Positions 1 to 64,000 of a DNA stretch of 64,000 bases are shown here, one piece after another; within the stretch, counting starts at the first letter, position 1, and each line of letters begins with the position of its first letter. The position numbers and the translations under genes are program-made. A model generated the notes under the pieces. It did no database searches. It saw only the letters and a program-made list of their open reading frames with translations, and had not been told where the DNA came from. Origin of the DNA: Candidatus Rothia avicola (GTDB taxonomy: Bacteria; Actinomycetota; Actinomycetes; Actinomycetales; Micrococcaceae); assembly GCA_019115985.1 (NCBI GenBank), contig DXCN01000040.1:62001-126000 (forward strand). Direction: 5' to 3'.

Positions 1-70
1 CGGAGTTAAGACGGTAATTATCCGTTGAGATCTGATAGATACCATCGGCAATTTCAAGAGTTCTAGCCAT
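1..70 (-). CDS. Partial CDS, N-terminus of a protein starting MARTLEIADGIYQISTDNYRLNS; possibly MBL-fold hydrolase
   Basis: Reverse-strand ATG at 70, open to the window edge. The ADGIYQISTDNYRLNS style resembles MBL-fold N-termini, but only 23 codons are visible. Confidence 0.4.
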   Translation of the reverse strand, partial: MARTLEIADGIYQISTDNYRLNS

Positions 71-226
71 ACTCTCTAAGGTACTGGACTCCGGCAGGTG
101 AGCAGCCTGTTTAAACCCCACTTACGGGGTTATTTCTTGCCACACTGCACTTTTTGACGGTTCTCTGCCTACTCAGCGCAACCTTCTGTCATATTGCAAA
201 AGCCTGTGAGCTACTAGACTAGAGGG

Positions 227-1210
227 GTGATATCTTCTACTTCCTCCCCCGTTTCGCCCCCGTCCGCTCCCCTGCCCTGCGGCCGCTATGCGCCCTCCCC
301 CTCCGGTGACCTGCACCTGGGTAACCTGCGCACCGCCCTACTGGCCTGGATGATGGCCCGCACCGCGGGGGGCCGGTTTGTGATGCGGGTGGAGGATTTA
401 GACCGGGTCAAGAAGGGGGCGGCAGAGCGCCAGCTGGCCGACCTTGCCGCCCTGGGCATCGACTGGGATGGGGAGGTGCTCTACCAGTCCACCCGCCTGG
501 ATGCCTATGCGGACGCCCTTACCCGCCTGCGAGAGGCAGGGCTAGTTTACGAGTGCTACTGCACCCGCAAAGAAATTCAGGAGACCTCCAGCGCCCCGCA
601 CGGCGCCCCCGGTGCCTACCCCGGCACCTGCCGCAACCTCACCGAGGCCGAACGGGCCGAGCGCAGGGCGCTGAGGCCGGCGTCCTTGCGCCTGAAAGCC
701 CAGGTGAGCGAATGGACTGTCACCGACCGTTTCGCCGGGGAATACACCGACGCTGTGGACGATTTTGTGCTGGTGCGGGCTGACGGGGTCTACGCCTACA
801 ACCTGGTGTGTGTGGTTGATGACGACTACCAGGGGGTCACCGAGGTAGTGCGCGGCGATGACCTGCTGCCCTCTGCTCCCCGCCAGGCCTATCTAGCTCA
901 CCTATTGGGGTTGCAGGTGCCCACCTACGCCCATGTCCCCCTGGCCCTCAACGTCGAGGGCAAGCGCCTAGCTAAACGGGACGGGGCCGTGACCCTTGCT
1001 GAGCTCACCGCCGCCGGGGTCAGTACCGACCACATCATACGCATGATTGCTGCCTCTATTCCCCTGCCCCCGCTTACCGGGGCGGGCGAGGCCGGCCCCC
1101 ACCTGCCCGAAACCGCCGCTGAGATGCTCTCTGTCTTCAGCCCAGACCGTATCAAACAGGCCCCCTGGACGGTGGTAGACCCGCTGCTTGAAAGCACCTG
1201 CGGGCTTTAG
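227..1210 (+). CDS. gluQ: Glutamyl-Q tRNA(Asp) synthetase
   Basis: GRYAPSPSGDLHLGNLRTALLAW class I aaRS signature, CYCTRKEI Cys motif, KRLAKRDGAVTL KMSKS-like motif, no anticodon-binding domain. Confidence 0.92.
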   Translation: MISSTSSPVSPPSAPLPCGRYAPSPSGDLHLGNLRTALLAWMMARTAGGRFVMRVEDLDRVKKGAAERQLADLAALGIDWDGEVLYQSTRLDAYADALTRLREAGLVYECYCTRKEIQETSSAPHGAPGAYPGTCRNLTEAERAERRALRPASLRLKAQVSEWTVTDRFAGEYTDAVDDFVLVRADGVYAYNLVCVVDDDYQGVTEVVRGDDLLPSAPRQAYLAHLLGLQVPTYAHVPLALNVEGKRLAKRDGAVTLAELTAAGVSTDHIIRMIAASIPLPPLTGAGEAGPHLPETAAEMLSVFSPDRIKQAPWTVVDPLLESTCGL

Positions 1211-1218
1211 GGGGCGCT

Positions 1219-2157
1219 GTGAACCTCGCTGATCGCATACCGGCCGAGCGTCGGGGCACCGCTGCCCTGTTTCTGATCCTCACTGGCTCCCTGGGTATTC
1301 AGATTTCAGCTGCGATTGTCTCGGTGCTCTTTGCTAGCGTTGGCCCCACCCAGGTCGCCGCCCTGCGTGCCCTGATTGCCGCTGTAGTCCTGTGGACGCT
1401 GGTTCGCCCTAATCCCCTTGCCCTGCGGCGGCGGGACCTTCCCCAGGTGCTGGTCTACGGGCTGGTGCTGACCCTGATGAGCGTCTGTTTCTACAACGCG
1501 GTGCACCATATTCCTTTGGGTGTAGCGGTAACCTTTGAATACCTGGGTGCCTTTGTGGTGGCCCTGCTCGGTGTGCGGCGCCTGCGCGATGTGCTCATTG
1601 CCTTTTTCGCTCTGGCCGGGGTCGTCATGATTGCCGGGCCTACACTCGCGGGGGACGCCCACCCTATCGGCTTTATCTGGGCCCTCGGGTCAGCCGCCTC
1701 GATGGCCGGCTACACCATCTTCTCGGCCCGCATGGGTTCAGCATCTGACGCAACCAGCGGCCTGCGCGGCACCACCATGTCCCTGGCTTTTTCGGCTCTC
1801 ATCCAGCTGCCCCTGTCGGTGCCCACCATGGCGATGCTGGACGCGGACGCCTGGTTCAAGCTGGCTCTCTCCGCCATCGTGGGCGTAGCCCTTGCCTATT
1901 CTGCCGATAATATCGCAGGGCAGCTGACCAGCGCCGCCGTCATCGGGGTGCTTTTCTCCATCGACCCTGTTGTAGGGGCCATCGTGGGTACCTTCATGCT
2001 GGGCGAGGTGCTCTCTGCCTGGTCTTACCTGGGCATTGTACTGATCGCCACCTCCGGTGCCTACATCGTCTGGCGCACTAACAGGTCAGCCATCGCGGTA
2101 ACACTGCATACATCGGCTCTACCCGTGATAGATTCGCGTACCCAGGGGCATCCTTAA
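1219..2157 (+). CDS. EamA/DMT family exporter (RhtA-like)
   Basis: About 10 hydrophobic helices, two EamA-like halves (EYLGAFVVALLG; SIDPVVGAIVGTFMLGE). Confidence 0.85.
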   Translation: MNLADRIPAERRGTAALFLILTGSLGIQISAAIVSVLFASVGPTQVAALRALIAAVVLWTLVRPNPLALRRRDLPQVLVYGLVLTLMSVCFYNAVHHIPLGVAVTFEYLGAFVVALLGVRRLRDVLIAFFALAGVVMIAGPTLAGDAHPIGFIWALGSAASMAGYTIFSARMGSASDATSGLRGTTMSLAFSALIQLPLSVPTMAMLDADAWFKLALSAIVGVALAYSADNIAGQLTSAAVIGVLFSIDPVVGAIVGTFMLGEVLSAWSYLGIVLIATSGAYIVWRTNRSAIAVTLHTSALPVIDSRTQGHP

Positions 2158-2382
2158 GAAAAGCTCACCGGTTTTACACACCGATTCTAAATAGCTTCAG
2201 GCAGCGAGATAGTGTCAACCAGACCCCCAGGGTGTAAGCTAACGCACAGACCAAAACCTGCATGCGGGAAGATAGCTCAAGTAATCTAAACAAGATACTT
2301 TAGAGAAACTGCACAAAGGGGAAGGTACACCGAGGCACCCACCCCAACCCGCACGTCCTTACCCACAACCCAAGGGGAGCTC

Positions 2383-3882
2383 ATGAGCAACACCACCTAC
2401 CAGCTGATAGCCCTGGCTATCTACTTCACCGTCATGGTCGGCATTGGCATCTGGGCCAAGTCCAAGAACAATAGCCTCGACGACTATGTGCTCGGCGGGC
2501 GCTCCCTCTCCCCCACTGCGGCAGCCCTGTCAGCGGGCGCCTCAGACATGTCGGGCTGGCTCCTCATGGGCCTGCCCGGCGCCCTCTACATCACCGGCCT
2601 GGCTGAAGCCTGGATTGCCATCGGCCTAGCTGCCGGCGCCTGGCTCAACTGGAAGTTCGTAGCACCCCGCCTACGCGCCTACACCGAGGTCTCCCGCAAC
2701 TCGGTGACCGTCCCCTCCTTCTTCCACAACCGCCTGCGCGACCCCCGTGGCATCATCCGTATTTTCGCTGCCCTAGTCATCCTGATTTTCTTCACCTTCT
2801 ATGTCTCTTCCGGCATGGTCGCCGGCGGTGTCTTCTTCCAGTCCTCCTTCGGCGGTAACTACCACACCGGCATGCTACTGGTCGCCGGTATCACCGTCGC
2901 CTACACCCTCTTCGGCGGCTTCCTAGGGGCAACCTACACCGACGTTGTCCAGGGCCTGCTCATGCTGACCGCCCTCATCGTCCTGCCGATTATGGCCCTG
3001 GTTTACGTCGGCGGATTCTCCGGCCTTGAAACCACCATCGAATCCGTCAACCCTAACGCCCTCTCCCTCTTTGCGGGCACCACCCTACTGGGTATTCTTT
3101 CCTCAGCCGCCTGGGGTCTGGGCTACTTCGGCCAGCCCCACATCATCGTGCGCTTTATGGGTCTGCGCTCAGCCCAGGACGCCACCGCCGGCCGCCGCAT
3201 CGGCATCACCTGGATGATTGCCACCCTGGTCGGTGCCATGAGCGCCGGTCTCATCGGCATCGCCTACTTTGCCCGCCACCCCGAAGCTACTCTGACCGAC
3301 ACCACCAACGCCGAATCGGTCTTCCTGGATATGTCCCAGATTCTGCTCCACCCCCTCCTGGCCGGGTTCGTGCTGGCAGCGGTGCTGGCGGCCATCATGT
3401 CGACCCTTTCCTCCCAGCTAATTGTCTGCTCCTCAGCCCTGGCCGAAGACCTCTACAAGCTCACCAGCGGTGGCAAGGAACTCTCAGACGCCAAGGGCCT
3501 CTGGCTGGGCCGCGCGGGCGTGCTGGTTGTCTCTGTCATCGCAGGTCTGCTGGCCTGGAACCCCGACTCCTCCGTGCTCTCCCTGGTCTCCTTCGCCTGG
3601 GCAGGCTTCGGCGCAGCCTTCGGTCCCATCGTGATTCTCTCCCTCTACTGGCGCAAGCTCACCGCACTCGGTGCCGTAGCGGGTATGGTGGCAGGCACCA
3701 TCACCGTCTTCGTCTGGGGCTACAACGAAGTGCTCTCGGGCTACATGTACGAGATTGTGCCCGGCTTCCTGGTCAACCTGCTCTTTGCCTACCTGATGTC
3801 GGTTGCCACCTACAGGGGTGACTCCGCCGCCGCCCGCGAAATCAACGAAGAGTTCGACCGCGCCGTGGAACTCTCCCGCTAG
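2383..3882 (+). CDS. putP: Sodium/proline symporter (SSS family)
   Basis: DYVLGGRSLSPTAAALSAGASDMSGWLLMGLPGALY and GLGYFGQPHIIVRFMG motifs of PutP; SD aagggg before ATG. Confidence 0.92.
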   Translation: MSNTTYQLIALAIYFTVMVGIGIWAKSKNNSLDDYVLGGRSLSPTAAALSAGASDMSGWLLMGLPGALYITGLAEAWIAIGLAAGAWLNWKFVAPRLRAYTEVSRNSVTVPSFFHNRLRDPRGIIRIFAALVILIFFTFYVSSGMVAGGVFFQSSFGGNYHTGMLLVAGITVAYTLFGGFLGATYTDVVQGLLMLTALIVLPIMALVYVGGFSGLETTIESVNPNALSLFAGTTLLGILSSAAWGLGYFGQPHIIVRFMGLRSAQDATAGRRIGITWMIATLVGAMSAGLIGIAYFARHPEATLTDTTNAESVFLDMSQILLHPLLAGFVLAAVLAAIMSTLSSQLIVCSSALAEDLYKLTSGGKELSDAKGLWLGRAGVLVVSVIAGLLAWNPDSSVLSLVSFAWAGFGAAFGPIVILSLYWRKLTALGAVAGMVAGTITVFVWGYNEVLSGYMYEIVPGFLVNLLFAYLMSVATYRGDSAAAREINEEFDRAVELSR

Positions 3883-3916
3883 TAGCTTCGCCTAAGTCAG
3901 GGCGCCGCACTCCACT

Positions 3917-3936
3917 CCCCTGCCTGTAGGCAGGGG
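3917..3936 (+). terminator. Strong hairpin after putP (CCCCTGCC-tgta-GGCAGGGG)
   Basis: 8-bp perfect arms with a 4-nt loop; no clear U-tract. Confidence 0.4.
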
Positions 3937-4072
3937 CGCTGGGGGCGGCGTCCGTCCTTTTCTGCGCCGAGTGTCGTCAAAAGCTTCATCTGCGCGTGCA
4001 TTGAAGGCGCAGATGAAACTTTCAATTACACACAAGGAACCAGCCCGGGCACCCCTGGGTAGACTGGTGGCT

Positions 4073-5026
4073 ATGACTAACGAACTTCCTGCCAAGGTTT
4101 CTGATATTTTCGACCCCCACCAGTGGCGCCTGGTTGAGGGCTTTGAGGACCTGACCGACATCACCTACCACCGTCAGGTGGAGCGCGACGAAGCCGGTGA
4201 GATTCTGCGAGATCTGCCGACCGTCCGCATCGCTTTTGACCGGCCCGAGGTGCGCAACGCCTTCCGTCCGCACACCGTCGATGAGCTCTACCGGGTGCTG
4301 GATCATGCCCGTATGACCTCCAACGTGGGCACCGTGCTGCTGACCGGCAACGGCCCCTCTGCCAAGGACGGCGGCTGGGCCTTCTGCTCCGGCGGCGACC
4401 AGCGCATTCGCGGCCGCGACGGCTACCGCTACGCCGAGGGTGAGACCCGCGATTCGATTGACCCGGCTCGCGCAGGCCGTCTACACATTCTGGAGGTACA
4501 GCGCCTGATTCGCACCATGCCCAAGGTAGTCATCGCCCTGGTCTCGGGCTGGGCGGCCGGTGGCGGCCACTCCCTGCACGTGGTGGCCGACCTGACCATT
4601 GCCTCTGAGGAGTACGGAAAGTTCAAGCAGACCGACGCGACCGTAGGGTCCTTTGACGCCGGCTACGGCTCTGCCCTTCTGGCCCGCCAGGTGGGCCAGA
4701 AGTTTGCCCGCGAGATTTTCTTCCTGGCTAAGGAGTACGACGCTCAGCGTATGTACGAGATGGGTGCTGTGAATGACGTGGTGCCCCACTCCGAGCTGGA
4801 GACCAAGGGCCTGGAATACGCGGCCCATATTGCCCGCCAGTCTCCCCAGGCAATTCGTATGCTCAAGTTCGCTTTCAACCTTCCGGACGACGGCATGGTC
4901 GGCCAGCAGGTCTTTGCCGGCGAGGCCACCCGCATGGCCTACATGACCGACGAGGCCGTCGAGGGCCGCGACGCTTTCCTTGAGAAGCGCGACCCCAACT
5001 GGGAGAACTACCCCTACTACTTCTAG
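4073..5026 (+). CDS. menB: 1,4-dihydroxy-2-naphthoyl-CoA synthase
   Basis: Crotonase fold with MenB motifs (FCSGGDQRIRGRDGYRYAEG, GWAAGGGHSLHVVADLTIAS, C-terminal FLEKRDPNWENYPYYF). ATG at 4073 preferred over the 3971 GTG of the track; TAGACT lies 7 nt upstream. Confidence 0.94.
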   Translation: MTNELPAKVSDIFDPHQWRLVEGFEDLTDITYHRQVERDEAGEILRDLPTVRIAFDRPEVRNAFRPHTVDELYRVLDHARMTSNVGTVLLTGNGPSAKDGGWAFCSGGDQRIRGRDGYRYAEGETRDSIDPARAGRLHILEVQRLIRTMPKVVIALVSGWAAGGGHSLHVVADLTIASEEYGKFKQTDATVGSFDAGYGSALLARQVGQKFAREIFFLAKEYDAQRMYEMGAVNDVVPHSELETKGLEYAAHIARQSPQAIRMLKFAFNLPDDGMVGQQVFAGEATRMAYMTDEAVEGRDAFLEKRDPNWENYPYYF

Positions 5027-5073
5027 CCGCCCACCGGCGTCCGCGCACCCGGCTCAGAGCCGCGCAGACTCAG

Positions 5074-5133
5074 TGCCCACCAGAATCTCGTACTGCCCAC
5101 CCCGCTCGTGGGCATCACGAGAGTCTGGTGGGC
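5074..5133 (+). terminator. Large multi-tier hairpin after menB
   Basis: GCCCACCAGA...TCTGGTGGGC with inner CTCGT/ACGAG and GCCCAC/GTGGGC, followed by tttc. Confidence 0.6.
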
Positions 5134-5156
5134 TTTCGCCCCCTAAGCAAAAAGTA

Positions 5157-5202
5157 GGACGCCCCGCCCCACCTTCTCCACGGAAGGTAGGGCGGGGCGT
5201 CC
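5157..5202. terminator. Second, bidirectional hairpin (GGACGCCCCGCCC...GGGCGGGGCGTCC)
   Basis: 13-bp arms plus inner ACCTT/AAGGT, in the convergent gap between menB and the 5220 ORF. Confidence 0.65.
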
Positions 5203-5219
5203 TTGTGCTCGGTCCGGGG

Positions 5220-5447
5220 CTAGGCCTCAGGGCCTGCCATGCGCCGGTCAGCCTTGCGGTTGTCGATAGCGCGTTCTTCGAACTCCAGCTCGATGATGCG
5301 CAGCTTGTTCTTGCGGTGCCAGGTCAGTAGCACGTTAACCAGAAAGACCACAAAAACCAGCATGAAGACCAGGTAGGCCAGGCCAATCACAGAAAGAACA
5401 GTCTCCCCGGCGGTGGGCACCAGCGGGTTGGTAGCAAGTACAGTCAT
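5220..5447 (-). CDS. Small single-pass membrane protein, 75 aa, unknown function
   Basis: Hydrophobic segment LAYLVFMLVFVVFLVNVLLTW followed by a basic HRKNKLRIIELEFEERA tail; GGGAG SD-like sequence upstream of ATG. Confidence 0.65.
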   Translation of the reverse strand: MTVLATNPLVPTAGETVLSVIGLAYLVFMLVFVVFLVNVLLTWHRKNKLRIIELEFEERAIDNRKADRRMAGPEA

Positions 5448-5459
5448 GGTTTACGCTCC

Positions 5460-5627
5460 CTAATCAGGCTTGCCCGCAGCGTTCTCACCGAGCCCTAGGC
5501 GCTTACGAATCACCCGAATCTCGGTCTTATTTTTCTTGTGAAACCCCAGCAGCACTACGAAGAAGAGCACCAGCAGAGCCAGGTACAGTAACAAAAGCGC
5601 GATTTCGACGCCGGTGACCTCAAGCAT
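5460..5627 (-). CDS. Small single-pass membrane protein, 55 aa (MLEVTGVEIALLLLYLALLVLFFVVLLGFHKKNKTEIRVIRKRLGLGENAAGKPD), not in ORF track
   Basis: ATG 5627, TAG 5460, AGGAG SD upstream (taggagccaccccATG). The TM plus HKKNK pattern matches the adjacent 5220-5447 product. Confidence 0.65.
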   Translation of the reverse strand: MLEVTGVEIALLLLYLALLVLFFVVLLGFHKKNKTEIRVIRKRLGLGENAAGKPD

Positions 5628-5732
5628 GGGGTGGCTCCTATCTCGACCTTAAGAAGCAGAAGGTGTCACCCACAAGATTACCAAGTAGGCATACTATCTG
5701 GCAATAATCACCAGGCGTAGACTAAAAGAGCC

Positions 5733-7001
5733 ATGACACTAGATTCCCTTAGCCCGCTTCCCGCACCCGCCCTGCCCGGGCCGGGAAGCGCCGTCCACGT
5801 CGGAGCAGACCAGCCCGCCGCCTGCCCTGCCCAGCAGGTCGCTGAAGCCCTGCACACTTTCAGCACCCGCTTTACAGAGCTAGATAAGGGTCAGGACGCC
5901 CCCGCCCTGCTCGTTACGACCAGCGGCTCCACCGGTACCCCCAAACAGACGGTGCTTTCCACCTCAGCATTACGTGCTTCGGCCCAGGGCACAGAAACAG
6001 CTACCGGGACAAGCAGCGCCCAGTGGCTCCTGGCCCTGCCCCTACAGTATATTGCCGGGGCGCAGGTGGTAGCGAGGTCGGCCCTGGCAGGTACCGTCCC
6101 TGTCCTGACCGATTCAGTCAGCGAGGGCACCCGCTTTACGGCCCAGGATTTCGTCAGCTCCACCGAAAAGCTCTCAGCCCCGCAGCGGCTGGTTTCCCTG
6201 GTACCCACCCAGCTACACCGCCTGCTAGAAACCCAGGAGGGCTCCCTCCGCGAAGAAACCCTCGCGGCCCTGCGTTCTTTCTCCGCAATTCTGCTGGGCG
6301 GGGCACCGGCCAGCGCCGACCTCATCGCAAGCGCCCGCGCCCTAGCACTGCCCGTAGTGCGCACCTACGGGTCGGCTGAAACGGCCGGGGGCTGCGTCTA
6401 CGAGGGCAAGCCGTTGCCGGGCGTCCGCGTGCAGATAGAAACCGATGCCGCCGACCCACAAGCCCCCGGGCGCATCTGGCTGGGCGGGCCGACCATCGCC
6501 AGCGGCTACGCCAACGATAGCGAGCGCACCGCCGCCCACTTCTTTGTAGACGGTCAGGGAACCCGCTGGTACCGCACCGACGATCTGGGCACCCAAGACC
6601 TGCGCACCGGAACCCTCACCGTAGCGGGCCGCGCCGACGACGTACTCATTTCCGGCGGTATCAAAACCAGCGCGGCAGCCGTAGCTACCGCCCTCGAAAG
6701 TCACCCGGCCGTGCGCGAGGCCCTGGTGGCCGGGGTTCCAGATGCCCGCTGGGGTACCGCTATCACCGCCGCCGTCACCCTGGTGGCGGGCAACAGCGCA
6801 CGCACTTCTGAGCTTGCGGACACCCTCCCCCAGCTGGTGGCAGAAAAGCTGGGGACAGCGTCCGCCCCCAAACTCGTTAAGGTGCTCCCTGAGCTGCCGA
6901 CTCTTCCCACAGGCAAGCCTGACCGGCGAGCCGTCCAGGCGCTCCTTGCCGAAGCCTGGAAAGCCCAGTCGGCGAACCGAGGCAGGTCACGCGGCCACTA
7001 G
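5733..7001 (+). CDS. menE: o-succinylbenzoate--CoA ligase (AMP-binding)
   Basis: LLVTTSGSTGTPKQTVLS (A3 motif), RTYGSAETAGGCVYEG, WYRTDDLG, PTLPTGKPDRRAVQ; between menB and menA. Confidence 0.9.
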   Translation: MTLDSLSPLPAPALPGPGSAVHVGADQPAACPAQQVAEALHTFSTRFTELDKGQDAPALLVTTSGSTGTPKQTVLSTSALRASAQGTETATGTSSAQWLLALPLQYIAGAQVVARSALAGTVPVLTDSVSEGTRFTAQDFVSSTEKLSAPQRLVSLVPTQLHRLLETQEGSLREETLAALRSFSAILLGGAPASADLIASARALALPVVRTYGSAETAGGCVYEGKPLPGVRVQIETDAADPQAPGRIWLGGPTIASGYANDSERTAAHFFVDGQGTRWYRTDDLGTQDLRTGTLTVAGRADDVLISGGIKTSAAAVATALESHPAVREALVAGVPDARWGTAITAAVTLVAGNSARTSELADTLPQLVAEKLGTASAPKLVKVLPELPTLPTGKPDRRAVQALLAEAWKAQSANRGRSRGH

Positions 7002-7091
7002 CGGGCACCCACCGCTAAAAAGTGAGAGAATGGTGTGTATTTGTGGCGTAGCGACGCCACATCGAAACTTGGGTTGATAAGGAGCACAACA

Positions 7092-8009
7092 GTGGCAACG
7101 GTTGCACAGTGGATTGAAGGGGCGCGTCTGCGCACGCTCCCCTTGGCGGCAGCTCCTATCATTGCTGGTTCTGCGGCCGCCTACGAGGTGCACCAGTTCA
7201 AGCCTGTTCGTGCCCTACTGGCCTTTCTCGTGGCCTTCTTCTTGCAGGTGGGCGTCAACTACGCCAACGACTACTCCGATGGGATTAAGGGCACGGACGA
7301 GGTTCGCGTGGGCCCCCTGCGCCTGGTCGGCTCGGGCATGGCCAAGCCCTCCCAGGTGAAGATGGCGGCCTTTATCTGCTTCGGCCTGGCTGGTTTGAGC
7401 GGGCTGGCCCTGATTATGCTCTCGCAGCAGTGGTGGTTCCTGGCCATCGGTGCCTCGGCTGTGCTGGCTGCCTGGGGTTACACCGGCGGCAAGCACCCCT
7501 ACGGTTACATGGGCCTGGGCGATATTTTCGTCTTTATCTACTTTGGCCTGGTCGCCACCCTGGGCACCATGTTTACCCAGAGCAACCAGTTGACCCTGAG
7601 CTCCTGGGCCTTCGCCGTAGCCCTGGGGCTGTTCTCCTGTGCCCTGCTGATGGCTAATAACGTACGCGATATTCCCACCGATATTGAGGCGGGTAAGAAA
7701 ACCCTGGCTGTACGCCTGGGCGACCGGGCTTCGCGCATCACCTACGCCCTAGAGATGGGCCTGGGCCTGGCCCTGACCGCCCTGCTGGTTCCGCAGAACC
7801 CCTGGTACGCTCTGGCCTTTATTCTGATTGGTCCGGTGGTGCACTCGGCCCTGGTGGTGCTCTCGGGCGCCCTGGGCCGCGACCTGATTCCGGTGCTTAA
7901 GCAGGCTGGCATCATTGCCCTCATTTATTCACTGCTCATTGCCCTGGCGGTAGCCCTGCACCCGCTTGAAATCTTTGCTGAGCGGGCTACCGTCTTTACC
8001 GGCTACTAA
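7092..8009 (+). CDS. menA: 1,4-dihydroxy-2-naphthoate polyprenyltransferase
   Basis: UbiA/MenA motifs VNYANDYSDGIKGTDE and NNVRDIPTDIEAGKKTLAVRLG. GTG at 7092 preferred over 7035. Confidence 0.93.
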   Translation: MATVAQWIEGARLRTLPLAAAPIIAGSAAAYEVHQFKPVRALLAFLVAFFLQVGVNYANDYSDGIKGTDEVRVGPLRLVGSGMAKPSQVKMAAFICFGLAGLSGLALIMLSQQWWFLAIGASAVLAAWGYTGGKHPYGYMGLGDIFVFIYFGLVATLGTMFTQSNQLTLSSWAFAVALGLFSCALLMANNVRDIPTDIEAGKKTLAVRLGDRASRITYALEMGLGLALTALLVPQNPWYALAFILIGPVVHSALVVLSGALGRDLIPVLKQAGIIALIYSLLIALAVALHPLEIFAERATVFTGY

Positions 8010-8290
8010 AGGCCCTGGCTGCGGCGGGCTGCTTCGTCCAGCTCGTCTTCAATCGCCTGGTTTTCGTCTTCTAGGCTCGTTTTCTTGGGCTTATTCTTAC
8101 GGCGGATCATCCGGTTAAAGTCGGCGGCTGCGGCGTCGTGCAGGCGGGGGAAGGCCAGGTAGCAGATGGCGAATCCGATGAGCGCGCCGAAGATGATGGC
8201 CAGGATAAAGCCCACGCCAAAGTAGTAGGAGGCGAAGAAGGCGGCAGCTGAGAACAGCAGGCGGAGCAGGGAGTACTTCAGAAAATTCAC
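8006..8290 (-). CDS. DUF4229-like two-helix membrane protein
   Basis: MNFLKYSLLRLLFSAAAFFASYYFGVGFILAIIFGALIGFAICYLAFPRLHDAAAADF; family usually found near menA in Actinobacteria. Confidence 0.7.
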   Translation of the reverse strand: MNFLKYSLLRLLFSAAAFFASYYFGVGFILAIIFGALIGFAICYLAFPRLHDAAAADFNRMIRRKNKPKKTSLEDENQAIEDELDEAARRSQGL

Positions 8291-8407
8291 CCCTTCATTC
8301 TACCCAACCCACTGCGGGCAGGGTCTGCGCGGCGGGCGTCTGCTCAGCTGGCACGCTGTGAGCGCACAAAGCGGGGTGAGCGGGCCTGTTCATGGAAAAA
8401 TGGGGGT

Positions 8408-8842
8408 ATGGGTAGAGCTATTTTGATTATTGGCGGCGCCGCTCTTCTGCTGGGCGTGTGGATTTATTCGATTCTGGATGCCGCCCAGACCGACCGTTTG
8501 CGCGTTCGCACCCTGCCCAAGGGGGCCTGGCTTGCTGTGCTGGTGCTCTTTCCGTTGCTGGGGTCGGTGCTGTGGTTTTGGCTGGGGCGGCCGCGCGGGT
8601 CGCGTCACGGGTCTTTTGGGGCGCCTGTTGCTAAACCGCCGGTGGCTCCCGATGATGACCCTGAGTTTTTGAAGTTCCTTGAGGCCCGGGCCCGGCGTGA
8701 GCGCCAGGACGCCGAGTGGCAGCAGCGCAAGAACCGTAAGGACGCCGGTGGGCAGGGCCCTGCCCCTGGCAAGCAGGCCCCCGGGCAGGGCGACGGTGCT
8801 ACCGGCCCCACCGACGATAAGGATCGCCCAGGGTCAGATTGA
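8408..8842 (+). CDS. PLDc_N domain membrane protein
   Basis: WIYSILDAAQTDRLRVRTLPKGAWLAVLVLFPLLGSVLWFWLGRPRG is a typical PLDc_N module. Confidence 0.8.
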   Translation: MGRAILIIGGAALLLGVWIYSILDAAQTDRLRVRTLPKGAWLAVLVLFPLLGSVLWFWLGRPRGSRHGSFGAPVAKPPVAPDDDPEFLKFLEARARRERQDAEWQQRKNRKDAGGQGPAPGKQAPGQGDGATGPTDDKDRPGSD

Positions 8843-9925
8843 GCTGGACTGCGCTTTCGCCTGGCGATAGGCCCGGTAGTGCCTTCTGGTTTCAAGTACA
8901 CCCCCGATGACAATGACAACTAAGAGTGGCAGGCGCCAGGTCAAACTAGCGTAGTCATCGGTCGTATAGAGTCCGTAGCCCCATATACCGAATATTGCGA
9001 GCATGAGTAGGGAGTGCAGATAGAGCCGGTAGGGCTTGACCTTCTTTTGTTCTGAGAGGGAACGGGCATAGGCTACCGGGTGGCCAAATTCTTCGAGGTA
9101 GTTACTTCCGGTGTTTTGGGTGTACTCCTGCACCCGGCTTATTTCTTCCTTTACTCGATTATCGCTGATATCTCCCCGAGCTCGGAGAGCCTGAACAAAT
9201 GCATCCTTCCACTCAACGTTATCGCTGAAATCTACGCTAGAGGCATGGGCATAGTTGGGTTCAGGCAGTAATCGGTGGGCTAGGTAGGCAAGGGCGAAGC
9301 TGGAAGCTCCTGCAACGGGTAGCATCCACCATACTGAGTAACGCCCCGTATTCTCTGAGAACCATGCAAAGAGCAGGGCAAGGCAACAGGCTATAGCTCC
9401 AATAACGAGGCCAGTCAGCCCTATAGCAGCTACGAAACCAAAGCGGCGCTGAGACCTCTGGAAAGTGTACTGGCTGCTGGGTATCGCTAGCCCCAGCAGG
9501 ATAATCCCTGGCAGCAGTCCCAGGTGGGCAGTATCAGGCCTATTGCTGGGCAATGCGTACACCAGCATGAAGAAAATAGAAAATATCCCGCCTGCTGTCA
9601 GCCCATAGGTAATAACCGTTTTCAGGTTGAGAGGTTTGCTCTCTTCAAAGGCCTGGGTTCCCTTTTCCTTCCAGCCCGCTATTTTGCTGTAGGCCCACCC
9701 CTCTGGATTACCGTAGAGGTCGGTGGCACTTTCACGGCTTTCTGCGACCTGTCTAATGACGCGGTTGATGGCGCTTTCGCTGGTGGCTGCTTTGACACCG
9801 TTCGTAGCCAGGGTCGCAAAGGCAGTTTGTACCCAGTCTTTGTCTGCCGGGTTGTCGCTGGCTTCTTCGATTGCGATAGTCAGGCGTTCGTAGGGGTTGT
9901 TTGCCACTTCTCCTCCTTGAGTCAT
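8834..9925 (-). CDS. Multi-pass membrane protein with HAAS/DUF1700-like cytoplasmic region
   Basis: About six TM segments and a VKEEISRVQEYTQNTGSNYLEEFGHPVAYARSL segment; paired with an upstream PadR regulator. ATG at 9925 chosen. Confidence 0.6.
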   Translation of the reverse strand: MTQGGEVANNPYERLTIAIEEASDNPADKDWVQTAFATLATNGVKAATSESAINRVIRQVAESRESATDLYGNPEGWAYSKIAGWKEKGTQAFEESKPLNLKTVITYGLTAGGIFSIFFMLVYALPSNRPDTAHLGLLPGIILLGLAIPSSQYTFQRSQRRFGFVAAIGLTGLVIGAIACCLALLFAWFSENTGRYSVWWMLPVAGASSFALAYLAHRLLPEPNYAHASSVDFSDNVEWKDAFVQALRARGDISDNRVKEEISRVQEYTQNTGSNYLEEFGHPVAYARSLSEQKKVKPYRLYLHSLLMLAIFGIWGYGLYTTDDYASLTWRLPLLVVIVIGGVLETRRHYRAYRQAKAQSSSI

Positions 9926-9944
9926 ATAGAAACGTCTGGTGGGT

Positions 9945-10262
9945 TTAGGCTCCGAGGGCGCTAGTGAGCCGGGCCAGGGTAGCTCGTTCATCGGCGAGCT
10001 GGCGGGCACCTGCGTCCGTTAGCCGGTATTGGCGGCGGGCGGGGCCGCTCTCCCCTTCCGTCCAGGCGGTGGTGACGTACCCGGCTTCTTCGAGCTTGGA
10101 AAGAGCCGGGTAGAGGGAGCCGCCGCGCAGGCGTCCGTAGCCCATCTCTTCCAGGCGGGTAGCCAGGCCGTAGCCGTGCAGGTTTTCTTGAGCTAGGCAG
10201 GCCAGGACGGCGGTGGGTAAGGTTGCCCGCACCAGGGCCGGCGGGTAGGTGGTGGGGTTCAT
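9945..10262 (-). CDS. PadR family transcriptional regulator
   Basis: LPTAVLACLAQENLHGYGLATRLEEMGYGRLRGGSLYPALSKLEEAGYVTTAW is a PadR winged helix. ATG 10262. Confidence 0.88.
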   Translation of the reverse strand: MNPTTYPPALVRATLPTAVLACLAQENLHGYGLATRLEEMGYGRLRGGSLYPALSKLEEAGYVTTAWTEGESGPARRQYRLTDAGARQLADERATLARLTSALGA

Positions 10263-10347
10263 GGGCACCTCCTTCTGTACCTAAGTACAACATCTACCTA
10301 GATAGGTTTCAAGACTTTTGTCGATTATTACCGCACAACACCCACGC

Positions 10348-10379
10348 AGAAGCCCCCGCACAGTGTGCGGGGGCTTCTT
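10348..10379. terminator. Perfect rho-independent-like hairpin (AGAAGCCCCCGCACA/TGTGCGGGGGCTTCT)
   Basis: About 15-bp arms followed by ttt. Confidence 0.75.
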
Positions 10380-10433
10380 TGAACCTGTGGGAGAACGCTT
10401 TATAGAAGCTGGTTAACCAAAGCAATTAGGCGA

Positions 10434-10532
10434 CCCAGGCTCGCAGCGAAGCTGCTGGCTCGGGGCTGGCGTGAATCGCCTTGTGAGCGCTAGCGAACCA
10501 GCGAGAGGGTCGGCAGCGAGCGCGAGTCTGGG
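10434..10532 (-). repeat. ~99-bp imperfect palindromic dispersed repeat, copy A (downstream of ccsB)
   Basis: CCCAGGCTCGC...GCGAGTCTGGG arms; shares the 15-mer ATTCACGCCAGCCCC and flanking similarity with 45375-45477, same orientation relative to the upstream gene. Confidence 0.65.
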
Positions 10533-10555
10533 AGCCGTAATGAGGGGTATAAATC

Positions 10556-11647
10556 CTAGAGACCCGAGTAGGAGTGCAGGCCCGAGAAGTACACGTTGAC
10601 CACGGTGAAGTTGAAGATGACGCAGAGGTAGCCTGCGATGGAGAGCCAGGCGCTGGGCGGGCCTGACCAGCCGCGGGTGGCGCGGGCATGCAGGTAGGCT
10701 GCATAGACGACCCAGATGATGAAGGTCCAGACTTCCTTGGTGTCCCAGCCCCAGTAGCGGCCCCAGGCTTTCTCGGCCCAGATGGCGCCGGCGCCCAGGG
10801 TGAAGGTCCACATGGCGAAGCCTACAGTGTTGAGGCGGAAGGAGAAGTTTTCGAGGGCGGTGGATGAGGGGATCAGGCGCATGAAGCCAAGGCCGGCCAG
10901 GGAGCTGTCGTTACCTTCGATGATGTGGCGTTCGCGGGAGGTTTGTACCAGTTGCAGGATTGCCATGGCGAAGGTGATGGTGAAGATGGCTGAGGCGAGC
11001 ACGGCAATGGATACATGGATGACCAGCCAGTAGGACTGCAGGGCGGGCACCAGCTGGCCGACGGGGGTAGGGTAGGCGATGGTGGCTGCGGTCATCATGG
11101 TCAGGGCGAGGCCAGAGACCAGGGTGCCTACAAAGCGCAGGTCACGGAAGATGAGGAAGCCTAGGTAGACCCCTACGACGAGCAGGGCGCCGGTGGTGCA
11201 GAACTCGTACATGTTGCCCCAGGGTACGCGGTTGGCGGCGAAGGCGCGGGAGAGCACACCGGCTAGGTGAATGAGGCAGCCCAGGGCCAGGATGACCACA
11301 CCGGCGCGGGCGGCGGGTCGGCGTTCACCGGTGCCGTAGCGCATCTCTGAGTCGGCGACGTGGCCGGAGATTTTAGCGGCTGCTGACCGCTTGTAGCCCA
11401 TGCCGCGGGCGCCAGTGCCCTGCTCGGTGCCGGTGATGCGGGCAGATCGGGCGTTCTTGACGGCTGCGCCCGCGCCCACGAGTTCCTTTTCAGGTTCGGG
11501 GGCATTGGCTGCTTCGAGGCGCTTGGTGGTGCGGGAGTGGGAGGCGACGTCCCAGGCGAAGGCCACGAAGGCAACCATGTAGGTGATGGCTGCTAGGTAC
11601 ATAAAGAGTTCGCTCCAGCGGGCGAGCTCTATGTTGACTTCTGACAT
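10556..11647 (-). CDS. ccsB: c-type cytochrome biogenesis protein CcsB (ResC)
   Basis: WGNMYEFCTTGALL, AEKAWGRYWGWDTKEVWTFIIWVVYAAYLHARATRGW (CcsA/ResC tryptophan-rich motif). Confidence 0.93.
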   Translation of the reverse strand: MSEVNIELARWSELFMYLAAITYMVAFVAFAWDVASHSRTTKRLEAANAPEPEKELVGAGAAVKNARSARITGTEQGTGARGMGYKRSAAAKISGHVADSEMRYGTGERRPAARAGVVILALGCLIHLAGVLSRAFAANRVPWGNMYEFCTTGALLVVGVYLGFLIFRDLRFVGTLVSGLALTMMTAATIAYPTPVGQLVPALQSYWLVIHVSIAVLASAIFTITFAMAILQLVQTSRERHIIEGNDSSLAGLGFMRLIPSSTALENFSFRLNTVGFAMWTFTLGAGAIWAEKAWGRYWGWDTKEVWTFIIWVVYAAYLHARATRGWSGPPSAWLSIAGYLCVIFNFTVVNVYFSGLHSYSGL

Positions 11648-11727
11648 GGTGTTCTCACTTCACAGGTTGAGGTAGGGCGCGGACGCCGGTGCCCGGCCAG
11701 GTTGCCCCGGGGCAGGCGGTGGGTAGG

Positions 11728-13326
11728 TTAGGCTTCATCAAATTCTAGTCCCCACCGTTCTGCGAAGAGGTCGGTGAGTTTGTCAGCTTCGGTGGCGAGG
11801 CGGGGGTCTTCGCCGCGGGCCAGTAGGCCGTATTCGACGGTGAGTACGCGCTCTGCCCCGGTGCCGCTTTCGGTGGCTCGTACCCAGACACGGCGGCGGG
11901 CTACGAAGACCGAGATCAACAGACCACCAAAGAGTAGGGTTGCTGAGACCAGAGCGATCGGGCGACCGGGGTCTGACCTGATCTCAATGCCAGCGTAGCG
12001 CTTAACACCTAGGAATTCGATAGTTCCGTGACCATCGGGCAGGGTGGCGGTGTTGTTGCTGGCATCGAGCACAATGCCGTTACCGGCGGCCATGGTGTTG
12101 AGCGGGGTCAGGCTATCAATGTCGAGCACGTAGACGTTCTGGGGCACGCCGTTATCAAGTCCGAGGTCGCCCGCGTAGCTTTGGAGCACCAGCATGGGGT
12201 TGAGCAGGTCTGAGTCAATAGAGGTGGGGGCGCTGCCGGTGGTGCGTTCGCCGGTGGGTAGGAACATGCCGACGAAGCCCAGCTGGTCGGGGTGGGCGTC
12301 CGGAACCTTCAGCACGATAGATGAGAGGTAGCTACGGCCCGAGGGCAGACCCACCACGGGCCCCTCGTAGGCGACAGAGCCGTCAGTGTTGGTGATACGG
12401 ACGACCGGCGAGTAACCGTTGCCCAGCAGGTAGATAGAGGTTCCCTCAAAGTAGATGGGTTCATTGACTCTGAGGGTCTGCTCGCGCTGTTCACCGTCTG
12501 CGCTGGTGAGGGTGAAGTCAGCTTCGTAGTTGATATCTGAGCCGTAGGTGGGTGAGCCTTCCTGGCGGTCGTATTCGACGGTCAGGTTGTTGAGGGTAGC
12601 TGAGTAGGGCACCAGCCAGTCGGGGTTGTAGTTAGTGCCGGGACTGAAGGAGTCATAGGCGACCAGGGAGTTGACGAAGGTTTCGTCCTCGGTCACCACG
12701 CGCTGGCCGCTGTAGCCAAAGAGGGAGCCAACCGCTACCGCAATCAGCACGCCGATCATGGCCAGGTGAAAGAGAATGTTGCCCAGTTCGCGCAGGTAGC
12801 CGCGCTCTGCTGCAACGTTCACGACTCCCGGGGCTTCTTCGCGCACCTCGATACGGTAGTGGCGCTTTTTCAGGACGGCTGCGGCGTCCTCAATAGCGCG
12901 GGTGGCCGTCAGTTCCCCGGAGTCGACGGGGATGGTGAGGGTGCGGTGCTGGGGTAGGCGGGAGAAGTTCTTGGGGGTGGGGGCGGGCCCTGAGCGCATG
13001 GCCCGATAGTGCTTGGCAGCGCGGGGAATGACACAGCCAATCAGGGACACGAAAAGCAGAAGGTAAATCGCGGCAAACCAGACCGACGAGAAGACGTCAA
13101 AGAGCTGAAGCTTATCTGCGATAGGGCCCCAGGTGGGGTGCGCCTCGATGTAGTCGGCTACAGCTGCGGGGTCCTGAATACGCTGGGGAAAGACCGAACC
13201 GGGCACAGCGGCAACCGCCAGCATGAGCAGCAGGAAGAGGGCGGTGTTCATCTTGGTCAGCTGCGTCCATACCCAGCGGAGCATTTCCAGCGGGCCTAGA
13301 GCCGGGGCGTCCTGAGTCTCTGCCAT
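11728..13326 (-). CDS. resB: Cytochrome c biogenesis protein ResB
   Basis: RWVWTQLTKMNTALFLLLMLAVAAVPGSVFPQR and the ResB-like arrangement of TM segments and extracytoplasmic domain; next to ccsB. Confidence 0.92.
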   Translation of the reverse strand: MAETQDAPALGPLEMLRWVWTQLTKMNTALFLLLMLAVAAVPGSVFPQRIQDPAAVADYIEAHPTWGPIADKLQLFDVFSSVWFAAIYLLLFVSLIGCVIPRAAKHYRAMRSGPAPTPKNFSRLPQHRTLTIPVDSGELTATRAIEDAAAVLKKRHYRIEVREEAPGVVNVAAERGYLRELGNILFHLAMIGVLIAVAVGSLFGYSGQRVVTEDETFVNSLVAYDSFSPGTNYNPDWLVPYSATLNNLTVEYDRQEGSPTYGSDINYEADFTLTSADGEQREQTLRVNEPIYFEGTSIYLLGNGYSPVVRITNTDGSVAYEGPVVGLPSGRSYLSSIVLKVPDAHPDQLGFVGMFLPTGERTTGSAPTSIDSDLLNPMLVLQSYAGDLGLDNGVPQNVYVLDIDSLTPLNTMAAGNGIVLDASNNTATLPDGHGTIEFLGVKRYAGIEIRSDPGRPIALVSATLLFGGLLISVFVARRRVWVRATESGTGAERVLTVEYGLLARGEDPRLATEADKLTDLFAERWGLEFDEA

Positions 13327-13371
13327 GTTTTCCTTGCTATCTTCGATTCGGTGCGTGAGTGTGGGGTGTGT

Positions 13372-14124
13372 CTAGATGGGGAGTTCGTAGACCGGCATGC
13401 TGGACTGGAACCAGGACATCATCTGCGTCCAGAGGCCGGTCGCCAGAAGCAGGCCGATGATGATAAGCATGATGCCGCCCAGGCGCTGGAGTAGGAGTCG
13501 GTTTCGGCGCGCCCAGCCCATGGTGTTGACGCCGCGGGCAACGCCCAGCGCCACTAGCAGGAAAGGAATGCCTAGCCCTAAGCAGTAGGCCAGGGTCAGC
13601 AGCACCGCCTTGGTGTTATCGGAGCCCTCGGTATAGACCAGGGTCTGCACGGCCGCGAAGGTCGGGCCGATACAGGGGGCCCAGCCCAGACCGAAGGTGA
13701 TGCCCAGGATCGGGGCCCCCCAGAGGCCGGCCGGGGGTTTGGCTTCAATTTTGCGATCGCGCTGGAAGAAGTCGAAGCGGCCCATGAAAACCAGACCCAT
13801 GACAATCACCAGCAGGCCCAGCACCAGGTTAACCCAGCCCTGCCCACGCAGCCAGGGGGCCGCCCCCAGCTGGGCTAGAACCACAGACATGAGCACGAAG
13901 ATAAAGGAGAAGCCCAGCACGAACAGGCCAATCCCGGTCACCATGCGCAGGTTGCGGTGGCGGGGGCTCATCTCTCCCCCCGATAGGCCGGTCACGTAGC
14001 CCAGGTAGCCCGGCACCAGAGGTAGTACGCAGGGGGAGGCAAACGAGACCAGGCCCGCCAGTGCCGCAAGGGGCAGGGCGAGCCAGAGGGAGCCGTCGAG
14101 AACGATATTGCCGAAGCTAGGCAC
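13372..14124 (-). CDS. ccdA: Cytochrome c biogenesis protein CcdA
   Basis: SFASPCVLPLVPGYLGYVTGLSG and GWAPCIGPTFAAV Cys motifs. Confidence 0.94.
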   Translation of the reverse strand: MPSFGNIVLDGSLWLALPLAALAGLVSFASPCVLPLVPGYLGYVTGLSGGEMSPRHRNLRMVTGIGLFVLGFSFIFVLMSVVLAQLGAAPWLRGQGWVNLVLGLLVIVMGLVFMGRFDFFQRDRKIEAKPPAGLWGAPILGITFGLGWAPCIGPTFAAVQTLVYTEGSDNTKAVLLTLAYCLGLGIPFLLVALGVARGVNTMGWARRNRLLLQRLGGIMLIIIGLLLATGLWTQMMSWFQSSMPVYELPI

Positions 14125-14725
14125 TGACCTGGTCTTCGAGCAGGGTGCCCAGCACAGACTTGTCGATTTGCCCCAGAATACGGGCCGCTACGCGTCCTTC
14201 AGCGTCGAGGACGACCGTGGTCGGCACCGCCTGGGCAGGCACGTACTTGCTCATGGCAAGCAGTACCTTGCCGGTCACGTCACGGAAGGAAGGGTAGGGC
14301 ACGGAGAAGTTCTTCTCAAAGGCCTCGGCGGTACCTTTTTCGTCGCGCACGTTGGCCCCGTAGAAGGCGACCTTCTGACCGTAGGTGTCGTAGAGTTCGT
14401 TGAGCAGGGGGGCTTCAGCCCGGCAGGGGGCGCACCCTGCGTACCAGAAGTTCAGCAGCACGGGCTTGCCGCGCAGGTCTGCGGCAGAGACGACGGTGCC
14501 GTCAAAGAGCTCGCTTTCAAAGTCAACGGGCTCACCGCGCTCACCGGCGGGATACTCGGTAACACTGCCGTCGCCTGCAATGTAGCCCTTGGAGTCGCCC
14601 GCATCGGCCTGGGCAGCCAGGGAGTCCTGGCTTGATGAGCAGGCAGAGAGCAAGCCAACGGCTCCCAGAGCGGCCAGGCTCAGGGCCTGCTTACGGCTCA
14701 CACGGATGGGGAAAGAGGTAGACAT
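14117..14725 (-). CDS. TlpA/ResA-like thiol-disulfide oxidoreductase (lipoprotein)
   Basis: Lipobox GLLSACSSS; thioredoxin motif FWYAGCAPCRAEAP. Confidence 0.9.
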   Translation of the reverse strand: MSTSFPIRVSRKQALSLAALGAVGLLSACSSSQDSLAAQADAGDSKGYIAGDGSVTEYPAGERGEPVDFESELFDGTVVSAADLRGKPVLLNFWYAGCAPCRAEAPLLNELYDTYGQKVAFYGANVRDEKGTAEAFEKNFSVPYPSFRDVTGKVLLAMSKYVPAQAVPTTVVLDAEGRVAARILGQIDKSVLGTLLEDQVSA

Positions 14726-14780
14726 GAATTACAGGTCTTTCAGGACAGTGTGGTGTGGTGTGCGCTTATAGTCGGTGTCA

Positions 14781-15467
14781 TTATGACCCCGGTAACTGAA
14801 TAACACCTGAATAGAGTTCGGCAGCAGGCTCAACATAGGAGAGTTTGGGCTTGCCAGGGGCAAAAATATTGGGGAAGGTAAAGCTTGTAATGGAAGCTAA
14901 ATTGCACTGACGGCTGCGCGGGTCATGCGGCAGCGCCCCGCCCTCTACAGAGGTGCGGGCCATCCAGATAGGTAGCTGGTGCGAGACGATAATCGCCTCA
15001 GCGCCGTCCCCGCCCTTTTCGTAGGCGGTGCGGGCGGCGTCCTTAATAGCCTCAGCCATACGCACCACCTGGTCCCGGTAGGGTTCACCCCAAGACGGAC
15101 GCAGGGGGTTGAGCAGGTGCTTCCAGTGGCGGGGGTTGCCCAGCAGCTCCTGCTTATTCACGTGCAGGCCCTCAAAGTAGTTCCCAGCCTCAATCACACG
15201 CTCATCGGGCTGGGCAACCAGGCCCAGCAGTTCCTCGATGGGGGCAGCCGACTCGCGGGTGCGGGTGAGCGGGGAGCAGACCAAATGCACGATGTTGGCA
15301 CCGGCCTCCGCGCGGCGCTTGAACTCTTCGGCAGACAGGCGCACCATCTTCTGACCCGTCTCAGACAGGTGGTAATTGGGCAGACGCCCATACACGATAC
15401 GGTCAGGATTATGCACCTCGCCGTGGCGCATCAGGTGCACGGTGACAGTTGCCGAAGAAGTGTTCAT
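14781..15467 (-). CDS. Histidine phosphatase family protein
   Basis: VHLMRHGEVHNPDRIVYGRLPNYHLSETG RHG motif and AIIVSHQLPIW. Confidence 0.9.
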   Translation of the reverse strand: MNTSSATVTVHLMRHGEVHNPDRIVYGRLPNYHLSETGQKMVRLSAEEFKRRAEAGANIVHLVCSPLTRTRESAAPIEELLGLVAQPDERVIEAGNYFEGLHVNKQELLGNPRHWKHLLNPLRPSWGEPYRDQVVRMAEAIKDAARTAYEKGGDGAEAIIVSHQLPIWMARTSVEGGALPHDPRSRQCNLASITSFTFPNIFAPGKPKLSYVEPAAELYSGVIQLPGS

Positions 15468-15521
15468 ATCTCTAGTCTCTCAAACCTAGTCAGTAAGCGC
15501 TAACCAGCAACCCCGCCGGTT

Positions 15522-15776
15522 TTACTCTGCCAGTTTCTTCTCAATAATCTTCGCCAGGCGCTTGGAGTTGACCTGCCAGAAGTCCTTAACCTCGCCATCC
15601 ACCCGCAGCACCGGAATCTCGGTGCGGTGACGCTCCAACAGGTCGGGGTGCTCTTCAACGTTGATTTCTGTGTAGGTCAGCCCATAGCTGCCTGCCACCT
15701 GAGCGGTCGTCTCCCGGGCAGCTTCGCACAGGTGGCAGCCCGGCTTGGTCAGCAGTTCAATCAGTGGTGTAGCCAT
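15522..15776 (-). CDS. Glutaredoxin family protein
   Basis: LLTKPGCHLCEAARETTA CxxC motif, IPVLRVDGE; about 84 aa. Confidence 0.88.
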   Translation of the reverse strand: MATPLIELLTKPGCHLCEAARETTAQVAGSYGLTYTEINVEEHPDLLERHRTEIPVLRVDGEVKDFWQVNSKRLAKIIEKKLAE

Positions 15777-15803
15777 TGCTCCACTCTAACCCGCCGCTCC
15801 CCC

Positions 15804-15843
15804 GCGAGGCGAGCGAGGCGAGCGAGGCGAGCGAGGCGAGCGG
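15804..15843. repeat. 9-bp tandem repeat (GCGAGGCGA)x4 plus partial copy
   Basis: Four exact consecutive units read directly from the sequence. Confidence 0.9.
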
Positions 15844-15877
15844 GGCGTCCACACCAAAAGTTCGGTAATACAGCGCG

Positions 15878-15905
15878 AGCCCCGCACCGAAACAGGTGCG
15901 GGGCT
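15878..15905. terminator. Hairpin AGCCCCGCACC-gaaaca-GGTGCGGGGCT
   Basis: 11-bp perfect arms just downstream of the AURKAIP1/COX24 ORF. Confidence 0.6.
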
Positions 15906-15918
15906 TGCAGTGAAGAAT

Positions 15919-16017
15919 TTACTTCTTGTTGCGGCGCTGGTGGCGAGTCTTGCGAAGAAGCTTGCGGTGCTTCTTCTTAGACATACGCTTGCGGCGCTTC
16001 TTGATAACTGAACCCAT
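15919..16017 (-). CDS. AURKAIP1/COX24 domain small basic protein, 32 aa ([32 protein letters not shown]), not in ORF track
   Basis: Exact ORF ATG 16017 to TAA 15919; SD gaggtga upstream; highly characteristic actinobacterial sequence. Confidence 0.92.
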
Positions 16018-16161
16018 TGGATTCACCTCACTTATTAAATAGTGGTCGATACCCGGCCGACAGCAACCACCCGGGGCGGTAGGTCGGTAGCTATCCGGGC
16101 GCTATACCGGTATAAACGCTCCAAAGCACGCATAAAGGGCATAGCAATACCCTCGGCGTGA

Positions 16162-16230
16162 AAAAACGCTCTCTCCCAAGCCTACAGGCAAACCGGGCTT
16201 TTCGCCGACTGTTCACCGGCAAGTGAGAGC
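16162..16230 (-). terminator. Three-way-junction-like structured terminator or 3'UTR RNA of the FadR-like gene
   Basis: Minus strand: GCTCTC...GAGAGC outer stem enclosing GCCG/CGGC and AAGCC/GGCTT hairpins, then a T-run (A-run 16161-16166 on plus). Confidence 0.45.
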
Positions 16231-16252
16231 ATTTTCTCGTTTTATCTCCCCT

Positions 16253-17509
16253 CTAGCGGTCGCTAGTGGCGTATTCGTAGCCCTCGCGCAGGGCCGCTGC
16301 GGCGTCTTCACTCGGGTCTTCTTCCACTACCCTGGCAGGTTCTACGGCGTGGAGGTCACGAGCTCTTCCAGCCTCGTGCTGGGCAGGGGCGCTGGTGCGG
16401 AAGCCAAAGTAGCCAGCCACATCAAAACGCTTTTTAGCGGGCTGGTTCCTGCCGCTCTGCGGGGCTACAGCTTCACCGGCGTCACTGGCAGTTTCTTCTG
16501 TTTCTGTAGTGGCCGGTGGCTGGTGAGGCTCGGGAGCCTGGGGCAGCTCGGGCTTCTTGGGGGCTGTCGCCCTAGCCCCTGGGCTGGCGGTAGTGCTAGC
16601 GGCGCGGACGACCGGGCTCACCGTCCCCCGCCTGCGGCGGGTTGCGCTCCCGGTAGGGGGCTGAGCGCTTGCAGGGACTGCACCCATGGGCTGGATGCTG
16701 CTGAGGGCTTCAAACAGATCAGGTTCAATGGGCCCGCCCCAGGTATCGGGCACCAGTTCCTGAGTCTCCACCTCGATGGGTTCAAGGTTGATTCTGCCCG
16801 CTTCCCTGGTCGGGGTCTCAAAATCGACCGGGTGCCCGGCCTCAGCGAAGCGCTCTTGCAGGTTAGCCTTGAGCAGGGTCTGGGCGAGGGCAGCGTCACC
16901 AGATCGGGTAGCATCGACAATAGCCCGATACTCCATACGCAGGCGCGAAGCGGTAGCGCTCCACAGGGGAACCTGGCTGACCAACTCGAAGCGGGCCTCA
17001 ATCATGGCATCACGCAGGGTCGCCAAGAGGGCAGAAATTAGGGCGTTGCCCGAGAGCCTTCCCAGCTGGATATGGAAATCAGCTTCCAGGTCATGAAAGT
17101 CGCTCAGGCTGGTAGCATCGTCCTGCATAGCCTCCACGATGCGGTCCAGCTCTTCGAAGGCCGACGGGTCGTAGTCGGGCCCTGCGAGGGCGTGGTTTTC
17201 AAGCAGCAGGCAGGTTGCCAGCAGATCCTGGCGGGGCGAGAGGGAGCTGGCCAGATAGAGGCTGACAGCTGGCCCTGCCGAGGCTGCCGGTTCCCGCACC
17301 AGCTGGGCGATAATGCTCTTTTTCCGCCCCTCATAGAGCCTGAGCACCCCGATTTCTTCGCAGTGTTTGAGGCTCTCCCGCATGTGGTTCTGACTGATAC
17401 CCACCTCGCGGGCCAGCACCCTGTCGTCGGGCAGGTTATCGCCCAGGTGCAGGGTCTGGTTAATCAGTTTGTTCTCGATCCAGTCGAGAAGCTGCTGATG
17501 GTGTGCCAT
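16253..17509 (-). CDS. GntR/FadR-like HTH regulator with FCD-like domain and long disordered C-terminal tail
   Basis: N-terminal wHTH (DDRVLAREVGISQNHMRESLKHCEEIGVLRLYEGR), helical FCD-like middle, then ~150 aa of P/A/T/E-rich low complexity. Confidence 0.75.
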   Translation of the reverse strand: MAHHQQLLDWIENKLINQTLHLGDNLPDDRVLAREVGISQNHMRESLKHCEEIGVLRLYEGRKKSIIAQLVREPAASAGPAVSLYLASSLSPRQDLLATCLLLENHALAGPDYDPSAFEELDRIVEAMQDDATSLSDFHDLEADFHIQLGRLSGNALISALLATLRDAMIEARFELVSQVPLWSATASRLRMEYRAIVDATRSGDAALAQTLLKANLQERFAEAGHPVDFETPTREAGRINLEPIEVETQELVPDTWGGPIEPDLFEALSSIQPMGAVPASAQPPTGSATRRRRGTVSPVVRAASTTASPGARATAPKKPELPQAPEPHQPPATTETEETASDAGEAVAPQSGRNQPAKKRFDVAGYFGFRTSAPAQHEAGRARDLHAVEPARVVEEDPSEDAAAALREGYEYATSDR

Positions 17510-17555
17510 ACAGTCTTGTGGTGTCCTTTGAAACTAGCGGTTGGTGGGCAAGGGC

Positions 17556-18323
17556 CTAGCGGGAGTTGCGGCGACCCCAGCGAGTGAGCTTGGCCAGCAG
17601 GCCGCGGTCGTCGCCCTCTTCGTCACTGGCTTGCTTGTGGGCCTGTTCATCGCTTGCCTTGGCCGTGGCCTCTTGGGCAATGACCTGCTCGGGGGTGGGC
17701 ACCTTGAAGCTGATGGGCCCCTCATCTTTGGAACCCAAGCTCAGGCTCTGTGCGAGCTGACGCACCTGGCCGCTGACGGCGTCCTGCTCCACCTCGGCAG
17801 GCGCCTGGTTCTCCACGACCTCTTCATCCACCCGGTTATCGAGCACGGGGGTAAAGGGGGTCAGGGGGGTGAAGGTAATACCCGCCGTGTTGGGGTGAGG
17901 CACATCGACGGCCGGAGCGGACACCTCCTCTTGCTCCTCGGGCACAGAGGCGGTTTCAGGCGCAGCAAGGTTTGTCTCAGGGGCAGACTCGGAGCTCTCG
18001 TGAGCAACAGAGGTAGCCTCGGTGGCAGGTACCGCTTCGAGGGCGGGAGCGGTCTCGACTACGGGGGCAGCGAGCAGGCCGTCAACCCAGTCGGTGACGG
18101 TAGCTAGAGGCGCGGGGGTAAGGGAGTAGAAACGCTTCTGGCCTACGGCTTCGGTTTCGACCAAACCGGCGGTGCGCAGCACCTTGAGGTGCTTAGATAC
18201 GGTGGGCTGGCTGACACTCAGTTCCTCGACCAGTTCGCCAACGGCCAGTCGTTCGACGGCTAGTGCCTGGAGGATATGTCGCCGCGTGGGGTCGGCGATA
18301 ACAGCAAATACGTCGTCTCTCAT
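17556..18323 (-). CDS. ArsR-like HTH regulator with long acidic/disordered tail and basic C-terminus
   Basis: MRDDVFAVIADPTRRHILQALAVERLAVGELVEELSVSQPTVSKHLKVLRTAGLV ArsR fold; tail ends DDRGLLAKLTRWGRRNSR. Confidence 0.85.
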   Translation of the reverse strand: MRDDVFAVIADPTRRHILQALAVERLAVGELVEELSVSQPTVSKHLKVLRTAGLVETEAVGQKRFYSLTPAPLATVTDWVDGLLAAPVVETAPALEAVPATEATSVAHESSESAPETNLAAPETASVPEEQEEVSAPAVDVPHPNTAGITFTPLTPFTPVLDNRVDEEVVENQAPAEVEQDAVSGQVRQLAQSLSLGSKDEGPISFKVPTPEQVIAQEATAKASDEQAHKQASDEEGDDRGLLAKLTRWGRRNSR

Positions 18324-18470
18324 ACTGACATCTTTACACACATATACCCACAATTGCATGTTTGACCAGCAGAAATGGGGGCACTCTTCGTCTATGCTCA
18401 GCTAACACTCAGCTTGAAAGCCAACGTACAGGGCCATCTGCCGGGCCCAACGACCCGCCCTTATACAGGC

Positions 18471-19685
18471 CTAGTCATACCAGGGATCAAGCCCCCAGAG
18501 GGGGAATACTTCCTTGCGGGTGGCCATAATGCTGCGGTCTACACTGCTGGCCGGGTCGTAGCCAACCTCCCAGGAGTACCACCAAAGATCCACGGGATCC
18601 CCCATCATGGTGGGCACCTTGGTCCCGTACTTTTCAAGCATATAAGCCTGCCACGATTCCGGCGTGGGCATATTTATGTCGAGGGGCTGGCCGGCTGCCA
18701 CCGCAATAAGGTGGCTCCAAGAGCGGGGCACGGCGTTGTAGATGGAGTAGCCCCCTCCCCCGGTGGCAATCCAGCGGCCCTCACAGAGCTCGTCCGCCAG
18801 CAAGGAGATATGGGCGGCAATTTCCCGCTGCCCGTTAATGCTGATGTTCAGGTGCGACATGTCATCGGCCAGATGGGAGTCGCAGCCGTGCTGGCTGACG
18901 ATCACCTCGGGCTGGAACTGCCGCAGAAGGCTAGGGACCACCGCGTCAAAGGCTCGTAGCCAGCCCGAGTCGGTAGTGCTTTCGGGCATGGCGATGTTAA
19001 CCGAGGTTCCGGCAGCAAACCCTTCGGGCCCCACCTCGTTAGCGAAACCGGTACCGGGAAAGAGGGTCATGCCGCTCTCGTGCAGGGAAATGGTCATCAC
19101 CCGTGGCTCGTCCCAGAAGATACTTTGTGTGCCGTCCCCGTGGTGGGCGTCCACATCGATATAGACGACCCGCTGCACCCCCGCTTCAAGCAGGCGGGCA
19201 ATGCCCACGGCGCAATCGTTATAGATACAAAAGCCACTAGCATGATCGCGTGAGGCGTGGTGCATGCCCCCGCCGAAGTTAACGGCATGCTTGACCTTAC
19301 CGCCTAAAATAGCTTCAGCGGCCTGGTAGGTGCCACCAGCCAGCCTGGCAGAGGCCTCGTGAACCCCCTCAAAGCCGGGAGTATCTTCGGTACCCAACCC
19401 ACAGTTCGCAATGGTGAGGGTGGGGTCGGCGCTAATTTTTTGCACTGCGTCGATATAGGGGTAGTCATGGGCCAGCATGAGCTGGTGCACGGTAGCAATT
19501 TCAGGTTCCTCAAGCTCTACCTGCGGGAGGTCAAAAATCCCAAGGTCCCGCGCTAGGGAGGCCGTTGCGTCCAACCGCGAGGGATGCATGGGGTGATAGT
19601 CGCCAAAATAGTAGTTGGCCATGGCGGGAGTCCAGAGCACACGCACATTGGTGGGCGTGAGACTGTCGATAAGAGCCACCAGCAC
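18471..19685 (-). CDS. acuC: Acetoin utilization protein AcuC / class I histone deacetylase-like
   Basis: VNFGGGMHHASRDHASGFCIYNDCAVGIARLL, VVYIDVDAHHGDGTQSIFWDEPRVMTISLHE. Confidence 0.93.
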   Translation of the reverse strand: MLVALIDSLTPTNVRVLWTPAMANYYFGDYHPMHPSRLDATASLARDLGIFDLPQVELEEPEIATVHQLMLAHDYPYIDAVQKISADPTLTIANCGLGTEDTPGFEGVHEASARLAGGTYQAAEAILGGKVKHAVNFGGGMHHASRDHASGFCIYNDCAVGIARLLEAGVQRVVYIDVDAHHGDGTQSIFWDEPRVMTISLHESGMTLFPGTGFANEVGPEGFAAGTSVNIAMPESTTDSGWLRAFDAVVPSLLRQFQPEVIVSQHGCDSHLADDMSHLNISINGQREIAAHISLLADELCEGRWIATGGGGYSIYNAVPRSWSHLIAVAAGQPLDINMPTPESWQAYMLEKYGTKVPTMMGDPVDLWWYSWEVGYDPASSVDRSIMATRKEVFPLWGLDPWYD

Positions 19686-19754
19686 TACCTCCTTTGGTAA
19701 GTTGAGTCACAATTACCATTAAACACATAAAACTCCGCGGGCACCACACCCCGC

Positions 19755-21281
19755 TTGTATGACACGCAGACTACGCTAGAGACGGCAGAAGAAAGCGAGG
19801 TGAAGAACGTGGGCAAAATTGTGCGCAAGGTCCAGGAGCGCAAGCGGGTTCTGGACGCCATGGAACAGGGGCAGCTGGAATACCAGCAGCTCCTTCAGAT
19901 TGTTAAGTTTTCGGCAGCCTTTCAGGCCCGCATGGCCCACCTGCGCGACCTGGTAGACCGCCTCTTCGGGTCGTCGTCCTCGCGTATCGCCATTGCAGCC
20001 TTCTTGCTGGTCATTATTTTCTTCTCGCTTATGCTCTATACCCCCTGGGCCTCACGCGATGGCCAGCAGGTGGAGTTTCACCACGCTGTTTTTACGGCGA
20101 CTAGTGCCGTGACCGTCACCGGTCTCACTACGGTTTCTACCGCCGAACAGTGGACCTTCTTTGGCCAGCTCATGATTCTCTTAGGCTCGCAGATTGGCGG
20201 CCTTGGCACGCTCACCCTCACCTCCATTCTGGCGCTGGCGGTAGGGCGCAAGCTGGGGTTACGCTCCAAAATTATCGCCCAGGAATCTCTCAACATCGGA
20301 CGCCTGGGTGAGGTGGGCTCGGTACTCCGCACCGTGGCCTTTACCTCCATCTCCATTGAGGCCCTGATTGCCTTCACGCTTATTCCCCGCTTCCTGCTGC
20401 TGGGAGAGCCCCTCTGGCAGGCGGTCTGGCACGGCGTGTTCTATGCGGTCTCGTCCTTCAACAACGCGGGCTTCACCCCCCATTCAGACGGCATTGTGCC
20501 CTACGGCCACGACCTCTGGATTCTCTTCCCCATCGCCCTGGGCGTCATGGTGGGTTCGCTGGGTTTCCCCGTCATTCTGGTGCTGCGCAACAACCTGCGC
20601 TTTAGCAAGTGGAATCTCAACGCCAAACTCACCATCATCGGCACGCTGGTGCTCTTCTTCCTGGGCTCATTTGCCTGGGGCGCCCTAGAGTGGGGCAACG
20701 ACCGCACCATCGGCACCATGGGCGCGGGCAATAAAATCCTCAACGCCGCCTTTGCCTCGATTATGACCCGCTCCGGCGGCTTCAACCTGGTCGATATGGC
20801 AGACATTCACCCCGTCACCATGCTGCTCACCGACGTACTCATGTTCATCGGCGGCGGCTCCGCGTCCACCGCAGGCGGCATCAAAATCACCACCATCACC
20901 GTAGTCTTCCTGGCGATTCTGGCAGAAGCCCGCGGTGACCAGTTCGTCGTTGCCTTCAACCGCACCATTCCTGACGCCGTCCTGCGCATCGCCATCTCCG
21001 TAATCATGATGAGCTTCATGTTCGTGCTGACCGGCACCACCGCCATCATGCTCATCGGCAAGGTCGGCCTCGACCGGGCCCTCTTCGAGGTCATCTCAGC
21101 CTACGCAACCTGCGGCCTGTCCACCGGGCTCTCAGCCGAGCTGCCGCCGCCCGGAACCTACATACTCTCTGTCCTCATGCTCATTGGCCGTATCGGCACC
21201 ATCACCGTAGCCACCGGCTTGGCGATGCGCTCCCGCCGCCGCCTCTACAAGTTCCCCGAAGAAAGGCCCATCATTGGCTAG
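19755..21281 (+). CDS. TrkH/KtrB family potassium transporter
   Basis: TATSAVTVTGLTTVSTAEQW, SSFNNAGFTPHSDG, SIMTRSGGFNLVDM, SAYATCGLSTGLS selectivity-filter repeats. Start codon uncertain (TTG at 19755 or a later GTG). Confidence 0.92.
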   Translation: MYDTQTTLETAEESEVKNVGKIVRKVQERKRVLDAMEQGQLEYQQLLQIVKFSAAFQARMAHLRDLVDRLFGSSSSRIAIAAFLLVIIFFSLMLYTPWASRDGQQVEFHHAVFTATSAVTVTGLTTVSTAEQWTFFGQLMILLGSQIGGLGTLTLTSILALAVGRKLGLRSKIIAQESLNIGRLGEVGSVLRTVAFTSISIEALIAFTLIPRFLLLGEPLWQAVWHGVFYAVSSFNNAGFTPHSDGIVPYGHDLWILFPIALGVMVGSLGFPVILVLRNNLRFSKWNLNAKLTIIGTLVLFFLGSFAWGALEWGNDRTIGTMGAGNKILNAAFASIMTRSGGFNLVDMADIHPVTMLLTDVLMFIGGGSASTAGGIKITTITVVFLAILAEARGDQFVVAFNRTIPDAVLRIAISVIMMSFMFVLTGTTAIMLIGKVGLDRALFEVISAYATCGLSTGLSAELPPPGTYILSVLMLIGRIGTITVATGLAMRSRRRLYKFPEERPIIG

Positions 21282-21951
21282 AAAAGACTTCCGCCCAACC
21301 CACAGCGCCCCCGTGCTTGTGATTGGCCTAGGACGCTTTGGCTCGGCTACCGCTGCCCAGCTGGTCCACCAGAATAAAGAGGTTCTTGCTGTTGAGAAAG
21401 ACCCGGTGCTAGTGCAGAAATGGTCGGGCGACCTTACCCACGTGGTGGAGGCCGACGCCACCGATATGAATGCCCTGCGTCAGCTAGGGGCCCAGGACTT
21501 CACCGCCGCCGTAGTGGGTGTAGGCACCTCCGTAGAGGCCTCGGTGCTGATTACCGCCAACCTGGTGGACCTGGGCATTGAGCGCATTTGGGCTAAAGCT
21601 ATCACCCCTTCTCATGGCAAGATTCTCTCCCGTATTGGAGCACACCGGGTTGTTTACCCGGAGTCGGACGCCGGGGTACGAGCAGCCCACCTGATCTCCG
21701 GTCGCCTACTGGACTTCATCGAGTTCGATGACGATTTTGCCATCGTCAAAATGTACCCGCCCAAGGAGACCCACGGCTTCACCCTGGCCGAGTCTGATGT
21801 GCGGTCTAAATACGGGGTGACCATTGTGGGAGTGAAATCTCCGGGTGAAGAAATTACCTACGCAACACCCGATACCCGGGTTTCTTCACGCGATTTATTG
21901 ATTGTCTCGGGCCAGGTAGACCTTATTGAAAGATTTGCCGCACGACCCTAA
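21274..21951 (+). CDS. TrkA/KtrA family potassium uptake regulatory subunit
   Basis: VLVIGLGRFGSATAAQLV Rossmann motif and TrkA_C-like tail; overlaps the trkH-like gene. Confidence 0.92.
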   Translation: MARKDFRPTHSAPVLVIGLGRFGSATAAQLVHQNKEVLAVEKDPVLVQKWSGDLTHVVEADATDMNALRQLGAQDFTAAVVGVGTSVEASVLITANLVDLGIERIWAKAITPSHGKILSRIGAHRVVYPESDAGVRAAHLISGRLLDFIEFDDDFAIVKMYPPKETHGFTLAESDVRSKYGVTIVGVKSPGEEITYATPDTRVSSRDLLIVSGQVDLIERFAARP

Positions 21952-22116
21952 CAGGTTTATACCTACAAGAAAGAGTTGACTATACCCTATACCCACCCGA
22001 GCATAGAAACCGCCCAGGTGTCTTCCGAAATAATTCGTCTTTTTTCAGACTTCAGGATGCATAAACTTAAAAACTGGCATATAGTTATAACTACCTCTAA
22101 AGGTGCGAGTGATTAC

Positions 22117-22279
22117 TGAACGGTCCGCGAACCCGTTCAAGTAGCTCAAAACCTGAAGATTCCCAGATGGTTCCCCCTAATCCCATCTCCTTCAGGTTAC
22201 GAGCCTTCTCTTAGAGCCGGATTCCTACCGGCAAAAGAGAAACCTGAAGGCCAGTCCGATTCCCTACGGACTGGCCTTT
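22117..22279 (+). ncRNA. Candidate orphan structured RNA with intrinsic terminator
   Basis: Consecutive stems TGAACGG/CCGTTCA, AACCTGAAG/CTTCAGGTT (inner AGATGG/CCATCT), TCTCTT/AAGAGA with inner GCCGG/CCGGC, AAGGCCAGTCCG/CGGACTGGCCTT followed by ta. No ORF in the region. Confidence 0.5.
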
Positions 22280-22313
22280 AGTGTATCTAGATTCCTTGTT
22301 CAGGAAAGAAAAA

Positions 22314-22356
22314 GCAGGCTGCCCTACCCTACTCCACAAGGAGTTTTGGTAGCACA
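22314..22356 (-). terminator. proC terminator
   Basis: Minus-strand AGCAGGCTG...CAGCCTGCT hairpin with inner CTACC/GGTAG and ACTCC/GGAGT, then TTTTTCTTT. Confidence 0.8.
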
Positions 22357-22396
22357 GCCTGCTCTTATAGGACCTTCTTTTTAAGCTAGGTCTGAA

Positions 22397-23245
22397 CTAT
22401 TTTTCGGAGCTGAACTCTTCGGTCATTTCCTCGTTTCGAGCCAGGCAGGCCCGCATAGCGGTCTCGGTTAGTTCGAAGAGGCCGCCATCGATGTAGGCGG
22501 TAATGGCCTTATCGGTAGTGCCCTTAGGGCTGGTGACAGCTTTGCGGAGGTCCCGGGGGGTGGGGTCAACATCTAGCAGGTAGCCCGCACCGGCTACCGT
22601 AGCGGCAGCTAGCTCGGTAGCAGTTTTTTCGTCCAGCCCCAGCTTAACCCCGGCAGTGGCCATAGTTTCTGCTAGTAAGAAGGCGTAGGCAGGGCCTGAA
22701 CCAGATACTGCGGTCACCGCCCCCATCTGCTCTTCCTCAACCTCAATCACCCGACCGGCTGCCCCCAGAACCGAAGCGGCGGCGTCCTTAAGCTCCTCGG
22801 TCACGGTCTGCCCCACCGAGATAGCCAGCACGCCCTTGCCCACCCGCGAAGGAGTATTGGGCATACAGCGGATTGCGGGCTGCCCTTCGGGCAGAGCCCG
22901 CTGCAGGGCTTCTAGGGTGATACCGGCCGCAACCGACACCACTACGGTCTTCTCGCCCAGAGCCGGTGAAATTTCGCGGGCAAGATCGAGGATCGCGTAG
23001 GGCTTGACACCCAGCAGCACCACGTCGGCCCCTTCAGTTGCTTTGAGGTTAGCCTGCGCATCATCCTCACCGGCAAGGATGCTTACATCCTGTGCCCCCT
23101 CCCCCAGCTTCTCACGCAGGGTAGAGATGCTGGCGTGGGAGCCAACAGTCGCGCGCACAGAGGTAGGGGCGGTACCCGCAGCAAGCAGGCCCGAGGCGAT
23201 CGCTCCGTTCATGGAGCCAGTTCCGATAAAAGCAACAGTAGTCAC
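22397..23245 (-). CDS. proC: Pyrroline-5-carboxylate reductase
   Basis: FIGTGSMNGAIASGLL, CMPNTPSRVGKGV, AVSGSGPAYAFLLAETM, VTSPKGTTDKAI. Confidence 0.96.
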   Translation of the reverse strand: MTTVAFIGTGSMNGAIASGLLAAGTAPTSVRATVGSHASISTLREKLGEGAQDVSILAGEDDAQANLKATEGADVVLLGVKPYAILDLAREISPALGEKTVVVSVAAGITLEALQRALPEGQPAIRCMPNTPSRVGKGVLAISVGQTVTEELKDAAASVLGAAGRVIEVEEEQMGAVTAVSGSGPAYAFLLAETMATAGVKLGLDEKTATELAAATVAGAGYLLDVDPTPRDLRKAVTSPKGTTDKAITAYIDGGLFELTETAMRACLARNEEMTEEFSSEK

Positions 23246-24066
23246 GATGTTCTCCTAGCAAGGTGGGTGCGGGCAAACTGCAGGGTCTCGTAGAGCATAT
23301 CGTCACGGACCCCTGCGCCCTTGGCCTTGCGAGTTGACACTTCGGCACAGACAACGCCCTCGAAATCGCTGGCTGCGATGTACTGTAGGGTCTCGGCGAC
23401 GGGCTGGGTACCGTGGCCGGGTACCAGGTGTTCATCCATGACCTTATCGCCGGAACCGTCGGTCAGGTGCACATGCCCCAGGCGGGAGCCGATGCGTTTG
23501 ACGGCTTCGAGGGAGTCGTCCCCGGCTGCGGCTGCATGGGAGAAGTCCCAGGTCATCCAGTCGTAGTCGAAGCGGGAGGGGTCCCAGTGGGGGGCGTACA
23601 TCTCTACCGCATGGCCCTTGAAGGACCAGGGGTACATGTTTTCCACGGCGATTTTGACGTTCTCAAGCTCTGATATTTCGCGCACGCCCGCAACGAAGTT
23701 CTTGGCGTAGAGCTTCTGCCAGCGGAAGGGCGGGTGGGCGACAATGACGTCCGCCCCTACCGCCTTGGTCATTTTGGCTGCCATCTGCATTTTGTTCCAG
23801 GCCCGGCCCCAGACCTGCTGGGTCAGGAGCAGGGTGGGGGCGTGAATGGCGGAGATAGGAATCTGGTACTTCTGGATCAGGTCAAGCAGGTCGTGGGGCT
23901 CTTGGGAGAGGGCCGAGTGGGTGATCATGACTTCCACGCTGTCGTAGCCCAGGTCTACGGCGGTTGAGAAGGTTTCGGGCACGCCGAGCGGGAAGAGGCA
24001 GGAGGTAGAAAGTGCCACCGGCACGGGTTTGCGGACGGACGGGTTCTTGGGTGCCTCGATGCTCAT
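23242..24066 (-). CDS. Sugar phosphate isomerase/epimerase (xylose isomerase-like TIM barrel)
   Basis: Metal-site TIM barrel style (IAVENMYPW, LGHVHLTDGSGDKVMDEHLVPGHG); adjacent to proC. Confidence 0.87.
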   Translation of the reverse strand: MSIEAPKNPSVRKPVPVALSTSCLFPLGVPETFSTAVDLGYDSVEVMITHSALSQEPHDLLDLIQKYQIPISAIHAPTLLLTQQVWGRAWNKMQMAAKMTKAVGADVIVAHPPFRWQKLYAKNFVAGVREISELENVKIAVENMYPWSFKGHAVEMYAPHWDPSRFDYDWMTWDFSHAAAAGDDSLEAVKRIGSRLGHVHLTDGSGDKVMDEHLVPGHGTQPVAETLQYIAASDFEGVVCAEVSTRKAKGAGVRDDMLYETLQFARTHLARRTS

Positions 24067-24068
24067 GG

Positions 24069-25055
24069 CTAGTCCTGCACAAATTCTGCCAGGGAGCGGG
24101 GGTCAATCATGGCTTCGGGCCCCTGCTGGGAGAGATAGTTTAGGCGGCGTAGCACCAGGCCCTCGCGCAGGGCCCAGGGGGAAACGCGCATGCGGTCTAC
24201 GCCGAAGACGTCCATGGCGGTTTCTGCTGCGATAGCCCCGGCTAGCATCTGTTCAGCGCGGACGTCGGATACCCCGGGTAAGTCCTCACGTTCGCTGGGG
24301 GGCATGGCTTCCATACGGCGGGTCCACAGGCGCAGATCCTGTAGCAGCATTTCACGTTTGACGAAGGGACCTGCCGAGTAGGGGGCTGCCCCGCAGATAC
24401 GGGCGAGGGAGCGGAAGGTTTTGGAGGTGCCCACAACCATGTTGGGCTGTCCGTAGGCCAGCAGGGTCTCGGCGACGGGTTCTAGGGTTTCGCGCACGTA
24501 CTTGCGGAGTTTTTTGATTTCCTTGGGGGACGGCACGGGGGCGCTGAACCAGTCGCCGGTCAGGCGGGTGGCACCCAGCGGCACGGAGATTGCGTCGTCG
24601 GGGTAGGCGTCCATGCCGGTGGAGAACTCGAAGGAGCCGCCGCCGATGTCGAAGTTGAGAATGCGGCCGGCGCCCCAGCCCTGCCAGTGGCGCACGGCGT
24701 GGTAAGTGATGGCGGCTTCCTGGTCGCCGGTGATTTCGGTGAGGTTGACGCCGGTCTGGTTCTGCACGTGCTGCAGCACCTCGGGGCCGTTCTTGGATTC
24801 GCGGATGGCACTGGTGGCAAAGGCCAGCAGGTCTTCTGCCCCGTGTTCAATGGCATAGAGCACCGCGGACTTTACGAAGGCGGTGAGGCGGTCCCGCCCC
24901 TCGTCGGTGATGTTGCCGTCCGCATCGATGTAGCGGACCAGCTGTAGGGGCTCCTTGTGGGCTGCGGTGTAGGCTTCAGGGCGGGAGCCTAGCTGCCCCT
25001 CAATGAGAAGCAGGTGGCCGGTATTTGAGCCAATATCGAGCACGCCTAGACGCAT
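24069..25055 (-). CDS. Ppx/GppA family phosphatase
   Basis: LGVLDIGSNTGHLLLIEG, FDIGGGSFEFSTG, VGTSKTFRSLARICG. Confidence 0.92.
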   Translation of the reverse strand: MRLGVLDIGSNTGHLLLIEGQLGSRPEAYTAAHKEPLQLVRYIDADGNITDEGRDRLTAFVKSAVLYAIEHGAEDLLAFATSAIRESKNGPEVLQHVQNQTGVNLTEITGDQEAAITYHAVRHWQGWGAGRILNFDIGGGSFEFSTGMDAYPDDAISVPLGATRLTGDWFSAPVPSPKEIKKLRKYVRETLEPVAETLLAYGQPNMVVGTSKTFRSLARICGAAPYSAGPFVKREMLLQDLRLWTRRMEAMPPSEREDLPGVSDVRAEQMLAGAIAAETAMDVFGVDRMRVSPWALREGLVLRRLNYLSQQGPEAMIDPRSLAEFVQD

Positions 25056-25129
25056 GGGTCCCCCTTGAGTGGTGACAAAAAGTTTTCCTGCCTACCAGTG
25101 TACAAGGACGGGACCCACGCTATAACCGA

Positions 25130-27970
25130 CTAATCGCCCGCTTTCTGAGCGCTGCTCTTCTTGGTCGCGGTCTTCTTGGCTGTGGTTTTCTTAGCCGTGG
25201 TTTTCTTAGCCGTGGTTTTCTTAGCCGCCGGCTTCTTGGCAGCGGTCTTGCGCTTGACCGGGCCCTTAGCTCGTTTCTCAGCGAGCAGCTCAACCGCGCG
25301 GGTATGGGTGAGGGACTCGATGGTTTCGCTGCGGGGTACCGTAATATTGGTGACGCCGTCGGTGATGTAGGGGCCGAAGCGGCCGTCCTTCACCACAATC
25401 TTCTTTTCAGAAACCGGGTCTACGCCGAGCTCAGCCAACGGGGGCTTGGCTGCACCGCGTCCGCGCTGCTTGGGCTGGGAATAAATCTCCAGGGCCTGCT
25501 CCAGGGTAATGGAGAAAATCTGGTCTTCGGTCTCCAGGGAACGGGAGTCGGTGCCCTTCTTTAGGTAGGGGCCGAAACGGCCGTTCTGGGCGGTAATTTC
25601 GGTGCCCTCGGCATCGGCACCGACCACGCGGGGCAGGGCCATAATCTTGAGGGCATCGTCCAGGGTGACGGTTGCCAGGTCCATAGACTTAAAGAGGGAG
25701 CCGGTGCGGGGCTTTTCAGCCTTAGGCTTCTTCTTGGGCTTGGGCTTGCCGTTCTTGTAGTACTCGGTGGGCTGGGCCTCCATCCAGGCGGCGATTTCTT
25801 CCTCGGTCATCTCGGGGATAACCTCGGTGACGTAGGGGCCAAAACGGCCGTCGCGGGCCACAATGGTGCGGCCGGTCGCCGGGTCAACGCCGAGTTCACG
25901 GCCGTCGTTCTTACCCATTTCCAGCAGCTCAGCAACCTTTTCCTCGGTCAGCTCATCGGGTGCCAGGTCTGCCGGTACGTTGGCGCGGACGGGGTCCTTA
26001 ACCTCCCCGGTTTCGGTATCAATCTCGCCGCCGGTCTCAAGATAGGGGCCGAACTTGCCCACGCGCAGGTTGACCCCGGGGGCGACCTCTACAGAGTTGA
26101 TCGCGCGGGCGTCGATGTCGCCCAAGTTGTCAACGATGGGCTTGAGGCCGCGTTTGTCTCCCCCACCGAAGTAGAAGTGAGACAGCCACTCGGGGCGGGC
26201 CTCTTCACCGCGGGCAATGCGGTCAAGGTCTTCTTCCATTTCGGCGGTGAACTCGTAGTCCACGTACTTGGCGAAGTGCTCTTCGAGCAGGCGAACGACC
26301 GAGAAAGCAGTCCAGGAGGGCACCAGGGAGCCGGAGCGATTGTTGACGTAGCCGCGGTCCATGATGGTTGAGATGACGGCTGCGTAGGTTGAGGGGCGGC
26401 CAATGCCAAGTTCGTCCATGGCCTTGACCAGGGAAGCCTCGGTGTAGCGGGGCGGGGGTGAGGTTTCGTGACGGGCAGCTTCGATAGCGCTGCCGCGCAG
26501 GCAGTCGCCTTCTGCCAGGTTGGGTAGACGCTTGTCGTCCTTACCGTCCTTGGCCTCGCCCTTGCCCTCTTCGCCACGCAGGGCGTCCTTGCCTTCCTCG
26601 TAGGCGGCGAGGAAGCCGCGGAAGGTAATGACGGTGCCGGACGCTGCGAACTCGGCATCCCGGCCGTCAGCCGCGGTTGCCCCCAGGCGGACGGAGGCGG
26701 TGGATCCCTTGGCGTCCGCCATCTGGGAGGCAACAGTGCGCTTCCAAATCAGCTCGTAGAGGCGGAATTCGTCGATGCTCAGCGCATTCTTGACCTCGGC
26801 AGGGGTACGGAAGGAATCCCCCGCAGGGCGGATTGCTTCGTGGGCTTCCTGGGCGTTCTTGGACTTGGAGATATAGACGCGCGGGGAGGAGGGCACGAAG
26901 TCAGCGCCGTACAGCTCCGAAGCCTGCTTACGGGCAGCCTGGGTCGCCTGGTCAGACAGGGCAACCGAGTCGGTTCGCATGTAGGTGATGTAACCGTTCT
27001 CGTAGAGGCGCTGGGCCACCTGCATGGTGGAGCGGGATGAGAAGCGGAGCTTACGGGCAGCTTCCTGCTGCAGGGTTGAGGTGGTGAAGGGGGCAGCGGG
27101 GCGGCGGGTGTAGGGCTTGGTGTCGACCGAGCGGACGGCGAAAGCGGCGGACGCCAGCGCGGCAGCCAGGGAGCTGGCGGCGGCTTCATCCAGATGGGCA
27201 ACCTTGCCGCGGGCGCTGGTCTTGAGGGTGCCGTCGTCGGCGAAGTCCTTGCCGGTAACTACGCGGGCACCGTCAACGGCGGAGAGCTTGGCGGTGAAGG
27301 ATTCGGAGGCAGAGGTGGTGAAGGTACCGGTGAGGTCCCAGTAGGTGGCTGAGCGGAAGGCCATGCGTTCGCGTTCGCGCTCTACGACCAGGCGGGTTGC
27401 CACAGACTGCACGCGGCCGGCTGAAAGGCCGCGGGAGACCTTGCGCCAGAGGACCGGTGAAAGCTCGTAACCGTAGATACGGTCGAGCACGCGGCGGGTT
27501 TCCTGGGCGTCCACCAGGTTGTTATCGATGTCGCGCAGTTCGTTGAAGCCGCGCTGGATCGCTTCTTTGGTGATTTCGGGGAAGGTCAGACGGTAGACGG
27601 GCACCTTGGGCTTGAGCACCTGCAGCAGGTGCCAGGCGATAGCTTCACCTTCGCGGTCACCATCGGTTGCCAGATAGAGGGCATCGGACTCTTTGAGCAA
27701 GCGCTTGAGCTCGGTGACCTTCTTTTTCTTATCGGGGTTGACCACGTAGTAGGGCTCGAAGCCTTCTTCGACGTTGACCGCAAACTTGCCGACGGGGCTC
27801 TTTTTGAGCTCATCGGGCAGCTCAGAGGGCTGGGGAAGGTCGCGAATATGCCCCATGGAGGATTCAACGATGAAGGCATCGCCCAGGTACCCACTGATGG
27901 TTTTCACCTTCGAGGGGGATTCCACGATCAGCAGTGACTTGCCGTGCTCGGTGGTTGCCTGAGTGGGCAC
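25130..27970 (-). CDS. topA: DNA topoisomerase I
   Basis: LLIVESPSKVKTISGYLG Toprim, YLATDGDREGEAIAWHLL, GYITYMRTDSVALS active-site Tyr, GRFGPY C-terminal repeats, Lys-rich tail. GTG 27970 with SD ggag. Confidence 0.97.
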   Translation of the reverse strand: MPTQATTEHGKSLLIVESPSKVKTISGYLGDAFIVESSMGHIRDLPQPSELPDELKKSPVGKFAVNVEEGFEPYYVVNPDKKKKVTELKRLLKESDALYLATDGDREGEAIAWHLLQVLKPKVPVYRLTFPEITKEAIQRGFNELRDIDNNLVDAQETRRVLDRIYGYELSPVLWRKVSRGLSAGRVQSVATRLVVERERERMAFRSATYWDLTGTFTTSASESFTAKLSAVDGARVVTGKDFADDGTLKTSARGKVAHLDEAAASSLAAALASAAFAVRSVDTKPYTRRPAAPFTTSTLQQEAARKLRFSSRSTMQVAQRLYENGYITYMRTDSVALSDQATQAARKQASELYGADFVPSSPRVYISKSKNAQEAHEAIRPAGDSFRTPAEVKNALSIDEFRLYELIWKRTVASQMADAKGSTASVRLGATAADGRDAEFAASGTVITFRGFLAAYEEGKDALRGEEGKGEAKDGKDDKRLPNLAEGDCLRGSAIEAARHETSPPPRYTEASLVKAMDELGIGRPSTYAAVISTIMDRGYVNNRSGSLVPSWTAFSVVRLLEEHFAKYVDYEFTAEMEEDLDRIARGEEARPEWLSHFYFGGGDKRGLKPIVDNLGDIDARAINSVEVAPGVNLRVGKFGPYLETGGEIDTETGEVKDPVRANVPADLAPDELTEEKVAELLEMGKNDGRELGVDPATGRTIVARDGRFGPYVTEVIPEMTEEEIAAWMEAQPTEYYKNGKPKPKKKPKAEKPRTGSLFKSMDLATVTLDDALKIMALPRVVGADAEGTEITAQNGRFGPYLKKGTDSRSLETEDQIFSITLEQALEIYSQPKQRGRGAAKPPLAELGVDPVSEKKIVVKDGRFGPYITDGVTNITVPRSETIESLTHTRAVELLAEKRAKGPVKRKTAAKKPAAKKTTAKKTTAKKTTAKKTATKKSSAQKAGD

Positions 27971-28093
27971 TGAGGGCTCCTTGGGGTCGGTTTTCGTGTG
28001 TATGCACAACAATAGCTGACTTACGGGGCTTCGTGTCTACTTAGACCGATGTGACCTTAGAGGACGGGTGTGTGGGGCCAGCGCCGGTGCTGC

Positions 28094-28125
28094 CCCTAGC
28101 CCCTTAAAGCCCTAGCCCCTTAAAG
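28094..28125. repeat. 16-bp tandem duplication (CCCTAGCCCCTTAAAG)x2
   Basis: Two exact adjacent copies; the second overlaps the stop codon of the 28120 CDS. Confidence 0.9.
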
Positions 28126-28539
28126 CTCGTCGGCGGGTTCTACCCCGATTTCGAACTCGCGCCCGCTGACGCTCACCGGCTCTATCTCAACCCAGTTGGT
28201 CTTGTAGGTCGGCGAGTAGGTGCGCAGGCCCAGGGCTTCGACCGCATCGAGGTCGGCTTCGCTGGTGAGCCAGTGGGCGTTGCCGTGCACGACCACGGAG
28301 CGGGCAGTACCGTCGATGACCTCGTCAATTTCGAAGGCGGCCTTGCGGCTGATGACGACTTCTGAGAGCTTCTGGCCAGCTGCAGTGCGGAAGTAGATTT
28401 TCTTCTCGTGCGCCACAAAGTTGACGGGGTAGATATCTACCTCCCCGCCCACAGCCAAGGCCAGACGGCCGAACTCGTGGGCAGCTAGCAGCTCCCAGCA
28501 GCGGTCTTCGGTCAGGGTTTTAATAGGATTCTCTACCAT
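28120..28539 (-). CDS. Pyridoxamine 5'-phosphate oxidase family protein (FMN-binding split barrel)
   Basis: CWELLAAHEFGRLALAVGGEVDIYPVNFVAHEKKIYFRTAAGQKL. Confidence 0.88.
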   Translation of the reverse strand: MVENPIKTLTEDRCWELLAAHEFGRLALAVGGEVDIYPVNFVAHEKKIYFRTAAGQKLSEVVISRKAAFEIDEVIDGTARSVVVHGNAHWLTSEADLDAVEALGLRTYSPTYKTNWVEIEPVSVSGREFEIGVEPADEL

Positions 28540-28548
28540 GACCCCAGT

Positions 28549-30192
28549 CTAATCCCCCTGGTCAATCCGCAAAAAGCCCTTTTCGAGCAGTTCGCGCATG
28601 TTACTGATTAATACATGTCTGGGTTCTTCGGTCTCCCAGCCCAGCAGGGCAGCTAGGGCACCAGCAATTTGGCCGGCAGTCAGGTCCCCGTCACAGGCAG
28701 AGACAAAGCCGGATGTCTCTGTAGTTTCTAGGATGGTGCGGCGCAGCCCGGCACCTGCACGCAGCAGAATCACGGAGGGGTGCTCGGAGCCGGGGGTGGC
28801 GTGACGTTCTTCGGTCACGTCCCCGGCAACGACCAGGTGCTTCTCTAGCAGGTCAGCATCATTCAGGGCCGTGACCTGATCAAAGTGCTCCACAGCCTCG
28901 GTGATAAAGGGGGCGATGGGCTGCTGGATGGGGTAGGTGATTTCTTCGAAGCGGTGCAGCCTCTCCCCTGCGGAAACCGGGTTCGGCTTACGTAGCCAAA
29001 TCATGCCAAACCCGATGGAACCAATGCCCCGGGAGGCGAAGTCACGCAGGTAGGCGGTGTAGGCGGCTTCAAAATGGGCGGGGTCGCGGTTTTCGCTGGC
29101 GTCCCGCAGCCAGGTTTCGGCATACTGTTCAGGTTCAAGAACCTCGCGCTGGATGAACCAGGCTTCGGTCTCCTCCCCAACCCAGGTGCGGGGGCGGTCT
29201 GCCCAGTCGGCGGGGCCGTCCTGCCCGTCAACGGGGATTTCCCAGTTACCCAGCATCTGGGCGCGCCCGCCGGGGGCAAGCACGGTGGGTAGCTGCTGCA
29301 CCAGGGTTGAGACGATACCGTCCCCTGCCATGCCACCATCGCGGTAGGTGAACTGGTCCTCGGGGCTCTCGTGCTCGCTACGCGGGGTGATCACAAAGGG
29401 CGGGTTAGATACCACCAGGTTGAAGGTTTCACCGGCGACAGGTTCAAGCAGGGAACCTAAGCGCAGGCTCACGCGCTCTTCGAGGTTGGCCGCATCAAGG
29501 TTCAGGGCGGACGCGTTAAGCAGCAGGTTGAAGCGGGTAAAGGCCAGGGCGCGCTCGGAGATATCGGTAGCGGTCACGTGGCGGGTGTGGGCCAGCAGGT
29601 GGAAGACCTGGATGCCGCAGCCGGTGCCCAGATCGAGGGCCCGGTCTACAGGGGTTCGCTCGGTGAGCTGGGCCAGGGTCAGGGAGGCTTGGCCGATACC
29701 CAGCACATGGTCCTTGCGCAGGACGCCGGGGCGCTGGTGGGCGCCCAAATCGCTGGCTACAAAGAGTTCGGTTCCATCGTCTGCGGCGTGCGGCCGCAGG
29801 TCTACGGCGGCCTGCACCAGGCCGTCCTCGGTGGGCTCCGCCAACCCCAGATCCAGCAGCAGGTCCAGGCTACCTGCCCCCAGGGCGTCCTCAAGGTCCC
29901 CACCGGGCAGGGCGGTGCCAAAGAGGAAGAAGCGCACCAGCTGGGCCAGGTTCCGCTGGGCGGTGGTAAAGGTTTCTGATGTAGCCTCCTGCCCCAGAAT
30001 CTGGCTCACCCGGTAAAGGCCGGGCACCACCTGGTCGCGGGTCATGGCCTCAAAAGCGCGGGACCCCAGTAGCTCCTCGATACCGTCGTAGGTGTAGTTG
30101 AGCTCGGTCAGGGCGGTGTGCAGGCGGGTGAGGGCGGCGGTATCGGCGCTGACGGGGGCACCGGGAACACGGGAAAAATCAGAAGTCATCAC
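28549..30192 (-). CDS. Class I SAM-dependent methyltransferase (DUF7059-like, HemK/PrmC-style NPP motif)
   Basis: ALDLGTGCGIQVFHLLAHTRHVTATDISERALAFTRFN and NLVVSNPPFVITPR; about 547 aa. Confidence 0.85.
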   Translation of the reverse strand: MMTSDFSRVPGAPVSADTAALTRLHTALTELNYTYDGIEELLGSRAFEAMTRDQVVPGLYRVSQILGQEATSETFTTAQRNLAQLVRFFLFGTALPGGDLEDALGAGSLDLLLDLGLAEPTEDGLVQAAVDLRPHAADDGTELFVASDLGAHQRPGVLRKDHVLGIGQASLTLAQLTERTPVDRALDLGTGCGIQVFHLLAHTRHVTATDISERALAFTRFNLLLNASALNLDAANLEERVSLRLGSLLEPVAGETFNLVVSNPPFVITPRSEHESPEDQFTYRDGGMAGDGIVSTLVQQLPTVLAPGGRAQMLGNWEIPVDGQDGPADWADRPRTWVGEETEAWFIQREVLEPEQYAETWLRDASENRDPAHFEAAYTAYLRDFASRGIGSIGFGMIWLRKPNPVSAGERLHRFEEITYPIQQPIAPFITEAVEHFDQVTALNDADLLEKHLVVAGDVTEERHATPGSEHPSVILLRAGAGLRRTILETTETSGFVSACDGDLTAGQIAGALAALLGWETEEPRHVLISNMRELLEKGFLRIDQGD

Positions 30193-30229
30193 GCTCTCTA
30201 TTTAACCGTATGAGCGGTAGGGTAGAGAC

Positions 30230-30547
30230 ATGTTATTTGCATTCTCCGTAGCCCCCACCGGCGGCGGCGACCCGTCCGGGTCCGTGCACGACGCCGTTGC
30301 AGAAGCCGTCCAGATTGTCCGCGATTCGGGCCTGCCCCACCGCACCGACGCCATGTTTACCACCATCGAAGGTGACTGGGACGAGTGCATGGCCGTCATC
30401 AAAGCCGCCACCGAAGCAGTTGGCAAATACGGCAACCGCATCTCCCTGGTGCTCAAAGCCGATATCCGCCCAGGCTACGACTCCGGTGAGCTTACCGGCA
30501 AACTAGAGCGGCTAGAAGAAGCCATCACCCGCAAGGCTGAAGCCTAG
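30230..30547 (+). CDS. Thiamine-binding protein (MTH1187/YkoF-like)
   Basis: FAFSVAPTGGGDPSGSVHDAVAEAVQIVRDSGLPHRTDAMFTTIEGDWDECMAVI matches the MTH1187 family pattern. Confidence 0.85.
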   Translation: MLFAFSVAPTGGGDPSGSVHDAVAEAVQIVRDSGLPHRTDAMFTTIEGDWDECMAVIKAATEAVGKYGNRISLVLKADIRPGYDSGELTGKLERLEEAITRKAEA

Positions 30548-30987
30548 TGCGTATCTGGTCTGTGCACCCCTCCTTGCTCGATGCCAAAGGCCTCGTAGCC
30601 TGCTGGCGGGAAACCCTGCTTGCCCAGAAAGTTCTTCAGGGACTCACCAAGGGCTACACCAACCACCCCCAACTCGACCGTTTTAAGGCCTCCAGCGATT
30701 CTTTGGCCTACATCTGCACCTACCTGCACGGGCTAGCTGACGAAGCTGACGGGCGGGGCTATAGCTTCAATCGGGGTTTGCTGGTGCTCCCCGCTCAACC
30801 GGAGTTATCACCGCTGCCGGTTACCGACGGTCAGCTGGACTACGAAATATCATTTTTGGCAGAAAAAGTAAAAACCCGCTCTCCTCAGTGGTATGACGAG
30901 CATTTCTCCACGTCACCGGCTAAAGTGACCCACCCCCTCTTCACTATCGTGCCGGGTGGGGTCGAGAGCTGGGAAAAGATTAAATAA
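30547..30987 (+). CDS. Pyrimidine dimer DNA glycosylase/endonuclease V-like (Pyr_excise)
   Basis: MRIWSVHPSLLDAKGLVACWRETLLAQKVLQGLTKGYTNHPQLDRFK signature. Confidence 0.82.
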   Translation: MRIWSVHPSLLDAKGLVACWRETLLAQKVLQGLTKGYTNHPQLDRFKASSDSLAYICTYLHGLADEADGRGYSFNRGLLVLPAQPELSPLPVTDGQLDYEISFLAEKVKTRSPQWYDEHFSTSPAKVTHPLFTIVPGGVESWEKIK

Positions 30988-31031
30988 TAATCAAGGTGAT
31001 TTTTTCTAGGGGTCTGGGATATATTTACTTT

Positions 31032-31172
31032 ATGGCTAATGCAGAAAAAATTGCCGAACTGGAAAAGTCCATTGCTGACTGGAAGGAAAAGGCCGCTAAC
31101 GGTGGCCCGGCCTTCATCGCAGAGATTATCGAGAAGCTTGAGGCCGAACTGGCCGTAGAGCAGAACTCCTAA
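31032..31172 (+). CDS. 46-aa predicted coiled-coil protein (MANAEKIAELEKSIADWKEKAANGGPAFIAEIIEKLEAELAVEQNS), not in ORF track
   Basis: ATG 31032, TAA 31170-31172; TATATT -10-like hexamer 6 nt upstream (leaderless style); strongly helical coding composition. Confidence 0.65.
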   Translation: MANAEKIAELEKSIADWKEKAANGGPAFIAEIIEKLEAELAVEQNS

Positions 31173-31293
31173 AGATTTTTCCCTTCGGTATCACCACACC
31201 AGTTCAACCGTTATCCAGGGGCGCGCAAGCGCACATACTTTAGAGAGAAATACCTCCCGCATATCGCGCTGCGGGAGGTATTGTATTGTCTCT

Positions 31294-31827
31294 TTAGGCG
31301 GCCTGCGGGCTCGTTACGGCCTGCCAGAGATACATACGGTAGTTCTCGTCGGTAATTTCACCGGGCCCGTACACTTCTAGGCAGACGCCGGTAGGTTCCA
31401 GCCCCTTCGAGGGGATAAAGGTGCTGGCCAGGTGGTTGAAGCCTGCCTTGATATGGGCAGGGGGGACGCCCGGGGTAATGGCCCCCTGCACCAGGACGGT
31501 AGCGTACATAGCGGCCGGTACCATCACGCCGGTCAGCCCCAGGGCTGCAACATCCTTGATACCGCCGGGCACAATGAAACCCGCCGTGTAAGTAAAACCG
31601 GTATCGTCGGCGTCCGGCATGACGACACCCACCTTCTGCAACTTTTCTACCGCGGCCAGACGCTGGGCGGCCAGGTCGCTCTCGCCCGATTCAAGCGTGC
31701 TATAAAGGCGCTCCCACCAGGAGCCGAAGTCACTCTCTTCGGTCGCCGGGTCGGTGACGCCGGCGACCATAAAGGTGCCGTACTCAATCAGGGCTGTCTC
31801 AAAAGCCGGGGTTTTCTGCTCACTCAT
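31294..31827 (-). CDS. GyrI-like/effector-binding domain protein
   Basis: [29 protein letters not shown] resembles GyrI-like small-molecule-binding domains. ATG 31827. Confidence 0.5.
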
Positions 31828-32708
31828 GCTGACGCTGCCGCAGCCTCGTGCTCGGCTTCTGCTTTGACCTGGCAGTCGGGGCACAGGAGCACCAGGTCAC
31901 GCACGCCATCCACATCGAGGTTGACGAAGGTGTTGGCCTTAGCGCCGCAGTGTTCGCACTCGCCGATTGTGACGGTGTCGGGTGAGAAGTTCATGTGCTG
32001 GCGCTTATCGAAGATGTAGAGTGAGCCCTCCCAGAGGCCAGAATCACCGTACTTTTCGCCGTAGCGCACGATGCCGCCGTCGATCTGGTAAATCTCTTTG
32101 AAGCCGCGGTTCTTCATCAGAGCCGAAAGAATTTCGCATCGGATACCGCCGGTGCAGTAGGTGATGACGGGCTTGTCTTTGAGGTCATCGTACTTACCCG
32201 ATTCGATTTCTTGAATGAAATCGTGGGTGGTGCGCACATCGGGCACAATGGCGTTCTTGAACTTGCCGATTTTGGCTTCGAAGGCGTTGCGGCCGTCGAA
32301 GAAGACGACCTCGTCGCCGCGCTCTTCAACTAGCTTGTTCACTTCTTCAGGCTTCAGGTGCACGCCGCCGCCCACCACACCGTTTTCATCGACGATAAGT
32401 TCATCGGGGGTACCGAAGGCAACGATTTCGTCGCGAGCTTTGACAGAAAGGCGGGGAAAGTCGCTAGCACTACCGTCGGACCACTTAAGTTCAAGCTTTT
32501 CGAAGCCCGGGTACTGGCGGGTAGTCTTACCGTACTGTTTCAGGGCGTTGATGTCACCGCCCAGGGTACCGTTGATGCCGTGCTTAGAAATCAGGATGCG
32601 GCCGGTCAGGCCCAGCTTCTCGCAGAGGGCACGCTGCCACAGCATCACGGCCTTGGGGTCGGTCACAGGGGCAAAGCAGTAGTAGAGGATAATTTTTTCT
32701 TGAGACAC
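31824..32708 (-). CDS. trhO: tRNA uridine(34) hydroxylase / rhodanese TrhO (YceA)
   Basis: [64 protein letters not shown] start 32708. Confidence 0.92.
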
Positions 32709-32758
32709 ACCCCTATTTTAGACCTTATGCCCCTCGGTGGGGGCGGCGACTGGCGCTC

Positions 32759-33199
32759 CTAGCCCAGGCGGAAGCGGCGTCCGGTCATTTTCTGCGGGGT
32801 CAGCTCCACAAACTCCAGCTTCTCGGTATCGAGCCAGGGCTCAAGGTTGAGCTTGCCAACGTAGTCAATTTCGCGGGTTTCGGTCAGCAGGCGGGCGGTG
32901 GCAAAGACATTGACCGAGTAGGCGTGGCTGCCCTCGGCCCGATCGAACTGCACGGTCACTTTCTCGTTCATCAAAAGCTGGGTGAGCTTGCTACCGGAGG
33001 CGGTTCGGAAGAAAATGCGAACCCCGTCGGTCACAATGTTGAGCGGGGTGATGTGCACGTAACCGTCCTCGCCTACCGTCCCCAGACGGGCAAACCGGGT
33101 GCCCTCGATCAGCTCCCACATCTGCTCTTCGGTGAGGACCGTGACCACAGGCTCCTGCTCGGTGACCTTCTTACCCTGAATGTTCATTGGAATACTCAT
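32759..33199 (-). CDS. Pyridoxamine 5'-phosphate oxidase family protein
   Basis: LTEEQMWELIEGTRFARLGTVGEDGYVHITPLNIVTDGVRIFFRTASGSKLTQLL. Start at 33199 favoured by GATAAT 7 nt upstream; 33208 also possible. Confidence 0.85.
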   Translation of the reverse strand: MSIPMNIQGKKVTEQEPVVTVLTEEQMWELIEGTRFARLGTVGEDGYVHITPLNIVTDGVRIFFRTASGSKLTQLLMNEKVTVQFDRAEGSHAYSVNVFATARLLTETREIDYVGKLNLEPWLDTEKLEFVELTPQKMTGRRFRLG

Positions 33200-33296
33200 A
33201 GACCCCATTATCCCACCTCTTATAGTGCAGGTCACAGATAACCGGGGCAGAAAGAGCAAATATTTACGCGCACTCTGGCGGTGCCATAATAGACGG

Positions 33297-35951
33297 GTGC
33301 CTACCGATGCCCTTCCCTCGCGCTCGCACCCAGCCGGCGCCCCGTCCACTCGCGCTCCCCAGCCCGGTGAGCTGGCTGTGGTACTCGACCAGTTGGGGCT
33401 GGCGTCCTTACCTGAGCAGGTTACCCATGTGCGCACCCTGCCTGCCCGGCGCGCAGAAACTGCCCCCTGGCCATCCTGGGCCCACCCGCGGGTGGTTGAG
33501 GCCTACCAGAACCTAGGGGTTGCCGAGCCCTATCTACACCAGGTGCAGGCGGCGACGGCCGCGCACGAGTCCCCCGGCAACCGGCACGTCATTCTGGCAA
33601 CGGGAACCGCCTCGGGTAAGTCCCTGGCCTACCAGCTACCTGCCCTTGACGCTATCTACCGGGGCGAGTTCGAAGCCCAAGCTAGCGGCTTTGATTCAGG
33701 CCGGGCAACGACCCTCTATCTCTCCCCCACCAAGGCCCTAGCGGCAGACCAGCTAGCCTCCCTGCGTGCCCTGGGGTTACCCGGGCTCGTGGCTGAGAGC
33801 TACGACGGCGACACCCCGCAGGCCGACCGCCGCTTTATTCGCGAGCGCGCCAACTTTATTCTGGCTAACCCGGATATGCTGCACCACGCTATCTTGCCCA
33901 ATCATGCCCGCTGGGCTGGCTTTTTGCGCAAGCTCAAGTATGTGGTTGTGGATGAGGCCCACGGCTACCGGGGCGTCTTTGGGGCCCATGTTTCTCTACT
34001 GATGAGGCGCTTGCGACGGGTCTGCCGCTACTACGGTGCTACCCCGGTGTTTATTGGGGCATCTGCTACCAGCGCGGAGCCTGCTGAGTCTTTTGCCCGG
34101 TTGATTGGGTCGCGGCCCACCGCGGTTACTGCGATAACTGAGAGCACCGCCCCGCGCGGTGCTACCCATGTGCTCTTGTGGGAGCCGGAGTTTACCGATG
34201 CGGCTGCGGTCAATGACAAGCTTTCTGCCCACGCCAACGGGGTGAGCGTTCGGCCCGGTGCCCTGGGTAATGGTGCGGGTGAGAACGGGGCGCCGGTGCG
34301 TAAGTCGGTCATTACCCAGAGCGCTGAGATGCTCACCGACCTGGTGGTAAACCGCACCCGCACCATCTCTTTCATCAAGTCCCGTCGCGGGGCTGAGGCT
34401 ATCGCGCAGACCGCTGGCCGCTATCTCGATGAGGTTGAGCCCGGTCTTTCTACCCGTATCGCAGCCTATCGGGCTGGCTACCTGCCCGAGGAGCGGCGGG
34501 CCCTTGAAGCCAGCCTGCGCCGGGGTGAGATTCTGGGCGTAGCCTCGACCAACGCCCTGGAGCTGGGTATTGATATTGCGGGGCTGGATGCCGTGCTGGT
34601 AGGCGGTTGGCCGGGCACGCGGGCGTCCTTCTACCAGCAGATAGGACGAGCGGGCAGGGCAGGGCAGGACACTTTTGCCGTCCTGATTGCCAGCGAAGAC
34701 CCCCTCGATACCTACCTGGTACACCACCCCGAAGATATTTTTGACCGGCCGGTTGAAAAAACCGTTTTCGACCCTGAGAACCCCTATGTGCTTAGTCCGC
34801 ATCTGTGCGCTGCGGCGGCTGAGATCCCCCTGCGCCGGGAGGAGCTCATGGTCTTTGGGCGCACCACCGAGGCGCTCTTGGGCCGCCTGGTGGAGCAGGG
34901 CTACCTGCGGCAGCGGGCTACCGGCTGGTTCTGGACCCACCCCGAGTCTGCCAGTGACTTTGTGAACCTGCGCGGGGGAGGTTCTCCCCTGCAGATTATT
35001 GACTGCGAAACGGGTGCCGTGATTGGCAGTATGGACGACGGCCACGCCCACTCCCAGGGGCACCCCGGCGCTATTTACACCCACCAGGGCAAGACCTATG
35101 TGGTGGAAGATCTTGATGAGGACAACAAGGTTATTGCGGTCTCTGCGGTGAGCCCCGATTATTACACCCAGTCTCGTGATATCACCGAAGTTACCGTGCT
35201 GGGTGCTGAAGAGACGCGACAGCAGGGGCAGGTGTCGTTGAATTATGGCAGGGTGCGGGTTCGTTCTCAGGTGGTGGGCTACCAGCGGAAGTCCCTGGTG
35301 GGCCAGCAGGTTCTGGGTGATGAGCCGCTTGACCTTGCCCCGCAGGAGCTTCAGACCAGGGCTATCTGGTGGACTATACCAGCTACCCTGTTGCACGCTG
35401 CGGGTATTCATGAGAGGGATATCCCCGGGGCCCTGCATGCCGCTGAGCACGCTGCTATTGGCCTGCTCCCCCTGGTAGCTACCTGCGACCGGTGGGATAT
35501 CGGTGGTTTATCGACCGCCTTTCATATCGATACCGAACAGCCCACGATTTTTGTTTATGACGGTCACCCTGGCGGGGCGGGCTTTGCCGAACGGGGCTTT
35601 GAGCAGGTAGGCCACTGGTTGCGGGCCACTCTCGATACGATTTTGGCCTGCGAGTGCGAGCTGGGCTGCCCCTCGTGTGTGCAGTCCCCCAAGTGCGGTA
35701 ACCGGAACGAGCCCCTGCACAAGGCGGGTGCCGCCCGGCTTTTAGCAGCCCTGCTCGTTGAGGCCGATGAACTCACCGATGAAGAGCGCAGAAGACTGCT
35801 CAAGCCTTTAGGCCCGGCTGTTGAAAACCCGGTAGCGGGGGCAACGGCAGCTGAAAGTTATGCGGTGGGTAGCCGAGTGGAGGGCGAGCCGGCCCCGGCG
35901 GATGTAGCTGAGTCTTTGACCGGTTTCGCCGCTACCGACGACCCCTTCTAG
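33297..35951 (+). CDS. DEAD/DEAH box helicase with DUF1998-type C-terminal Zn site (MrfA/YprA-like)
   Basis: LATGTASGKSLAYQLP Walker A, VVVDEAHGYRGVFG, QIGRAGRAGQ, C-terminal CECELGCPSCVQSPKCGN Cys cluster. GTG start 33297. Confidence 0.93.
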   Translation: MPTDALPSRSHPAGAPSTRAPQPGELAVVLDQLGLASLPEQVTHVRTLPARRAETAPWPSWAHPRVVEAYQNLGVAEPYLHQVQAATAAHESPGNRHVILATGTASGKSLAYQLPALDAIYRGEFEAQASGFDSGRATTLYLSPTKALAADQLASLRALGLPGLVAESYDGDTPQADRRFIRERANFILANPDMLHHAILPNHARWAGFLRKLKYVVVDEAHGYRGVFGAHVSLLMRRLRRVCRYYGATPVFIGASATSAEPAESFARLIGSRPTAVTAITESTAPRGATHVLLWEPEFTDAAAVNDKLSAHANGVSVRPGALGNGAGENGAPVRKSVITQSAEMLTDLVVNRTRTISFIKSRRGAEAIAQTAGRYLDEVEPGLSTRIAAYRAGYLPEERRALEASLRRGEILGVASTNALELGIDIAGLDAVLVGGWPGTRASFYQQIGRAGRAGQDTFAVLIASEDPLDTYLVHHPEDIFDRPVEKTVFDPENPYVLSPHLCAAAAEIPLRREELMVFGRTTEALLGRLVEQGYLRQRATGWFWTHPESASDFVNLRGGGSPLQIIDCETGAVIGSMDDGHAHSQGHPGAIYTHQGKTYVVEDLDEDNKVIAVSAVSPDYYTQSRDITEVTVLGAEETRQQGQVSLNYGRVRVRSQVVGYQRKSLVGQQVLGDEPLDLAPQELQTRAIWWTIPATLLHAAGIHERDIPGALHAAEHAAIGLLPLVATCDRWDIGGLSTAFHIDTEQPTIFVYDGHPGGAGFAERGFEQVGHWLRATLDTILACECELGCPSCVQSPKCGNRNEPLHKAGAARLLAALLVEADELTDEERRRLLKPLGPAVENPVAGATAAESYAVGSRVEGEPAPADVAESLTGFAATDDPF

Positions 35952-35964
35952 CCGTGCTATAGCG

Positions 35965-35982
35965 AGCGAGGCTGACCTCGCT
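35965..35982. terminator. Hairpin AGCGAGG-ctga-CCTCGCT in a convergent gap
   Basis: 7-bp perfect arms with a 4-nt loop between the helicase and tadF-like genes. Confidence 0.55.
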
Positions 35983-36356
35983 TATGAGGAATCAGGTGGC
36001 CCAGCCCGGGATAGGCCCTCAGCGGAGCCAAGGAAAGCGAAGGGGCCGGTGATATCGACGAGGGTGCGCACGTCCACCGTCCCGCCCAGCCCGGCGGGCT
36101 GGCCGCAGCCACCCAGCTGGGCCCCGTTGGATTGGGCAACGCGCTCGGCGATCGCGCAGGGCTCCCCGGGAGCAAGGCCGCGGGCTGCGTCCGCTGCGGC
36201 AAGGGCGGCTAGATCTGCTGCTGCCGCTGCCCGGTGCTGCGCGGTGATGACCCCAATGAGTCCGGCACAGGTAGCCCCGAGGATAAGAAGAGCGCAGACC
36301 AGGCCCACCGTGGCAACAGTGCTGCTTCCTCGTTCCCGCTCCACATCGCGATTCAT
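35982..36356 (-). CDS. Rv3654c family TadE/F-like protein
   Basis: RERGSSTVATVGLVCALLILGATCAGLIGVITAQHRAAAAADLAALAAADAARG. Confidence 0.82.
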   Translation of the reverse strand: MNRDVERERGSSTVATVGLVCALLILGATCAGLIGVITAQHRAAAAADLAALAAADAARGLAPGEPCAIAERVAQSNGAQLGGCGQPAGLGGTVDVRTLVDITGPFAFLGSAEGLSRAGPPDSS

Positions 36357-36733
36357 GGGTCAGCGCTCCCGGTGGTGGCGCTGTATTCGGTGAGGGCCCG
36401 TGCATCGGCCGTAAGCATCCAACCGCTGACCTTTCCCACAACTCCCGGAGCCTGCCTGCTCACCGTTACGACCGTCATGTCGTCGTTCTGAGCCAGGGTG
36501 ACGGTAGCTGCGGGGTCTATCTCCTGCACGATACGGGTTACGGTCTCGGCTGTTTCCCCGCGGGCTGCTGCCCGGGCTCCCAGGCGAGCACCCTCTTCCA
36601 GTTTGAGCTGCACGATACCGGTTGCGGCAGCTCCCAGCACCAGGGCCAGAACGACCACAAGAGCCGGGAGTATCACCGCAAACTCGACGGTACTTGACCC
36701 TCTCTCATTTTCTGGTGCGGCTAGGATCTGCAC
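36353..36733 (-). CDS. TadE family pilus minor pilin
   Basis: ENERGSSTVEFAVILPALVVVLALVLGAAATGIVQLKLEEGARLGARAAARG. Confidence 0.86.
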   Translation of the reverse strand: MQILAAPENERGSSTVEFAVILPALVVVLALVLGAAATGIVQLKLEEGARLGARAAARGETAETVTRIVQEIDPAATVTLAQNDDMTVVTVSRQAPGVVGKVSGWMLTADARALTEYSATTGSADP

Positions 36734-36794
36734 GGTATCACCACCTTATCTTGGGCTGGGGTTTCAGGGTCTCAGGTATCGATTATGGATTTTC

Positions 36795-36836
36795 CTGTCT
36801 CTGCGCCGGGGCGGTTTAGCCCGGGCACAGAGACAG
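36795..36836. terminator. Hairpin CTGTCTCTG...CAGAGACAG between pilin and tadE genes
   Basis: 9-bp perfect outer arms with a GC-rich inner region; no obvious U-tract on the minus strand. Confidence 0.5.
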
Positions 36837-36844
36837 AAGGCGGT

Positions 36845-37057
36845 CTACGCGCCGGTTGAGAGAGCTGTTTGCACCAGCCCCAGCAGCATCTGGCGGACTT
36901 CTTCAGATTTAAGGATGACCACGAGCAGGCCCGCAAAGCCTACGGCCGCCAGCATGACGATTCCGTACTCGGCGGTCGTAGCGCCCGCTTCGGGGTCATC
37001 GAGACCGGCCTGAAGGAGCTGGCCTTCTACAGGTGTTGTGGGGTGAGTGTTCGACAC
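36845..37057 (-). CDS. DUF4244 / Flp-like pilin
   Basis: EAGATTAEYGIVMLAAVGFAGLLVVILKSEEVRQML: Flp-type G|A-T-T-A-E-Y processing region and hydrophobic helix. Confidence 0.85.
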   Translation of the reverse strand: MSNTHPTTPVEGQLLQAGLDDPEAGATTAEYGIVMLAAVGFAGLLVVILKSEEVRQMLLGLVQTALSTGA

Positions 37058-37389
37058 GGTTTCCTCCTTGATATGGTGCTCCTCGGCGGCCTTGCCGAGG
37101 CGCTGTATTCTTTCGGGTGAGCTCGAGCGAAGACGGGGTAAGGGGCGGGTTGAGGTAGTGAGAAAGACGCCGGGGCCTTCGCCCGAGGTACCTGTAGCTT
37201 TCCAGTCGCTTGGGATGGTGTAAAGAGAGGTGTTACCTGTGGATAGGGGCAGTAGGTCTGCTCTCCCGTCGTTTCAGGGAGCAAAGCTCCCAGCCTCCGC
37301 TTCAGCGGTGCAGCCGTGACACCTTTATGACGCCCCAGCGCCCTCCACCGGGTGCCTGTGGACAACCTGTCCGTATCGCCTGCCCACTT

Positions 37390-37863
37390 CTAAAAAAGCG
37401 CCGGAAACAGGGCAATAAGAACGGGCACCACTCCCAGGCAGATAAAGGACGGCAGCGAGCATGCTCCCAGCGGCACCACCAGTTTGACGCTCAGCCGGGC
37501 AGCCGCTTTCTCGTAGGCCCGTTGCCGGTGGCGGCGCTGACGCTGGGCCAGTACCCTCACCAGTTGGGCGCTCGGTGCCCCCGTGCTCAGCGTCAGCCCC
37601 AGCGCCTCATACAGGTCAAGGAGCCCCGGGGCAACCGGCTGCTCCCAGGCGTCCGCCCAGCTCTGCCCCTGATAGAGGCGCTCCACCACAGCGGTCAGTT
37701 CGGCCTCATACCGTCCCTCTTCAAGCTGACCCAGCTGGTGCAGCACCGCAGGGATCGAAAGCCCTGCCGCGAGCATGGTCGCCGCCATATCCAGGTAGAG
37801 GGCAGCATCTAGTTCAGGAGCGGACACCCGGGGCTGCTTACCCGCTCTCGATAAAGCCAGCAT
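37390..37863 (-). CDS. TadC-like type II secretion F domain protein
   Basis: ALYLDMAATMLAAGLSIPAVLHQLGQLEEGRYEAEL, AARLSVKLVVPLGACSLPSFICLGVVPVLIALF. Confidence 0.82.
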   Translation of the reverse strand: MLALSRAGKQPRVSAPELDAALYLDMAATMLAAGLSIPAVLHQLGQLEEGRYEAELTAVVERLYQGQSWADAWEQPVAPGLLDLYEALGLTLSTGAPSAQLVRVLAQRQRRHRQRAYEKAAARLSVKLVVPLGACSLPSFICLGVVPVLIALFPALF

Positions 37864-38579
37864 CACTGCCCCTCTTCCGCGCGATGAATCAGGCGGGCCG
37901 TCCAGCGGTTGCCGCACCAGGCCAACGCCAGCCCCAGGCACCCCACAAGAGCCCCGGGAACTGAACCTAGAAGCACTCCTAAGGGATCCGTGCCCATCAG
38001 GATTCCCAGCCCCAACCCCACAAAAGGCAGCCAGGAAAGGATTCGCCCGGTAGCCCGCGGCCCACTCAAAGCCGTCTCCCGCTGCTGACGCAGGTCAATG
38101 TCCGTCTCCAGGTAGCGGGCTAGACGCTCAAACACCTGGGCTAATGAGGCGCCCGTCCGCTCCCCCACCTGCCAGCAGGCTGCCACTCTAGCAGCTCCCT
38201 GCCTCACGCTCTCGCGCAGCTCAGCCTGCCCGGCAGCCTTCAGATATACACCCGCTAGGGGCAGGCCCTTCTGGGCTTGGGCGCTCGCGGTCTCAAAGAG
38301 CTGGGCCATCTGGGCCTGGGCACCTTCGAGGCCCTGCTGCTGACGCGCGGACGGCCGCAGCTTCCCCACAACTGCGAGCAGGCCGAATCTCTGTTCGGTG
38401 CGCTCCTCGCGCTCTAGGCCCACCAGATAGGCCGCCACGTGGGTGCAGGCCTGAGCCGGTGAGCACCCTGCACGCAGCAGGGCGGCAAGACGCCAGATGG
38501 CATCGGGCCATAGTTCCAGCTCTTCCAAGCCCACAGAATCGCTGCGGACCCCAAGACTTTTCAGGCTATCGACCGACAT
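37863..38579 (-). CDS. TadB-like type II secretion F domain protein
   Basis: LWPDAIWRLAALLRAGCSPAQACTHVA, ACWQVGERTGASLAQVFERLARYLE, paired C-terminal TM helices. Confidence 0.82.
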   Translation of the reverse strand: MSVDSLKSLGVRSDSVGLEELELWPDAIWRLAALLRAGCSPAQACTHVAAYLVGLEREERTEQRFGLLAVVGKLRPSARQQQGLEGAQAQMAQLFETASAQAQKGLPLAGVYLKAAGQAELRESVRQGAARVAACWQVGERTGASLAQVFERLARYLETDIDLRQQRETALSGPRATGRILSWLPFVGLGLGILMGTDPLGVLLGSVPGALVGCLGLALAWCGNRWTARLIHRAEEGQ

Positions 38580-39700
38580 CAGGCACCCACCCCCGTGGTC
38601 TGAGGCAGCCCGGCTGCCTGCTGGAGCTCTTCACTACCGGGGTGCCAGCGCAGGTAGGTGCCGCGGCGGCGCGGCTCCACGGTACAGACCGGCTCAACGG
38701 TAAGGTCCTGCCCGCCTACCAGCCGGTAAGCCCCGCGTACTATACGGCGCTTGCCCTCGCGTTCAAGGTGCACAATATAATCCAGCGCCGTCGCAGCCTG
38801 CAGGGCCACAGCCTGGCTACTCACCCCCGCGAGGGCCCCCATAGCGTAGAGCCGGGCAGGCACAGACCCTGCGGAGTTAGCGTGCACCGTGGTGCCGCTT
38901 CCGGAGTGGCCGGTGTTCATAGCCGTCAGCATGTCCATGACCTCAGCTCCGCGGCACTCACCTACCACCAGCCGGCTGGGCCGCATGCGCAGGGCCTGCC
39001 GAATCAGCTCGGCAAGCCCCACCTCGCCCTGCCCCTCAGCGTTAGCAGGCCGGGCCTGTAGGCTCACAGTATGCGGGTGCTCTAGGCGCAGTTCAGAAGT
39101 ATCTTCTACCAGCAGTAGCCGCTCACCGGCGTCCGCTTCCTGCAGCAGGGCACCCAGCAGGGTGGTCTTGCCGGTACCCGTTCCTCCGCTGACCAGCAGA
39201 TTAGCCCGCGAGCGCACCAGCTGCCGCAGCACCTGCTCCAACTCACGCCCCATCATGCCGCGCTCCTGTAGTTGCCGTAAGGACGGGCGCTCGGCCGGTT
39301 GAAGGCGCAGGGACAGCAGGGTGCCGGAGCGGCTCAGGGGTGGAAGCAGGGCGTGGATGCGGATTCCCTGCTGGGTTTGGACGTCGGCAGCCGGGTAGGC
39401 GTCGTCCAGGCGGCCACCAGCCGATAGGATCAGCCGGGTGGCCAGTGCCCGGACGGCTTCGTCGTCGGGGAAGGTAATGGCAGCCCGGTGCAGGGTGCCG
39501 GCGGCCTCGTACCAGACATCCTGGGGGCCGTTAACGAAAATATCGGTCAGCCCTTCTCGGCTCACCAGGGGTGTGAGCGGCCCCAGGTCGGTCTCGGCCG
39601 GTTCTACTGCCAAGAGCGGCACATCATCGGGTAGGTCTGTAGGGATTGGCTCAAAGAAACGGCGCCGCGACCGGCGCACACGCATCTCAGTATCGGGCAT
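38579..39700 (-). CDS. TadA family pilus assembly ATPase
   Basis: LLVSGGTGTGKTTLLGALL Walker A, LLVEDTSELRLEHPHTVSL, RLVVGECRGAEVMDMLTAMNTGHSGSGTTVHANS. Confidence 0.94.
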   Translation of the reverse strand: MPDTEMRVRRSRRRFFEPIPTDLPDDVPLLAVEPAETDLGPLTPLVSREGLTDIFVNGPQDVWYEAAGTLHRAAITFPDDEAVRALATRLILSAGGRLDDAYPAADVQTQQGIRIHALLPPLSRSGTLLSLRLQPAERPSLRQLQERGMMGRELEQVLRQLVRSRANLLVSGGTGTGKTTLLGALLQEADAGERLLLVEDTSELRLEHPHTVSLQARPANAEGQGEVGLAELIRQALRMRPSRLVVGECRGAEVMDMLTAMNTGHSGSGTTVHANSAGSVPARLYAMGALAGVSSQAVALQAATALDYIVHLEREGKRRIVRGAYRLVGGQDLTVEPVCTVEPRRRGTYLRWHPGSEELQQAAGLPQTTGVGA

Positions 39701-39813
39701 GGCTGCCTTTCAGGGTAGACCCCTGCCCCGGCATCTTTCTCTTGCCTCTCTTTATGCCACAGAAGAAGTGCCGTGTCTAGCCCTGTGAACAGCGCAAACG
39801 GCATAATAGAAAG

Positions 39814-41583
39814 ATGTACATCGTGCTTGGCCCAGCGACCTCCCCCGGCGATACGCCCCTGTGGGAGGCTATTACGCTGAACGATACCGGCTCAGGCACC
39901 CACCGTACTTTTCCCTTCGCTAAGCTCCCCGACTTTGTGCGCGCGGTAGAAGCCCAAAACCCGCACCGGGTGATTCGCTGGGCCTGGGCGGACACCCGCG
40001 AGCTTATGCCCGCCCTGCTGGCATCTGGCGTCTCACCGGCGTCCTGCCACGACCTGCGCCTTGCCCAGCGAATCCTGCTCACTGCCGCCACCCGCGCCCA
40101 AAACCGGCTGCCCTACACACCCACCATCGACCTCACCCCCGAACCTGCACCCCCGGCAGGAGTACTACCCGCCAGGCGGCAAATCGAGGGGCAAACCTCC
40201 CTCTTTGACGACCTAGGCACAGCGTTCCCCGAACAGCACGAGGCAGCCGGGCTAACCGCGTCCGCCCTGCTCACCGAACTCCGCGCCCAGCTAGAAGCCG
40301 TCGCCGCCTGCCCAGCCCCAGCCCGACTCTCCCTCCTACTCGCCGCAGAATCCCAGGGAGCCCTCATCGCAGCCGAAATGAAGCACCACGGCATGCCCTG
40401 GAACCGCACCATCCACGAAAAAATCCTCACACACGCCCTCGGCCCCCGCCCCGTAGGCTACGACCGCCCCTATAAGATGAAACGCCTCGCCGCCCGCATC
40501 CGCGAAGAACTCGGGGCACCTAACCTCAACCCCGACTCACCCCAAGAAGTCCTCAAAGCCCTCCAGGCAGCCGGCCACTCGGTCACCTCCACCCGCAAGT
40601 GGGAACTCACCGAATGGGCCAACGCCGTCCCCCACCTGCGCGAAGAACGCTGGCAGCTCGTCCGCCCCCTACTCGACTACAAACGCCTCGCCCGCCTCTA
40701 CACCGCCAACGGCTGGAACTGGCTCGACACCTGGGTAACCAACAACCGCTTCCACCCCACCTACGAAGTCGGCTCCGCCGCTACCGGCCGCTGGGGCGGG
40801 CACGGCGGCGGGGCCATGCAAATCCCCAAGGACGTGCGCCCAGCCATCCGCGCCGAAGAGGGCATGATGCTCACCGTCGCAGACGCCGCCCAAATCGAAC
40901 CCCGCATCCTGGCCGTCATGAGCGGCGACCGTGCCCTCGCCGTCGCAGGGCGCGGCACCGACCTCTACCTCGGCATCGCCCAGATCGGCGAACGCACCGG
41001 CAGCGTGCTCAACGACCGCTCCCACGCCAAAATCGCCCTGCTGGCCGCCATGTACGGAGCCACCACCGGCGAAGGCGGGCAGCTCATGCCCCACCTCAAA
41101 AAACTCTTCCCAGCCGCCATCGGCCTCACCGAACACGCCGCCGAGGTAGGCCTGCGCGGCGGGCAGGTCACCACCTACCTGGGGCGCACCTCCCCCGCCC
41201 CCTCCCACGCCTGGTTTCAAGCCCAACGCAACCAGGTCACCGCAGCTGACGAACGCGCCGCCCACTCAGCAGCCCGCGCCCACAGCCGCTTCACCCGCAA
41301 CTTCGTCATCCAGGGAACAGCCGCTGAATGGGCCATCATCTGGATGGCCCAAATCCGCAAACGCCTCCGCACCGAACGCCACTTCGGTCGCCGTATGCAA
41401 ACCCGCCTGGTCTACTTCCTCCACGACGAAATCATGCTCTACGGGCCTGTCAGCGAATCAGCCCGCGCCGCCAAAATCGTGCGCGAATCAGCGCAAGCTG
41501 CCGCCGAACTCATCTTCGGCCCCACCGACGTCGAGTTCCCCGTCACCGTGATCACCACCGACGATTATTCACAGGCTAAGTAG
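39814..41583 (+). CDS. Bifunctional 3'-5' exonuclease/DNA polymerase-type family A polymerase
   Basis: Motif A VADAAQIEPRILA, motif B RSHAKIALLAAMYGA, motif C FLHDEIMLY; compact 589-aa actinobacterial PolA-like form. Confidence 0.9.
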   Translation: MYIVLGPATSPGDTPLWEAITLNDTGSGTHRTFPFAKLPDFVRAVEAQNPHRVIRWAWADTRELMPALLASGVSPASCHDLRLAQRILLTAATRAQNRLPYTPTIDLTPEPAPPAGVLPARRQIEGQTSLFDDLGTAFPEQHEAAGLTASALLTELRAQLEAVAACPAPARLSLLLAAESQGALIAAEMKHHGMPWNRTIHEKILTHALGPRPVGYDRPYKMKRLAARIREELGAPNLNPDSPQEVLKALQAAGHSVTSTRKWELTEWANAVPHLREERWQLVRPLLDYKRLARLYTANGWNWLDTWVTNNRFHPTYEVGSAATGRWGGHGGGAMQIPKDVRPAIRAEEGMMLTVADAAQIEPRILAVMSGDRALAVAGRGTDLYLGIAQIGERTGSVLNDRSHAKIALLAAMYGATTGEGGQLMPHLKKLFPAAIGLTEHAAEVGLRGGQVTTYLGRTSPAPSHAWFQAQRNQVTAADERAAHSAARAHSRFTRNFVIQGTAAEWAIIWMAQIRKRLRTERHFGRRMQTRLVYFLHDEIMLYGPVSESARAAKIVRESAQAAAELIFGPTDVEFPVTVITTDDYSQAK

Positions 41584-41584
41584 G

Positions 41585-42343
41585 CTAAGTCCCAATTTCC
41601 CGGGTGCGCTTCTTATCCCAGGGTTCTTCCCAGCCCAACTCTTCAAAGACCCGGGAGAGCAGGTTGCCGGTGAAACCCCAGATGGTAAAGGGGGCAAAGT
41701 CGCCGGTCACCTCAAAAGCCGGAGACTTGTGCCTGATCCGGCCGCGAGTCACCGTCATGGTTAGCCGGTTAGCCGGGTTCAGCAGGTCTGCCACCGGTAC
41801 GCGCACCACCAGGGTTGACTCGTTCCGGTCTACTGCCTCCACCGGGGTCGGCAGGTCCCACCAGCCCAGCACGGGAGTCACCCGGTAGTTACTCACCGGT
41901 AAATCAACCGCCGGGAGCTGGCCCAGTAGGCGCACCCCCTCAGCCTGCAGGCCGGTCTCTTCTACAGCCTCCCGCAGGGCAGCTACCTGTTGGACGGTTC
42001 GGCCGGTACGGGCTGCCTCGCTGTAGTCCTCAGGGTCAATCCGCCCACCGGGCAGGGCAGGCTGACCGGCATGATGGCGCAGGGCATCCGACCGTACCAG
42101 CACTAAGAGGTCAAGGTCCGAAGCAACCGTGCCGCACCCGGTATTCTGCGCCGGAGCCGCATCGAGTACCCCCATCAGCACCAGCACAGAGGCCTCTTTA
42201 ACGGTGCCCGGGTCCATCTGCCCCATCGGCCACGAGTCCTCGGGTCGCGCAATACTCGGGGCCCGCTCCGCCAACTCCTGCAGGGCCGCCAGGGCGGGGT
42301 GCTGCCCTGCGCCTTCTTCCTCTGCCCTCTCTTTCCTAGGCAC
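41585..42343 (-). CDS. NUDIX hydrolase (CoA pyrophosphatase-like)
   Basis: PALPGGRIDPEDYSEAARTGRTVQQVAALREAVEETGLQAEGV NUDIX box. GTG 42343 chosen (overlaps the nth stop); the track ORF is N-terminally overextended. Confidence 0.85.
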   Translation of the reverse strand: MPRKERAEEEGAGQHPALAALQELAERAPSIARPEDSWPMGQMDPGTVKEASVLVLMGVLDAAPAQNTGCGTVASDLDLLVLVRSDALRHHAGQPALPGGRIDPEDYSEAARTGRTVQQVAALREAVEETGLQAEGVRLLGQLPAVDLPVSNYRVTPVLGWWDLPTPVEAVDRNESTLVVRVPVADLLNPANRLTMTVTRGRIRHKSPAFEVTGDFAPFTIWGFTGNLLSRVFEELGWEEPWDKKRTREIGT

Positions 42344-43238
42344 TGAGCGTCCACCCCTCTTCCCGCAGCTGGCGGCGGGTAGCGCCCTGCACAAAGCGCA
42401 GGTGCAGGCGCTCGCGCCCCGGGGCCATCTCATACTTGAGCAGTTTCTCTGCCGCCACCGGGTCGGTTTCACCGGCACCGTAAGCCGGACAAAGGTCGGC
42501 AACGGGGCAGGCCCCGCAGGCAGGTTTTTGGGCGTGACAGATGCGGCGGCCGTGGTAGACCAGCCGGTGAGAAAGCTGCGTCCAGTCCTTGGGTTCAAAA
42601 AGCTCAGCGACGTCGCGTTCAACCTTAACGGGGTCTTCTTCAGTGGTAAAGCCAAAGCGGCGGGCCAGGCGGCCGAAGTGGGTATCGACGGTAAGGCCCG
42701 GCTTGCCAAAAGCATTACCCAGCACCACGAAAGCGGTTTTTCTCCCCACGCCGGGGAGCTTAACTAATTCCTCAAGCCTGCCCGGTACCTGCCCGCGGTG
42801 ATCTGCCATCAGCTGGGCTGCCAGGTTCACGATTGCCTTGGCCTTGGAACGGTAGAAGCCCAGGGGCCGCACAATGTCTTCCACGTCTTCAATCCGCGCG
42901 GACGCCAGCGCCGCCGCATCGGGGTAGCGGGCGAACAGTTCGGGTGTGGTGGCATTCACGCGCACGTCGGTGGTTTGGGCTGAGAGGACGGTAGCCACCA
43001 GGAGCTCAAAGGGGTTATCAAAGTCGAGTTCGGCAACCGCATAGGGGTAGGTCTCCCCCAAAATACGGTTGATTTTGCGGGCACGACGGGTCAGGGCTAG
43101 GGGGCTTTCGGTCTCACCGCGAGCTGCCGCGCGGGCATGCTTTCGGGCGGACGCGCGCGCCTTGGGCTCGGGTACAGAGCGGGTTTCGAGTTGGGCGAGC
43201 TCGTCAGGGCTAAGAGGTACATCGGCATGTAGGGGCAT
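42336..43238 (-). CDS. nth: Endonuclease III
   Basis: LLVATVLSAQTTDVRVNATTPELF, LPGVGRKTAFVVLGNAFG HhH-GPD, C-x6-C-x2-C-x5-C Fe-S cluster CHAQKPACGACPVADLC. Confidence 0.95.
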   Translation of the reverse strand: MPLHADVPLSPDELAQLETRSVPEPKARASARKHARAAARGETESPLALTRRARKINRILGETYPYAVAELDFDNPFELLVATVLSAQTTDVRVNATTPELFARYPDAAALASARIEDVEDIVRPLGFYRSKAKAIVNLAAQLMADHRGQVPGRLEELVKLPGVGRKTAFVVLGNAFGKPGLTVDTHFGRLARRFGFTTEEDPVKVERDVAELFEPKDWTQLSHRLVYHGRRICHAQKPACGACPVADLCPAYGAGETDPVAAEKLLKYEMAPGRERLHLRFVQGATRRQLREEGWTLSA

Positions 43239-43326
43239 ATACCCAAGCCTACCGCCGCCCGTCCTTGCGGTACCCGGGTTAGCTGCCACCGGCGTCCTTA
43301 TTTCGCGTAACACGAACGCGCAAATT

Positions 43327-43342
43327 TGTGACTAGCGCTACA
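43327..43342. promoter_or_regulatory. Weak candidate Crp/GlxR-type site TGTGACTAGCGCTACA upstream of acs
   Basis: Perfect left half-site TGTGA, degenerate right half; 75 nt before the acs ATG. Confidence 0.3.
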
Positions 43343-43417
43343 GGGTGCGCTAAGGTGAGAAAAAGTCCGTTTGTGGCGCACATCAATGACGCGCCCCATA
43401 GAACAGGAAGGCACACC

Positions 43418-45355
<1,938 letters not shown>

Positions 45356-45374
45356 AACGCACGACATAACAGGG

Positions 45375-45477
45375 TGTGGGGCATGCGCGCCCGCCGACTA
45401 ACCTTCTTGCTGGCTCGCAAGCTCGCAAGCAATTCACGCCAGCCCCAGCCAGTTGGCTTTGGCGCACATGCCCCACA
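45375..45477 (+). repeat. ~103-bp imperfect palindromic dispersed repeat, copy B (downstream of acs)
   Basis: Perfect 11-bp arms TGTGGGGCATG/CATGCCCCACA extended by GCGCC/GGCGC; shares the ATTCACGCCAGCCCC core with copy A. Confidence 0.7.
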
Positions 45478-45578
45478 TCAGTTGAGGCCAGTGTTCTTGA
45501 CTAAACGCCCGCCCCCTTTGTGCCCCATCTATGGCAGCAAGCTGGAGGCGGGCGTTTTCATGTGAAAAACTAGAGGCT

Positions 45579-46034
45579 ATGGCAACACCACAGACTGCAC
45601 CACGACATATCTCCGTGATTAACGGCCCCAACCTCAACCTGCTTGGCGTGCGCAAACCCGAGATTTACGGGCACACCACCCTAGCCGACATCGAAGCCGC
45701 CCTACGCGCCCAAGCCGCTAAACTGGGCTACAAGATGAGCTTCATGCAGTCCAACCACGAGGGCGACCTCATCGACGCAATCCAGGCAGCCCGTACCGCA
45801 TCCGCCGGCATCATCATCAACCCGGCAGCCTATACCCACACCTCTGTGGCCCTGCACGACGCCCTCGAATCAGCCGAGCTGCCGGTTGTCGAAGTGCACC
45901 TCTCTAACGTGCACAAGCGGGAGCCCTTCCGCCACCACTCCTACATCTCGCCCCAGGCGACGGCCGTGATTGCCGGTGCAGGTGCCCAGGGCTACGAGTT
46001 GGCTCTCGCCTTCCTAGCCCGCCACCTGGGCTAG
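45579..46034 (+). CDS. aroQ: 3-dehydroquinate dehydratase, type II
   Basis: [52 protein letters not shown]. Confidence 0.96.
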
Positions 46035-46055
46035 TCACGCCCAAACTGCTAAGCG

Positions 46056-47228
46056 CTAGTTAGACACGCATTGGCCGGTGGCAACCTCGGGTGAGGTAGC
46101 GCTGACCTGGGCCAGAGCTTCAAGAATCTGCGAGGCTGGAACAGCGTAGCCGGTCTGGCTCTGGGTCGACTTGGCAAAGACCATAGCCATGACCTGCCCG
46201 TCCTCGGTGAGTACGGGGCCGCCCGAGTTGCCCTGCTGGATCTGGGCAGCTAGCTGGTAGACCAGGCGGGAGGGGTTGGTTTCGCCGGTCTGCGAGTTGA
46301 TGGTTTGGGTGTAGCCGAGCCCCTGGACGATTGCGGCCCGGCTGGTGAAGGGGCCGCCGCCCGGGTAGCCCATAAAGGCGACTTCGGTGTCCGAAGCAAC
46401 CTCGGCTCCGTTGACGGTCAGAGGGGCGAGGGCCAGGTCCGGGGCGCTGATAACAGCAATATCTCGTTCGGTGTCGTAATAGACCACATCGCCGGTGACG
46501 GCCTGGCCGTCGCGACTGAGCAGGGTTGGGGTGCTGACGCCCGCCACCACGTGGGCATTGGTGACCACTAGGCCGCCGTCCACCACGAAGCCTGAGCCCT
46601 CAGATGTGTAATTACAGGCCTGGGCTGCACCCACAACCTGCACTACCGACCACCCGGCTTCTTCCAGAGCGGCTGTTTCGATGGTGCCGAGCGGGGCGGA
46701 CTGCTCAGGGTAAAGCAGCTGAGAAATCTCGGGCAGGCCGGTAGCCTGCACAATCTGGCCGCGTATTTCGGTGACCTTCTCCTGGGCGGACGCCGGGGTC
46801 ACCTGCATCATCCAGGTCACCACCTTAGATTCCGCAGTAAGGGCGGTAACCGCTGGGATGCCCAGAGGGCGGACGAGCAGCACCACGGTCACGATGACCA
46901 GCGAGGCCAGCACCATGTTGAGAACACCGCCAGCAAGTCGCTCTAGGCCGCGCAGGGGTGTGCGGTCGCTTGCTCTACGGATTGCGCTACCCAGGGTCAT
47001 GCCCAGGGTCTGCCCCAGCACCAGGCAAGCAAGGACTGTGCCCAGTCCGGCTAGCAGATACCACTGTGAACTAACCTGGTTGATCACCCAGGGGGTGGCA
47101 TAAATAGCGGCAACTGCGCCCAGCACGAAACCTACGAAGGTGCCAAGAGTGACAAAGAGGCCCTGCCGTATACCGGCTAAAAAGTAGAGGGCGATAATAG
47201 CGATAATGACCCAGTCAAGTACGGTCAT
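46056..47228 (-). CDS. MarP family serine protease (CvpA-like TM domain plus trypsin-like domain)
   Basis: VDGGLVVTNAHVVAG (His), DTERDIAVI (Asp), AQIQQGNSGGPVLTEDGQ (Ser); N-terminal CvpA-like helices. Confidence 0.9.
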   Translation of the reverse strand: MTVLDWVIIAIIALYFLAGIRQGLFVTLGTFVGFVLGAVAAIYATPWVINQVSSQWYLLAGLGTVLACLVLGQTLGMTLGSAIRRASDRTPLRGLERLAGGVLNMVLASLVIVTVVLLVRPLGIPAVTALTAESKVVTWMMQVTPASAQEKVTEIRGQIVQATGLPEISQLLYPEQSAPLGTIETAALEEAGWSVVQVVGAAQACNYTSEGSGFVVDGGLVVTNAHVVAGVSTPTLLSRDGQAVTGDVVYYDTERDIAVISAPDLALAPLTVNGAEVASDTEVAFMGYPGGGPFTSRAAIVQGLGYTQTINSQTGETNPSRLVYQLAAQIQQGNSGGPVLTEDGQVMAMVFAKSTQSQTGYAVPASQILEALAQVSATSPEVATGQCVSN

Positions 47229-47534
47229 GACTCTCCATTCAACGGGGAGGGCTGAGCGGGCCTGGCTCCGTTATCTATTGCAGCGGCAAGACACGCCGAG
47301 GCAGATAGAGCGGGCCCTGCCGGCGCTCAGCCCTCACAGGAATACCACAGCCTACACTCCTAACCTGAAAGAATAGGCAGAAACTAGGGAAAAATTCTCG
47401 GTGAAGCGCCCTATGCCCGCAGTCTTTGGGTATCGAAAGCACCAAATATCCTGTAGGCTCGTAATAGTTGAATAAGTCACAGATAAAAGTGCTGTGTGAT
47501 GAACTAGGCAAAGACTATGCTTAGAAGTCTGCCC

Positions 47535-47552
47535 GCCCTGTACGTACAGGGC
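47535..47552. promoter_or_regulatory. Perfect 18-bp palindrome GCCCTGTACGTACAGGGC upstream of the crp-like gene
   Basis: Self-complementary sequence 53-70 nt before ATG 47605. Confidence 0.5.
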
Positions 47553-47604
47553 ACTGCACTCGAATCGCCCCCTTTAGATCCATCATCAGGAGTAAAAGAG
47601 AACC

Positions 47605-48282
47605 ATGGATATTGAAGTACTACGCCGTGCTCCGCTGTTCGCTTCACTCGACGACGAAGCCTTTGCAGCACTGACCGAAGACATCACCGAAGTTGACCTT
47701 TCACGCGGCGCCACCCTCTTCTACGAAGGCGACCAGGGCGACCAGCTCTACTTCGTTATCTCAGGCAAGATGAAGCTGGGCCGCACTGCCTCTGACGGCC
47801 GTGAGAACCTGGTAGCTATCATGGGCCCCGGCGAAATCTTCGGTGAGATGGCCCTGTTCGATCCCTCACCCCGCTCAACCAGCGCAACCGCTGTCTCTGA
47901 GACCCGCCTGGCCGGTGTGAAGCACGAGTCCCTGCGTAAGGCCATGGAGAAGTCCCCCAACATCTCCGCTCAGGTTCTGCAGGCTCTGGCTCGCCGTCTG
48001 CGCCGCACCAACGAGAACCTGGCTGACCTGGTCTTCTCAGACGTTCCCGGCCGCGTTGCCAAGGCCCTGCTTGACCTGGCTGACCGCTTCGGCCGTCCTG
48101 CCACCGACGGTGTGCTGGTTGCCCACGAACTGACTCAGGAAGAGCTGGCCCAGCTGGTTGGCGCTTCCCGTGAGACCGTGAACAAGGCTCTGGCCGAGTT
48201 CGTTTCCCGCGGCTGGATCCGTCTGGAAGCTCGCGCTGTGGTCATCCTCGACCTACAGCGTCTGCGCCAGCGCTCCCGCTAA
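47605..48282 (+). CDS. Crp/Fnr family transcriptional regulator (Crp/GlxR-like)
   Basis: cNMP domain FYEGDQGDQLYFVISGKMKLGR...GPGEIFGEMALFDPSPRSTSATA and HTH ELTQEELAQLVGASRETVNKALAEF. Confidence 0.95.
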   Translation: MDIEVLRRAPLFASLDDEAFAALTEDITEVDLSRGATLFYEGDQGDQLYFVISGKMKLGRTASDGRENLVAIMGPGEIFGEMALFDPSPRSTSATAVSETRLAGVKHESLRKAMEKSPNISAQVLQALARRLRRTNENLADLVFSDVPGRVAKALLDLADRFGRPATDGVLVAHELTQEELAQLVGASRETVNKALAEFVSRGWIRLEARAVVILDLQRLRQRSR

Positions 48283-48318
48283 GGTGGGGCGGGCGTCCTG
48301 CCTGCTCTCAATACTCTA

Positions 48319-48355
48319 AAACCGGGTGGTCAGCTCTAGCTGACCACCCGGTTTT
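48319..48355. terminator. Strong intrinsic terminator AACCGGGTGGTCAGCT-cta-GCTGACCACCCGGTTTTTT
   Basis: About 16-bp near-perfect arms and a T6 tract. Confidence 0.95.
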
Positions 48356-48674
48356 TTGCACCTGCCCGGGGGCGGACGCCGGTAGTTAGCAAGGCCAGGG
48401 TGCTGCTTCTCGCCCCATCTGGCTGGGGGATTTTTCCCAGGCTCTTGAGGGTATAGGCGGTGCCACACACCAGTAAGGTAAGGGCCGCCAGGTAAGAGAG
48501 CCCCAGGCAGACCAAACCTAGCCCTGGGATAAGTTGCAGCCCCAAGGCGCCCAACCCCAAGCGTCCACCGATAATAGCCACCAGTAGCAGACAGGCCCCC
48601 AGGGTCGCCCATCTGGTAAGTCTCTGCGACAGTGAGATGGGTGCTGAGCTGGGGGCCTGATGCTTGCGGGGCAC
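48336..48674 (-). CDS. Small hypothetical membrane protein
   Basis: TM-rich 112 aa (ACLLLVAIIGGRLGLGALGLQLIPGLGLVCLGLSYLAALTLLVCG); stop lies inside the crp terminator; adjacent to NUDIX/RidA genes. Confidence 0.5.
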   Translation of the reverse strand: MPRKHQAPSSAPISLSQRLTRWATLGACLLLVAIIGGRLGLGALGLQLIPGLGLVCLGLSYLAALTLLVCGTAYTLKSLGKIPQPDGARSSTLALLTTGVRPRAGAKNRVVS

Positions 48675-48676
48675 GG

Positions 48677-49633
48677 CTAGATCTTTTTCTCCTGCACCGC
48701 CAGGTAGCAGGTACCGGCGGCGTCCTGTTTGACCTCGGGCAGGTAGAGGGAAACCTGGCGTCGCTTGGCCAGGAAGGCAACCGCCCCGGAGGCGGCAGCG
48801 AGCTGTTCCAGCAGGTACATGACGCCAGGGGTCACCAGCTCCTGGAAGGGCACCCCGACGGTGTCGTCCTGCCCAATTTCGTTGCCGAGTTCTACGCTCA
48901 TGGGGTGGGCGACCAGCTCACGCACGCTGACCCAGCGCCCCCAAATTCCTTTCCCGGCGAGCAGGGAGGGGTTCTGCCCCACCGGCACCGCGCAGGTGAA
49001 ATAGTGAATGTCGTAGCGCTTGTGGAAGAAGCCCGGTGACTGCCAGCGGGCTAGGGGTTTGAGCAGGTCGGCACGGATTTTGAGGCCGCGGCGTTCCAGG
49101 TAGTCAGCAAAGGTTTTATCCTGCTGGGCTACGGCCAAGCGCGAGGCCATGCACTCGTGCCCGCTGGTGAGCTCGATGGTAGAGAGCTCGCCGCTGCCAG
49201 CCAAGAGCACGCCTGTCTCTTCAAAGAGCTCACGTACAGCGGTGACCACGGCGGCAATAGCTGCCCCCAGGTCGTCCTGGCTGAAGGCCTTGGCCCAGTA
49301 GTCGCCGCCGGGACCGACCCAGCCGATGGGGGCGGCGTCCTCGGGAACACCAAGACCGCCGGGGAAGGCGACCCGCCCCATGGGGGATTTCACCCGGTAG
49401 GTCATAAAGGTTTCAGGCCCCGAAGCGCCATCGCGCACAAAAACGACCGCGGCTGCGGGCTTGGCCGCGCACGGGGTGCAGTCCCCCTCATCGAGCCAGG
49501 TGCGGGCAGAATCCTGCTGGTTTGAGGGGATTGGGTGGGTTTTGGGTGCCGGGGCTTCCGCCGAAGCGTAGGGGGCGGACGCCGGCGGCGGCACCCGCTT
49601 GAGGGCGCCGGTATACATCGGTTGGCTAGGCAT
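48677..49633 (-). CDS. NUDIX hydrolase
   Basis: AFPGGLGVPEDAAPIGWVGPGGDYWAKAF...AAIAAVVTAVRELFEETGVLLA. Confidence 0.85.
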   Translation of the reverse strand: MPSQPMYTGALKRVPPPASAPYASAEAPAPKTHPIPSNQQDSARTWLDEGDCTPCAAKPAAAVVFVRDGASGPETFMTYRVKSPMGRVAFPGGLGVPEDAAPIGWVGPGGDYWAKAFSQDDLGAAIAAVVTAVRELFEETGVLLAGSGELSTIELTSGHECMASRLAVAQQDKTFADYLERRGLKIRADLLKPLARWQSPGFFHKRYDIHYFTCAVPVGQNPSLLAGKGIWGRWVSVRELVAHPMSVELGNEIGQDDTVGVPFQELVTPGVMYLLEQLAAASGAVAFLAKRRQVSLYLPEVKQDAAGTCYLAVQEKKI

Positions 49634-50102
49634 ATTCCACGATAATTTCAACTTCTACCGGGGAGTCCAGCGGTAGCACCGGCACGCCAACGGCTGAGCG
49701 GGCGTGCACGCCTGCCTCGCCAAAGACCTCGCCCAACAGCAGGGAGGCCCCGTTGATGACGGCGGGCTGGCCGGTGAAGGAGGGGTCTGATGAGACGAAA
49801 CCGACCACCTTGACCACGCGGGTGACGCGGTCAAGATCGCCGATGACGGACTTGACGGCAGCCAGGGCGTTCAGGGCTGAGAGGCTAGCCAGTTTATGCG
49901 CGGTTTCGGGGTCTACAAAGCCTTCGGCGCCGGAGTCTGAGACCTTGCCGGTGGTGGGCAGCTCGCCCTTAACGAAAGGCAGCTGGCCCGAGGTGTAGAC
50001 GTAGTTACCGCTGGTGACGGCAGGAACGTAGGCGGCTACCGGGGCTGCCAGCTCGGGCAGGTCGTAGCCAAGTTCTTTGAGGCGGTCTTCAATCTTTGAC
50101 AC
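49626..50102 (-). CDS. RidA family protein (reactive intermediate/imine deaminase-like)
   Basis: GNYVYTSGQLPFVKGELPTTGKV, SLSALNALAAVKSVIGDLDRVTRVVKVVGFVSS. Confidence 0.9.
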   Translation of the reverse strand: MSKIEDRLKELGYDLPELAAPVAAYVPAVTSGNYVYTSGQLPFVKGELPTTGKVSDSGAEGFVDPETAHKLASLSALNALAAVKSVIGDLDRVTRVVKVVGFVSSDPSFTGQPAVINGASLLLGEVFGEAGVHARSAVGVPVLPLDSPVEVEIIVEYA

Positions 50103-50141
50103 GGTATACCTTCTTGAAGAGCAGTGTTTCTAGGGGCCAAA

Positions 50142-50174
50142 AACCGGGCTCGGGGCCGAGGCCTGAACCCGGTT
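50142..50174 (-). terminator. Terminator of the DUF4177 gene
   Basis: Minus-strand AACCGGG/CCCGGTT stem-loop followed by a T-run. Confidence 0.7.
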
Positions 50175-50187
50175 CTGGTGTGAGTAT

Positions 50188-50394
50188 TTAGTTGCTAGCC
50201 TTCTTACGCTTGAAGTAGGCGATTGGGTTGCCCTGAGTGGGAGCAACCATGTTACCGGCGGGGTTTGCGCCGCCGGGGGCGGGGGCACCGGGGAGCACGG
50301 TAACGAGCTCCCAGCCGTCTTCACCCCAGTTATCGAGGATCTGCTTGGTTGCGTGAATCATCAGGGGCACTGTTGCGTATTCCCATTTTTCCAT
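50188..50394 (-). CDS. DUF4177 domain small protein
   Basis: MEKWEYATVPLMIHATKQILDNWGEDGWELVTVLPG. Confidence 0.85.
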   Translation of the reverse strand: MEKWEYATVPLMIHATKQILDNWGEDGWELVTVLPGAPAPGGANPAGNMVAPTQGNPIAYFKRKKASN

Positions 50395-50515
50395 AGCATC
50401 AAGCCTAGACCACCGGGGCTAAAAAGACGACTCTTACACCTCTCACAGGTTTTTCTTGGGTGGCTGTGACATGCACGCCGGTGCGCTTTTCGCCCTGAGC
50501 CGATAAACTGATGTA

Positions 50516-52645
50516 ATGGCTTCTTCAAAGAATGTGCGAAAGAGGCGCCGCAGCCCCGGCGACCTTGTTCAGTTTGTTGCGCTGAGCATCATTGCTGGTT
50601 TTATTGCGGCGCTGATTATGGTGCCGCCCACCACGGCCCTGAGTGCATCTATCAATGCATCGATGAACTGGTTTAAGAGTCTGCCCGCTTCCCTCAGCAA
50701 CGGGCCGCTCTCTCAGCCGTCCGTTATCTACGCGAATGACGGCAAGACTGAGCTGGCGTCCTACTATGCCCAAAACCGTACCGAGGTGGCGCTGGACGAC
50801 ATTTCCCAGCACATGAAGGACGCGATTCTTTCGTCCGAAGACCGTAACTTCTACGAGCACGGTGCGGTTTCCCCCATGGGTATCGCCCGTGCCCTGGTCA
50901 ACAACGTCATTAACCCGGAAGCCCGTCAGGGCGCTTCTACCCTGACCCAGCAGTACGTCAATAACCTGCTCATTGACGCGGCTGAGCAGGCAGGTACCGA
51001 AGCCAGCACTCTGGGTGCCAATAAGGATTACCTTGATAAGATCAAGGAAATGAAGCTGGCTATCTCGATGGAGCAGAACCTCTCTAAGGACCAGATTCTT
51101 GAGGGCTACCTCAACATCATCAACCTGGGCGGTTCCAACTACGGTGTAGAAGCCGCAGCCTACTACTACTGGGGCATCTCAGCCTCAGAGCTCAGCATCT
51201 CCCAGTCGGCTATTCTGGCGGGCATGGTGGTTTCACCCAACATGTATCGCCCCGATAAAAACCCTCAGCTGGCGAAGGAGCGCCGCGATGTAGTTCTGGG
51301 CACCATGCTTCGCGACGGCAAGATTACCGAGGACGAATACTCGGACGCCCTGAATGAAAAGATCACTCTCGATATCCACGCCACCCCCATGGGCTGCTCC
51401 ACCGCCGGTGACTTTGCGCATTTCTGTAGGTACGCAATATTTGATTTCCTGGGTGATGAGACCTTCGGTGCTACCGAAGAGGACCGTGAAAATGCCCTCT
51501 ACCGCGGCGGCTACAAGATCATTACCACCATTGACCCTGACGCCCAGAAGGACGCCAAGACCCAGGTTGAAGCCACTCAGCCTTCCACCAACAACCCCGA
51601 CCGTGTCAGTACCTCTCTCGTTTCCGTTGCCCCCGGCACCGGCAAGATTATTGCCATGGCCCAGAACTCCGGCTACGGCCCTTCTGACACAAGCGATTTT
51701 GCTGACAACTACTTCAACTTCAATGCAGATGTGGATCACGGCGGCGTAGCGGGTTGGCAGCCCGGTTCAACCTTCAAGGCCGTGATTCTGGCCCAGTGGA
51801 TTAAGGACGGCAAGGGCGTCAACGCTACCATCGATGGCACCGCTATCAGCTACCCGCAAAGCTTCCGGTGGCCTGCTAGCTGCCGGCCTGAGGGGTACGT
51901 GCTTTCAAGCTCTGGAACCGGCTATTCCTTCCAGAACGCAGACGGCGCTAGCAGAACCTGGGGCACAGTAGCTTACGGTCTGAAGAACTCCATTAACTCC
52001 TACGCTATTAAGATGGCTTCGGTCACCGACGCCTGCGCTATCAATGATCTGCGCGCCAAACTCCGTATTACTGACGGTATGGGCAATGCCCCTTACGATA
52101 TGACCAACCCCGCCTACCTGCTGGGTGGTTGGGACCGTGGCACCACCCCCCTCGCTATGGCAGCAGCCTTTGCTACTTTTGCCAGTGGCGGCACCTACTG
52201 CGAGCCTATGGCTTTAGAGAAGGTCAGCAAGGGTGATACCGAGGTCAAGACCTATGAGTCCACCTGTGAGCGCGTACTTGAAAAGGACGTTGCCAACGGT
52301 GTGACCTACGTACTCAAGCAGGTTCTGGTAGATGGCTCAGGTTACCAGCGCGGCATCGGCCTGCCCGATGCGTCCGCCGCTAAGACCGGTACTACCGATA
52401 ACTCCGCCCACACCTGGACCGTTGGGTACACCCGGGGTCTCTCCACCGCGTCATGGGTGGGTAGCGTTGAAAATACCTCTCGCCCCCTCAACGGCCTTTC
52501 CATCAACGGTAGGGTTCTTGACTACGTGGACGGTGCCACCTACGCAGGTGCCCAGTGGCAGAAGTTCATGCAGGCCCAGGCTAAGAACTACAACACCGAT
52601 AAGTTCGAGACCCCCTCGAACACGGTTCTTGGTACTAACCAGTAA
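50516..52645 (+). CDS. Class A penicillin-binding protein (transglycosylase/transpeptidase)
   Basis: SSEDRNFYEHGAVSPMGIARA, GASTLTQQYVNNLL, PGSTFKAVILAQW, KTGTTDNSAHTWTVGYT. Confidence 0.95.
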   Translation: MASSKNVRKRRRSPGDLVQFVALSIIAGFIAALIMVPPTTALSASINASMNWFKSLPASLSNGPLSQPSVIYANDGKTELASYYAQNRTEVALDDISQHMKDAILSSEDRNFYEHGAVSPMGIARALVNNVINPEARQGASTLTQQYVNNLLIDAAEQAGTEASTLGANKDYLDKIKEMKLAISMEQNLSKDQILEGYLNIINLGGSNYGVEAAAYYYWGISASELSISQSAILAGMVVSPNMYRPDKNPQLAKERRDVVLGTMLRDGKITEDEYSDALNEKITLDIHATPMGCSTAGDFAHFCRYAIFDFLGDETFGATEEDRENALYRGGYKIITTIDPDAQKDAKTQVEATQPSTNNPDRVSTSLVSVAPGTGKIIAMAQNSGYGPSDTSDFADNYFNFNADVDHGGVAGWQPGSTFKAVILAQWIKDGKGVNATIDGTAISYPQSFRWPASCRPEGYVLSSSGTGYSFQNADGASRTWGTVAYGLKNSINSYAIKMASVTDACAINDLRAKLRITDGMGNAPYDMTNPAYLLGGWDRGTTPLAMAAAFATFASGGTYCEPMALEKVSKGDTEVKTYESTCERVLEKDVANGVTYVLKQVLVDGSGYQRGIGLPDASAAKTGTTDNSAHTWTVGYTRGLSTASWVGSVENTSRPLNGLSINGRVLDYVDGATYAGAQWQKFMQAQAKNYNTDKFETPSNTVLGTNQ

Positions 52646-52653
52646 GGACTCCC

Positions 52654-53607
52654 TTGAATTCTCAGAATTCTCGTGGTGTGGCGGCTTCAGCTGGCGCTCT
52701 TGCCCAGACCCTTTCAGCGGTTCTGGCAGCGGGTGCCATAGCTGGGGCCGCCACGGCCGCTTATGCCCACTTTATTGAGCTCAATAACTTCCAGGTACGC
52801 AGGGAAACCCTGCCGATTCTGCCGGAAGGTAGCCCCGACTTCAAGATTCTGCATATCTCGGATATGCACATGATTCCGGGGCAGGCCCAGAAAACCGCCT
52901 TTATGCATTCTCTGGCCGAGCTGGAGCCTGACCTGGTCATCAACACCGGCGATAACCTCTCCCACCTCGACGGCCTTCCCGCCCTACTAGAGGCCCTGGA
53001 CCCCCTGCTGGATTACCCGGGTGTCTATGTGCCGGGCTCTAACTGCTACTTCGCCCCGGTGCCCAAGAACCCGGCCCGCTACCTCTGGAAGAAGAACACC
53101 GGGGACGAGGCCAACGACCAGACCCGCGCGGTACTCCCCACCCAGGCCATGCACGATGCCTTCGATGCTCGCGGCTGGGTAGGGCTGATTAACCGCTATG
53201 AGACGCTCACCCTTGGAGGGCTACGCCTAGAGTTTTCCGGGGTGGATGACCCCCACCTGGTGTACGACCGCCACCCCGGTTTCTCCCCCACCGCTTTTGA
53301 CGCAGAGCCGGGCCCAAGCGTCCGCCTGGGTGTCTGCCATGCCCCCTACCTGCGTACCCTGGACCGCTTTGTGGACGACGGCGCCCAGGCTATTTTCGCG
53401 GGCCACACCCACGGTGGGCAGGTCTGTCTGCCCGGTGGGCGGGCCCTGGTGTCCAACTGTGATCTGCCCCCGGCCCGGGCCAAGGGTCTCTCCTATCAGG
53501 GGGACGTGCCCGTGCAGATAACGGCTGGCCTGGGCACCTCACGCTATGCCCAGGTGCGCCTCTTCTGCCCGCCCGAGGCCGTACTGGTGACACTGACAGC
53601 CCGGTAA
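52654..53607 (+). CDS. Metallophosphoesterase
   Basis: KILHISDMHMIPGQ, VINTGDNLSHLDG, FAGHTHGGQVCLPGG. Confidence 0.93.
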   Translation: MNSQNSRGVAASAGALAQTLSAVLAAGAIAGAATAAYAHFIELNNFQVRRETLPILPEGSPDFKILHISDMHMIPGQAQKTAFMHSLAELEPDLVINTGDNLSHLDGLPALLEALDPLLDYPGVYVPGSNCYFAPVPKNPARYLWKKNTGDEANDQTRAVLPTQAMHDAFDARGWVGLINRYETLTLGGLRLEFSGVDDPHLVYDRHPGFSPTAFDAEPGPSVRLGVCHAPYLRTLDRFVDDGAQAIFAGHTHGGQVCLPGGRALVSNCDLPPARAKGLSYQGDVPVQITAGLGTSRYAQVRLFCPPEAVLVTLTAR

Positions 53608-53649
53608 CCTATCTGGTTTTTGCAGGAATGCAAATGTAAGATAGGTTAC
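53604..53649 (+). promoter_or_regulatory. 46-bp nested palindrome across the stop codon of the phosphoesterase and the SD of the ABC exporter
   Basis: GTAACCTATCT(53604-53614)...AGATAGGTTAC(53639-53649) and TTGCA/TGCAA share the same centre; ATG at 53651. Confidence 0.7.
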
Positions 53650-53650
53650 T

Positions 53651-55525
53651 ATGGTTTCTCGACTGCTGCGTGTCTCTCCCCTTCCCACACCTGACCCCGT
53701 ACCCTACGGGGCCCGCACCGAGCAGGACATCACCCTCTGGCAGTACTCCCGCCCGATTCGTGCGCGCTGGGTCTGCGGGCTTTTTGTAGCACTTACCGCA
53801 GCCATTATCGCTATCTCTATCCCCCAGGTTTTGGGCTGGATTGTCGATGCTATGCTGACCGACCAGCCCACCGTGGGAGCGGTCTGGGCAGGCGGTGCCC
53901 TGGTTTTTACCCTAGGTCTAGCCCAGTCAGCCCTCTTCTTCCTGCGTAGGCAGCTGGTGACTGAACCCGCCAGCACGGTCGAGAACACCATGCGCATTGA
54001 CCTTTTTGATCGGCTGCTGCGCTCTCCCGTGGCCTTCCACGACCGCTGGCCCTCGGGCCAGCTCCTGACCCGTGCCATGAGCGATTTGGGTACTATCCGC
54101 CGTTGGACGGCCTTCGGCCTGATTCAAATTATCACCGTGGCGGTGCAGGTAACCGTCGGTAGTTTCTACATGTTTACCGGTTCCTGGCAACTGGGTCTGG
54201 TCTTCCTAGCCAGCATGCCACTGACCCTCTTCTGCGTCTGGCGGTTCGTGCTGACCTTTCGTGCCCTGACCCGCCAGGCCCAAGAACGTACCGGCGATTT
54301 GGCAACAACCGTCGAAGAGTCGGTGCAGGGCCTACGCGTCCTCAAGGCCCTGGGACGGGGCCCGCACGCCCTGGCCGGATTCCGCCAAGAAGCCCAAGAA
54401 CTACTAGACCTTGAAATTGCCCGGGGCCGGGCCATGGGGCGGGTCCGTATGCAGACCACCCTCATTAGCGGAGCCTCCCTCTGTGTAGCCCTGCTCTGGG
54501 GCCTGCACCTGGTCAGCACGGGCGTCATGACAGTCGGTGCCCTCACCAGCTATTTCGCAACCGCCACCATCCTTTTTACCCAGGTAGAGCGCTCAGGCAT
54601 GCTGATCTCCATGTATCTGGCATCGAGCGTTTCTATGGACCGCCACCGCCAGGTTATGGTGGGTGAGGCCGGTGAAGATATCGATATTCTGCCTGCCCAC
54701 CGCGAGCGCCCCGAGGCAGCTGCCGCCCGCCTCGATTTTAAGGACGTCACCTTCAGCTACGGGGAGCAAGAGCAGCAGGTGCTCACCGGCTTCTCCATGC
54801 AGGTGCGCCCGGGAGAGATTATTGCCCTAGTCGGTTCGACGGGATCGGGTAAGTCGACCGTCCTTCAGCTGGTGCAGAGGCTCTATGCGCCGACCGCGGG
54901 TAGCATCAGCCTGAACGGTCGCGATATCGCTTCCCTTCCCCTGCCTGAACTGCGTTCCCAGGTAGCGATTGCCTTTGAAGACCCCCTGCTGTTTTCGGCG
55001 AGCGTGCGCGATAACGTCCTGCTGGGGCTAGACCGCAGTGAACTTACCCCGGACGAGGAAGAAGCCATTCTGACCCGTGCCCTGGCCGTGGCTGCCGCTG
55101 ACTATGTGTACCAGCTACCTGATGGGGTTGATACCGTCATCGGTGAAGAAGGTATGAGCCTCTCAGGCGGCCAGCGCCAGCGCCTCTCACTAGCCCGCGC
55201 TATCGCTGCCGCCCCGGCCGTCCTCCTGCTCGATGACCCCCTCTCGGCTCTCGATGTGACAACCGAAGAGAAGGTGGTGGGGCTACTCAAGCAGGATCTG
55301 ACCGAGACCACCACCCTGCTCACGGCCCACCGGCCCTCTACTGTGGCCCTGGCTGACCGGGTTGTGCTCTTGCAGCGGGGGCAGGTAGCTGCGACGGGTA
55401 CCCACACCGAGCTACTCAACAACCCCATCTACCGTGACCTGATGAGCGCTGACACCCAGCTCACCCCCGCAAGGCTGACGGACACCGGTGAGGTTGAGAG
55501 CAAGGTGCAGGAGGGCGGGCGATGA
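53651..55525 (+). CDS. ABC exporter, fused permease/ATPase, subunit A
   Basis: ABC_membrane TMD, IALVGSTGSGKSTVLQLV, LSGGQRQRLSLARAIAAAPAVLLLDDPLSALD. Confidence 0.93.
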   Translation: MVSRLLRVSPLPTPDPVPYGARTEQDITLWQYSRPIRARWVCGLFVALTAAIIAISIPQVLGWIVDAMLTDQPTVGAVWAGGALVFTLGLAQSALFFLRRQLVTEPASTVENTMRIDLFDRLLRSPVAFHDRWPSGQLLTRAMSDLGTIRRWTAFGLIQIITVAVQVTVGSFYMFTGSWQLGLVFLASMPLTLFCVWRFVLTFRALTRQAQERTGDLATTVEESVQGLRVLKALGRGPHALAGFRQEAQELLDLEIARGRAMGRVRMQTTLISGASLCVALLWGLHLVSTGVMTVGALTSYFATATILFTQVERSGMLISMYLASSVSMDRHRQVMVGEAGEDIDILPAHRERPEAAAARLDFKDVTFSYGEQEQQVLTGFSMQVRPGEIIALVGSTGSGKSTVLQLVQRLYAPTAGSISLNGRDIASLPLPELRSQVAIAFEDPLLFSASVRDNVLLGLDRSELTPDEEEAILTRALAVAAADYVYQLPDGVDTVIGEEGMSLSGGQRQRLSLARAIAAAPAVLLLDDPLSALDVTTEEKVVGLLKQDLTETTTLLTAHRPSTVALADRVVLLQRGQVAATGTHTELLNNPIYRDLMSADTQLTPARLTDTGEVESKVQEGGR

Positions 55526-57339
55526 GCCAGAGAATTACCGATTCAGAAGATAAGATTCAGCTCTCTCAGAGCGAGGCTAAGGCTGTTCGCCGCCGGTCGG
55601 TGGCCCTCTTACTCGATGTACTGAGGCCAGTTCGGGGCCACCTGCTCTTCACCCTTTTTCTGGTGATTCTGGCAACGGTCCTGACCACGGCCATGCCCTG
55701 GCTCATTTCTACGGCTATCAACGACGCCCTAGAACCCCTGCTGGCAGGAGACAGCAGCTACGCCATCACCCTGGCAGCCCTCTATGTAGCGGCAGCGGTC
55801 GTCGCCGGTCTAGCGACCTACACCAATATTCTGCTCACCTACAAAATTTCCCAGAAGGTGCTCTTTGACCTGCGCCAGCGCATGTTTGAGCACGCCCAAA
55901 AACTCTCGGTAGGCTTCCATGACGCCTACACCTCGGGCCGCGTAATCTCCCGCCTCACCAGTGACCTCGATACGATTCGGCAGTTCCTCGACTCGGGGCT
56001 TTCTGAGCTTGCAGCCATGCTGCTCTCCATCTCCTTTACCATCGTGGCCCTCTGCCTCATGGACTGGCGGGCTGGCCTTGCCCTGCTGGTGATGATGCTC
56101 CCCGTCGCCTGGCTCACCGCCTGGTTCCGCCGCGAATCTGAACTGGCCTACCGGGCCCAGCGGGTAGCGTCCGCCCGCATTATCTCCCGCTTTGCCGAGA
56201 CCTTCACCGGCCTCCGCGCCGTCAAGGCCTTCCGCGCCGAGGCAAGCTCGCGGGCAGCCTACGCGGACGCCGCCGAAAACTACCGGGTGCGCGTCATGCA
56301 GTCGATTAAGGTACACGGCACCTACATGCCAGCCCTTCAGGCCCTGGGCAACACCTTTGTTGCCACTGTGCTCGTGATCGGTGGCTACTCCATTCTGGGC
56401 GGCTCCATGCAGGCTGGCACCCTGCTGGCCCTGGTTATCTACGCCAACCGGGTCTTTGAACCTATCTTCATGCTCTCGGACTACTACAACATGTTCCAGT
56501 CAGCGGTATCTGCCCTCGAAAAAGTCTCGGGCTTCCTCGCCGAAGAGCCCGAGGTAGCCGAGCCCGCGCGTCCGGCTCGCCGAACCGCTCCTGCAAGCGG
56601 CCACCTGGTTTTTGACGAGGTTGAATTTGAGTACGTCGAAGGACGCCCCACCCTGCACCGTCTGAACCTCGACATCCCTGCCGGGCAGCGCCTAGCCCTG
56701 GTGGGAGAAACCGGCGCCGGTAAATCAACCATCGCCAAACTCATTGCCCGCTTCTACGATGTCACCCACGGTCAGCTCACTCTCGACGGGGTAGACCTGC
56801 GCAACTTATCCGATGAGCAGCTGCGCCGTGAGGTCGTCATGGTCACCCAGGAGGCCTATCTCTTCAAGGGCACCGTGGCCGACAATATCCGCCTGGGCAA
56901 CCCGGCTGCCAGCGATGAAGAGGTATTCGAGGCTGCCCGCAGGGTCGGAGCCTACGACTTCATCACCGGCCTGCCCCAGGGTTTTGCTACCAATCTCTCT
57001 AAGCGCGGCGGGCGGGTCTCTGCGGGCCAGCGCCAGCTCATCTCCTTTGCCCGGGCTTTCCTGGCCGACCCGGCCGTCCTAATTCTCGATGAAGCCACAG
57101 CCTCCCTCGATATCCCCACCGAAAAGCTGGTACAGCAGGGGCTTGTGTCCCTATTGGCGGGGCGCACCTCTGTGGTGATTGCCCACCGCCTCTCCACGGT
57201 CCTTACCGCCGACCGGGTGCTGGTGGTGTCGGACGGACGCGTGGTGGAGGACGGCTCCCCCGCCGCCCTGGTCGAGGCCGGCGGACGCTTTGCCGCCATG
57301 GTCCAGGCCTGGGAAGAGAACAACAGCACCGAGGGCTAA
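55522..57339 (+). CDS. ABC exporter, fused permease/ATPase, subunit B
   Basis: LALVGETGAGKSTIAKLIARFYD, VSAGQRQLISFARAFLADPAVLILDEATASLD; overlaps subunit A. Confidence 0.93.
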   Translation: MSQRITDSEDKIQLSQSEAKAVRRRSVALLLDVLRPVRGHLLFTLFLVILATVLTTAMPWLISTAINDALEPLLAGDSSYAITLAALYVAAAVVAGLATYTNILLTYKISQKVLFDLRQRMFEHAQKLSVGFHDAYTSGRVISRLTSDLDTIRQFLDSGLSELAAMLLSISFTIVALCLMDWRAGLALLVMMLPVAWLTAWFRRESELAYRAQRVASARIISRFAETFTGLRAVKAFRAEASSRAAYADAAENYRVRVMQSIKVHGTYMPALQALGNTFVATVLVIGGYSILGGSMQAGTLLALVIYANRVFEPIFMLSDYYNMFQSAVSALEKVSGFLAEEPEVAEPARPARRTAPASGHLVFDEVEFEYVEGRPTLHRLNLDIPAGQRLALVGETGAGKSTIAKLIARFYDVTHGQLTLDGVDLRNLSDEQLRREVVMVTQEAYLFKGTVADNIRLGNPAASDEEVFEAARRVGAYDFITGLPQGFATNLSKRGGRVSAGQRQLISFARAFLADPAVLILDEATASLDIPTEKLVQQGLVSLLAGRTSVVIAHRLSTVLTADRVLVVSDGRVVEDGSPAALVEAGGRFAAMVQAWEENNSTEG

Positions 57340-57350
57340 ATCGGGGTGAT

Positions 57351-57380
57351 TTGGCAGGCTTAAGACCACCGCGCTATACT
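57351..57380 (+). promoter_or_regulatory. tRNA-Pro promoter (TTGGCA-18 nt-TATACT)
   Basis: -35/-10-like hexamers with 18-nt spacing ending 25 nt before the tRNA. Confidence 0.6.
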
Positions 57381-57404
57381 TGAGAGGTTGTTATACGCAA
57401 CAAT

Positions 57405-57481
57405 CGGGATGTGGCGCAGCTTGGTAGCGCGCGTCGTTCGGGACGACGAGGCCGCAGGTTCAAATCCTGTCATCCCGACCA
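57405..57481 (+). tRNA. tRNA-Pro (anticodon CGG), CCA encoded
   Basis: CGGGATG/CATCCCG acceptor, CGTCG-TTCGGGA-CGACG anticodon arm, GGTTCAAATCC T arm, ACCA 3' end. Confidence 0.97.
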
Positions 57482-57488
57482 AGTATAA

Positions 57489-57518
57489 CCGCCCCTGGCT
57501 CTAACCGGGGGCGGTTTT
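57489..57518 (+). terminator. tRNA-Pro terminator
   Basis: CCGCCCCTGG-ctctaa-CCGGGGGCGGTTTTT. Confidence 0.9.
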
Positions 57519-57528
57519 TCGTGCCTTT

Positions 57529-57679
57529 CTTGTCTCTGTGGTTGAAGCCCTTGAAAACGAAGGCCAGAGCGCCGAGGTCTACGACTTCTCAGCCGTCCCC
57601 CTACGTCCGCGCTGACCTGATGGAGGGCGAGGGCCTGGGCGTCCGTATTCCCGGTGAGTCCTTAGGCCGGGCAGGTAAC
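57529..57679 (+). pseudogene. Possible frameshifted gene remnant next to tRNA-Pro
   Basis: LVSVVEALENEGQSAEVYDFSAVPLRPR* continues in the +1 frame as ADLMEGEGLGVRIPGESLGRAGN*; family not recognised. Confidence 0.35.
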
Positions 57680-57697
57680 TAGCCCCTACCGCTACCC

Positions 57698-59851
57698 TCA
57701 ACGGGAGAGCTTTGAGGGCCACCAGATTTTCTTGCCGATATCTTCCACGAGGGCGGGTATCAGCAGGGCTCGCACTACGGTGGCATCGAGCAGCACGCCG
57801 AAGGCCACAATGAAGGCGAGCTGGGCTAAGAAGATCAGCGGGATAACCCCCAGGGCTGCGAAGGTGGCCGCTAGCACGATACCGGCTGAGGTAATCACGC
57901 CACCCGTTGCCACCAGCGCCGTCCGCAGGCCCTGCTTAGTCCCCTGGTGCAGGGCTTCTTCCCTCACGCGGGTCATCAGGAAGATGGTGTAGTCAATACC
58001 CAGGGCGACCAAGAAGACAAACCCGTAGAGGGGCACGGTGGGGTCAGCTCCGGGGAATTTGAAGAGGTGGTTGAAGACCAGGGCTGAGACACCGAGCGCG
58101 GTGAGGTAGGAGAGCACGGTGGCAGCCACCAGGATTAGCGGTGCCAGAATTGAGCGCAGCAGAACCATCAGAATCAGGGCGATAACAACAAGCACCACCG
58201 GGATGATGAGGGCACGATCGCGCTGGGCGCTATCGATGGTATCGAGGGCGGACGCGGTCGTCCCGCCAACCAGCGAGCCGGGAGCTGCGCTGGCAAGGCT
58301 CTCGCGCATCTGGCGCACGGTCTCTTCTGCCTGCGGTGAGTCGGCGGGGTCAGCCAGGGTCACCTGGAGCATGACCCGGCCGTCCACCTCGGTGGGAGTA
58401 ATAGCGGCAAAAACCGGCGGCACTGACTCAGCAGAAGCGCCCACCGGCACGGTACCAGCGGGTGACTCCTGGGCGACCGCTGCAATGGAGCTCACCCCAT
58501 CGAGCCCGTCAAGGGCAGCCACTGCGGCATCTTGCTCGGCAGCAGGCACAATTACATTTGCCGGGGAGCCTGAGCCACCGGGGAAGTGTTCAGCCAGCAC
58601 ATTCTGGCCGTCCCGTGCCTGGGACTGCCCCAGCACCAGGTCAGACTGGCGCACCCCATTGGCCTGGAAAGTCGCAGAAAAGCCGGCGAAGATAGCCAGC
58701 GCCAGAGCCGTGACCAGCCAGACTGTGCGGGGCTTGCCCGACACGAAAGCCGCAATTTTTGCCCAAAAGCCGGCTGAAGCGTCCTTCACCTCAGAGGAAT
58801 AGCGGGGACGGGCAGGCCAGAAGGCGACCCGACCCAGCAGAGCCAGGGCGGCAGGCAGGAAGGTGAGCGAGGCCAGCATCGACAGCACGATACCGGTGGC
58901 AGCTACAGGACCCAGGGCCTTGTTCGATGAGAGCTCAGAGAGCAGCAGGCAGAGCAGGCCCACAATGACAGTGCCACCGGAGGCCAGAATCGGCTCAAGG
59001 GAACCGCTCCAGGCAGCCCGGGTTGCCTGCCAGCGGCAGGTGTACTGGGTTAGCGCCTCGCGGTAGCGGGCCACATACAGCAGGGAGTAGTCGGTGGCAG
59101 CTCCCACCACCAGAATCAGCAAAATGCCCTGCACCTGGCCGTTAATCATGACCCAACCGGCATTAGCCATGTGCCAGATCACGAAGATAGCGCCTGAGAG
59201 AGCAACCATGGAGCTGATGAGCACGATGACAGGCAGCAGGGGCGAACGGTAGACCACCAGCAGAATCACGAAGACCACGATGAGGGCTACCACCAGCAAG
59301 ATACCATCAATACCGCCAAAAGCTTCGACCAGGTCAGCGGAGAAGCCAGCAGGACCGGTTACGTAGCCGGTGAGGCCATCGGGAGCCTGGGCTATCTCAG
59401 TGCGGATACCGTCAATGACCCCTCGAGTCTCTTGGTCGGTGGGGATGGGCAAAATCAGCTCCGCTGCCTGGCCGTCCTCTGAGTAAATCACCGGTGAGCT
59501 TTCGCCGGTGAAGGTGCCGGACGCTTCTAGCTGGCCGGTCAGGCCCTCCAGATAGGTGCGGTGGGCGTCGGTGATGGAGCCGTCGGCCTCAAAGATAAGA
59601 ATGGCAGGCACCGCGTCCTGGCCCAGGAAGTCCCCCTGCTGCTCCACCACTTGAGTAGATTCAGCAGAGGCGGGCAGAAAATCTGTCTGGGAATTGGTAG
59701 AAACCTCGGAGATTTTACCGAAGTAGGGCCCGCCGACACCTGCTACAGCAAGCCAGGCTAGAGTCAGTAGGGCAGCCAGAACTACCCGCGCCCAGGTAGC
59801 TGAAGAGGAGCCAGCCCTGGTAGAGCTGGCTTTTGAAGGAAAAGTATGCAT
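57698..59851 (-). CDS. MMPL family transporter
   Basis: LVVGAATDYSLLYVARYREAL and VALGIDYTIFLMTRVREEA; two 6-TM MMPL modules. Confidence 0.93.
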   Translation of the reverse strand: MHTFPSKASSTRAGSSSATWARVVLAALLTLAWLAVAGVGGPYFGKISEVSTNSQTDFLPASAESTQVVEQQGDFLGQDAVPAILIFEADGSITDAHRTYLEGLTGQLEASGTFTGESSPVIYSEDGQAAELILPIPTDQETRGVIDGIRTEIAQAPDGLTGYVTGPAGFSADLVEAFGGIDGILLVVALIVVFVILLVVYRSPLLPVIVLISSMVALSGAIFVIWHMANAGWVMINGQVQGILLILVVGAATDYSLLYVARYREALTQYTCRWQATRAAWSGSLEPILASGGTVIVGLLCLLLSELSSNKALGPVAATGIVLSMLASLTFLPAALALLGRVAFWPARPRYSSEVKDASAGFWAKIAAFVSGKPRTVWLVTALALAIFAGFSATFQANGVRQSDLVLGQSQARDGQNVLAEHFPGGSGSPANVIVPAAEQDAAVAALDGLDGVSSIAAVAQESPAGTVPVGASAESVPPVFAAITPTEVDGRVMLQVTLADPADSPQAEETVRQMRESLASAAPGSLVGGTTASALDTIDSAQRDRALIIPVVLVVIALILMVLLRSILAPLILVAATVLSYLTALGVSALVFNHLFKFPGADPTVPLYGFVFLVALGIDYTIFLMTRVREEALHQGTKQGLRTALVATGGVITSAGIVLAATFAALGVIPLIFLAQLAFIVAFGVLLDATVVRALLIPALVEDIGKKIWWPSKLSR

Positions 59852-59860
59852 ACTGAGATT

Positions 59861-60874
59861 CTAGCCCCTGCCGGAAACCCAGGCTAGCAGAGTCTCAAGA
59901 GGACCGCGCCACATAAAGGTCTGCCCTAGCAGACGCTGCCAGGCCCAGGCAAAGAGCAAGGCACCCAGAATCAGGCCGAACATCATAGCCCAGGAATTAT
60001 CAGAGGCAGGCAGGCCGTAGGCCGGAGCGTAGTTAGCGTACAGGGCCAGCACGGCAATCTGGAGCACGTAAAGGGAAAGGGTCATACGCCCAGCTCCCAC
60101 CAGGGCACCGGCCAGGTGCTCCCGCCCGGCTAGAGCACGGGCCAGCAGGCAGCACCAACCCACGGTTGCCAGGCAGGCTGCCAGGCTAAAGGCAATCTCC
60201 AGCCTGCTGGAGGTATAGGGAAGGAACTCTGCAACAGCAAAACGGGAGTACCAGAAGAGGCCACCGACTGCCAGGCTACCCAGCAGGGCCAAGGCCAGGT
60301 CCCCCCATAGGCCCCAGCGCTCAATCAGGGAGGCAATGACCGCCCCCAGGCAGGCGTAGGTCAGCAGGGTAAAGGCCTGGTAGTTATGGCCGGTAAAGCT
60401 CCACTCATAGAGATAGGCAGTATAGCTACCGTCGAGAGAGGCCTGGATTGCCTGAGGTTGAAAGTAGGTGCGGGCGGACGCCGCAAACCACCAGCTGCCC
60501 ACGGCCAGGGCCACTAAAGCCCAGGAGGGCAAAAATACCAGGGGGGCCATGAGCAGGCTCAAAAGCCCCAGGTACTCCAAGACAATATCGACCTGGGCGC
60601 CCCAGGTGCCGATGTAGAGGCCCACCGCAGCCAGGGCAATAGCCCGAACGACCGACGAGGCAAAGAGGGCGGGGAAGCTCATTCTTTGAGAGGAGAAGAA
60701 GGCCCCTGCCCCCAGCAGGAAAGCAAAGAGCGGGGCGGTCAGAAACTCGCTGAGGTTCAGCAGGCCACCGGGGCCACCCCCGGGGGCTCCGTGGGCAATG
60801 AACATACTGATCAGGGCAGCACAACGGGCCAAGTCAATACCGATAAGGCGGCCAGCGGTCTTTAAGTCGGTCAC
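59861..60874 (-). CDS. DUF418/heparan-alpha-glucosaminide N-acetyltransferase-like membrane protein
   Basis: GRLIGIDLARCAALISMFIAHGAP N-terminus, GRMTLSLYVLQ C-terminal motif. GTG 60874. Confidence 0.78.
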   Translation of the reverse strand: MTDLKTAGRLIGIDLARCAALISMFIAHGAPGGGPGGLLNLSEFLTAPLFAFLLGAGAFFSSQRMSFPALFASSVVRAIALAAVGLYIGTWGAQVDIVLEYLGLLSLLMAPLVFLPSWALVALAVGSWWFAASARTYFQPQAIQASLDGSYTAYLYEWSFTGHNYQAFTLLTYACLGAVIASLIERWGLWGDLALALLGSLAVGGLFWYSRFAVAEFLPYTSSRLEIAFSLAACLATVGWCCLLARALAGREHLAGALVGAGRMTLSLYVLQIAVLALYANYAPAYGLPASDNSWAMMFGLILGALLFAWAWQRLLGQTFMWRGPLETLLAWVSGRG

Positions 60875-60976
60875 GCAATACTCCTCAATAAATACCTGCT
60901 TTAGCCTAACACTGCCCCGCCACCCTGCGCGGGCAGGTCTGCCCATGGCACACTAGATAGGTTGCCCCTCATCTCG

Positions 60977-62350
60977 ATGAAAGCCACCATGAATACCGAC
61001 CCCACCGATACCGTCCTGCTGGCCGCCAGTTCATCGGCGACCAGCGAGTATATTTCTATCTTCTGGATTACCGCTGCGGCGCTTTTAGCGCCCCTGGCGT
61101 CCGCCCTGGTGAAAAAGAAGATTCCAGATGTTGTCTTCCTAATTATCTTCGGCGTTCTAATCGGACCGCAGGTTCTAGGGTTTGCCAGCACCGATGGCGG
61201 GGTTGCCCTGGTCAAAGATCTGGGGCTAGGGTTGCTCTTTTTGCTGGCTGGTTACGAAATTAACGCCGGAGCCCTGCGCGGACGCCAGGGGGCGTTCGCT
61301 GTGGGGTCCTGGTTGGTGAGCTTCGCCCTGGGTCTCCTTCTGGCTATGGGCCTGTCTCAGTTTTCGGGCTCCTTCTCTACCTACGCCGTGATTGGTATCG
61401 CCCTGAGCTCCACCGCCCTAGGTACACTACTACCCCTGCTCAAAAGCCACGGGAGGGCGGGCACCAAGGTAGGCGATGGGGTGATGATACACGGTGCTAT
61501 CGGTGAGCTCTTCCCCGTCTTTGCAATGTCCCTGCTGCTCTCATCGCACGCCCCCTGGGTAGCAGTGATGATTCTGCTAGCTTTTATGATGATTGCGGTC
61601 ATCTCGGCGGTTGTGCCCCACCGCCTCTTCGAGCATATTCCTGGCTTACGCCGCACCATGGCAGCTGAAGCTAACACCACCAGCCAGACCATGCTCCGCT
61701 TAGCCATGTTCCTGCTGTCCACCCTCATGATGGTTGCCGCGGTCTTTGAACTCGATGTGGTGCTCGGTGCTTTTGCCTCCGGCATTATCCTGCGTTCCCT
61801 CACCCCCGATGGCGCCTTTGAGCCCTTCTCCAAACGTCTTGAGGCCCTGGGCTTTTCCTTCCTCATTCCCCTCTTCTTCGTGAGCTCGGGTATGGGCATT
61901 AAGGTCTCGGTAGTCTGGGAGCGGCCCCTCCTGCTCGCCGGTATTGTGCTCGGTATTCTGCTGGTGCGCGGCCTACCCGTTGTTGCTGCCGAAAAGTTCT
62001 TCGATACCGGCTCCGGCCTAACCAGTACCCAGGAGAAGCTCCAGCTGGGGCTCTACTCGGCGGCAGGTCTGCCCATCATTGTTGCTGTCACCGAGGTGGC
62101 GCTGGCCAACGACCTGCTCAGCGAACAAAACGCTTCCCTGCTGGTGGCAGGTGGGGCGCTGACCGTCCTTCTCTTCCCCCTGTGGGCCTCGGCCATCGGG
62201 GCAGTCGGGCGCAAGGACGCAGATCCCCGCCCGAGTGCCTCTGGCGGCTCAAGCTCGCGGCAGCGCCGCAGCGCTAAAAAACTAGAGCGGGCCGCCACGG
62301 TGCGGGCGGCAACGGGCGCTCTTCCCGTTATCAAGCGTCCGAATTCCTAG
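60977..62350 (+). CDS. Cation:proton antiporter (CPA2-like)
   Basis: ALVKKKIPDVVFLIIFGVLIGPQVLGF, GIALSSTALGTLLPLLK, LIPLFFVSSGMGIKV. Start 60962 or 60977. Confidence 0.88.
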   Translation: MKATMNTDPTDTVLLAASSSATSEYISIFWITAAALLAPLASALVKKKIPDVVFLIIFGVLIGPQVLGFASTDGGVALVKDLGLGLLFLLAGYEINAGALRGRQGAFAVGSWLVSFALGLLLAMGLSQFSGSFSTYAVIGIALSSTALGTLLPLLKSHGRAGTKVGDGVMIHGAIGELFPVFAMSLLLSSHAPWVAVMILLAFMMIAVISAVVPHRLFEHIPGLRRTMAAEANTTSQTMLRLAMFLLSTLMMVAAVFELDVVLGAFASGIILRSLTPDGAFEPFSKRLEALGFSFLIPLFFVSSGMGIKVSVVWERPLLLAGIVLGILLVRGLPVVAAEKFFDTGSGLTSTQEKLQLGLYSAAGLPIIVAVTEVALANDLLSEQNASLLVAGGALTVLLFPLWASAIGAVGRKDADPRPSASGGSSSRQRRSAKKLERAATVRAATGALPVIKRPNS

Positions 62351-62374
62351 CTCCCCTTGAAGCACCCAGTAAAA

Positions 62375-62402
62375 GGGCCCCCTTGCCTGAGCAAGAGGGC
62401 CC
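62375..62402. terminator. Bidirectional hairpin GGGCCCCCTTG/CAAGAGGGCCC
   Basis: Convergent gap between the antiporter and lutC; flanked by aaaa and ttt. Confidence 0.8.
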
Positions 62403-62427
62403 TTTCTATCGCAGAGCGGGTATCAGC

Positions 62428-63069
62428 CTACTTGAGGATGATGACGTCCAGGGTACGGGGACCGTGCACGCCTTCAACGCGGATCAGCTCGATATCTGAG
62501 GTCGCTGAGGGGCCTGAGATCCAGGTGATGGGCTTGTCGAAGTTCAGCCGGGCCACGGTCTCGGGGATCAGCTCGACGATGGTATCGACGGGGACCACGC
62601 AGATGTGGTGGTCGGGTACCAGGGTGATGGCGCGGCGGCCTTCGGTCTCGGTGCTGTTCAGGGCGATGGTGCCGGTCTCAGCGCAGGAGACGGTTGAAGA
62701 GGTGACAACCGCGTCGATGGCGTCGAGTTCACGCAGGGAGAGGGCCCCGGGCTTGTTGGCGTTACCGGAGTCAACCACGCGGGAGCGGGCTGCGGTGTCT
62801 TCGGGCAGCCACTCGGTCTTGAGGCCGGTAGGCACCACGTAGCGGGAGGACTTGCCGAGCAGCTCGCCCACGCGGGCGGCGATGGTCTCTTCGGTCTCGT
62901 GGTAGACGTTAGCCTTGTAGTCGATTAGGCGGTCGACCAGCATCTCGATGAGTTCCTCGGTGCCCTTGTCGCTTTCGCGGCGGTAGGCGCGGACGGGCTC
63001 AGCCGGCTGGGGGTTGTCCCAGAGGGAGGCGCGGATGCGGCCCAGGATTTCTGCTTTTGCATCAGACAT
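62428..63069 (-). CDS. lutC: LUD domain protein LutC
   Basis: VTSSTVSCAETGTIALNSTETEGRRAITLVPDHHICVVP, ISGPSATSDIELIRVEGVHGPRTLDVIIL. Confidence 0.93.
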   Translation of the reverse strand: MSDAKAEILGRIRASLWDNPQPAEPVRAYRRESDKGTEELIEMLVDRLIDYKANVYHETEETIAARVGELLGKSSRYVVPTGLKTEWLPEDTAARSRVVDSGNANKPGALSLRELDAIDAVVTSSTVSCAETGTIALNSTETEGRRAITLVPDHHICVVPVDTIVELIPETVARLNFDKPITWISGPSATSDIELIRVEGVHGPRTLDVIILK

Positions 63070-64000
63070 TAGTTGGCCTCCTTGGGGGCGATGGGGTTAG
63101 CGGTCTCAGCGTTGGCGTGGGCCTCGGCAATCTTGGCCTGGTTAGCGGCAATGATGGCCTGCAGGTCAACGCGTTCGCCGCCTACACGCTTGGGGGCAGA
63201 ACCGCGCTCCTTCTTCCACTCGTTGCGGAAGGAGGTCTTGGGGGGTGCCGGGATATCGCGGTATTCGGTCCAGCCGCCGACGATACCGGGCAGCTTGGTG
63301 ATCTTGCCCTTCTTGCCGGTAATCAGTTTGGAGGCGGGCAGGCCCTTGGTGGCCAGGGACATGAGGGCACCTGAGCTGAAGAGCTTCTTGGCGGCGAACA
63401 TCATGGCGTCCATCTGCACGTGGCGTTCCTTCTTGCCGCCCTCGAACTCTCCCTGAGCCTTTTCGTGGTCAACGGCCTTGCCGCGCAGGTGAACCAGCAC
63501 GTCAGGGATGTTGATCTTGACAGGGCAGGCTTCGTAGCAGGCGCCGCAGAGGGAGGACGCGTAGGGCAGGGTGGAGTTGTACTGGTTCTCAATACCGCCC
63601 AGCTGGGGGGAGAGAATTGCGCCGATGGGGCCGGGGTAGGTGGAGCCGTAGGCGTGGCCGCCTGCGCGTTCGTAGACGGGGCAGACGTTCATGCAGGCTG
63701 AACAGCGGATGCAGTGCAGGGCCTGACGGCCAACCTGGTCTGCCAGGGCTGCGGTGCGGCCGTTGTCCATGAGGATGACGTGCAGGTTCTGGGGGCCGTC
63801 GCCGGGGGTTACACCCGTCCACATGGAGGTGTAGGGGTTCATGCGCTCACCGGTGGACGAGCGGGGCAGTAGCTGGGTGAAGACCTCGAGATCCTGCAGG
63901 GTCGGCAGCAGCTTTTCGATGCCCATGAAGGTAATCAGGGTATCGGACAGGGTCAGGCACATACGGCCGTTACCCTCAGATTCAACGATGGTCATGGTGC
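63069..64000 (-). CDS. lutB: LutB lactate utilization iron-sulfur protein (partial, continues past window end)
   Basis: CIRCSACMNVCPVYERAGGHAYGSTYPGPIGAILSP and LCGACYEACPVKINIPDVLVHLR ferredoxin motifs; N-terminus outside the window. Confidence 0.92.
   Translation of the reverse strand, partial: TMTIVESEGNGRMCLTLSDTLITFMGIEKLLPTLQDLEVFTQLLPRSSTGERMNPYTSMWTGVTPGDGPQNLHVILMDNGRTAALADQVGRQALHCIRCSACMNVCPVYERAGGHAYGSTYPGPIGAILSPQLGGIENQYNSTLPYASSLCGACYEACPVKINIPDVLVHLRGKAVDHEKAQGEFEGGKKERHVQMDAMMFAAKKLFSSGALMSLATKGLPASKLITGKKGKITKLPGIVGGWTEYRDIPAPPKTSFRNEWKKERGSAPKRVGGERVDLQAIIAANQAKIAEAHANAETANPIAPKEAN

Follow-up and report, generated by a model that had tools for sequence, protein, structure and literature searches.

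Several bacterial small RNAs (sRNAs) are known in which a C-rich single-stranded motif is directed against mRNAs. LhrC of Listeria monocytogenes is present in multiple copies under the control of a two-component system; its UCCC motifs bind G-rich sites in mRNAs, and its CU-rich sites block a Shine-Dalgarno (SD) sequence (PMC4132741). Among Gram-positive bacteria, RsaE and further sRNAs with the UCCC motif also direct a C-rich single-stranded stretch at the SD (cited in PMC4132741). Two more sRNAs are relevant here: Mcr7, which is PhoP-dependent in Mycobacterium tuberculosis (PMC4038636), and 6C RNA (B11, RF01066), an actinobacterial sRNA with C-rich hairpin loops.

In this study, an RNA gene was analysed in a window of 64,000 nucleotides (the whole stretch of DNA examined) from a Rothia nasimurium-like genome (genus Rothia, family Micrococcaceae; 2.24 Mb, 78 contigs). 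It probably encodes a trans-acting sRNA belonging to an often multicopy family of the Micrococcaceae, whose C-rich loops would repress mRNAs with G-rich ribosome-binding sites. As with LhrC, there are multicopy short sRNAs with several C-rich loop sites and a link to a response regulator, the regulator and the targets being proposed here from sequence. LhrC belongs to another phylum, common descent is not indicated, and we know of no 5' module shared with it. RsaE and the other UCCC-motif sRNAs differ in structure, and Rfam scans indicate no sequence relationship to them. Mcr7, too, comes from an actinobacterium and is controlled by PhoP, as the present family would be by a PhoP-type regulator if the proposal made here is correct; none of the searches run here indicated a relationship to it. 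The RNA shares C-rich hairpin loops with 6C, but 6C consists of two neighbouring hairpins bearing long runs of C and lacks the ACCUC...AAGGUGCGAGUGAU module. Instead of two hairpins with loops of about six Cs, the window has the loops TTCCCCCTAATC, ATTCCTA and ATTCCCTA. RF01066 gave no match in 21900-22450 even at E<=10 and none in the window's genome; its matches within the order lie in other families, where the loci are different.

Scanning the whole window against Rfam matched only a tRNA at 57405-57478. The gap around the RNA (21900-22450) gave no match at the curated cut-offs, so that identification through Rfam, as the initial annotation had proposed, yielded no name, and nothing above cut-off was found at the loci of 17 relatives. 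Weak sub-cut-off matches to STnc450 and Atu_C4 rested on hairpin HP5 alone and were taken as chance. Literature searches did not find a description of this RNA family. Judged by this absence from Rfam and the literature, which is not proof, the family is apparently undescribed; its unusual traits are the taxon-wide copy number, the promoter array and the modular build.

The features of the locus are listed in Table 1.

Table 1. Features of the RNA gene and its surroundings (positions in the window)
Feature	Position	Strand	Remarks
trkH	19755-21281	+	flanking gene
trkA (TrkA-domain gene)	21274-21951	+	flanking gene, ends at 21951
-10 box TATAGT	22080-22085	+	putative promoter; kept in Rothia homologues L003-L014
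Small-RNA gene	~22090-22286	+	stand-alone, ~195 nt, in trkA-proC gap
5' module ACTACCTCTAAAGGTGCGAGTGATTAC	22090-22116	+	invariant; BLAST and CM matches across Micrococcaceae
HP1	22093-22104	+	4-bp stem ACCU/AGGU, variable loop; SD/anti-SD-like arms
HP2	22117-22139	+	TGAACGG/CCGTTCA, loop TCCGCGAAC; compensatory changes between subfamilies
HP3	22144-22204	+	long stem, covarying; apical loop TTCCCCCTAATC at 22171-22182
HP4	22206-22241	+	loop ATTCCTA at 22221-22227; folds, variable in relatives
HP5	22247-22278	+	12-bp terminator-like stem; loop ATTCCCTA at 22259-22266
Inverted repeat GCAGGCTG...CAGCCTGC	22314-22362		outside the RNA
proC	22397-23245	-	flanking gene, convergent with trkA
Xylose-isomerase-like TIM-barrel gene	23242-24066	-	beyond proC

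The gap between trkA and proC is about 445 nt long and contains no ORF of at least 60 aa. Region 22080-22300 folded with -84.6 kcal/mol, compared with -50 ± 4.25 in shuffles (z = -8.1). The four stems that the initial annotation had described in this gap were present (HP2 to HP5), the last being the 12-bp terminator-like one. A fifth, HP1, lies upstream of them in the 5' module, which was absent from that annotation and is the most conserved part of the RNA. The module is built of HP1, a small hairpin with arms ACCT (22093-22096) and AGGT (22101-22104), plus GCGAGUGAU, and its 5' end at 22090 is the presumed start of the RNA. HP5 is followed by TTTAGTGTAT in the window and by long T runs in the relatives L015 and L017. 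The four reported copies of GATTCC, out of 15 plus-strand copies in the 64 kb, do occur in the gap, three of them one position from where they had been placed (true positions 22158, 22220, 22258 and 22290). Beyond the RNA, a terminator-like site with a T-rich tail was seen on the minus strand at ~22330-22311, and the inverted repeat at 22314-22362, whose loop length varies between strain copies, probably terminates transcription of proC, which runs towards trkA.

The full five-hairpin RNA was found by BLAST in about a dozen Rothia genomes with 76-96% identity, the R. nasimurium strains showing 93-96%; an exact-pattern scan of contigs returned R. nasimurium strains plus short chance matches. 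In 14 aligned sequences, all 12 pairs of HP5 were kept (168/168 cells paired), with double changes at 9 of the 12, and its covariation score was reached by none of 500 shuffles. The same was true of HP3 (0.466 versus 0.203 in shuffles; 0/500) and, across subfamilies, of HP2 (0.588 versus 0.266; 0/500). These shuffles keep the relatedness of the sequences, but a control with slid partners also collapsed. HP1 was paired in all 85 distinct copies and is too invariant to give proof by covariation. The C-rich loops TTCCCCCTAA and ATTCCCTA were near-invariant in the Rothia homologues, with identities of 0.96-0.98 for loops and 0.62-0.82 for arms (0.96 and 0.62, respectively, in HP3); column identity in HP4 was 0.57. 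Fixed loops on stems that turn over would be expected of an RNA whose contacts are made by its loops rather than by its stems. Stems and loops were thus preserved in the homologues; GATTCC as such was not, the conserved core of the loops being TTCC(C)nTA. This preservation supports the suggestion of the initial annotation that a stand-alone sRNA with C-rich loops could target G-rich SD regions.

Bases 22090-22140 gave BLAST matches far beyond Rothia. A search with a 30-position model of the 5' module (threshold E<=0.001) matched 236 of 388 Micrococcaceae genomes (about 60%), in 26 of 32 genera. There were no matches in about 360 genomes of the order's other families or in the plasmids and phages searched, and the three obtained in 346 genomes of the class (E 0.004-0.008) equal the number expected by chance. 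The module core GTGCGAGTGAT occurred in 85/85 distinct aligned copies; GCGAGUGAU after HP1 was invariant among the copies found, with the search model favouring it, and the same search bias applies to the invariant GUGCGAGUGAU core. Genomes carry from 1 to 8 copies, that of the window carrying 1. Copies arranged in tandem, 160-220 bp apart, were seen in several genomes (e.g. L074, L068, L070, L093, L119), every one of the copies coming with a promoter, a module and a terminator-like hairpin of its own. Between one and four hairpins follow the module, and a T-rich tail usually comes after the final one; compact members are ~65-120 nt long, compared with ~195 nt for the window's member. Genes downstream of the element were on the same strand in 37 cases and on the opposite strand in 47 (crude ORF calling), and no consistent same-strand downstream gene was found across the family.

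Three further observations concern individual genomes or members. The 5' module was unmatched in eight Rothia genomes (G002, G033, G101, G244, G309, G328, G333 and G341); the Rothia genomes without a match are mostly complete, and the gene seems to be lost or diverged in part of the genus. At L097:1541, L061:1501, L107:1309, L086:1491 and L076:1501, the terminator hairpin apparently falls within the 3' end of the coding sequence of a convergent gene, one similar to the window's TIM-barrel isomerase gene. HP1 carries an insertion of 15-16 nt at L076:1501-1547 and L081:1501-1546, in which the 5' module seems to be partly duplicated.

Upstream of the module, a -10 box TAnnnT, mostly TAnnGT, was found family-wide (PWM) 6-8 nt 5' of HP1. 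In most members, as many as four CAG boxes stand upstream of it with an exact 11-bp period, in fixed register with the -10 box. In 73 non-redundant upstream regions, 62 CAG pairs were spaced at 11 bp, compared with 1.06 expected from shuffles, 22 at 22 bp and 11 at 33 bp; at least two of the four array boxes were present in 59 of the 73. The array unit TTCCCAG/TTCACAG is similar to the motif of M. tuberculosis PhoP, TCACAGC followed by a 4-bp spacer; this regulator binds TCACAGC-N4 repeats, trimers and tetramers included (PMC4832192). Across the family, 7-bp direct repeats with a 4-bp spacer lie upstream of the -10 box in the manner of PhoP/OmpR-type promoters and resemble sites for a two-component stress regulator; the window's own promoter has 0 of the 4 array boxes. 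Because the 11-bp geometry is also used by other OmpR-family regulators, the array does not single out one regulator.

The window's clade has a conserved block, GTGCATAAAC-N15-TATAGT, starting near 22056. Its promoter consists of TATAGT with a poorly conserved -35 region, no good -35 box and no array, and the related Rothia loci L015 and L017 have the promoter TTGGCA-N18-TATGAT. The clade has lost the CAG array and has a plainer promoter; therefore, the gene seems to have escaped control by the regulator in this lineage. The number of OmpR-type regulators showed no visible difference between Rothia with and without the array.

A C-rich loop in a strong hairpin was present in 76 of 110 members (e.g. 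TTCCCCCCAAC). In a contiguous-stem scan, such loops were found in 30 of 80 element hairpins and in 27 of 937 control hairpins from the same loci, a comparison whose Fisher p-value overstates the evidence because the members are related; G-rich loops numbered 0 of 80 and 36 of 937, respectively. In four members of one subfamily, the loop contains the literal anti-SD CCUCCUU or CCUCCU, CCUCCUU being the 16S anti-Shine-Dalgarno sequence. At L068:2087, L070:1032, L091:1038 and L105:1508, the terminal loop CCTCCTT (or CCTCCT) replaces CCCCCC. As in LhrC, C-rich single-stranded motifs are conserved in the loops of the predicted folds. A search of the window's own genome for targets of the HP3 loop gave TAGGGGGAA followed by TG 11 times, compared with 8 for the reversed control, showing no enrichment, and the matches do not look like conserved starts.

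The lasting C-rich loops, the anti-SD loops and the lack of a protein frame or dependent gene favour trans-acting pairing with SD sequences. The family, its structure and its promoter were computed, and from them we infer targets, regulator and expression. In most members, an OmpR/PhoP-family response regulator may drive transcription, whereas the window's clade would rely on a plain sigma-70-type promoter. By pairing with the G-rich ribosome-binding sites of their target mRNAs, the C-rich loops would block translation, and having several of them on one molecule would provide redundancy. The invariant GCGAGUGAU could serve as a common handle, whether as a protein-binding site, as protection of the 5' end or as a seed.

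SD pairing can explain at most a part of the family's action, because 34 of the 110 members have no obvious C-rich loop. A protein-binding site at the 5' module would be the chief rival or complement to loop pairing. It is possible, at rather long odds, that the RNA acts mainly through this module, whether by binding a protein, as a sponge RNA or as a seed for a single conserved partner, with the hairpins serving as terminators and the C-rich loops being secondary. The module is the sole part common to all members, many short members consist of module plus terminator only, and its GUGCGAGUGAU core is invariant within the bias noted above. However, the C-rich loops are strongly enriched and are conserved while the stems turn over, and the exact complements of the 13-nt module that could be placed in 29 genomes all lay inside module copies themselves, which argues against a single conserved antisense target.

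The other alternatives fare much worse. That the region is merely a strong bidirectional terminator between convergent trkA and proC is very unlikely: HP5, lying between convergent genes, does form a terminator-like stem, but a conserved promoter and the 5' module lie upstream of it, the module recurs at many loci where the genes are oriented otherwise, and proC seems to have its own terminator in the inverted repeat. No more credit can be given to a gene for a micropeptide or a short coding leader (GTG CGA GTG ATN ...); AAAGG stands 5 nt before the GUG and the short frame is open, but the peptides vary in length and sequence and the indels in HP2 are not multiples of three.

Least credible of all is the orphan riboswitch or terminator/antiterminator switch put forward in the initial annotation, in which CCTTCAGGTT (22189-22198) pairs either within HP3 with AACCTGAAG (22150-22158) or with AACCTGAAGG (22241-22250) at the base of HP5. 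The three segments lie exactly as claimed, and both pairings (9 and 10 bp, the latter perfect) exist in the window, but the alternative helix is intact in the window's genome only, and over the homologue alignment 51.5% of its cells pair compared with 49.7% in shuffles. Strains 94-96% identical to the window have AAGCTGAAGG in place of AACCTGAAGG, with the HP3 stem keeping 8-9 bp, and remoter ones have no complement; the two exclusive helices are thus not both conserved, and the switch was rejected. A role as a leader or riboswitch controlling the next gene was also rejected: downstream genes lie on either strand in inconsistent orientation, so that no same-strand gene follows regularly, and Rfam scans gave no riboswitch.

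Returning to the trans-acting sRNA, a fuller scheme can be offered tentatively. One two-component response regulator would control up to eight dispersed and tandem sRNAs per genome, with the 5' module engaging an RNA-binding partner and the SD-complementary loops being interchangeable; if true, this would be a regulatory system specific to the Micrococcaceae. To our knowledge, no classical Hfq is known in these bacteria, and the invariant 5' module with its swappable hairpins would allow a direct test of how sRNAs act without it. The regulatory sRNAs of Actinobacteria have been poorly mapped, and a multicopy family with a sharp promoter array may give access to a post-transcriptional stress regulon missed by annotation pipelines.
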